A stretch of DNA of 64,000 bases. Source: Bolinopsis microptera. Its lineage: Eukaryota > Ctenophora > Tentaculata > Lobata > Bolinopsidae. The position numbers were made by a program, and so were the translations under genes. The stretch lies in NCBI RefSeq assembly GCF_026151205.1, contig NC_087072.1, forward strand, positions 22,647,603-22,711,602. Direction: 5' to 3'. Below are positions 1 to 64,000 of this stretch, in pieces. The notes under the pieces are model-generated. The model was given only the letters and a program-made list of their open reading frames with translations, was not told the origin of the DNA and searched no databases. The stretch's first letter is position 1. Every line of letters begins with the position of its first letter.

Positions 1-1515
1 CCAGTAACTCCCACGTAAACGTTTAGTTAGCAAAGCAAAACACGGTTTAGACAGTGTATATAAAGGTTAACTGCCTATGACTGTTGACTACAAAGCTTGA
101 AATACGAAGCAAATGACATAATACAATATAATATAATACAATGCGGAATTGCTAATTTCTGAAAGTCGCTATCCGGGAATCACGAGTGCAAAGTGCGAGT
201 TACTCAACTAAAGATTTGGTTATTTCTCAGCACTAAGCTCCCAGCCATTAACGAAGCTACAAAGGCGATCAGGATGTCTGAAGTTTGTTTTCTGGCACTC
301 TGAATCCCCATTGCAACCCAGCTTTTAAACTGTCCTATAGATATCTTGCTAGCTGCTTACTGTGACCAGCTTTTATCCCTTTTTAACTTAGTTAGTATAT
401 TAGATAATTGATGGTGACACACTTTTTCCGTTCAAATGTTTATCCGGAACATCTACGTTGAAATTGGCGATCACTTCACTCCCACATCCCGTGCGTGATA
501 ATAAAACTCCTCTAACCCTCTCGAAAGTTACTGACCAGTCATTCACAACAATTTGACATGTCGTATAATGTATAACTGTGCAGTGTTAAAAAACTGAGTG
601 GATGTTTATTGTTAGTTAGTTACTGGAGTCTGCGGAGTAAGAGAGAGTTTGCTAGCTAGCTCAGAGCAGTCACGTGATCTCCCTCCACTGTATTGTTCCT
701 CTGCTTTATACACTTTCCTGTACACTCTGCCCGTACTGCTTCAAATGTATAAGTACTCGCCTTTGTTTCCCTCTCTCTTTCTCGTCACAGTTTCCCAAAC
801 TCTGTGTCGCACTACTAACCCTTCCCATCTGTCGTGCTACAAATTTCCAACCTGCATTGTACTGTTGTGGGGAGAGGCGATAGGTTTAAGGTATTTGGTT
901 ACTAACTTTAGAACGAGAGAGGGCTCGAGTTTTGTTTAACTTTAACATTTCGCAGCTACTAAAGATAATTACTGTTCTCATTACAGTTCATATTCCCGGG
1001 ATTTAGAGTTCATATTCCCGGTTTATACATTCGGTTCTCGAATAATTAACGTTGGTATCTAGTGCCAAACCGGGGAATTAAGAAAAATACAGTGATTGAG
1101 AAAGAGCGAGATATTTCAGTGAAATGACCTAATTGTCCTCCATTATGCTGCTTATAGTTAAATCACGCTCAGTGCTTAGTCGACTCTGTTCCCCGTATTG
1201 TACTATCTGATTTCTCATCCTGTACAAAGAACGCCCTGCACTGGACGCCGCATTTTGCTGCTCACGAGATACCGCGCCTTCCCGCACGAGATACCGCACT
1301 TTACCGTACTTTACCGCACTTAACTGCAAGACATCCTGGACAGCTCAACTTCAACTTTAGATGTGACAGACAACAGCTGTCCTTTGTCCAGTTGTGTGAT
1401 GTGCTCTCCTGTGTTGACAAGCCGGTAATTGCTCAGGCCTGCTAAACTGCTCTGCTTAAAGGACAGCACATATTGTAGTGGTGGTGGACAGTCTGCATTA
1501 TTCCAGCTCCCTCCA

Positions 1516-1620
1516 TCTCTGTTGTCCGCCTCTCTGTTGTCCGTGTCTCTGTTGTCCGTGTCTCTGTTGTCCGTGTCTCTGTTGTCCGCCCCTTTATTGT
1601 CCGTCTCTGTATTGTCTGTT
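1516..1620. repeat. 15-bp tandem repeat, about 7 units
   Basis: Units of the form CTCTGTTGTCCGTGT repeat head to tail, with the last units drifting to TTTATTGTCC and CTGTATTGTC. The repeat creates two overlapping pseudo-coding frames, which I do not accept as genes. Confidence 0.8.
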
Positions 1621-2950
1621 TTTGTCCGTCTCTATCCGTCTCTTGTCGTCACTATGTCTCGTGTTCAGCCCTGCATGCCTGATGCCACCTAACTGCTATA
1701 TCATGCGCCCCGTTAAATTTACTACCGCCGGTGGTGGTTTCATGTGGCAGGAAACTGAGGGCAGTCCGAGGAAGGAAATTAAGGAATTGTGGAAATTGGG
1801 AAAATTTATTTTAACTACAATTGAAATCTGACACGAAAGCATTCACTTGTCTAACTCTAAGTAACGGCTTGCTGATGACAATCAGGCTTCTATCAAAGAC
1901 TTTAGTACCCTGGTAAATGATGGTTTGAGCACAGTTCTTAGTGAAGATACTGACAGTCATTCCTGTATCCTAGCACTGGGATTAATATCAAGTCTACTAG
2001 TGTAGTTAACAAAGGTTTTAGTACGACTTTTGTTAACATAGCATAAGGGGATCTGATCTAACATTGTATTCGTTCGGAAAATAGTTTACACCAAACCCGT
2101 TAAAATCCTTATAGCTGGGCATTATTGGAACTTGTAAATGTTTTCTCGCTCTCCTGGTGGTACATAGTTAGTCTGCCGAATGATAGTTTCTGGACCTCAG
2201 TTTGTCACTGCAAAATTCAAACCATTAAGTCAGAGAAGGTGAATTAGCGTTTCACTTCCTTTTCCTAACTGCGACAGAGTATAAGTCACTGAAATGTTGG
2301 GTTGTGAAATGTTGGCGTGATAACGCCAGTATACACTACAGTATCACTAGCGTTGGTGATAATGACTAGTTGAGTAGACCACCTCGCCTGCCCGTGTTGG
2401 CTGCATTATCTAACAGCACTAATTGGTAGCCACAACTCTCACTTTCTACACCTCCACTCGCTCTCTCGGTTTGTTTTCTTCTTCCCGCTGCCTTGGCCGC
2501 CACCCAACTGGAATTTCAACTTGGGTAAATCTAATTTGCTGTAGCGGTTGCTTCCAATTTCGTAGCTTCCCTGTAATTTATTATTGAAGCTGTCTCCCAT
2601 TTTTTATCGAAGCAAAGGGTGAAGTGGACATACTTTTGTCATCTCTGCTATTTAACTCGATTAAAGCCCGGTTTCGTGCTGCCGTTCGTAACACTGTGTT
2701 AAAGTATATACTTCAAGTTTTTACTGAAAAAAATGCGCAAGATGTACATATTTTGCGCTATGAACGTATATAGAGTAAATTATTGTGTACAAAGTACAGT
2801 CCGTTTGCACAGTGCAGCTCGTCTTCAAATATCTTTGTGACAGGCTAGGTCGTAAGAGCAGAATGTATCTTTCTGCGATTGGACATCATTTGATAATGTT
2901 TTATTCATCGGGAGCGGGCCCTCCCTGTTCTGAACACTGCCTTCTCTTTG

Positions 2951-3310
2951 TTACTTGTAGTTTACTTACTGCTACTATATAATACTTACTACTACAGTAT
3001 CCACCGTCTGTTACTTGTAGTTTACTTACTACTACTATATAATACTTACTACTACAGTATCCACCGTCTGTTACTTGTAGTTTACTTACTACTACTATAT
3101 AATACTTACTACTACAGTATCCACCGTCTGTTACTTGTAGTTTACTTACTACTACTATATAATACTTACTACTACAGTATCCACCGTCTGTTACTTGTAG
3201 TTTACTTACTGCTACTATATAATACTTACTACTACAGTATCCACCGTCTGTTACTTGTAGTTTACTTACTACTACTATATAATACTTACTACTACAGTAT
3301 CCACCGTCTG
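2951..3310. repeat. 60-bp tandem repeat, six nearly identical copies
   Basis: Six head-to-tail 60-bp copies begin at 2951, 3011, 3071, 3131, 3191 and 3251. The only difference I see between copies is ACTGCTACTA (copies 1 and 5) versus ACTACTACTA (the others). Near-identity implies recent expansion or homogenisation, or possibly an assembly artefact. Because 60 is a multiple of three, the array forms a long but spurious open frame. Confidence 0.95.
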
Positions 3311-3627
3311 TTCCGTAGAAAACGTAGTACTGTTTTACTTTATAATTTCCTGTCTTCTCTCTCTCTCTTATTTCTTATTATCCTGTGGTAACTCCCTTCC
3401 TTGCTACTTATTATAGTGCCTCACAACCGAGATCTCGTTACCGCGCATGTTCCCCCTGCGCGCTGTCAACTACCTGACCTCTCAACTTCCATCACCTCAA
3501 TTTTTAGCTCATTAATTAGCCGGCACTTCCTCAGAATCAGCTCTTACAAATTGTATGTATTTGTGGCTGTGGGTGAAGTAGTATGGCTTTATCCGATAGT
3601 AAATTACTTGATGATATCTAATTATAG

Positions 3628-12389
<8,762 letters not shown>

Positions 12390-13346
12390 TGACACGTGGG
12401 CGCCTCTTTTTACTCTCCAAGGAATGTATCGAAAAACTGTGTAATAGTCGGTTGATTTTATTGCTTTTATCTCCAAATTATGATCATGATTGAATAATGA
12501 ACGTTGAACTGCGTGGATTAGAGACGACGTTTTTACGGTTGAATTTATGAAAATCGATCTCTACGTTAAAAGGGTCTTTCTTATCTTAATTATGATAATC
12601 CTTGCCTGAGTTGGTGTGTTTTTAAATCCATAATCCATATTGACGCTTGTTGTTAGGTTGATTTGAGCATCCACTGTTTGATCATAGAATTTTCAGTTAA
12701 TTGTCTGAAATTTTATCATGTTTTATGTCAGTCCCAATGATTAATAGTACAGGTTTCTGTAAGGAAGTAAATACATAAAAAAAGGTATTTTTACCGATAG
12801 TTCACCTGTTTCAGCAAAACTTGTTAAAGATAGGGAATATTTTAACCCGAAACTTAATACATTTTGTCTTTTCATTGACTTTACATTTCGTGACTAGACT
12901 GACGTTTCTTTGAACAATTTTAGAATTATTTTACGTTTTATAAATCAATTCTGTTCTGCAAGAAAGGTACTCGATGAACAGCAACTCTGATCAAAATCGA
13001 CCCAGCGAATGTAAAAGTACCATGATTCTTAATAATTGAAGTGGAGTTGCTTGTTTGATCAAGTTTTGGTTGGAGAGTTTGATTTTGCGGCATGCTTGTT
13101 TCCATGGCTACTATAATAACTTAGTTTGATATCCGTCTCTGCGAGTATTTGTTGTATTTACCTATGCCAATTTGTTAAGATTTTGTTTTGCAAATTTATT
13201 TAAACTTATTTTTATTTTTCATAAGCTTGAGAACTTACACCAAATCTAAATGGTATTTTAATTGGTTATATTACTCTACGATGTGAAGAAACCTGTTCAT
13301 CACCATAATTATTAAGCTACTTCTTAAAGAAACTAAACCAGCAATC
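12390..13346. other. FAK 3' flank, probable 3' UTR and AT-rich DNA
   Basis: AT-rich sequence following the FAK stop codon. No open frame, RNA gene or repeat is recognisable. The first part is presumably the FAK 3' UTR, though I could not place a convincing polyadenylation site. Confidence 0.4.
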
Positions 13347-13690
13347 AGCATACAGGGGGGGTACCAATGGCATAAATGGCATAATGGAGAATTGGCCAAT
13401 AAAAATTTCCATTTATGCCATAAAACGTATGCCATTTATGCCATTTTTGATATGATACTTTTCTATTTTCTTTATTTGTCATATTAATCTTTAACGATCA
13501 TTCCAAGCGTTATAAAGCATGAAACATGTCTCTTATTCAAGTACTAATAATAATTTGCGAATTTAAAGTCAAATATGAAGACCTAAATTCATGGCATAAA
13601 TGGAGAATTGGCCAATAAAAATTTCCATTTATGCCATAAAACGTATGCCATTTATGCCATTTTATGCCATTGGTACCCCCCCAGCATACA
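13347..13690. mobile_element. MITE with poly-G/C termini and 8-bp TSD (family A, copy 2)
   Basis: Element 13355-13682 between direct repeats AGCATACA (13347-13354 and 13683-13690). Its ends are GGGGGGGTACCAATGGC and GCCATTGGTACCCCCCC, perfect inverted repeats. A subterminal block (GAGAATTGGCCAATAAAAAT, then TTCCATTTATGCC) occurs near both ends, at about 13386 and 13601. It shares ends and the ATGGCATAAA motif with the copy at 5652-6270. Confidence 0.85.
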
Positions 13691-15634
13691 CCTAACACAT
13701 ATTATGTATCTATTACTACTAGAAATAAATAATAATAATAATAAATTGAAATTTAATAACACCGCTTTTAAGATAAAACTTATACTCACTACTCAGCAGT
13801 GTTTGATAGTAGTAGTACATAGTAAATAGATAATACATGAAATCAACGTATTTAAATTTTATTTACGCTAGTTTGTAGTTGCTCTATCATAATCAAGTGT
13901 ATTAATGGGACACTGCTACAAATTTGCGTCAAAAACTTTCCAAATTAATTGTGAGCTAGGAAATTTGTTACCATTACACAAAATACACATAATACCATCG
14001 AGAAACACTAAATTAAAATGGGCACACCCCAGTCTAGTTATTCATATTGGTTAGGTTAAGGGTTAGGCAATCAAATTAGTAACGGGTGATATTTGAATTG
14101 GGATAGATCGACATGGGCTCGCTATACTAATAGTGGCGCCCATTACCGTCGTACCACTGCTCCGATCCACAATCCCTAGGGTCACGCGTATGTCATATAT
14201 GCATGTTATTGTTACAGCTGCTACAAGCTAGACTAGGCATATTCTACTTCTTATCTAGAGCCTTGCGTTTGCTTATTGCTAGATGATACAAATGCAAATG
14301 CTTGTATCACGTCGCGTGACCCCCATTGTCGTTTCACTAGTAGTAGTAGTAGTAATAGTATCGTGGTGAAAGCCACGATACAGCCGTGCACTCGACAAAC
14401 AAATTGAAATACAATGTTTAAAGGAATTAATTTCGAGGGTTGATTCATGATGTTAATCCTTCGCATCTCGCCGCTTTGCACAACCACCATATGTGGTTGC
14501 GAGAAGCATTATTGGATGCGCGCGCGGCCCAGTAGTTCATCGTGCTACAATTTCGAGGGAACCTGATCGTAGCGCTGCTTGTATCACGTTGCGACCCCCA
14601 TCGTCGTTACGACGATACAGGGGGAGCCGCGCACTTCGTGCGCGGCGGGTCATACAACGTATGACAAAGCGCTGCATAGTGCATGGTCGCCTTTCGTCCG
14701 CTACGCGAGCACCCCACGGATATGATGTGTAGACATTTATCATTTATAGTGGGGCCAAGAAAACTTTACTGGCTAGGCTCTCTTTGTGGATTGTGGAAGT
14801 ACTTTTTGTTTTCAAAATGTTAGTATCGCATTAAATCATTAATTAACGTTTCCTCACCAGAGTCAAGGGTACTTTGCGAAGCAAAGCATCGATGATCTAG
14901 TACGAAGCAAAAATGATTATGATAATTCAATGCGAAGCAAAAATAGTTTTTACAGCTGGGGTTGTCCATTGTTAATGAATATGAACTAGCTCGACGCGCG
15001 CTACTTCGTAGCACTTGCCTTGGGCCAACATTTGCATTTCGAGAAGAAATTAGCGGCGCGCGCTACTTCGACGAAATTTAAACGAGTAACATCCGACAAA
15101 CCTGGAGACCGGCCAGCCATGCTATAATGTTCATAAACATAAAATAGAGATTCAGCGGAATGACAGGCTGAGCGCCGCCCAGTAATTGTTGACTCAGCCA
15201 ATTGAATAGTGATCATAATCCAATTAACGTGATTGAATGAAAAAAAAGCAAAAAGTTGAAAATTAAGGGATCCTACTAGCTGCTTGTAACGATTTCCTTC
15301 ATTGCACTCAGTGATGATTCCGATAATTACCATATGCTCTGTTTGTATGACCCGCCGCGTTGCTCTTGTGAAACAAGCGCGCTGGCCGCAGTGGCGTGAA
15401 AGCACATGGTTAGGTGTAACAAAAGCATATGCTGAAACCCTAACCCTAACGAGAAAATAAACTAACTTCCTTATACGGCCGGTCATATCACGTGATCGAG
15501 ACAGTTTTTCGCCAATATCTCGTCAGGGGAGCATTTTAATCCTATGTCATGGGGGGGGGGGGGGGGGGGGGGTGATTCGGAATCAGCGTCCGAAAATACA
15601 TTGTAGTTGGTTGCAACTGTCAGGGGCATTTTTA
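13691..15634. other. Gene-free stretch with a CpG-rich duplicated patch
   Basis: 13691-14240 is AT-rich with nothing recognisable. From about 14240 to 15480 the sequence becomes locally CpG-rich (GCGCGCGGCC near 14520, CGCGCACTTCGTGCGCGGCG near 14630). Two diverged copies of a segment are visible: TTGTATCACG then GACCCCCAT then an ACGATACAG hairpin, at about 14303-14390 and 14580-14620. GAAGCAAA motifs recur at 14880-14945. A short CCCTAACCCTAAC run lies at 15437. A G-run occupies 15550-15572. I recognise no RNA gene or protein. Confidence 0.4.
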
Positions 15635-15652
15635 GAACAATCTCGAAGATGT

Positions 15653-15994
15653 ACAGACCCAGAAGAAACAAATAAAACTGTCTCTCAAGCAATCAAGGAT
15701 TTGAGGATACTTACCGAGACTTGTCCAATATGCGATCTTAAAGTGACCGAGTATGACGATGGCTTGCTGTGCGAAAGATGTCACTCATGGCATCATAGGA
15801 CTTGCTTGAAGATCAGTAAAACAGAATACAAGAAACTGAGTGAAAGCGATGATGAATATCTATGTACAAGATGCCTAAAAACAACATCAAAGGACGCTGA
15901 TACTGTGGTAGAAGAGGCAAAGGAGTGCTGTTTCCCAAATCATGAAAATGTAAGTGATCCATCTCGATTGGCTGGTCACACACATCTAAATTAA
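15653..15994 (+). CDS. PHD-like zinc finger open frame of the RLE LINE
   Basis: The open frame carries the C4HC3 pattern of a PHD finger: CPIC, then LLCERC, HSWHHRTC and CTRC, with spacings C-x2-C, C-x2-C-x4-H-x2-C and C-x2-C. PHD fingers bind histone H3 tails, so in a retrotransposon the domain could bias insertion toward chromatin states; that role is inference. There is no ATG before the finger, and the upstream part of the frame lies in flanking DNA, so the true start is missing or non-canonical. It ends at a TAA, 600 bp before the RT frame. Confidence 0.7.
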   Translation, partial: TDPEETNKTVSQAIKDLRILTETCPICDLKVTEYDDGLLCERCHSWHHRTCLKISKTEYKKLSESDDEYLCTRCLKTTSKDADTVVEEAKECCFPNHENVSDPSRLAGHTHLN

Positions 15995-16605
15995 ATTACC
16001 CTAGGCTACTGTTTTCCAAGTCTTGTCCTGTGAGTAAAGTATGTGTGAGAAAGTTTTAATAAAATGAATGTATATTTTTGAATTTTTAAATTTTAATTTG
16101 AGAATGAAGTATAAAGAAATTTTTAATTAGCATTGTATAGTTTAAAATATTTATAGCTTATTATAACCATTGATAAATTTAAGCCATAATCTTTCGCCTG
16201 CTCTCCAATATCCACCTTGAAGGTGCATTTTTAATCCTTGAACTACACAATATAAAATCAAACATGTTTTAGTGTAGACTTTTTGTCACAACAAGACTGC
16301 AACCTAGATAGTAAAAACTTTAAACAGAACCCCTAATGTCTGCTAACAATTTTTCTTATAGTCCTAATTTGAGCCTTGTCTCTAAAAACTTAACTGAACT
16401 AGCGTTTTGGTGTGTGCAAAAGCTCCCAGGCACGCGCATTCCTTGCCCCGTTAGTAACCTGTCCTTCCAAAACCAAACAAGCAGTCAAGGACAAAAAGTC
16501 ATAAACCAAATGGGCATTATATTTTATGAATTGTTTTACATCTTTTATTCTGTAAAATGTGCTAAAATTAAATTTCTTGTTTCATTGAATTTCTTGTTTC
16601 ATTGA

Positions 16606-19398
16606 TTGAAATTAGGACCATGGAATAGTTGGGAAGTTCTGACAAAATGTGAGGAAATATATGGTGTTACAGTTAAATGGAGAAGAAACATATTTTTGCT
16701 TCCCTCAGGGGCGGCAGGAAAAGCATTCATCGAAGAAATGACTAAAGTGGCCAACAATTTCACATCAGGCAGTGCTATGGAATCAGTGACCATCACCCTT
16801 TTGATGATAATGCCATCACTGCTGTTACAGAAACCCTCAAAGAGGTCCAAAGCAAAGGAACACACTGAAGTGCTGAAGAGAAGACTTGTTTTGTGGCAGG
16901 CAGGTAAGCTAGAAGAGCTGCTGCGAGAAGGACAGGAGATTCAGAGGAGATTGGGAAAGGGGAAGCATAAACATGGCCATGTTGAGAGAGTCTTCACTCG
17001 ACTTATGATGAAAGGAAAAGTCAGTGCAGCAATGCGGTGGATTGGTGAAAATGCCACCGGAATTCTTGAACCTACTCCAGATGTGATTAAAGTGCTGAAA
17101 GAGAAGCATCCCAAGGCATCACCTGCATCAAAGGGAAGCTGTCTGAGTGGACCAGTGAGGAGGGTAGAGCCGGTAATATGTGACAGTATTGACGGGGAAT
17201 CGATAAGACAAGCAGCAAAGAGAGTACAGGGTGCTGCAGGGCCTTCAGGGATGGATTCGGATGCATGGAAGAGACTACTGTGTTCTAAACAGTTTGGTAA
17301 GAAGTGTGAGGATCTATGTAATGCCATAGCAGGGATAGCAAAGAAACTATGTGTCCGGAATTTGGATCCAACGCTGTTGACCTCATTGACAGCATGTCGA
17401 CTTGTCCCCCTGGATAAAAAGCCTGGAGTCAGGCCAGTAGGCATAGGTGAAGTCTTAAGAAGGATAATAGGGAAAACAGTAATGACCCTCCTACAGAAAG
17501 ATCTGGTTGGAGCCACTGCTCCTATTCAAGTTTGTGCTGGTCTTCAGGGAGGAGTGGAAGCAGCAGTCCATGCTGCAAGGGACTGCTTTGAAGACCCTGA
17601 AACTGAAGCTATCATCTTAGTGGATGCAGAGAATGCATTCAACTTGCTGAACCGAGAGGCCGCTCTCAACAACATGAACATCGTTTGTCCAGAAGTTGCT
17701 ACTTACATTATGAACACCTACAGAATGCCTGCTAGACTGTTCATTGCAGGAGGAGATGAGCATCTTTTTAGTGAAGAAGGGACCACACAAGGTGATCCAC
17801 CTGCCATGGGATTTTATGCCTGTGGTACAATACCATTGATTGATGCAGGAAACATTGAGAGAAAGGTGACTCAGATCTGGTATGCTGATGACTCTGCTGC
17901 TGTATGGGGGAAAACTGGAGGAAATAAGGAAGTGGTGGGATAACCTCTGTATTAAAGGACCACTCTTTGGATACAACCCTAAATCTTCTAAAACATGGGT
18001 GATAGTCAAGCCTGAGCACGAAGAGAAGGCAAGAACCCTATTCCCAGATGTCAATGTGACAAGCATTGGTCGACGATATCTGGGCAGCTTCATCGGAACA
18101 GACCAAGGAAAAGAGGCTTTCATTGAGGAAAAAGTTCATGAATGGTGTCGTGATCTTAAACAGTTAAGTGATATAGCATCAAGAGAACCTCAAATAGCAT
18201 ACAGTGCATACATTAGTAAAAGATGGAACTATGTGTGCAGAGCTACCCCAGGAGTTGCAGATAGGCTCACTCCTCTAGAACAAGTAACACGTGATGAGTT
18301 TATCCCAGCTATCATTAACAGGCTGTTTAGCTGCACTGATGAACTAAGGAACATAATGGCTCTACCACCAAGATATGGAGGATTGGGTATACCAGTTATG
18401 ATGGAAATGGCAGACCGAGAGTACAATTTCTCATGTAGAGCCACAAAACCCCTTAAAGAAGCTATTCTCAAGCAGATAGAGAACTACACAGAGGACTGGA
18501 GACACAGTAAAGGAGTGAAAACTGAGATAACGACTGAACGAAATCTCTTTTATCGACAAAAACAAGCAGAAATACGCCAGGAGCTCGAATCAACACCACT
18601 GGCAAATTTGATGTTCCAACTAGCAGCTGAGAAAGGGCAAGTGCTTGGTTAACAGCGCTACCTTTAAAAGAGTATGGATATCTGATGAATAAACAACAGT
18701 TCTCAGATGCAATAGCTCTCAGATACAACCTGAACTTAAAGGACTGCCCTAAAACATGTACATGTGGCCAGAAATACTCAGCAAACCATGCGCTCATCTG
18801 CAAACTTGGTGGATATGTGTCACTGCGGCACAACTCGCTGAGAGACACCTTTGCAGAACTAATGAGAACTGTGAAATGCAAGGATGTGCAGACTGAGCCA
18901 GTTCTTCTTCCAGTTGATGGTCTAGAGTTACCAAAGGGAACAGTCCTAGGAGACCAAGCCAGGCTGGACATTTCTGCAAGATCGATTTGGAATGCTTCAG
19001 AGAGGGCATTTTTTGATGTAAGGGTATTTCATGCCCCAGCCCCCTCCAATGCAAGCAAACCGATACCGGCAATGTACCTGTCCCATGAAAATGAGAAAAA
19101 GCGATGTTACAATGCAAGGGTTCTTGAAGTGGAGAAAGGAAGCTTCACACCTTTAGTGTTCTCGACTTCTGGTGGAATGGGTGGTGAAGCTGAGAGACTG
19201 GTCAAGAAGCTGGCCAGTAAGATGGAGTACCACACTGGTCAGAGGTACTCAGACGCTGTAGGATACATAAGAATGCGCCTTCGCTTTGAAATCCTTAGAA
19301 CAACAGTGATTTCTCTCCGTGGAGACAGAGGTGCGAGAAAAAACATTGTTGATATAAACAGTCTAGATCTTAACTTGGAGCCACAAGGCCAAGGGTAA
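16606..19398 (+). pseudogene. Reverse transcriptase / restriction-like endonuclease ORF of the LINE, frame-disrupted
   Basis: Three overlapping frames (to 17943, 17882-18652, to 19398) together cover one polyprotein. The first has an N-terminal LPSGAAGKAFI block, then AAGPSGMDSDAWKRLL, RLVPLDKKPGVRPVG, ILVDAENAFN, EGTTQGDPPAMGFYA (RT motif B) and YADDSAAVWG (catalytic motif). A frameshift near 17915-17925 moves it to the second frame (PRYGGLGIPV), and another near 18640 to the third. The third has WLTALPLKEYGY, CTCGQKYSANHALICK (a CCHC-like knuckle) and ARLDISARSIW followed by FFDVRVF, fitting the PD-(D/E)xK core of a restriction-like endonuclease. The long readable frames suggest a fairly young insertion. 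Confidence 0.85.
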
Positions 19399-19515
19399 TT
19401 TTTGATTGTTAAGGGAATTTTTTGAATTCTTAAAGGGTTGATTTTATATAGGGTCATTGCTATATTATGTGTATATTGTTTGAATAATTTTATAATATTG
19501 AACAATCTCGAAGAT

Positions 19516-21031
19516 CGACTGAAGAGTGATTTAGCACGTTAACTATGTTTTCGCTACTGCGACCATCTGGTTTGGTTTCTTGTTGTTGTCTTCCCGAAGT
19601 TCAGGACCATGAAATGGATTCGTTCGGCCCGGTAAACATTCGTTCGGCCCTTTTTTACTTCAAATACACGGTTTTACTTCCTCTCTATTTGCAGTCAGAA
19701 GGGATTGCTCATATATTCTTACACAAGACATAAGAGTTGTGCCACATTTTCGAAGCTGCTAAGTTAATAGTTAATATAAATAGTTAATAGTACTGTTTAC
19801 AGTACACTACAATGTAGATTTACTGAAGGGATATCCCAGTAAGACTTTTAGGAGGTACCCCTCCTCATTTGACCATCAATCAAGTTTTCTATCGTTCGGC
19901 TGAGTCAAGCAAGGAGATTGCATAAATCCAATGGATCCTTAGCTACTCCCTAGACTAAGTGACACTGGAATTCAAACCCTGGACCTTCTGTGCAGAAGGC
20001 GGCTGCTCTAATCACTAGGCCACCGAAAAAATCCTACACAGTATGCTCATTGCTCTTTGACCGACATGGACTTCACACACAACACATTCCTTTCCACCTC
20101 TCTGTCACTCCATCTCTCCCTCTTATGTCCATCTTTCTCACACATAATGCGATGATATTTTGTAGACAAAATACTTTACTTTTACTTTACTTCACACCTT
20201 TTTCTTACGCAGTCTTTTTCTTTTTGATTCAGGATCACCAGCAACAAACCTGACAACGTTTCTCGGCTTTCGATCGCAATGTAGCTTCCTTGTCAGGCAC
20301 CCCAGTGGCCAGCAGTCCAACAAATGAACCACTATCTGATCCATAATTACTTGAAGATACCTGTTAGAGCTTGCAATTTGCAACAAGATAAAGTGAATAG
20401 CTCCAAGAGTCTAGATTTCCTGTGAAATTTCATAACCTTATACCTTAGCAGACCTCAAGAAAATAACCTGGTCTAATCTAAGTCGTGTTTCCACTGCACT
20501 ATTTTCACTAGAAAACTTAAGTTGTCTTCGAAATCAGATAAAACCACCCAATCCCAAACTCGGAATTATGTAAAAAATGCTTTACTGAAACTTGTTTCAC
20601 TTCTTCTTTAACAAAAGCTTTTGTGATCCAAAGGGAAACATTGTAATAAATTCAGAATGTTAAGGATCACATGAGGTACGTATTGTCTTGCTGGAAAGTT
20701 GCTAGTTCTACATTTTACAGCTTACACACTAACCTGATCGGCATTGATTATTAATGTTAATGTTGTTAATAAAGATTTGTCCTATAATTTGCTTACTTGC
20801 TTTAGCGAGCATCACTGATCGAGAGGAAATTTGCCTCCTCCACAGGGATCAGGAAAACAAACTTTTTTTTAAATTTCTGTTTTACTTGTGGCTAGGTGGC
20901 AGAGTGGTTGGGGCTTCCGCCCGTAAATCGGAATTTAGTAGCCAAATTTCGTTGTTATACTGTTGTTACACTGTTATCTGTCAACTGAATTTAACTCTAC
21001 TAATGTAAATTTCAGGTAGAATTGCATTTAA
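19516..21031. other. Intergenic DNA before DR1, with SINE-like sequence
   Basis: Follows the right target duplication of the LINE. Contains CGTTCGGCCC twice near 19621-19650, a tRNA-derived SINE on the minus strand and a weaker tRNA-like segment at 20889-20945. A candidate 3' splice site (AATTTCAG at about 21008-21015) just before DR1 suggests a non-coding first exon here, but I could not identify it. Confidence 0.4.
19850..20028 (-). repeat. tRNA-derived SINE
   Basis: Read on the minus strand from about 20026, it begins GGTGGCCTAGTGATTAGAGC, a good RNA polymerase III A box, and about 35 bp later has GGTTTGAATTCC, a B box. An anticodon-arm-like CTTCTGCACAGAAG lies between. The unit continues without a tRNA 3' acceptor stem, so this is a SINE head rather than a functional tRNA gene. 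The boundary near 19850 is approximate. Confidence 0.6.
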
Positions 21032-21574
21032 ATGGATGATGTAGAAGCCCCCGTTCAGGATGATGACCTTACTTTGCCTAGATCAGCAGTTAATAAAATG
21101 GTAAAAGAGCTTCTTCCTCATCTTCGTGTGGCAAACAACTCAAGAGAACTTATACTTAATTGTTGTACTGAGTTCATACTTTTATTATCATCACAATCTA
21201 ATGAAATTTGTGAGAAGCGCCAAAAGAAAACTATTTTGCCAGAGCATGTTATTGAAGCTCTACAGGAACTTGGTTTTAGTACTTATGTACCTGAAGTAAA
21301 GGATGTCTTGTCAAACTTTAAAACCCAACTCTCTCACCGTAACAAAGGGAGTAAAAAACTAGATAAAATGGGGCTCTCTGAGGAGGAACTGATTCGGCAA
21401 CAACAAGCTTTATTTGCTGAGGCTAGACAGCAACATTATGAATATGAACTTGCTCAACACAATGCTGCTATGGAAGCAGCTGCAGCCACTGCTGCTGGGA
21501 CTCTTGCTTTGCAAACTCAGACTTCAGTGACACCAAGTAATAACAGTGCTGACGATGATGACGATTATGATTAA
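21032..21574 (+). CDS. DR1: DR1 / NC2-beta, TBP-associated transcription repressor
   Basis: NC2-beta pairs with DRAP1 (NC2-alpha) through histone folds, binds TBP on promoter DNA and blocks TFIIA/TFIIB entry. The 180-residue protein is close to the 176 residues of human DR1 and colinear with it. The histone fold spans residues 10-95: DDDLTLPRSAVNKMVKELLP, RVANNSRELILNCCTEFI, NEICEKRQKKTILPEHVIEA and LGFSTYVPEVKDVL. It is followed by the conserved EEELIRQQQALFAEARQQ segment, a Q/A-rich region and an acidic tail (DDDDDYD). The CDS is one exon. A splice acceptor about 15 bp upstream suggests a spliced 5' UTR, arguing against a processed retrocopy. A polyadenylation signal AATAAA lies at 21882. 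LAMTOR3 follows 535 bp downstream on the same strand. Confidence 0.96.
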   Translation: MDDVEAPVQDDDLTLPRSAVNKMVKELLPHLRVANNSRELILNCCTEFILLLSSQSNEICEKRQKKTILPEHVIEALQELGFSTYVPEVKDVLSNFKTQLSHRNKGSKKLDKMGLSEEELIRQQQALFAEARQQHYEYELAQHNAAMEAAAATAAGTLALQTQTSVTPSNNSADDDDDYD

Positions 21575-21881
21575 ATCAGAGGTTCTTCGATTTGTCATTT
21601 TGTTGCAAATGGTTTTCAAGTTATTCAAAGCAATCAGATACTAACATATCATTCTGTAGGCCTTGGTAGACATTTCCTGCTTGGAGTGTTAGGTGACATT
21701 TCATGACACCATCCATCCAGTTGGCCTATAGTTTGCCTGCATAATAGTTGTGAGGCAGGAGACCAAAATTTTTAACTTAAACTTATTATACAATGTTGAC
21801 CTGATGGACAACCTTTAACCTAGGTATGAAATAAGAAACATATTTTAGTTGTTGGAAAGGATTCTAATATAAAGCTGTTTT

Positions 21882-21887
21882 AATAAA
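21882..21887 (+). terminator. Polyadenylation signal of DR1
   Basis: AATAAA about 308 bp after the DR1 stop codon and about 220 bp before the LAMTOR3 start. It is followed by a T/G-rich stretch (TTATTTGTATGTTTATTTG) suited to a downstream element. Confidence 0.6.
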
Positions 21888-22108
21888 TGACTTATTTGTA
21901 TGTTTATTTGATCCAAATTCGATATTTTGTTGCATTCTTTCTAATACTTGCAATTCATCTCCTTTTTTGCATGAGTTGCTTATAGCTTGAAATTTATAAA
22001 TTTAATACATGCTTTCTAGTTCATGTTTGTTGTATAATATATTTAAACATCCAATAAAACAGTTAGTTTCTGCTAAAATGAGGACTAACTTTTTCCTAGC
22101 TCAGGTTA

Positions 22109-24838
22109 ATGGAGGGAACCAAGCAAAAGCTCTTAAGCAACCTTTTAAGAAGGGATGACTCAATAATAGGGATAATCGTAGCTGAGAAAGATTCAGCAAT
22201 TCCTGTTTTATCTTCATACAGTCCTTCTTGCCCTGATACAGTCGACAGACACAGACCTTTTATTGCATCAACTATTACCCTTATGAGAAACTCTAACAAG
22301 CTAGGTGATTTAAAAAATATTATTGCTATACAGTATACACTCTAAATGAGTGAGCTCCTACTTCAGTAAAATTGTATTTCACTGGTTGGTTACAGTGGCG
22401 TAACGTTGCCTGTTGGCGCCCCCCGCCGAAAAAGCCTCCCCCTGTAGGCGCCCCCTCCCCTTTTGGTGCCCCTCCCTAAAATTGAACAAATTAGGTGATT
22501 TTAGAGGATACGCCGGTAAAATCTCTAAAAAAGTGTGTATCTAGAGCAAAACGCGCAGTTTTGCTAGTACTTTAGTTAAGTTTTTGAAATTGTCCCACAT
22601 TCAAACGACGATTGGCGCCCCCCTAAGACGGGGCCCCCCCCCCCCCCCCCCGCACAGCGGGGTCAGCGGGGCCCTTCGTTACGCCACTGGTTGGTTATCT
22701 TCATCATTCAAATAATTTGCCCATATCGAGAATAATTGGGAGCAAACTTATCGCTAAGAATTATTAACTCCACATCTCGTACATATTATTGCGTACCTAG
22801 CAAATGTTTTGTATGAAACTTAGAGTTGGGATTTATTCCAAGTTCAATTTTTTTGATGACTAAATGTTCATACTATTTAGAATAGATACAAAAGATAGAA
22901 TAAAGAATGTATCTTGAGTTTAAATTCCCAATTAGTCAGACTGAGCAGGTTGAGTTGTAGTAATACACAGTACTGAGGTGTTAAAACATTTTCATTACTA
23001 TCTTCAGTAACATCTAACAGAAAACTATCATTCTACAACTTAGTGAAGAGAAAGTTTGCTCAAGAGACGTATCTAGCCCTTGATCTTAAACGTAACTGCT
23101 CAAAGAAGATCGCGCAATTCAGAAGCAGCTCCCACCGCTTTAACGTTGAAACTGGTCGCTACGGCAAAAAGCGGTTTAACATAAAACATCGGGCCTGCAG
23201 ACATTGCTGCTCAAGTGACGATGACTTGTTAGATCTTCTCTATGAGCTACCAGGGGCCTATCCAGTGATAGAAGATGAGCATCACATCCTCTACGAATGC
23301 CCCCTATACGAAGACCTACGCAAAAACCTGCATCAACGAACGAGGGACCTGCTAGTAATGAGAGAAGAACCGGGAGAAATCTTCGACGACTCAACAACAA
23401 TTAGAGACATTGGATGTTTTTTAAATAAGGTCGATGAACGGAGGTTCCCGAAGAAAAATACTGAATGAATGTCGTGTTTTGTCACTGTGTATTACACAGT
23501 ACTGAGGTGTTAAAACATTTTCATTACTATCTTCAGTAACATCCTCAAATTATTTGTTATATAGTAGTGTTGAAGAATGTATCTTTGATGCTTTTGAAAG
23601 TATTATTTATTTGTTTTTCAAATACAATAATTTCACTATCCTACAGGGTTAGGTGAAACACGGAGAGCGTGTGCCACGTACGAAGATAAGAATGTTGTCA
23701 ACATATTCTACAAGCAATGGGTTATAATAATAATAGGAAAGTCAGACAGCTCTCTAGGTACAATACCGCTCCTAAATGGGGTCTTATATATAATAATACT
23801 ATTATAATATATAGTCAAGTACTTTAGGTACCTCTGAAATTGTTATCAATAATTTAACTTCTTCCAACTACGCATCTTTAAGCTGCTTCTCTGTAAAAGT
23901 TGAGCCTGTTTGAACATATCTCGTGCATATTTTTTGGCAGCAATATATAAAAATGTGCACCACGTACACCAGGCATTGTATTTCATGACAATATTTCTAT
24001 GTGCCTGGAGATAATCTTGGGATCAGGTGTCCAGGCACGTAGCCAGGGGGGGGGGGGGGGGGCAGGGGGCTGCAGCCCCCCAGGAAAAAATTGAACCCCA
24101 GAAGAAAAAAAAGAAGCCCCCTAGTCCCCATGGTCGCCTGGTAACTGGGCTGTGTTTATGACTGCAGTCTGTACTGTTTAAACGGCAGGCTATTGACTTC
24201 AGCATTTCGTAAATTATTCCCAAATCCCACTATACATGTACTTATTCCATTCAATGTGTCAAGTACTGAGTTCGGTAGGGACTGTCCCCTAGACCGTAGA
24301 AAATGTCAAAATCTTAAGACGATGAGGCCTCAGTAAGTCGTATATTCTGATTGGAGAATGCAGATTGCTGTTGTGAAGTTACCAAATTTACGTGAGTATT
24401 TGATTCTTTTCAGTCCCAGTTTATTGCTACCCTACAAATTTCTTTAACGCCAAATGTCGTCTAAAACACCCTATTTCTCAAATTTTTCCCGGGGGGCTGC
24501 GCCCCCTAGCCCCCCCTGGACCCCGATGGGGGCTGCGCCCCCAGACCCCTGAGCTGCTGCAGCTGGGTTGGACTGTCGGCTCACTTCGCTCGCCGAAGGC
24601 CCCCCCAAAGAAAAATCCTGGATACGTGCCTGCAGGTGTCATAACCGACCTATATAATCTCTTGGTAATCTTAGAGTTTCATTTAAACGTTAAAGATATA
24701 TGAAAAAGTTGAATTTTAGAAAGAAATAATTGTACTGCTTGTTAAATCACCATTCACGTCATTTCAGGGGGGATGCTGTCATTAGAAGATGAAATCTATC
24801 AATGTATTGCAGACCTTCCTACTTTGCCTGACGACTAA
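22109..24838 (+). CDS. LAMTOR3: LAMTOR3 (MP1), Ragulator/MAPK scaffold subunit
   Basis: A roadblock-fold subunit of the Ragulator complex on late endosomes and lysosomes, scaffolding MEK1-ERK and anchoring Rag GTPases for mTORC1. Exons 22109-22304, 23647-23757 and 24768-24838 join in phase (1 and 1) to give 125 residues; human LAMTOR3 has 124. The order matches the family: MEGTKQKLLSNLL, IIGIIVAEKDSAIPVL, NKLGLGETRRACATYEDKNV across the first junction, VVNIFYKQWVIIIIG, then GGMLSLEDEIYQCIADL across the second. The first donor is G|gtgatt at 22305; reading through it gives a spurious 78-residue frame. Intron 1 carries a hAT-type MITE and a LINE tail between 50-bp repeats; intron 2 carries another hAT-type MITE. 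Divergence from vertebrates is high, so identification rests on length, colinearity and the KLGL core. Confidence 0.88.
22385..22697. mobile_element. hAT-type MITE in LAMTOR3 intron 1
   Basis: Element 22393-22689 begins CAGTGGCGTAAC and ends GTTACGCCACTG, a perfect 12-bp inverted repeat of the classic hAT type. It is flanked by the 8-bp duplication GTTGGTTA (22385-22392, 22690-22697). The interior is C-rich (GGCGCCCCC motifs, a C-run near 22635) and encodes nothing. Confidence 0.92.
22965..23543 (+). mobile_element. LINE 3' fragment between perfect 50-bp direct repeats
   Basis: A 141-codon frame (23043-23468) reads as the C-terminus of a LINE polyprotein: HRACRHCC, then PVIEDEHHILYECPLYEDLR and a final RRFPKKNTE. 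The 41-kb LINE ends in the same way (PIIEDEEHFLRTCPRYHSSR). The fragment is flanked by identical 50-bp repeats at 22965-23014 and 23494-23543, unusually long for a target duplication. It lies in LAMTOR3 intron 1, and its short 3' UTR ends near 23490. Confidence 0.75.
24024..24640. mobile_element. hAT-type MITE in LAMTOR3 intron 2
   Basis: Element 24032-24632 begins CAGGCACGTAGCCAGGGG and ends CCTGGATACGTGCCTG, forming a terminal inverted repeat. The 8-bp duplication CAGGTGTC lies at 24024-24031 and 24633-24640. The interior has GGGGCTGCGCCCC hairpins and a G-run and no transposase. The CAGGCACGTAG-type end is widespread among animal hAT elements. Confidence 0.9.
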
Positions 24839-25323
24839 AATACCCTTCTTACCCAACATTGTTTATGAAAGACTGATCGAAGCAGGCTGCGTTGTTCGTG
24901 ACTCATTAATAATTTGATATGATATAAAGTTGATCTAAACTTGATTCGCATTTGGGCTGACTAAAACAATTTTTAAGTTTTAGATAATTTTATATTATAA
25001 GGTGTGTAATATGTGTATACAGATTTACTAGCATACTGTCGTTGCAAGATTGCTTGTAACTAGCCAATTGATTATTATCTTGATGTAAGATGAACCTTTG
25101 TGATTATATGGAAGTTTTGTTGCTGCGTATTCAATTGGATTGAATTTACTAATTATTGTTGCTTCTTATAAAATGATCTGAAAACTTGTAATAACAGACA
25201 ACATACATGGAATTAATGAAAATTGTCATTTATCTCTGCTTTCCAACCAAATGGACCAAAGGAGACTATCATACAGCACACGCACCTGTTTCCATTACAG
25301 ATATTCTACATTATCGCTATTTC

Positions 25324-25405
<82 letters not shown>

Positions 25406-25413
25406 CCCTCTAG
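24839..25413. other. LAMTOR3 3' flank and upstream part of the IRF gene
   Basis: AT-rich sequence with no coding signal. It contains the (CTAA)n tract at 25324-25405. The IRF 5' UTR exon and promoter should lie in or before this stretch, because the first coding exon is preceded by a splice acceptor; I cannot locate them. Confidence 0.4.
25324..25405 (+). repeat. (CTAA)n microsatellite abutting a 3' splice site
   Basis: About 20 tandem CTAA units run directly into CCCCTCTAG at 25405-25413, the probable acceptor of the first IRF coding exon. Each unit reads CTAAC, a match to the metazoan branch-point consensus, so the tract is effectively an array of candidate branch sites. Confidence 0.9.
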
Positions 25414-25429
25414 CCCGGCTAAATGAGAT

Positions 25430-28400
25430 ATGTCTCAGCTTCCTACCTCCGCACACCAGCTCTTCACTAACCTAACACCCATCACTATAGACGGACAAAC
25501 AGTCTACATTGCACAAGTCAGATCGGACAGTAACTATGCTCTGGCTAGTGTGGGTAACCTTGGCAACATTCCTGGCATCTCGCCTGTCACGTGTCCAGTC
25601 AGTTTCGGGACCCAAGCTCAGGCAAGTCCTATGAACATCCAGACTAACATGAACAATGTGATGACGATAACCAACACAGGAGTTTCCTCCCCGGGTGGCA
25701 TATTGACGATGAGTCTCCCAAGTGGGAATGGTATGAGCTCCAGCCCTCACAAACAGGAACCCTTGTCTTCTCCTTCACCCTCCGGCTATATGAGGAGTGT
25801 AAATCTACAGGGTCATAAGGTAAAGATATGTGAATACTTATCTAGTTACCAGTCATGAATTCAGGATTTATCTTTTATAGTTGGTCCCTGAGAGCACTGA
25901 AAATATTACAATTTCCCCAATCCTCATTTTTATTTGCATTTTTAATACATCGGCCTACCTCTCTATCCTCACCCTAGGGACTTAGAATTAAAACACTATA
26001 ATGTATAATGTATATTGTATAATCTATTTGTACATTTTTTCATCGTCGCTTGATTCGAAACTAGGATAATCAGATAAAAATACTCCCTCCCACAAGAAAA
26101 AACAGATACAACAAGAATTGCGCCGGTTAGCGGACGCTAGATTTCCATCGACCGTACTCGTAGGCATTGCCTTTTAAAATTTAAAATTACAATTTACAAA
26201 AGCCATGTGAAGGAATGGTTGAAATCCGTATTAGGTAATCATAATGTAACTCATAATAATATTTACGGTCCATTTCGTATAACAAATTAATCGCTCGACA
26301 ATAATGTTCAACATGATATCAGCATCATAATTTGTTCAACAAAGGATGATCATAATAATTAATTACTCTGCACTCGACTGTCACGTAACTTCTTCAACTC
26401 GTTCTCTAGCTGGCACTGAACGACTATTCGAAACCCTAACCTATTATTTGATATATTAATTCCAATTTTAGAACAATCTCGAAGATCGACTGTAAAGTGA
26501 TTAAGCACGCTCGTTCAACAATATAATTATAACGGATTATTAATAATCTTCATTTAACTGATTGGGATCTGAGTTCTGACACATGTAATTTTGCAATGAT
26601 CTTTCTAATTTCTAATTTCTAATTTCTAATAGCATTATCGGGAGCCAAGTCGGTTGTTGCACCAATAACTCACAACAAAACGTGAAATTAGTATGTTATA
26701 CTTGTAGTTGTACTTGTAGCGCATCAATATTCAATGATCAACATTATTTATATTAAAATCCATTTAAAATAACAGAATAAATTATTGTAATTACATACGT
26801 ACGCTGACCCATGACCGTAACTGTTATGAAAACTTCAGTCAGCTTGGCGCCGCGCATTTGAAAGTGTAGTACAATCGTCGAATCGTGCAAACGTGTGCGG
26901 AGGGTAACCGTGGAGATGACACCATTACTGCTCCGCGCGCAGAGAAGATGCATTTAAATGGTTATGCGGAGGGTAATGCATGTTTTCCTTTGTGACACAA
27001 TTCATGACTCACGTGACACGAAAAACATACCTACCTACTATACCCGTCCTCAATTCCTACCACTTCTAACCATCTATTGCCTTTTTAAGGCGATGGAAAA
27101 AATTGTAAAACAAAACGTTCGCTACAATACCGAAAGCGAACGGTCTTGAGGTAATCGAGACAGAAACCGAAAGTCAGTGTGATTACCAGCGCAGCCGTTG
27201 ATAAACCTTAGTGAAAACCAAAAGTGACTGGAAGACTAATTGTGCTCACTACATGAACTTACGGCACTTTTATACAGCCAGATGTGTTATATGTGCTCAA
27301 CGGTAGAAATAATGTTCGAAAGTTTGGTAAAATTCGTGAAAATTGAATCGGTTTTAAATCTTCATAAATCATGCAGTTTGTTAGGAATTGCTTGCTTGTG
27401 GAATGTGGAGACAAGTCATACCAGTTTATGTTATTTCAACTAATCGTTCGACCGATAAGCACATATTTGGGTCTGTTAATCAATTATTAAGGATCGTTGC
27501 CGAGCTTCTAACACAAGATGTTATTTTTATTTACACGCTATTACAACACGGCGATAACATTGGTAGAATTAGACCTAATCGATAAAAATAACTCATCACA
27601 GAACATACTATGGTAAATACAAAACGGATACAGTCTGATTAAACTTAATCAATAATTATGTTCCACATAATCATACTACATTATAAATTTTCCCAAAAAA
27701 GTGGTAGGGCCATTCAATAAAACAACATAAGTAATTTATTATTAAATATACAGATTACAGATTTAAATTTAAGGATTGACCTCTCATGTGTGACATGTTG
27801 TAAAAGGACCAGTGTGGGACACCACGCACAGTCCAGTGCAAAACATAATATATTCAGTACCACGTGAACCAGTTTTGGGGGTTAGCTTGAGGTTTGATGA
27901 GGCCACTATGATAAACAACTTCAGTTTATTGTCCACACCTTTGTAGCCCTGTTATATTAATATTATTCTTAATGTTATACACACTGCAGTCGCCTCACTG
28001 TACATTTTCTCTCGTTAATTTAGCAAAGAGTCTAGTGTGTCTGAACACCTTTTCTTCATCAGTTTAATATAATTAACATTAGTTTAATGGTTAACATTAT
28101 TTACCTGAGATAGGTACATAAATTGATGTCATATTTTGCTGCTCTAATATATTCGACAGCAGTCTAACATAGTTAACATTCAGATTTCGAACGGAGAGGG
28201 GACGAGGAAATTGCTGTTGCCCTGGTTAGTGGAACATCTTGACAAGAACTCGTTCCGGGGTGTACAATGGCAGAACAGGGAGCATGGTCTGTTCTTGTTG
28301 CCATGGAAACACGGTAAAAACAAAGGATTTGATGAGGAGACGGACGGGGAAATATTCAAAGAATGGGCTGTAAACACTGGTTAGTTTCCATGGTAACAAC

Positions 28401-31400
28401 GTGGTTTCCATGGTAACAATGTGGTTTCCTTGGTAACAATGTGGTTTCCTTTGTAACCTGGGCTGTCTCTTTGCGCGGCATCAGTCGGTGACGTGATGTT
28501 TTAGTTGTCTCTGGAATGCAAAACTTGTGACTTTCGTATGCATATAATGAATTCCTGATATCACACCAATTTGAAGCCATATTTCATAAAATTATTGTCA
28601 ATTCAATTTCAGGAAGATATAGAACAAACGAGCAGCCCCAATACAAAGTATGGAAAGCCACGCTAAGAAATGCGTTACATAAACACCCCCACATTCAGGA
28701 GGTCAAGGAATATGGGAAATCGGGTCTTTTTAGGGTGTACCAAATTACCAGTAAGTTATATTATAATAACATAAACTCGTAAGTTATATATTATATACTG
28801 GTAAGCTATATTATGTCTATCTAGCAATATCAGTTAACACCTCAGGCCATAATATCAGGAACGTTATAAATACGAAAGAGTTTTGACGGTTTTATCAGAT
28901 CTACATTCGACAATCGACAATATTCTAGTGCTATTTAAAAAGCGCTAGCTTCAAGGTCTCTGAAACATACGTCAATGAAAACTCAACGTAATGCATATTA
29001 TCTAACCTTCGACGTAGAATATATCTATATTTAGATGTATGAGGTTCACATTGTGTTGTGTAGCACGGCATAAAATGGTATACATTTTTGCACATTTTTG
29101 ACAAATTTTTGCATTTTTAGGCGGGAGTTTCTGAGGGGCCGGCGCGGCGATGGGTTATAATTGTTTCCAGGAGTAGTTCTTGACCAAAAAATAAAGTTGG
29201 GTTAAAGAATTCGTAATTTCAAAAATTTTCTTTTTAAGCACATTTGTCAGAAAACGGCAGATTTATGCCATGGATTTTGGTTATCGAATTACATATGTGA
29301 CACCTAAATTAGACATCCTAAGCCTAAGGCTAAGATGTTTAATATTTATTTACGCATACCAGGTTACCCAAAGCACATACCAGGCTACTATAAGCATGAT
29401 CCAGTAAACTTAGGCATTAAGTAGTGGATGAAGTAGGGCTAAAGTAGTGGATGACCTTGCTGTACGGCAAGTTAAACAAGGATCTGAAACTACTAGGTTC
29501 CGTACAGACTCAACTCTGCACCCGTGTCAATATGTTCATTATATGCAAGCCTCTTGATTTATTATGCTAAATTAAAGTGAAATTGTTAGTATCTAGTCTA
29601 GAATAAATACTTGCCCTAAAATGCTCACTTTCTGAGTTATTGGCAAATACGATAAAAAGGAAAAAAATTGATGTTCAAAATGATAATATATTATATAGAT
29701 TCTAGATGTTTGGATTTAATTTACATCGTCCTTTAATGCCGAAACTTTATTAAAGATCGATTTTTGAAAAAAAAAACCCTTTGAGCAGATCAACATTTAT
29801 ACCATTTGGGGCTAGCTATAAATAGGAACAACCAAACAAAGACCATATCTCACCACACGATCACTTCAGCGCCAGTTAATGGTATAATGGACCCGTCTGT
29901 GTCGCTGTCCAAACCTAATCCTGCTAGAAAAACAGAGAACATGAACAGCGGTTTAAGTGCTGCCTCCACTTTCTTTTCTGGAGGTGTGTTCAGCAACGCT
30001 CCCTCGCCTGAATTCGATACAAATGTAATGGTAAGTTAAAGGAACCTGAATGACGAGATTCATGGATCACACATGATCTTGATCGATACCAAAAACTGTT
30101 TTGACCCTATTCATCAATCATCATCCCATACTATATTTTTATAATTATGAAATTCTAGGTTTACCGTTAATCTCAACCCCAGGGCCCGCCAATGTCCCAA
30201 GTAAACGGACCCAACACTCCCACCAACATGTCCTCCTTCTCCTCCCAATACAGCTCTCTCATGTCTCCTCCCACCATGGTCAATACCCCCACTATGATGA
30301 CGACCCCATCTATTCAGATGTCAGCTCCTAACACACCACTAGGTGGGCCTCGTACTCCCCTCACTCCTACTGCTACAGATAGTGTCAGTCAGAAGAACCC
30401 CAGTCCACAGGATTATAGGTCTACTGATGCCGTCCGTGAGTATACCAATAATGATTAATAACTCATTGCTAACTTACTTCATTCTCTTATTGCAGTAAAC
30501 TTACCTGTTGGTATGTTAATTGCTTTTGAGTTGAGTAATAACTATTTCTAACTTGTAGATTTCATTGCTAGATGAAACGACGATTATTCAGATTAGCTGG
30601 TATTTGTAATCACAACAATGAAAACAATACATCTGACTTTTGCTTTTGCCTTTCAGTCGATATTCTCACCACTATCCAACGTCAGCTCCGTCCAATCGAA
30701 TGAATCAGGTTTATTAATCACTTTTCTAGTGTGAATGTTTTGAAGCTGTCGACAGCGTACTATAGTATATGTTACAAAGATAGAAGCAGTAGAAAGTAGC
30801 TGTAACATCTACGGAGTTAACAATATTGTTATCAGATAACAGTATTGTTAACTCCGCGCTTATTTGTTCGATCACCATGCCAAAAGAAATAAGTAACATT
30901 CAGCACTGTCTTGAAAACGAATGGGAGAAAGTTTTGGCCATATAAGGATCTTTCCATCGTATCAACTTATCACAAGACCAACATATTTGATAAAATACAC
31001 TATATCACTGCTCACTTGTAGCAGAATGACATTCTTATTAACTCCTTTGTCAGAGTACCCCAGCGAACTAGAGATGAGTCCAGGGTCCAGTGTTGTTACA
31101 ACAGTTGACGTGGTCAACAATTTCAACTCCTCAAAACAACACATAAGAAGCGCTAGTGGCACCGTCCTCACCGATCACATTGAAGAGATCCTTAAACAGG
31201 CAAATATTTTGAGTTTTGTTAAATTTGGCCGGTGCATCGTCCAAGTTTGGCACCTGATGGCAGTAGTGTACAGGTTACATTATATACAATATTATGTACT
31301 TTCCCAGGATCCTTCCTATTGACTGTGCACTTGCACTATTGGCTAACATTGGTTAAACCGGTTATTATACGCACAGCAAATTAATGACTAGCTGATTTAA

Positions 31401-32916
31401 AGAACGTACTTTACATTCCAAGAATACATACTCTGCAAATATTTTAATGTGCTGCGTATCAGCCGACACACAATAATAGCATTCGTTCTATGTGTATCAA
31501 ATGCAATTGTGTATGATTATATCCATAATAATAACATATTTCCCACTGATTTCGTAGAATCATATGTTAAAAGTCACAGTTCTATTTATAGAAATTTAGC
31601 ATGTAATGGATGTTATTCAACAGGTTTCGTTGCCACAAATGGAAACAGACAAAGGTCAGAACAACAACGATTACGGTATGAACATGGATCTCGAGGATAT
31701 GCTCATAACTGGGGTAATTATCTACTTATTTGTTTAATAAGAGTTTTTCTCACTTTTCTGAGCACCACAAGATTACTATAAACCGGTTTCTTCCCTCTCA
31801 GACACCGCGCCTTTGAGTCACATGATTTAAGGGTCCAAGTACAAGATCGTATGCCTGACCCCTATCCTATCATCAACCAAGATACCAAAAATAATTGTAC
31901 CCTTTTCTCAATCCTAGCTCCACTCTTGACTCAGTGTTGGATTAAGAAGGTCAAATCATATAAGCACAAGAAAATATTGCTTACTGATGCGGCAAGTAAA
32001 GGTGGTTGACATGATTTTAAGTGCATTGTTGTATATTATTTATATGGTCTAACTTGTTAACCCAATACAAAGTCGCACATCTTGCTAACTATCAAATGGA
32101 ATGAACTGAAATAATCGTTGCCTATTTTGAAACACAGGGAAATATTACTACCCGAAGAGTAGGTTAATTTTACTTGCATACTTCCTCACATTGGTTTTTA
32201 TACTTAAACAATCTTTCTGGGGCTTTACAACGCTGAGATTTTATTATCTTGGTTAAGCTCTTAAGGAAACTATATAATATCATCACACTGGACACGTGAC
32301 ATCAGACTACCTTCAAATGGACAATGAATCTAGTTACAGCAGTGTCACTGACGTTGACCATACTCAAACTTATCGTAGAGTCAATATACGATATATTTGT
32401 GCTTGTCTGCCTCGCGTTTGATGGCCATTAGATATGAAGGAGTACGGGGTATTGTCCAGATTCTATGGATTGCTAATTAAAAATGTGTCCTTAAAAGGTG
32501 GCTCAAAGCTTGATTTTATAATGACATAATACTAAGGAAAGACTCTTGTAGCCAAACTCTTTTTGACAGTATCAAATTCTAGGACCAAACATTTCTAAAG
32601 AATTTGTGATCCCCATTCTGTGAAACGCAAGTCTGTGATAAACCCACAAGTATGATAAAATCACACAGCCCTCCTAATAGCTTGACACAGTTATATTATG
32701 AGGTGTTGACAGTTGGCATTGTTTTAACATTGTTAAACACCCAGTGCTCATTACAAGCGAGTCTATCATGAAATACCATTACCATCCTTATTTAACATCG
32801 TGCCAACTTTCAGGACTCATTTCTAGCAAATCCAAATAGTGGAGCGGAAAAACAGGAGGAACAACAACAACAAAGAATGGCAGGGCAACAGCAACAGCAA
32901 CAAAGAATGGGAGGGC

Positions 32917-32950
<34 letters not shown>

Positions 32951-33027
32951 GCGGCAACAACAACAACAAGGACAACAGCAGCAACAACAGCAACAACAGC
33001 AACAACAACAACAACAAGGACAACAGC

Positions 33028-33061
<34 letters not shown>

Positions 33062-35554
33062 CATGTCTCAACAAAATACCATGTCTGACTCGCGGCTTAC
33101 CCTTCAACAACAGTTCCTCATGCACGAGAGAATGAAGCAGCAACAGGATCAGTTACAAAAGCAGCGTGAGAATAGAGGAAAACAGCTGCAAGATAACAGA
33201 AACAGAAAAGAGTCCGCTTCTAAACAAATGTCAGGGAAGAAGCATGACATGTTCCCTTCCTCCCCTAACCTTAACCTTAACCACGAACAGGAAATGAAGC
33301 TTGTTGAGTTGAAGAAGCAGCGGGAGTCATTGAAAAAACCACAGAATAATGGAAGTAAGATAATGCATAATGAGCCGTCTGCGATTGATGAGATGCCAAT
33401 GGAGGAATTATTGGGTACCGTTCCTGAACCTAGGAGACTTGGCAAGCGGCCACGATTGGATTGTAACACCGACATTTCTACCGAGGTAAGACAACAGCAA
33501 AAGCTTTTTTAATGTTCACAACATTTATTGTGACAATTTCAGAGGCTGTTCCGGGTTCCCGACACTCTTGATATTCATTCAATCAATGTTGTGTTTGTTG
33601 GGAAAACGGTACCCCAAAATAACGTCATGTCTTGGAGGGCGCGAAGACAATTATGTGTACAATTTCTTATTCCGAGCAATCTAGAGTTACGCGCGAAGCG
33701 GGCCGCGCAATTCTAGCTAAAGAAACACTTCAATCCATGTTGATTTTAGGACAGATGACTTATCGGACTTGACGAATCGAGATCATATTTCGTGTCATAA
33801 GACTATTAAGATGAACCTTCAGGCTCTTACCTTGCTATTGAGAGTATAGAATAACAGAGTAGCTATGATTATCAAAATTTCTATTAAAAGTGGAATGGAT
33901 ATTATGACGCAGTCAAACTTATAATTTATACGCCTCATTTACTGGCCAGTATATTGCGATAAAATCTAAACAAGTATCAAGTTGTCGGTCAAACCGCATG
34001 GTACAAAATATCTTGTGAGAAACATGACGTCTTTAATCAGACATGTCTGCTACAGGCTCATGAAAATGTATACACTATACAGTGTAGACTGTGAAATGGT
34101 GCTGACGATATTCCCATTGATACAGACACATTTATTATCTGATTTCACGTGCTTTTATTTTCAGGGTCCAGTCAGTGCGGTGGACTATCTTACCAAACTC
34201 AAACAGATAGGCTTACCAAAGAAACAAAGTGAGAATTATTTTAAAACCTAACGCTTTATATTTATTTCAATGGCCGAGGTTTATCTAATAATCCCAATGG
34301 CCAAGGTTTATCAGAATAATATAGTTATTGAAATGTCTACACTCTATCGAATCCCTGCTCAAGTTTTCAATATAATTGTTTTATAACTACGTCTATCGAC
34401 CAGGTCCCAATAGCATGGCTATAACAATATACTACAAGACAGTGGGAGTGGCTGCGTATGGGATCAGTAATCCTGTTGGGGCTCGTCTTTACTACTGTTC
34501 AAACCAGCGTGTTCAAGTTACAGACGAGAAGACGACTAACGAATTGTACGGCCCACAAGACGCCACTCAGGTTAGAACAGATAGCATTAGTTCAGTCACG
34601 GTCTCCCGATCATTCGGCTGAGTAGACCATTACATAGGGCTACATAGACCAGATAGAATCGTTACTTCTAAGCTGACCCAAGGGCCCCTCCCGAATGATA
34701 GGCATGTGCCTGCTGAATATGTGAACAGCGGTGATAATTATGAAGTACCTTTTCAGATCTGTATGCCATGGTGTCGAGACAACACGCCCACACAAACTTT
34801 ACTCGGAACACTTACACGCGGTGTGATTTTACAAGAGGAAGACGGAGACGTATTCGCTACCCGTCTTTGTCAATGTGCTGTCTTCTTCGGGGACAAGCGT
34901 GGGGTTCTCACCAAGTTAGAACGGTACGAATGAGTGCTTTGTCCTGTTTTAAGATTTTTTAAAAACGATTTTTTAAACCCATAACCATCTATTTTCTCAG
35001 TGGACAGAGAGTCAAGATATTCGACTTCAAGACCCGTTTTCTCCCATTATACTTCCAACACCTACAGTCTCAAAACAGTGGGTCTCAGGGTGGGGTTAAA
35101 GTAGTCCTGGACCCTTTTCCTGACCCTGATGTCATGTTAAGTTTCGGTCAGCGGTGGGATGACCGGAGACCAATCGAGAACACCCTTATTTGGGCAAAGG
35201 TAAGTTAATCATACGGCAGATGAATTGTTATCGGTTTTAAAGATACCTACATTTGACATGTTGATCGTCTATAATTATTTCAATTCATGCACTCCATTCA
35301 ATCCATTCATTATAAATACTGACACTGTGTAGCTTCAAAAAATATACCTTATTAAGTCACACCAATAACGTAAAGTAGTAAGGTTAATCAAAATCATGTC
35401 TTGACAGGTTATACACATGAAATCCCGACAGTTGACTTTGGACTTCACTCAGCTCTTCCCGCCTCCTCCTCCTATCGTTAATGAAGACTGTATTCAGTTT
35501 TCTGAGTCCGACCCTTACGATAGACTGGCTGATGCCTTTAGCCTCGCTTTATAG
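25430..35554 (+). CDS. Interferon regulatory factor with long Q-rich linker (DBD + IAD)
   Basis: Transcription factor of the IRF family. Exons: 25430-25819, 28184-28379, 28613-28750, 29789-30030, 30183-30435 (or 30431), optional 30659-30710, 31054-31199, 31624-31713, 32814-33485, 34165-34228, 34404-34570, 34673-34923, 35001-35199, 35408-35554; about 984 residues without the optional exon. The winged-helix DNA-binding domain spans exons 2-3: LLLPWLVEHL, GVQWQNREHGLFLLPWKH, IFKEWAVNTGRYR, YKVWKATLRNAL and RVYQIT. Five family tryptophans are visible, and the GW position after PWKH is GF. The middle is Pro/Ser/Thr/Met-rich then polyglutamine (about 32868-33060). The C-terminus is an IRF-association domain: ITIYYKTVGVAAYGISNPVG, RLYYC, LGTLTRGVILQEEDGDVFA, RLCQCAVFFGDK, KLERGQRVKIFDFKTRFL, DVMLSFGQRWDD and ENTLIWAKVI. 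It is about twice the usual IRF length. Exon 1 belongs by phase only. One junction seems to use a GC donor. Confidence 0.92.
26460..26515 (+). repeat. Unoccupied copy of the RLE LINE target sequence
   Basis: TTTTAGAACAATCTCGAAGAT followed by CGACTGTAAAGTGATTAAGCACG combines the left flank of the 15.6-kb element (TTTTA plus the duplicated 16-mer) with its right flank (CGACTGAAGAGTGATTTAGCACG). It is therefore the pre-insertion form of the same dispersed sequence, here inside IRF intron 1. I do not recognise the host repeat or RNA it comes from. Confidence 0.75.
28384..28457 (+). repeat. 20-bp repeat of X-box-like palindromes just inside an IRF intron
   Basis: Units starting at 28384, 28404, 28424 and 28444 read GTTTCCATGGTAACAAYGTG, with decay in the last two. 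Each has the GTTNCC-ATGG-NAAC form similar to RFX X-boxes. The array starts about 5 nt after the exon 2 donor. It is also nearly the reverse complement of 28294-28313 in exon 2 (codons for LLPWKH), so a strong RNA hairpin is possible. Confidence 0.85.
29050..29480 (-). mobile_element. Relic of MITE family A in an IRF intron
   Basis: Diverged relative, in reverse orientation, of the interior of the 5652-6270 element. Shared blocks include ATTTTGG then TCATCGAATTACGTATGTGGCAC (here TTATCGAATTACATATGTGACAC), ATTTACGCATACCAGG and CATACCAGGCTACT. An ATGGCATAAA-like end (CGGCATAAAATGG) is near 29068. No clear target duplication remains, so it is older than the two bounded copies. Confidence 0.6.
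32868..33060 (+). repeat. Polyglutamine-coding CAA/CAG tract in the IRF gene
   Basis: Mostly CAA with interspersed CAG codons encode runs of up to about fifteen glutamines, broken by RMAG, RMGG, R and G. The mixed codons and interruptions imply a long-lived coding tract rather than a pure microsatellite. The poly-Cys and poly-Leu frames on the other strand are shadows. Confidence 0.92.
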
Positions 35555-36789
35555 TTGTCTTAAAGAAATTAGAAAACTCAGATTAATTGTTCAGAAGATC
35601 AAAATGTCAATTGTGTTATGATAGTTCAAGACTCGATACCCCAGAAACTGGTTGCATAAACGTTTGATCAGGAAGTCTTGAACCAGTGCTGTACTGAGTG
35701 CTGACCAGCCGCCCTGATAGGGGTTGTGGAAACAACTGAAACTATCAACATGAACGCTATCCCAGATTTCACAGAAAAATGTTTTTGACTTTTTGAACCA
35801 CCATGATCGTTTCAGTTTGATCTGAAATATTATATTGTAAATAATGTAAAGTAATGAATAATTTGATATTTTAATACATAGTATTGAAATTTCAAAAAAC
35901 TTATATTATTTGGTCTTAATTATAGATTAGCGAATTGACTTTTCTTACGTATTTGAGTAGCAATGGTTTCGTATTTTTGATGAATGAAAATAATTATAAT
36001 TACGCAATTGCAATTTATACGGTCAGATATAATATTGAGAAGTTGAGAATCAATCTTACACTTGGATGTGTGATTGGACAGTTTTGTTACGTATTTGGGT
36101 ATAACTACGTTTCATAAGAAGAATTACACCTATGAAACATCAAAAGGCTGGTATAGATTACTCTGATTGGATTTTTCAAAATAATTTATTAGACTTCAGA
36201 GTATGCAAGTTTTTTGTTTTTAATCCTTATATCGTTTTGATTGATAAAAAGTCAATGTTTGTTGCTTTAATCTTTGACTTATGTTATAATATACCAATGG
36301 AATATGATTTATTTCATTCTTTACAGTATCAAATATGTATATTTGTAGTTCTATTTTATTCTGTTATAATCCAATTACCAATACAATCAATCGACAAAGT
36401 TTTCATTTTCTCTTAATAATGAAAATGATTTTAAAACTTATTTGACTCATGAAACCACAATTTTAAACAAACTCTATTATTCAGCAAACGATTGTTATGA
36501 ACATCTCTGGAACATTGTTTAATCGCAAATAAAATAAATAAAAAGCATCAAAATAAGAGTGCTGCAAGAGGTTTATAGCAAATCAGCTAAATTAATAATA
36601 TTTTGCATTTATATGTTCCATAATCATCATCATGATAATGGAATCCCATAATAGACTAGAAATTTAATTCTGTAAAATTTCACTTCCTTATTAATGTTCT
36701 TTGATTTATGTTACCGGCAGACTATACTACTGAATATTTTAGCGAAATCATAGCAAAAACATGCATTATTATTAACATAAGAAAACAGT
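35555..36789. other. Convergent intergenic region between IRF and GPCR
   Basis: Very AT-rich DNA between two genes that face each other. It should hold both 3' UTRs. AATAAA-type runs occur around 36520-36540 for the plus strand. The open frames at 35935-36117 and 36132-36416 are AT-rich, rich in I, F and Y, and match nothing I know. Confidence 0.4.
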
Positions 36790-38507
36790 TCACACGATAG
36801 AATTAGATAGTCTCTGGAATTGTTTATTGTCTCCATCTTCAGAACTCAGGCACGGACAGATCAGCCACCTCTTGATCTGTTCCCTGACGCTCTGTGTAGT
36901 GAGAAGATAAGCGATGGGAGAGAGGGATACAGATAAGATGAGGATGGTCCACATGAAATCGACCATGAGCACCACCTCCCCCGGCTGGCACCCGTAGAAC
37001 AGGTTCGGGTAGAGAGACTGTGGGATCCAGGGTAGGGTGGAGAACAGGTTTAGGATTGTTATCACTACTATCGACCAGGGGATCGTCGACCGTTCCTTCT
37101 CTGTTCGCTCTTTGTCAGATGTAGGTGTGCTGTCCGACTCCGAATTGCTGAGCAGATTTTCTGAAACTCCAGAAGAGTTGAATCTGGTTGAGTTGGTTTT
37201 GTTTGCGGAAGCGGTCCTACTCCTGCTGTGAGACGTGGTCCTGGCTGCTACATATGCCTTGTGTTTAGATATGATCCTGTAGATGAGACAGTAGAGAACC
37301 AGCACTGCCAGAGGAGGAACCACGAACCCGAAGAGGATGTAGAGGACGTAGAAGGTGGTACAGAGTGTTCCTGTGTCACTGTACCTGCACTGTGTGAACT
37401 CTCCTTTCTCGTATAGTGTGTAGCTGCATAGCCCAAAGTTCGGCAGATTCGCCAGAATTATCGCAAAAACTACCAGTAAGAGGAAACCTGAAATATAGGT
37501 CTTGTTAAAAGCAGTGATTTTTATCGAGTTGATTCAAGACTCAAGAAAGCTTAACTTGAAGTTGAACGTGTAAATATGATTCAACGAAAAAGATGTAATA
37601 TAACACAACTAAATTTCTTATTCGTTTGAGTATTCGGTGAAATTGATTTGTGAAAAAGTTACACGAAGTAATCACCTGTTAGCTGATAGGGCATTCTGAG
37701 GATATTCCTCCAATTCATCGGGTACTTTAGGAAGAGGTATCTGATGAGAGTGATAGAGAGTACAGCGTATCCTGGTAGTATCATCCCCACGCTGTGTAGA
37801 GGCTCTGTGATGGAACAAGAGGTGGGAGTATCATTATATAGGTTAGATGAGAGGAGGGAGAGGATCATACATATCACCAGGAACAGCTGACAGCCAGCGT
37901 AGAACAGGACTGATAGGTAGATCTTCAGGAGGGGTTTTAGAAGGGTGAGGATGGCGTAGACCAGGAAGATGCTCGAGAAGAGGAGGATTGCGAAGCCGGG
38001 GATGTAGACGATTCTAACCATGACTCCGTTATCGTAGGTTATAATGCTGGCGACATTGCAGGTTCTATTACCCGTCATGTTCTCACGGTCCTCGTATGGG
38101 TCCAGGATGAGACCGATGTCAAAGTCTGGACTGCTGTAACCATCGGCTCCATCTCGGACACTGAGAACTGGTTGCAATGCATCGGCGGCTTCTTCGTCAG
38201 TTACACCCGGCTTTAGAGTTACCAGTTTGTTGAAGTCAAGATCGTTTATTTGACAAAAGCTGAAAAGTTTTTGTCAATTTAGTCCATTATATCTGGTTGA
38301 ATTTTCTTATTAAAACGGTACTTCATGTTTCATATTTTTAGGCTATTTCAACAAAATATGGAATTCCCTTGCCGATCAAATAATACTCAACGATGGAAAT
38401 TGCGAATCATAAATTCTTTATCACCTCTTTAACGCTGGATTTACTCACCTAATATTCAGTAGAAGATAAACTATAGATAAAAAGTTAATCGTTCTCCACT
38501 TGTACAT
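36790..38507 (-). CDS. Seven-transmembrane receptor, divergent rhodopsin-like GPCR
   Basis: Plasma-membrane receptor; ligand unknown. Exons 38507-38449, 38259-37676 and 37487-36790 join in phase (2, 1) to give 446 residues. Exon 1 encodes a signal peptide (MYKWRTINFLSIVYLLLNIS, then FCQ). A roughly 80-residue N-terminus has N-glycosylation motifs (ENMTGNRTC). TM1 includes VYIPGFAILLFSSIFLVYAI; TM2 YLSVLFYAGCQLFLVICMIL; TM3 VGMILPGYAVLSITLIRY, where IRY replaces DRY; TM4 FLLLVVFAIILANLPNFG; TM5 FYVLYILFGFVVPPLAVLVL; TM6 IPWSIVVITILNLFSTLPWI; TM7 has SPIAY in place of NPxxY. TM3 and extracellular-loop-2 cysteines (TSCSI, TQCRY) could form the usual disulfide. Loop 3 is long, Ser/Thr/Arg-rich. 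The tail has a CPC motif (LICPCL), a possible palmitoylation site. Confidence 0.88.
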
Positions 38508-40828
38508 TTTATTATCTGGACCTAGTAAAATATGTATTATTAGTCGATACAGTCTAATTGACTAAAACAATTATTGAAAGTCTCATCTTCAGAACAATTT
38601 GACAGAAACTTTGCTCTAATCAAAAACACAAGTATGTATTAAATTCATCTACAATTATAATATCGAAAACAACTTCACTGACACACAACCATGTGATCAT
38701 CTTTAAGGGAACAAATGATAAATTAACTTGATATAAATCGATTGCGAGGACATTCGGTAACGTCTGCTCAAATGATTTAATCTCACAGAGATATGGCAGC
38801 ATATGCGGAGAACGATAAAAATCCAGCTACACAGTCCAAATATTTAATGGATGAAATCAGATATGATGCTAACCTGCTCACTGCTAAGTGTTAAGTCAGG
38901 AAGCTAGATACTCTAAAAGGCTGTAATACAAATCAGAAACTGAAAGCTGATATCGATCTTAAATAGATCTCATCAAAAGTTATCTCTTATACGGTAAAGA
39001 GACGCTCTTATTCGTCAGCGTTTCAATTATAAAATCTTTTGTTAATACAACTACAAGAACTAAGGACCCTCAAGTTGAGAGATGCAAGTATTGTGTGCAA
39101 GAGAGAATACTTCCTCTAACAAACGGTAAAACAGTACACGGTCATGACAAACATTAGAATTGGTAATACGAACCCAATAACAGAGTTCAGTCGTTCAGAG
39201 CCCAGGTAGTGTGTCCCGGTTCTGCCAGGTGGATATATATATAAGAGGTAGAGAGAGCTCTCAATCATGTGATCAGGTGTAGGTTGGTTGTGGTGGTGAT
39301 CCTAAATCTCGTGGGTATTATGTAATAGAGTGATGAGATGAGATGTTGTGAATAATGATGAGATGTTTTGATGATGAGATGTGGGTTTTATCTGATGATA
39401 TTTGGTTCATGACAGGACGATATTTTGGATTCGTCACCATTTACTGTCATTCGCTGGCAGTAACTAGTAGTAATAGTAGCGGTAGTACAAAATAGTGGTC
39501 ACCTACTCAAAGTTAGCATTCCGAATTCAAACATGACGCACTGAAGTTGAACCTTAATGGCGACATCGTGATGATCAGTCCAACGTATTATCCGAATCAT
39601 AAAAACACCCACCAAACGAATATCAACATAACATTGAACAAACAAGGGAATTTTGGTTACATGTACTACCAGTACCACTACTTATGTGCTGACCTCGGAG
39701 AACTTTTGCATTAAATTTGTCGACGAAAGTTAAGTACATACTACCATGATAGGCATAGCGGATCATTAATTCCTTCATCTATTTAAAGATTTGTCACGGC
39801 AAATGCACTGTTCATGGCGCACCGCATGATACACCAAAAACACGTGACACATGGACTGAAAACAGTTGAATAAAATGGCGCAAATATCGACAGTACCACT
39901 GAACATACAACTTAACTGTATGAGCAATACTGTTTCCGGTCATCCAATTTACAGTACATTTTAATTACATTCAGGTAAATAGAATTACACTTCTCTCACC
40001 AAATTGTAATGATCCAAATCAATATGCAATTGTATCTATATAAGTCAAAGTGTAAGTCATACGTAATCACTTTCGGGGTGTTATCAGTAATACTGATCAC
40101 TGTATCTACTAATTATGTGGCCGTTCACATATTATGTAATCACTGAGGGGGGGGGGGGGTGGTTTCTAAATTATAAATGATTACGTTAGTATAATTTTAA
40201 CACAATTAATAGCTGTGTAAAACTGATTACGGAGAGGGGAGGGGGTTTAAAATGGCCCAAAAATTTGATAATAAAATGTAAACACAGATCACATGGCTCA
40301 TACTATACATATACCGCCCTACTAAGAGTAAGAGGAGATCTCATACCGCCCTACAAAGAGTAAGAGGAGATCTCTTCCCAGTTTTTAACACGTCACGAAA
40401 CCCAGGATATCATGATCAGTATCACAAAGTTAAAGTTGTCCCAACAACTACAAAGTGGTATTGTTACACAATACTTGGTAATATCGCAGAAATATATGTT
40501 TAACCAGTACAGAGCCAACACGTACCTCTACTTGTTGGGATATTAGGCTGATAAGCACTAACTTATAATACATCTAAAAGTATTACCGAACTCTTACAGA
40601 ATCAAGATTGAAGACTAGAAAATAACTTTTGCTTTCCAAAATGAGTCCGTACGAAGCTACGACATCAAACAACGAAAATGAGACTGCACTATAGTGACTA
40701 GACTCGATATCAAGGCAGTTTATTACCATCCTTTACGGCCGAGGCGGCTTCAATTCACGGCGGAAGTGTCTTCATATGATAGCTTATCACCATATCACTT
40801 GGCTGCTATGGATATATCGCTTGGTAAT
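38508..40828. other. GPCR upstream region and intergenic DNA
   Basis: AT-rich, no coding signal. Contains ATGATGAGATG-type repeats (39320-39400), a G-run at 40147-40159 with a possible relic of the CGTTCACATATTA MITE family (40110-40255), and a 33-bp tandem duplication (CATACCGCCCTAC unit, about 40310-40375). GPCR regulatory sequence should lie here, but I identify no specific site. Confidence 0.4.
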
Positions 40829-42925
40829 GAGGTTTACAAGGTTTACAAGGTTTACAAGGTTTACAAGGTTAACAAGGTTTACAAAAAATAGATCTATATT
40901 ACAGTGAGATAATGTCAGATCAGCATAGCTAAAGGTCAAAGTCCGAAATCCAAATAGAAAATCCGTTACCATTAAGATGTTTGATGAGTGTAAAGAAAAA
41001 GTGAAAATGAAGGGGCTGTGGAGGAAATGTGATGTCCCGTACTGAGACACTAATGTTCGTGTTTCTTCTTTATAGGGAATCGTGTTCTGCATAGCTGAGC
41101 GACGAACTTGGTGAATTCCACTATGTGCTCCGGTAGAAAGAGGCTCTTCATGTCATGAAATAGTAATGACTTTGTGGGCTCCTTCATGTTAGTCCTACTG
41201 GAATGGTACCTGGGACATGTTCTAAGGAAGTGTTCTTCATCTTCTATTATCGGATCAACACAAGGAAGATTAACAAAGAGCTCCATCATTGACTTTTCGC
41301 TGCAGAATTCACAAATTCTGTGATGTTGACTTCCAGTTCTGCTCCCATATCTTCCAGTTTCTATGTTCTACGTTTAGCTTATGTCCGCTCATTCGGATCC
41401 TAGCCACTAAGTTGCTTCCAGTTCTCGACGGTAGCGTGAGGTACGGCTCCTGCTCGAAAGCACCTTTAACTTTATTATAGAACGTAAGCTTCTTATTGCT
41501 TTGTCTTTCTGTTTCCCATAGATTGATAAATCGGTTATGTGCCCTTTCCTGACATAACAATGGGTTGTATAGTTGATGTTCAAGTTTGTTCTCGTCGAGT
41601 ATCGTTAGCATTGATTCCAGTGCTCTGAACCAACCTAAATCAAGTTTCTTCTGCTCAGCAAAAGCGTGCCTGGCTAGGGCTGGTGAGTCTTCTAGTTCAA
41701 GTCTTGCAAGGCGATTATGGAAATCGGTGACTTGTTTAAGTTTAACATATCGAACTACAATAGGGGTTCTTCCGCAGTCTCCCCAAACAGCTGCGTTAGA
41801 TGTCGATTTGCCAACTCCAAGGGTCCATTTAAGGATGGCGAGGTGCATTCTTTCGAATGGGTCAGCTGCAATGCCTGCCAGTGGGGATTGCTTCGTATTG
41901 TCAGTTGTGCTGACAAAAGCCTTAATTCCTGAGCTACTGCTGATCCAGACTTCCACTCCGTACGATACAACTGGCAGTATGAGGGAGTCGAGCAGTTTAA
42001 GAACTGCGACCTTGGATATATTGTTAAGGTCGACTTCACTTTTCAGTCCAAAGTATGCCCGGAGAGCTTTTTGTCGCAGAAGGTTTAGTGCTGTCTTAAA
42101 GCTGCCCGACAGTGAGAAGGTGATCCCTAAATAGCAATATGTTTTTGCTGATGGGATTGTTGCTCCCATGTACTGAAAACCGTAACTCTCTTTGAGTTGC
42201 CTTCCACTTTTATTAAAAATCATGATGGCGGTTTTCTTGGTGTTCACCGTGAGCCCCCATTCTCTGCAGAATGACTCAAGTTCAGAGATCATGACCTGAA
42301 GACTTTCTTTCGAAAGTGCGAGGAGGACAAGATCATCTGCCCACAAGAGGTGGGTCAGAATAGTTTCATTCAGCAATGGACTTGAGATGTCTTGAACACT
42401 GTTCAGTCGTTCCGAAAGTTCGTGGATGTAAGTTTTGAATAGTTCGGGGCTCATTGGGTGGCCCTGCTCCGTACCTGCAAGAATATCAAATGAGTCTGAT
42501 ATTTTAGCGATCAGCTTGATCTTAGCTTTGGAATTCTTGTACATATGTTCTAGACATTTTAGGAATTTTCCATCTATACCAAGGGTTGAGAGCTTGTACA
42601 GAAGAGCTTCACGACTGATGGAGTCGAAAGCTTTGCGAAAATCCACGAAACAAGAATAGAGTCTTTGTCCTTTGTTATTCACGTATTTGTCTACACAAGT
42701 GGAAAGGGTGAACAGATGATCCACAGTTCTAGCATTCTTACAGAAGCCAAGCTGGTTTACTGTGTCCGGGCAATGTTCCTTCCTGAATTTTAGCAAACGG
42801 TCCAATAGGATTGTCGCGAAAAGTTTACCAAGGTTGCTCCCGATCGCAATGGCTCTGTAGTTATCGGGGTCGTAGATACATCCTTTCTTGTGGAGTGGGC
42901 TCACAATCGTAGTGTTCAAATAATG
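40829..42925 (-). mobile_element. 5'-truncated L2/CR1-like LINE with short tandem-repeat tail
   Basis: On the minus strand, a 536-residue RT frame (42919-41309) is followed by its C-terminus in another frame (41289-41050), then a 160-bp 3' UTR ending in about five TTGTAAACC-type units (40829-40885). Short tandem repeats at the 3' end are typical of the CR1/L2 superfamily, as are the RT motifs. The copy starts within the RT N-terminal region, so the endonuclease is missing. No target duplication was found. Confidence 0.85.
41050..42919 (-). pseudogene. LINE reverse transcriptase fragment
   Basis: RT motifs in order: IVSPLHKKGCIYDPDNYRAI, VNQLGFCKNARTVDHLFTL, SCFVDFRKAFDSISREALL (catalytic Asp), AGTEQGHPMSPELFKTYI, HLLWADDLVLLALS (catalytic ADD) and GLTVNTKKTAIMIF. 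The C-terminal part has a zinc-knuckle-like tail, HFLRTCPRYHSSR, in another frame after one frameshift near 41290-41310. The missing 5' part and the frameshift make it non-functional. The N-terminal Met is arbitrary. Confidence 0.88.
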
Positions 42926-44133
42926 TAATCTCCCAAATAATGTAAAACAGATTGCCCTACCTTACTCAAAGTCTCAAAAATGGCCGCAGTGAGTTTTAGA
43001 TACCCTACCGATTAGAACCCCGGGTCTGGTATGCTCAGCAAAATATCGAAACTCTGTTGACCCACCTTTATGTCTCAAATGACGCCTAGGTGTACAACAT
43101 CCAACTTCTCTAAGACAGCCTTAGGTGCAGCCCAACAATCGGAGTTATACATTTGAACACAGACACTACCAGGGCTTCATATGCAACAGTGAACAGGAGT
43201 CGCTTCTGCAGAGGTATCTTGTTAGTCCAGGCTTTTTGATATTTATTGAAAGCAGCATAGCCTAGACTAATCCTATAACGCTGAATGTCTGCTTAATACT
43301 GCAAAGCATGGGCCCAGTGCACAGTGTGAATCACACTGGACGATTGTACCATTACTGGTCCGGTAGTGGTACAATCGTCCAAGACTGACGACGTGACGAT
43401 GTCAAATTTCACATTTTCGTTTGAGGCCAACGCCCACCTACTAATAGTAATAATGTATTATCAAAATATTGCATTCCATTCTCTTCTGGATGATTCAAGT
43501 TCTCATTATTATCAAACATGTCAATCTTACAAATGTCAACAATCCTAAAATAATTTAGAACCGAAACGTGATCCTTTGTAAAATTTTATGTCCCAATAGT
43601 CAAATTGACTTGTACTCAAGTATAAAGTTAAACAATTTACTCCAATAACTACGGTCACTAGCAAGTTCTCTCAAATGGAGAATATCATCATACGACTCCA
43701 GCAAGATCTCAAACAACTAAAACCTTATTACAGAAAGCCTGGAAAACGCAATGTATCTTTATCAATGAAGCACCCTTCTTTGTTTTTAGTTAATTCCTCT
43801 GGGAAGCTCAGTGAACACTGATATGAAGGAAACCGGCCGACCGGCAATATTCTACTCTCTTACAATGACGGAGATCTTATTTACATTGACTTCAGGGGCT
43901 CTAAGTCCTTTTTATTATCCGGTTGTTCTCGTATGTCGTAGCTCTGGCTAGACTGGCCATGTTGATCTAGTATCGGCCAAGGAGCGCTCTCAGCTTCTTG
44001 ACCAGCTCAGTCGGTCAGCATGGCACATGTGCGCGCGATAAAACGTGCGTAAACGCGAAAATCGATTGGCTTCATTACTACGCAATGACATCGCGCGTTC
44101 CAAATAAGCTTAGGAAAACAAACCAAGCCAGTA
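42926..44133. other. Gene-free stretch with one strong hairpin
   Basis: No coding signal. At 43337-43380 there is a near-perfect hairpin, GGACGATTGTACC and GGTACAATCGTCC around ATTACTGGTCCGGTAGT, preceded by a smaller one (CAGTGTGAATCACACTG). Open frames here are short and match nothing recognised. Confidence 0.4.
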
Positions 44134-44890
44134 TTAGGGACTTTCGTCAAAACTGTACCAAATTAAAACGTCGAAAATCGAGTGTTTCAGTAAATAACTT
44201 TTCGATTTTCTCGAGACCTGACCGATAGAATTTTCTGAAACTTTGTGCCAAAATTGAGATATCACTTCAAACAATAGAAAAAATTTCCAAATCGGTACAA
44301 TATTTGGTACCAAGGCAGATATCTCAAAAACTGATTGATAGAATTTTCTTGAACTTCCCAGATAGTTAAATGGTAGTACGACAAATATATATCGAGAACA
44401 AATCTCTTCTTGTGTTTGAAGTGATATCTCAAATTTGGCACATGGAAATTCGCACAAACTTGCACAGATAATCCGTCTTATGACAATTTAACTATCTGGA
44501 AAGTTTAAAGAAAATCGTATATTCAGATCTCGACATATAAGCCTTGGTACCACTTCAAACCACCTATTTGGAGATATTTTCTTATGTTTGAAGTGGTATC
44601 TCAAATTTTGCACATAGAAATTCGCTCAAATTTTCACAGATTATTTGTCTCATTACCATATCTGGGAATTTCAAGAAAGTTCTATCGGTCAGTTCTCGAG
44701 ATATGTGCCTTGGTACCAAATATTGTTCCGATTTTGAGATTTTTTATTTTGTTTGAAGTGATATCTCAATTTTGGCAAATAGAAATTCGCCTAAACTTGC
44801 ATAGATTATTTGTCTTATTAATATAATATAACTATCTGGAAAGTTTGGTTGGTTCTCGAGATAATCGACTTTCGTCAAATATTGCACCAT
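44134..44890. repeat. Inverted and direct ~170-bp repeats (palindromic satellite-like block)
   Basis: Three direct copies of TTTGAAGTGRTATCTCAA plus following sequence begin near 44417, 44588 and 44753. The left part (44200-44330) is the reverse complement of the right part (44670-44790): both read ACCAAATATTG and TGCCTTGGTACC on opposite strands. Outer CTTTCGTCAAA motifs lie at about 44142 and 44868. The block is non-coding; the small open frames are shadows. Confidence 0.8.
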
Positions 44891-45144
44891 GGTACAGTTT
44901 GTTACAGAAAGTCCAACTCAACCAAGCAGTAGATGTTCTAGCCAAGAAGTGCAAGGGAATGTCGCCCAAGTTCAGTTGCAAAATTGAAAATAGTACCAAA
45001 GATAGTTCCTTTCATTCAGCGAAAGAAAAACGTACATGTCTTGTCCAACCAGAGTTTACTAGTAGCTATCATTGCATATTTGATATTAAGATTTAACGCG
45101 TCTGATTTATCGCAAACCCCGATTTACCGACGCTGTTTTCTTTC

Positions 45145-45597
45145 CCCCAAACCAGCAAACGACCGGGACAAGAATTTTGAAATGGGCGGGACCGGGATTT
45201 TTTATCCAATTTGAAATTGGCCAGGATCAGTCAAATTTGACCGTGACCGGGATTTTAGCTCTATTTTGACACAAAATTTAGCGGAATCAACTATTAGTGC
45301 GGAAGTGATCCATGTTTAAGATGGCAATTAGTTTAAGATTAAAAATTTGTTGAGTTTCATATTATAAATGATATGCTTAGTCGAAAAAGTAAATGTGCTA
45401 TAATTACTTTTGAGAAGAGCCCTAGAAATTTTTCCCGTCGCGATGCAATTTTGTTCCAAAATCTTAATAGTAGAGTTAAGTATAGAAGTTGTATCTAAAA
45501 TCCCGGTCAAAATCCCGGTCAAATTGGTATTTTGGCCGGGACCGGGATTTGGTAAAAAGTACCGGTACCGGGATCACGGTCGATCTCTGCCCCAAAC
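45145..45597. mobile_element. MITE of the CCCGGT family with 8-bp TSD (family B, copy 1)
   Basis: Element 45153-45589 between CCCCAAAC duplications (45145-45152, 45590-45597). Ends CAGCAAACGACCGGGA and, reverse complemented, CAGAGATCGACCGTGA. Internal ACCGGGATTTT and AATCCCGGTCAAA motifs face each other. No coding capacity. CAG-starting ends and an 8-bp duplication point to hAT. Confidence 0.8.
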
Positions 45598-48509
45598 TCC
45601 GCAGTAAATCGGGTTTTTACAGTATATTTCATAAAGTTATAAGCAAATTAAATTAATTATTAGACTATTGTAAAATGTAACCGTATAGCAGGCGACACTT
45701 CCCGAGAAGAACAATTAGAAAAAGTTTGAGTCGGTAGCAGTAGTCTCAAAATTAAGTATAATGTACTGTAAAATGTGGTTCACAAGAACTAATTGCTGGA
45801 ACAATGATCCTAGTAATGGGGTTTCAGGGTACACCGTAGTTCATTGTAGTCTGTTGAGATTTTGCTGACGAAAAATAGTACAGCAACTAAATGTTGTGCA
45901 CTGTGCAGATAATGTTTCGTAGTTAAGCCAGGCGAGAACTGCACCAACATGGACCAAATTTGTGTAATTAGATTTCTACAGTAGGTACACACACCTACTC
46001 CGAGTGCAATACGCAGAATTAAGGAGGGACATATTTACAATTCTGAGAATAAACCGGGCGAAATTGGGGCTACATTCTTAAAACTGTCAGGAATGCCCTT
46101 TCGCGGACGACAGATCCAACTAATGATAGGAATGTTATGGGCGCTCAGTTTGAAGACTATAATAGCCATTCAAGAAGTATCCTGCAATTGTCGTTTAGTG
46201 TGAAATACAGACTGGGAGTTTAGAATCGGGAAAGCACGACCAATGAATGGCAAGTTTGCGAATGAGAAATGTTTTTGAAACATTCTAAAAGCTACTTTTT
46301 GGTTTACATTTAGGGTTGATGGAGCTGTTTCTAGACATGGTTTACGGATATCGTATTTTCGATGTAATTCAATTTTATTTGATAGAAACAGTAACTGTTT
46401 ACGGGTGCTGGCTAGGCCAAATTACAGCTTGGTACGGTTAATATAACATGTTTACTGCTTAATTAAGCGATAGTTCCGTTAGTTACGATCAAATAACTTT
46501 GTTAAGGTTCCATCAAAGAAACAATTTGTAGCTATTACACCATTGATGATGAAATTACCAAACATTCCTTGAAAACACATTCTCAATAGGTTCCCGATTC
46601 GATTAATCATCCAGTAAATATTTTTACAGGGCCCTAAGGCAAGTCAAGTCCAAAATGTTCGGTTGAAATTATTCTACAGTATGTGTTAGGCACAAAGTAT
46701 AACCTTTGTCTCGATCGGGCCTATTTTTATATCTTAATCGATCTGTGCGGGGTGGTGAACACTTTACAGCTTTACATCTAAATACAACCAGAGCATGTCG
46801 CCTTAGTATCTCACCTAGTATCTTGTGTTACAAGTACCAGGTACAACACGTATTAATATCACGATGAGGACAATATCATTAGGTGTCAACATGAGTTATT
46901 GACCTACTTTGTACAATTATCTGACAGTGCCTTCCCCAACAAAGGACGTGTCTTTCCAACAATCAACAATCATTCTTGAAACGTCAAAGAAGATACGCAG
47001 TGAAAATGTAACGATTAAATGGAACATTCTATACCTTCTTCTCAGTAAAACACAGCGAGTAGATTTTTGTTCAAGAACAATTTTGTGGGTTATGTCGATG
47101 CGATCATTTACAACTCCTAAACTCAAAATTGCCCTGCTTATGAACAGAGATTGACGATAATCGTTATAAATGATCAGTTAAACCGTTATTTGGTATTAGT
47201 CTAGAACTGGGTAAAGATGTAAAGGGCCAATTACTATCAGGTGAATACCTGATTCAACACTATCATTAGAATATTTCATATCACACGAATCTGCATTATG
47301 TAACATTTGGGATGATCCAAATAACCGAGAAAACGTGTGGCTCGAAACCAAGCTGTAACTTTAGCAGTAAGCTACGTTACCCACATTTCACACCAATACA
47401 CGTTACAAATTAGTAGTTACCTGAGTAACTTCAGCTCTTACTCACACTTTGATACTGACATTTACTAGCGCTACTATTATCCATCTAAAAAAGCACAGAA
47501 AAGCTTCACTTTCTTTGGAAATAAAATATATGTAACAGATAAATTAAAATTAATTAGGAAAATTAAAAACATAAGATAATACTTCGTACGAAGATCAAGA
47601 TGTGATGCGTGTTGTTATAAAACACGATAAAAAGTTTAAAATATTATCTAAAAATCAAATAATGAACTCGTGGTATGGGAAATCAATATTCAATTAGACA
47701 GGAAGGTTTACAAATTGTGTACAATTTTGCTAATATCTGAACTCAACAGCGGGAGAACATGGTTTTAATATTTTGAAAGCCGGTACTTTTAACAATTAAC
47801 CAATTAATTGATTTGATTCCCTAACAGAATACAAGAATGTTTTAAATTTTTTTCAAAGCTGTCAAAATAGGTTTAAACATTGCGGGTCTAACTTGACGAG
47901 TTATGAATAGTAACACAGAGCCCAAACTAATCCTTAAAGTTAGAGGCAATCAGAGTCGACAAATTATCGTAATGGATTGATATTTTTCTCCAATTTGCAT
48001 CAAATCTCGTAATTTTTTATACATAAGGGAATGTAACAACTTTTGGAATGTAACAACTTTTGTGAACCCTTGAACATGTTCCTATGAAGTACAATTCTAT
48101 GAAGTGCAATTCTAAAGAAAGAAAGTTTAGACTTTAGATGCTCATCTTTTGTATTGGGCCTCCGTATAAGAGTTCATTACTCGGACTTAAAACAAATTTA
48201 TGTAATACATGTACTTGGTTTTCGTGTGCAGTAAGGGAATCTCCTAAAAGGGCAAAGTATGTCTAATTCTCGATTAGACAAGTGAGTCATATTCTGGTCG
48301 AATCGGAACTGAAATTCATGAATAGAACGAACAACTTTATAGTGAACTAGGTAATTTGAAAATGATCTTACTTCACATAACACTTATTTTCAGTAATATG
48401 AACTTTATGAACGAGAATAGTCGCAAATTATGCAAAAATCATTAAATCAAATTTGACTTTCATAACAAAACACACAAAATCAATTATCAAGACACGTGTC
48501 TCCTATTCG
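45598..48509. other. Gene-free AT-rich DNA downstream of the zinc-finger gene
   Basis: No coding region, RNA gene or bounded repeat that I can support. The end nearest 48509 is the likely 3' UTR of the minus-strand zinc-finger gene. Confidence 0.4.
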
Positions 48510-51268
48510 TTAAGTCTTGTGAACGTTCATGTGCACATTTAGTGAGCCCTCGGACGGGGCCATGTAATCACACACACCACACTTGTGATAGGTCGCAGAG
48601 TGCACTTTCTCGTGCCTCATCAGTGCCTCAGCGCTCTGCGCCACATGATAACAAGAGGTACACTCGAACCCGACACTCCCATTAACACCCGTGCTGGTGC
48701 TGGGCTCCCCACAGCTTCTGCTACTTGACGGCGACTGGATATCGGATTTGATTGTGATGGTGGGCATAGCACCAGCTTTGCTGGGCAAAAGTGTATTATT
48801 AACCATGGTGTTACTGACCGGTGTTTTAGGTGGTCCTGTGAAGTGGGTGTTGAAGGTGTTGGGGTGGGTGCCCTGGCTGACGATCCCTAGTTCACTGCGG
48901 TGCACCTCTATCATGTGCTGCACATACGAGTCGAAAGAGCCCAATATTTGGGAACAATGTGAACAAGGGTAGGTACGATTAGCCATAGTAACATTAGGAA
49001 TCAACCTCTGATCAGGAACCTTCATGCCCTCCTGAGCTTTAATCAATTTCTCTAGCTCAGCCTCCATTGTTTCCGTTATTCTGATGTTGTGATCCTCTGA
49101 AATATGCTTCTTAAGATCGAGTAAACGGGTAGTGGTGAAGGGACATGATGCCACAAAACATTGCTGGGGACCTGGATGTTCTGGATTAGTGGGATTCGAG
49201 TGGGAGCTAGGATCCGGAGGTGAGCCGAGTTTGGGTTTTGTCAGCTCTAATGCAACAATAGGTTGAACAACAGAGCTAGGTTGAGCAAGTGATCGGGGGT
49301 CCGATATTTTAACGATAGGACGCTGAGTGAAGATGGGAGGGGAGGGAGCTTGTGCTTCCTGCTCTTTTCTAGTGCGCTCCAGAAGCATTTCCTGCTGCTT
49401 CTCATGTACGTATTGTCGGTATATTGGGTCGGTGTAATACATGTTCATACAATACGCCTGATACAGATAACATTGCTGTAAATACTGCAGTTCTGAAAGG
49501 GACAGGTTGTAGATGGAGTTGCCCAGGTTCCCCTGATAATCTGGAATGGTCTTGTTAGTTGAACTAACGGTAATATTGTCTAGGGTAGCTGGAGGTATTA
49601 GGGGTGTGGGTGGAGCTGATCTGATGTTTTTTATTTGGACATGATCATCAAATAATATAGGTTTAACACTAGGTGGTTTATCGTAAACAGTACTGGGAGC
49701 AGAATTTATAAGGCCTATTCTGGACTTGGAAACGGAATCAGCGAGGTTACTTTCAGGGCTGGAGTCTTTCAGGGCTTTTCCTATCTGTTTCTGGGATTGT
49801 AGGATACAGTCTAACATGTCTTGTCTTTTTGTTTCACAACTGGTCTCTGCTATTTCGATTTCATCTAACAGAGATGGTTTTATCATGGGGATCTCAACAG
49901 TTTCAGTGGTTGCGGATTCTTCTGACTCGTTATGGGATCTGGAACGCTTCACAAGTTTTCTCATAGATGAGTCAGGGTGGAAGTCAGCGTAGTGATCCTT
50001 AAGAGCCTGCAACCCCTCAAACTCAACCTTCTCAGGACAATACTTACACTTGTATTGGCGCATTCCGAGCTGCACTCCCAAATCATTAATACCGTGAGCT
50101 TTAATATGGTGCTCACGTAACTTTGTCAGGGTATCGAACATGGTTTTAGTGGTGCAATAACGACATCTCTTCAGTGCCTTGCGGTTCATCATCCCTGACC
50201 CTGAGAATCTGAGCTTGTGAAGTCTGCCCGGTTTGGTGTCGACATTCTTTTGTTTCTTCCTCGGTGAAGCTCTGAGACCCACGGCCTTACATACCTTCAC
50301 TTTATCTTGGTTCTTGAGATTGATTTTATCAAATATATTGCCCGGATCTGATTTAACTTTAACAGGATCTGATTTAACGATAGGAGAAGTTGGTGGGGTG
50401 TACATGACATTATTTATATCAACCTCCTCTGTACTTGGTCTACATTCAGATTCCTTCTTCTGTATCACTCGAATAACGGGAATATTGGGAATATTTTCCT
50501 CCGTTTTCACCTTAACAAGTTCCTCCTCCATGCATTCCTCTGTTTGAACCTCGTCGTGGACAACATCCAGATGTTTGGCGTACTTGTCGAATTTTACCGA
50601 TATAAACGAACATTTTGGACATTTGAAGAGCTTCTTCTTGGCTCGGTGAGCCTTCATGTGATGAACGATGTCTGTGTTGGTGTAACAGACGTAGTCACAC
50701 AGATCACATGTGAACTCCTTAAACTGGGCCTCGTCCACGTGTTCACTTTGTAGGTGAGTTTTTAGGTTTAAACCTGAAATTATGTGAATTATTTGTAGGC
50801 AGAGAATCGGTATAGTAATATTGGCGAGTTATTTGAAGTTCAGTACAATATCATGTAAGTTCAAAGTAATGATATCATAGTTATATTGAGAACTTTACAA
50901 GTTAAGAGGTGAGTGGTAAATGATTCTAGTGAGCTTCGGTTAAATAATTCCTTTGAAAGCTTTTGAAGGGTGTGGATGTGACTAGATGTGACAGGGTAAT
51001 TTGCTTGATGTCATACAGTACTTACAGAGAAACTTGTCCTAGTGGTAATGCAGTTGGCTGATCTCTGACATGCTTTCAAGTTAATGAAAGGTTCAAGATG
51101 CGATCTACGTTGAAAATGTGTGATATGTGGTGTCTGCTGACGTGACATATTAACAATTCACCGCCACATTATTACAGCTCTCAACATGTCTCTACTTATA
51201 ACTTACATGGTCTGTCCACATTTAAAATATTTAGCAATATGTTAATATAATATCGCGAGAGAGAGAGA

Positions 51269-51336
<68 letters not shown>

Positions 51337-54300
51337 CACAAAAGTAAGCTCCAACATCTGTTACCTTTCGAGGGCACATCTTGACACACTCCCCGCATCA
51401 ATGTTATTAGAAGGTCACGTGAGGTTCCACGTGGGTACCAGTAATGTCATTCATGTGGTGTATTAACTACTACTCTCTCTCTCTCGGTCAGTGTGCAATT
51501 GTCAGGTGTATAGCAGATATCGCGTATCTTTGTGTGAAGGCGGGGTAAGTTCAGGTGAGATATTACAGAGAACTCAGGTCTGTGTTAAATAGTTTACATA
51601 CTGCAGACTGAGTAAGGAGAGGTTGGTATATTATATTAGCCGTTAGGTCGCTGGTCAATTCCAGATGTGGGCAAACCCATTTTATCACCGGGCTGCAGAT
51701 TTCGGTATTATGTTGCAATACGCTGTGTCATACAGCTAGACCCCACTCCCTTATTATGGTTAAACGCCCCCACTCCCTTATTATGGTTAAACGCCCCCAC
51801 TCCCTTATTATGGTTAAACGCATTCGTCAAAATATTTTACCTCTAGCAAAATATTGAAGCCAAGGAACAATATCTAATTTATATAAACGGTTACTTAATA
51901 CTTTAACCTTTGTTGCATAATATGCGTATTGCGTATCTTGCTCATGTTTAATGATACGCGTAATTGAATGCTTTAAAGAACTAGACGGTCACTGAGCTAC
52001 CTGCTACAGTTCCAAGAATTCAAGTTTCTACTTGAGCAACCGTTATCTAAGAGACCTATGGGACCAACTTTCACTTAACTAGCATATCTATTATCTATTA
52101 TCTATCATACCGACTATATATATAAAGAAATATGATAAAAGGCACCGCAGAGATAGCAAACCTTTTATAGAACTGATAAAGTAGCTAGCTGCTTTATTGC
52201 AGAGATAGCAAACCTTTTATAAACTGATAAAGTAGCGAGCTGCTTTATTGGTGTCTGATGGGTCTCAGACAGCTACTTTACAAAGTTCTTATCCATAGAC
52301 ACAGCTTGAGTGACGTATTGATCGTTGAATCCATTAAACCTTACGCGTATAAAAGCTTTCTAGGCTTGTAAGAGAAACCACTTTACTCTATAACGATATA
52401 ATATCAACTCGCACAAAATTGTATTATACGAAAAATTGCCCAATCTTCGTTTCTCCATCAACGAATTGGACAAAATAACTTTATTTTCATATTATTAAAC
52501 TCGAACATATTATAATTTTGTTATGCATTAAAGGAACGAAAGTGTCCGTAATATAACGATATCTGTAATATCTGTAATTACCGTAGAACTTGATGATTGT
52601 AGCAGCTCTGAGCAGAGGATTATAGTAAATGTGATCAGGAGGTGACCGGGAATCCCGGTACCGGGATTGGCAATTTTGAGCTATCCCGGTCCCGGTCCCG
52701 GTCCCGGTCAACCGGGTCAAGTCACATTTTTCATCCCGGTCGCGGTCCCGGTCCCGGTCAAATGCTGATTTATGATCCCGGTCCCGGTCCCGGTCCCGGT
52801 TAATTCAGGATTCTTGGTCCCGGTCCCGGTCCCGGTCAATCACTCAAATTTGCCGGGATTTTGACCAGGATCTTTTACATAATTTCATTCACTGTGATTT
52901 TAAGTTTTTACTTTCATTCATTGTGAATTTCATCTTTAAACAACCTCTGAGCCAAATAAAACAATGTTTAAAATTGCTAAACAAGTTTAGGTAACTAATA
53001 TCGTTACATAACTCATAATTGCAAACTAACATCAAGTTTTCAACTCGGGCTACGCCCAATTGTCAATTGGAATTGGAGAATGAAACTGTTGAATAATTTG
53101 AGGGATCATTGATTGAGGAATGAGGAATGAGGGTGAACTTGAGTAATCAGTACATGAACATTATTGGTGTAGTACATTAGGCCCATGCCCCATATTGACG
53201 GTGTTTTTTTTAAGTTTTTTCTAATTTAATATTCTAGTTATTACTTATTCAAATTTTTCAATTATAATGTAAATGAAAATTGCAGCTTTCAATATGAGAA
53301 TACCAGTTTTGGTCCCGGTCATCCCGGTCATCCCGGTCAAATCCCGGTCATCCCGGTCATCCCGGTCATCCCGGTAAAATTGGATTGTTGGTCCCGGTCC
53401 CGGTCCCGGTCCCGGTCCCGGTAAGATAGAAATGCCAGAAATTATTGGTCCCGGTCCCGGTCCCGGTCACGGTAAATTGATAATCTCAGTCCCGGTCCCG
53501 GTCCCGGTCAAGTCACATTTTGTATCCCGGTCCCGGTCAGGCCTAAAATCATGTCCCGGTCACCTCCTGAATGTGATACTCTGTAAGAAGTTTAGTAAGG
53601 GTCACACTACGCACACAGTAACAGTAACACTTCACGGTTACAGGTAATATGAAACTGGAACTAGTGTGGCAACTTACACTCCCTTATAATGACAACAAGA
53701 GAGTCGGACAGGTTGTAATTTGTAACTAGTGTGTCTTTCTGGTCTGGGTGCTGGATATATCTCATCTGTCATCACATGAAACAACTACACTAACATTTCT
53801 AGTGTTATACTAACAGTTCTAGTGTTATACTAACATTTATAGACTTGAAGAGCGGCCTATTTCCAGTCTACTACATGACACAATATAACAAGAAATAATT
53901 GAACTGAGAGAGAACGTAATAAGGTGTCTTCAGCTGAGGCAACATATAAGTGCGGTGGGTGCGGAATCGCACTATTTGCAATATTTTACCGCACCCTGCA
54001 TATTATGTTACCTCTGGTCTTCAGTCTTAAGAGATAGAAATTATTTAAGACGCAGGCTGAAAAGATAGGGATCGTATTGTCATTGTATTGTCTAAAGTGG
54101 TAGGCTTAGAATATACTTTTTAAAAAAATAAAACTTTGTGGGCCTCAACTTTCAGTTCTATATAATTATCAGGCTTAATGGCGGGTTAATGTCGTTTGGG
54201 TCCACTAAAATAACCATGTAGATGAGAATTAAAACTTGTTTCCATAACAGATGCACACAACTCTCTTCAATACAGCTGAGTTGATATCTGGCACCTTTCT

Positions 54301-56143
54301 GCTTTACATCTACTCCTCTGCTTTACAAGCATCTACCCCTCTACTTAACAACTTAAGATTAAGTCCCTTTTCTGAGTTTTTATCTTTTTATGCAAAAAGT
54401 CTGCATGATGGAGTAATGAGTAAGAGCAAACAGCAGAGTTTCAGAGTTAATTACAATATTCAACAGCCCACATACAATGGACCCAGCTCGTTCTAAGGAG
54501 ATATTTTGTGGAATCAAGTTTTGCCACGATTAGATAAACCCTTCATAGTTTCACAATTCACATTACGTAATGTTGGGGAGGTAGTATCGGAAAATATTGC
54601 GCTAATTTGTAAATTGTAATGTCTTAAAGTGATTACGGGGTTTAAAAATTGCCAACAATTGATTGCGTAATATTACGTAATAATATGTAAACGGTCTCTT
54701 AAACTTCTTGCAGCAGCGCCGATTGAGGTTTCAGAAAATATACTTTTATTTGTAGCAAACCAATATGTTGTTACCTTACAGAACGATTATTACAGTTGCC
54801 ATGGCAATTTAGATATTATAACGGTATCACGATTATATGTCAGAATATCAAAAACCCGTGAGCCTTCCACTAATTAATTAATTATGTTCGAGAACATTGT
54901 CAGTGTGTAAATATACGTTAATATACGTCATTATATTACAAGCCAAGTTGATAGCTGACTGTGTCTGTTCCACAACGTATTCTGGTGAGCTCAACGAGAA
55001 AAGTTGACTAATTTCCATAAACCGCTGTACACAAATAACACGTAGTGAAACACGGAAGTGTATAGCAGATCAATTATGTCTAATAAAGTAGTGTGTATTA
55101 GGTGGTGATGTGTGATACGAACCTGTTTCAAGCTGAGCGGAGCAGTAGAGACAACTCCAGGACTCTTCGCAGGGTTGCAGTGCACCTTATCCACGTGGGC
55201 TGTCACGTGGCGCGCGTTGAAGGACGAGTAGTTACACATCGGACACTCGTACTTCAGTGGGGCGTGCTCAAGTCGCTTGTGTATCGTGACCCCCATCTTG
55301 GAGCAAGACAAGAAGTTGCAGGTTTTACACTTGTAAACTTTATCCCCGCTCTTCTGATCTCTGTGGAGGTTATCGTGCACTGTCGCCTTGTTAGCGTCTG
55401 GCGCGGTGTAACTGCACGTGCGACAAGTCAGCGTGGTGTTCCGACTGGACCGGTTGTTGTCCTCTGCGGGGGGCGGTGCCTGTGTGTGGTGGGTGCGGGT
55501 GTGTTGCGCAAACTCCTCCTCACAACAGAAGGCTTGTGGGCAGTTATCACAGCTGTAGTAGGCACACGAGGAAGGGGGTGCTGTGTCAGACTCAGTGTTG
55601 TTTATCGTACACGTCATGTCCTGCACACTTCGCACTAGCTGTACCGGTACAAACTGGTCTAACAAATCTGAAATGGAGATGTTTTATCTAAGAGGTTATA
55701 TTCTATCATTCCGGGCTGAGTGGGCTCAGGTTTATGGAATTTAACGCATGTGGCGGTATCTATGTGATCGAATGTCTTTGTGAAGGAATGAGACGTCAGA
55801 TGATCGGCTCTGTAATTAAATATTAAAAGAATTTTATTTCTGATAGGGAGACGACCGTAAAATCTGCAACTCTGCGCCGTGATTAATTCCGTTGCAGTAG
55901 GCATGCAGAAATTTACCTCACATCTGATTCTATTTTCCATTGAAGACCACTCACCAAGTCAAGGCAAAATGTTGATCAAAATGTGGGCCGCAAATACAGG
56001 CCCTAACAAATAGCGTAGAAAGCAATAGTGTACGACATGCGGCTACTACACAGGCTAAACAGTACAAATAAAGCTATAACAGTAGAGGGAGTATATAATA
56101 AGGGTAAGTGAGTGAACTGAAAGTATTGTGTACTGGAACAGAG

Positions 56144-56238
<95 letters not shown>

Positions 56239-58570
56239 GAGAGAGAGAGAACATGCAGTAGCGGCCACTTAGCTAGCGCATTCTGTGTAGCTTGCACGTG
56301 ATATAATTATACAGGTTACAGGACCTTAGAGATAGGCTGCGTGCACTACATAGTATATAATATAGGCACTATATAAAGTGTGATATTGTAGAGTACATGT
56401 GTGATATTGTAGAGTAACTGTATGATGTTGTATAATATAGCAATATATTGTCATATTTTGATAATATTCATGATAAATTAGGATATTACGGCCAAAAAAT
56501 ATATCGAAAGGAACCCAATTTCCCTTAAATTTCCGTGGGCCGTGTAGGCCAGGCCGTTTAGGCACAATCTATTTGATATCTTACTCGCGAAATATTGGTA
56601 AACACTCACCACTTTAATAATATAGAAGCGGTCATATCACACAAATTGAGCAGAGTTCACACTGTTAACCTTATGCACAGAGAGATTGCAACAGATTGCA
56701 CAATCTTTAAAATGGTACCGCTTACAAGCAATATTTAAGGTGGCTGGATAACTTAACTATCCAAGGGAATTGGGCGCAACATTTCATTAACCAGGCGGAA
56801 CCAGCGTTAACCTACTCAGCCGGAAGATGTTGTCATTCACTCCGCAAGCAGTTTACTCTGCATCAGATTAAAGTTCACTAACAGTTCACTAGTGAAGCAA
56901 AACAGTTTAACTTAATCGACTCAAATCGACTCAAATCGATATAAGAGGATCAAGTATGATCCCAAACACCAAACTCTGATCAAGCCGATTGGTTTAATCG
57001 ATGTCACTTGTGAAAAGAAAATGGTGCCGCCTTCAAGAATCCAGACCTACAGGGTGGGCCATAAGTCAGTGTGCAAACGTTTGGGCTTATTGCTCAGTCC
57101 CGACAGTTCCTGAGTGCTCGATAGAAATGATTCTTTCTGGTAAGACATTGACTCACTTTAATCAAGTTATGACTTTATGAGATCAGACTCAAACATGAAA
57201 AATATCTATGTTATAACGTTAAGCTTTATTTAATGTTTATACAAAGGAGTCGGTTTCAGCTGCAGCCAGAATATTTCTTTGCCAAAAAGTTCACAATATC
57301 TACTCTGAATTGTACTATTCATCAGTAATTAATTTCAGTACATACAAAGACTAGACAGGGTTATTGTGACGCGAAAAACAATTAACTGCAGCGTCTTGGA
57401 CCAACAGCACATAATACTGTACTACATAATATTTGTATAATATGTATATAACATATTTTAACAAAGGAGAAAAGGTACAGTGCGTGATAATATTGAAATT
57501 AAATATTTAGCTTCTTTTTTGTTAAATATGATAATATTTAATATTATATTATAATATAATGTAATAATATTTGCCAGTACGCAAGTACTTAGTTCTAATG
57601 TTAAACGTTGAAAGTAATTTTAAACCATTTTATTCCCAAAAGTAAAACTAAAGAAGCAGGTAACGATTCTTACCGTTTTTCAGAAGGATGACTTCTTTAG
57701 GTGACGGACGACAGCCCCTTTTCACCCGCCTTTTTCCTCTTCTACCTAAAACGAAAGGAATGCTTGTTCAAACTTTCAAAACGTAGACAATATCGAAAGT
57801 AAAAAACACAATTTTACGAACGTTACAGAGGATTAACAAGCACACACACGGCCAGAGAAACACGCTGAGATTGCTGTTTCGTCATGCAGCAATATTATTA
57901 CACACCCAATATATATTCATACTCTGTTAGAATCTACTGTTGTAATGCATGCGAGCTCTTACAATCATATTCTTGAGAGGAACGTGTATTGCTAAAAGAA
58001 AAGGAATTGTAGTACAGTACGAACGAAGTAAAACGTGGATATTCCAAAAAAATTGTTGGTGTGCATACCATTTGAGCAACAATGTAAATGGAATGCATAA
58101 TAACCTAGGAAAAATGAAGGTGGCGAATGGAATTTAGTCCTGGTGTACTTGAGCATATTTGGTAACTCTAACCGATGTATTTTATGGTAAATATTTGCGG
58201 TAAAAGTCATCGGATGGGATATGTCATATGAGTCATAAGACAAAACTGGAAAGACGAAGGGAATGAAATAGATCGTTACGATCTGGCGTTATTCTAACAT
58301 TTACAATTTACATGCGATGGAATACAATTCATGCGAGCTAGAGATGTGATAAGTATGAAATCTCTAATGCGACAACCCAGGCGACTAAAGGTTTCAAGAC
58401 CACACTAGAATGACAAATCATACAAAAGATTTGATGCAGTGCAAGTGATATCGAGACTCACAACGCTGAGGACTGTCGTAGGAAATTCTCCTTGTCTTGT
58501 TGGGGCCGGAAGCTATGTAGTTCCAGGAAGAGCGGCTACTCCGGAGTTTCATTGTGCTTCTCAGCCTCAT
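48510..58570 (-). CDS. Multi-C2H2 zinc-finger protein
   Basis: Probable nuclear DNA-binding protein; no orthologue recognised. Exons 58570-58462, 57745-57674, 55667-55119 (or 55123) and 50773-48510; phases 1, 1 and, with the 55119 donor, 1, for about 997 residues. An in-frame TGA precedes the start. Exons 1-2 encode a basic segment ([10 protein letters not shown]), a likely nuclear localisation signal. Exon 3 has four fingers ([32 protein letters not shown]). Exon 4 has eight more, spread out: [56 protein letters not shown] and CGVCDYMA, with Pro/Ser-rich linkers and a [17 protein letters not shown] patch between. Exon 4 opens with [11 protein letters not shown], the His half of a finger whose Cys half is absent, so a small exon may be missing in the 4.3-kb intron. 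The scattered fingers suggest a REST- or ZNF462-like regulator rather than a KRAB-type array. Confidence 0.86.
51028..51110 (+). repeat. tRNA-like SINE head
   Basis: CCTAGTGGTAATGCAGTTGGC resembles an RNA polymerase III A box, and GGTTCAAGATGCGATC about 50 bp later a B box. There is no acceptor stem, so it is a SINE relic rather than a tRNA gene. It differs from the 19.9-kb SINE. Confidence 0.45.
51256..51334. repeat. (GA)n microsatellite
   Basis: About 39 GA dinucleotides with a single GTGA interruption near 51273. Confidence 0.95.
51741..51820. repeat. 27-bp tandem triplication
   Basis: Three copies of CACTCCCTTATTATGGTTAA plus ACGCCCC, starting at 51744, 51771 and 51798. Confidence 0.9.
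52147..52249. repeat. 52-bp tandem duplication
   Basis: Two adjacent copies starting GCAGAGATAGCAAACC (52147 and 52199) and ending GAGCTGCTTTATT or TAGCTGCTTTATT, differing at a few bases. Confidence 0.88.
52628..53577. mobile_element. MITE of the CCCGGT family with 8-bp TSD (family B, copy 2)
   Basis: Element 52636-53569 between AATGTGAT duplications (52628-52635, 53570-53577). Ends CAGGAGGTGACCGGGA and TCCCGGTCACCTCCTG are perfect 16-bp inverted repeats. Next to both ends are arrays of (CCCGGT)n, with TCATCCCGG variants near 53315-53375, and the middle is AT-rich. No transposase. It lies in the last intron of the zinc-finger gene and shares the CCGGGA ends and the 8-bp duplication length with 45153-45589. 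Confidence 0.92.
56141..56250. repeat. (GA)n microsatellite
   Basis: About 55 GA units with a GCGA near the start and a GGGA near 56227, in intron 2 of the zinc-finger gene. The Ser-Leu repeat frames on the minus strand are artefacts of it. Confidence 0.95.

Positions 58571-64000
<5,430 letters not shown>

Follow-up and report, generated by a model that had tools for sequence, protein, structure and literature searches.

A stretch of the Bolinopsis microptera genome, positions 25430–35554 (+) of the window (the 64,000 nucleotides of DNA analysed here), is most likely a single gene of the interferon regulatory factor (IRF) type in this ctenophore. The best account of the locus as a whole, which we hold with considerable confidence, is one ctenophore gene whose product, some 983 residues long, is a transcription factor of the IRF type. 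In the modelled protein, an N-terminal extension precedes the IRF DNA-binding domain (DBD), which is followed by a 518-residue linker, the IRF-association domain (IAD) and a short tail. By these two domains, as read from the translated exons, the gene is an IRF. An earlier note on this DNA had described an oversized IRF with both a DBD and an IAD, and the 983-residue model, in which both domains are matched, supports that description.

DNA-binding and IRF-association domains

Both domains lie on the forward strand where the earlier note had placed them, and both are recognized far beyond chance. Pfam family PF00605 (IRF) matches residues 141–240 with an E-value of 1.3e-25 (90.2 bits, cut-off 27), and PF10401 (IRF-3, the IAD family) matches with 1.2e-27 (97.3 bits, cut-off 27). 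MH2, a related family, scores 18.6 bits on the IAD, under its cut-off of 25. Among PDB sequences, the best match to the DBD is a p65/IRF7/IRF3 fusion (1e-25), with IRF2 next (1.5e-22), followed by IRF1, IRF4 and others including IRF10; DBD identity is 37% to the IRF2 chain and 39% to the IRF1 chain. The IAD is closest to IRF5 (3.9e-15), with IRF4 at 7e-5.

The DBD is divided between two exons. Exon 2 (28184–28379, +, leaving in phase 1) encodes its first two thirds, including the PW, QW, PWKH, GF and EW motifs, and is matched by PF00605 and by PDB sequences of IRF1, IRF2, IRF3, IRF4 and IRF7. Exon 3 (28613–28750, +) encodes the remainder, including the recognition helix KVWKATLRNALHK, and also has Pfam and PDB matches. 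The IAD spans four exons: exon 12 (34404–34570, +), where it starts, with Pfam, PDB and genome profile matches; exon 13 (34757–34923, +), which reads ...TRGVILQ...FATRLCQCAVFF, and exon 14 (35001–35199, +), which reads ...FGQRWDDRRPIENTLIWAK, both with Pfam and PDB matches; and exon 15 (35408–35554, +), matched in the PDB, which encodes the end of the IAD, a short acidic tail and the stop. The C-terminal tail comprises 38 residues from residue 946, 11% of them Ser or Thr; in kinase-activated factors such as IRF3, IRF5 and IRF7 the C-terminus carries a phospho-switch that TBK1/IKK-type kinases release.

Four of the five tryptophans of the IRF tryptophan repeat are kept, and the fourth is a phenylalanine (GF after PWKH). 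The earlier note had drawn attention to this GF in place of GW. The substitution is indeed present, but it deserves less weight than it was given, since IRF3 and IRF7 also lack that tryptophan (the aligned IRF7 segment has Leu there, IRF3 Ala); a repeat with four of five tryptophans therefore does not bar IRF membership. A published IRF signature, W-x-[DNH]-x(5)-[LIVF]-x-[IV]-P-W-x-H..., as it appears in the consulted part of PMC2885996, is strictly missed at one place, with Leu at the [IV] position, and fits once Leu is allowed. Beside a 90-bit profile match, we do not treat a one-residue miss as excluding this sequence from the family. In the IRFs known to us the DBD stands at the N-terminal start. 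In the model of this gene it comes after 140 residues, a count that depends on exon 1 being joined; we regard this as a matter of position, not as a domain criterion for the family.

Judged by sequence comparison, the recognition helix is a more unusual feature than the GF. IRF1 contacts bases through R82, C83, N86 and S87 (PMC7819612, in the part consulted). The helix reads RNALHK in the ctenophore protein and RCAMNS in IRF1 and IRF2, so that the IRF1-contact places hold R, N, H and K, and the base-contact residues differ from those of both vertebrate factors. The same four places hold R, C, N and S in IRF1, IRF2 and the IRF of PDB entry 8hcs, R, S, N and R in IRF3, and R, C, N and K in IRF10. 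The Lys at the S87 place is thus shared with IRF10, whereas none of the five proteins compared has His at the place of N86.

Regulated transcription-factor action is highly probable for a protein with these domains. The DBD would bind GAAA-type half-sites, perhaps with an altered preference, given that IRF1 has other residues at three of its four base-contacting places. Dimer or partner contacts, including self-association, would fall to the IAD, and the Ser/Thr/Pro-rich extension and linker could serve as a surface for activation and phosphorylation. Whether the GAAA code is the ancestral one can be tested directly on the altered recognition helix.

Vertebrate factors of the IRF4/5/8/9 type, which have about 400–500 residues, share the two domains in the same order. 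They differ from the ctenophore protein in its 983 residues, its 518-residue polyglutamine-bearing linker, the 140 residues before its DBD and the short tail that is all that follows its IAD. IRF1 carries another association domain, IAD2, which is unique to its subfamily (PMC7819612, in part), whereas the ctenophore protein has the IAD.

Evidence for a single gene

That the two domains belong to one IRF gene is very probable in our judgement. Splicing of the forward strand yields a 15-exon model that runs from an ATG at 25430 to a stop at 35552–35554 and encodes 983 residues with no internal stops. Both ends agree with those of the earlier note, which had counted 14 exons; the model has 15, one of them a tentative 15-nucleotide microexon. 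Thirteen of the 14 introns are GT-AG and one, after position 31199, is GC-AG; their phases in order are 0,1,1,0,1,1,0,0,0,0,1,0,2,0. Several exon boundaries were picked so as to keep the frame, and the uncertain ones are the GC donor of exon 7, the acceptor of exon 8 and the donor of exon 10. Downstream, the first AATAAA or ATTAAA lies at 36528, almost 1 kb past the stop.

Read back from exon 2 to the closest in-frame stop, the sequence offers no Met, and exons 2 and 3 themselves have none, so a coding exon further upstream is needed, and exon 1 (25430–25819, +) is the candidate. It contributes an ATG and a 130-residue extension rich in Ser, Gly, Thr, Pro and Asn as an open frame that ends at a GT donor in phase 0, and 1.7% of stop-free stretches from introns have a codon score as high.

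Codon usage lends modest support to much of the model. A codon score derived from 1,623 codons in five other reading frames of the window (one stop among them was not counted) was computed for each exon and for a null of 3000 stop-free stretches of up to 25 codons from introns of the locus. Ten of the 15 exons (1, 4, 5, 7, 8, 9 and 12–15) score so high that no more than 4.5% of null stretches equal them, the score of exon 13 having been computed with an earlier start at 34673. The other five (2, 3, 6, 10 and 11) fall below this level. Such a failure means little, because exons 2 and 3 fail although homology makes them certain.

The main rival to a single gene is a pair of genes: a short, IRF1-like, DBD-only IRF whose end comes shortly past exon 3, and another, downstream, for a protein with the IAD. 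Polyadenylation-like hexamers do occur at 29190–29749, in the intron after exon 3, the linker stretches searched hold no Pfam domain over cut-off (one hit, E 0.2), and an IRF1 branch with the DBD alone has been described from both cnidarians and bilaterians (PMC3308963, in the part consulted). Set against this, the intervening exons all lie on one strand with compatible phases, linker exons 5, 7 and 8 have the three top codon scores of the locus, and the one IAD match in the genome follows the one PWxH-bearing DBD on the same strand, at a distance of about 5.7 kb. A split between two genes, which the earlier note had also considered, is thereby made unlikely, and we rate it as very improbable.

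Intron phases carry little weight in either direction. The ctenophore gene has 14 introns, whereas human IRF-4/5/8/9 have seven, with phases 0,1,0,1,1,1,0 (PMC2885996, in part). In phase, though positions were not part of the comparison, its first (phase 0), second (phase 1) and last (phase 0) coding introns are as in human IRF-3/4/5/8/9 in the same source, and the second, in phase 1, interrupts the DBD. According to the consulted part of that paper, IRF-like genes of other deuterostomes have a genome organization almost unlike that of vertebrate IRFs and intron phases almost without similarity among themselves, which is why phase can weigh little here.

Two candidate features were tried and set aside. 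A start of exon 13 at 34673 was replaced by 34757, which removed a 28-residue insert relative to IRF5 and raised the PF10401 score from 91.1 to 97.3 bits. A candidate exon at 30657–30708 has good splice sites, but its phase is wrong and leads to a stop, and it was left out. Tandem repeats also occur near two of the exons. A perfect ACTA microsatellite of 20.5 copies at 25324–25405 (+) ends 24 bases 5' of the start codon, and a 20-bp tandem repeat, GTTTCCATGGTAACAATGTG, at 28384–28457 (+) starts a few bases past the end of exon 2.

A long linker with a polyglutamine tract

The linker between the DBD and the IAD comprises 518 residues (242–759). The earlier note had put it at about 650, a figure reached only if the 130 residues that exon 1 places 5' of the DBD are added; the N-terminal extension itself was absent from its description. 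Its account of the composition, a region rich in Met, Pro, Ser and Thr followed by polyglutamine, is borne out in the spliced model. The full order is a Ser/Thr/Pro/Met-rich region, a short acidic stretch, polyglutamine, and a charged part with the NLS-like motif RRLGKRPR.

Eight exons build the linker, all on the forward strand. Exon 4 (29789–30030) is rich in Ser, Thr and Asn and has a codon score reached by a fraction of 0.045 of the null stretches, and exon 5 (30183–30435) is rich in Thr, Pro, Ser and Met, with TP and SP motifs and a codon score matched by none of 3000 null stretches. Exon 6 (30496–30510) is the tentative 15-nucleotide microexon, phase 1 on both sides, whose basis is splice sites and phase. 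Exon 7 (31054–31199), tentative in its GC-AG donor, again has a codon score matched by none of 3000 null stretches; exon 8 (31624–31713), tentative in its acceptor, carries the acidic stretch MDLEDMLITG and has a null fraction of 0.002. Exon 9 (32814–33485), in phase 0 on both sides, encodes the polyglutamine and then the charged, helical part with the NLS-like motif. Exons 10 (33543–33608; weak donor, tentative) and 11 (34165–34228) have null fractions of 0.25 and 0.12, so that codon usage lends them no support.

The polyglutamine stretch holds 55 Gln in 71 residues, with a longest pure run of 15, encoded by 47 CAA and 8 CAG codons; at the DNA level it is a CAA array of 48.7 copies with 86% matches. 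No Pfam family exceeds its cut-off in exon 1, in residues 241–490 or in the polyglutamine exon, and we take the single hit in the linker stretches, at E 0.2, as chance. Soon after the polyglutamine, AlphaFold run without an alignment on 33087–33485 predicts two helices, one of 40 residues (33102–33221, +; model residues 6–45) and one of 17. Block pLDDT is 96–98 over residues 11–40, with a mean pLDDT of 75 and a pTM of 0.32. The longer helix may form a coiled coil; a single charged helix often gets a high prediction score, so this step goes beyond the prediction itself. Exon 1 folded alone gives a mean pLDDT of 34 and no confident fold, which is consistent with disorder but is not proof of it.

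Because exon 9 is in phase 0 on both sides, in-frame skipping is possible. The gene might then be one IRF whose 672-nucleotide polyglutamine exon, as a simple repeat, seldom or never enters the mature transcript; the usual protein would have about 759 residues, some 294 of them in the linker. Skipping would cause no frame shift, and the CAA array could have arisen as a microsatellite. Yet the frame is open over all 672 nucleotides between canonical splice sites, and the non-repeat 3' part is coding-like (null fraction 0.010) with a confident long helix predicted, so we consider a routinely skipped exon improbable and retain it in the full-length protein.

What the linker would do in that protein is a more tentative matter. 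An activation or condensate role for its Q-rich part, as the earlier note had suggested, is plausible from the composition. Polyglutamine and the nearby 40-residue helix could together drive self-association, a possibility to which we give slightly less than even weight, and we hold the broader hypothesis of a part for the linker in activation or assembly with about the same reserve. Alternatively, the linker could be a passive tether, a disordered region expanded neutrally and without an activation or condensate role. Low-complexity linkers expand easily, and the stretches searched are free of Pfam domains over cut-off; the presence of distinct regions (Ser/Thr/Pro-rich, acidic, polyglutamine, charged helix and basic NLS-like motif) speaks against it, and we find it rather unlikely. 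That IRF3 and IRF7 undergo phase separation is the subject of a review, PMC10210139 (consulted in part). By title, no Q-rich or polyglutamine IRF appeared among the literature matches listed. On the Q-rich helical linker it can be tested whether IRFs acted through higher-order assembly from early on.

The IRF family in the genome and at the base of animals

The gene bears on the form that the IRF family had at the root of the animals. The existence of a ctenophore IRF is not new, since PMC3308963, citing Nehyba 2009, reports, in the part consulted, that IRFs have been found in ctenophores and that the DBD and IAD are both present already in sponges. Functionally, the nearest precedent outside cnidarians and bilaterians in the literature consulted here is an IRF of the sponge Amphimedon queenslandica, which enters nuclei after uptake of native bacteria (PMC13372038, in part). 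The antibody epitope printed in the consulted part of that paper is, by eye, absent from the ctenophore protein. The earlier note had offered the locus as a view of early IRF architecture if its source were non-bilaterian; the source is, but one species cannot tell an ancestral linker from a derived one. The long linker may be derived, as the comparison took in one ctenophore IRF.

Within the genome, a profile search of the contigs finds a single match to the IAD family, in the window gene, and three matches to PF00605 over cut-off: the window gene, C7:10431046 and C5:17866166. Searches with exon 1 and with the IAD region find one copy of each. The C5 peptide, used as a protein query, recovers three divergent IRF-like DBD exons, at C5:17866127–17866360, C5:17873112–17873333 and C7:10431049–10431279, the two on C5 lying 7 kb apart. 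Like the window DBD they keep W27, W39 and W58, and two of the three exceed the Pfam IRF cut-off; two of the three end with a KxNxR motif. Unlike it they lack PWxH, and the C7 exon is 32% identical. No significant IAD match lies beside any of the three. They are possibly a ctenophore side branch of the IRFs.

Rel-homology (PF00554), STING (PF15009) and nuclear-receptor DNA-binding (PF00105) profiles had no genome matches, which are weak negatives, as 14 control genomes also gave none. In those controls innexin and IRF likewise had no match, and both families were nonetheless matched here, innexin 18 times, which indicates that the profile search does detect animal families in this genome. Ctenophores are not known to have the PF00105 family, nor sponges to have innexins. 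Two pairs of innexin matches have identical scores (C1:4254005 and C1:4378223; C7:6754013 and C7:6935049) and are either recent duplicates or unpurged haplotype copies. No relatives of the window gene were found among prokaryote genome contigs and viral contigs.

According to published surveys, canonical TLRs are missing from ctenophores, and MyD88 probably is too. Mnemiopsis is without canonical TLRs, and when the TIR2 proteins of three ctenophore species were examined, not one clustered with TLR-like or MyD88 proteins, though one with a death domain 'might be considered as Myd88-like' (PMC11797021, as consulted in part; its main text is without the word 'IRF'). Ctenophores also apparently lack NF-kappaB (PMC9621439). 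A bolder proposal would leave such an animal with one full-length IRF, its recognition helix shifted and its glutamine-rich, coiled-coil linker associating with itself, as the last factor of this immune type, and would date the DBD–linker–IAD fusion to the last common animal ancestor; we consider it unlikely as a whole.

Other frames share the window with the IRF gene. Directly downstream, on the reverse strand, 36793–38273 holds probable exons of a seven-transmembrane receptor, with PF00001 just under its cut-off in 36793–37533 (28.1 bits) and no match to it in 37662–38273. Upstream, tyrosine-kinase exons at 8073–10526 (+), with a weak focal-adhesion-targeting match below cut-off (PF03623, 0.0028), are probably a focal adhesion kinase gene. 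A single-exon frame of 180 residues at 21032–21574 (+) has a histone fold (PF00808, 4e-16) and an Ala-rich tail, and presumably resembles DR1/NC2-beta. Two frames are reverse-transcriptase-like: one at 16606–19398 (+), recognized by eye, with 16606–17940 free of Pfam matches, and one at 41309–42961 (−), matched by RVT_1 with 8.3e-30.
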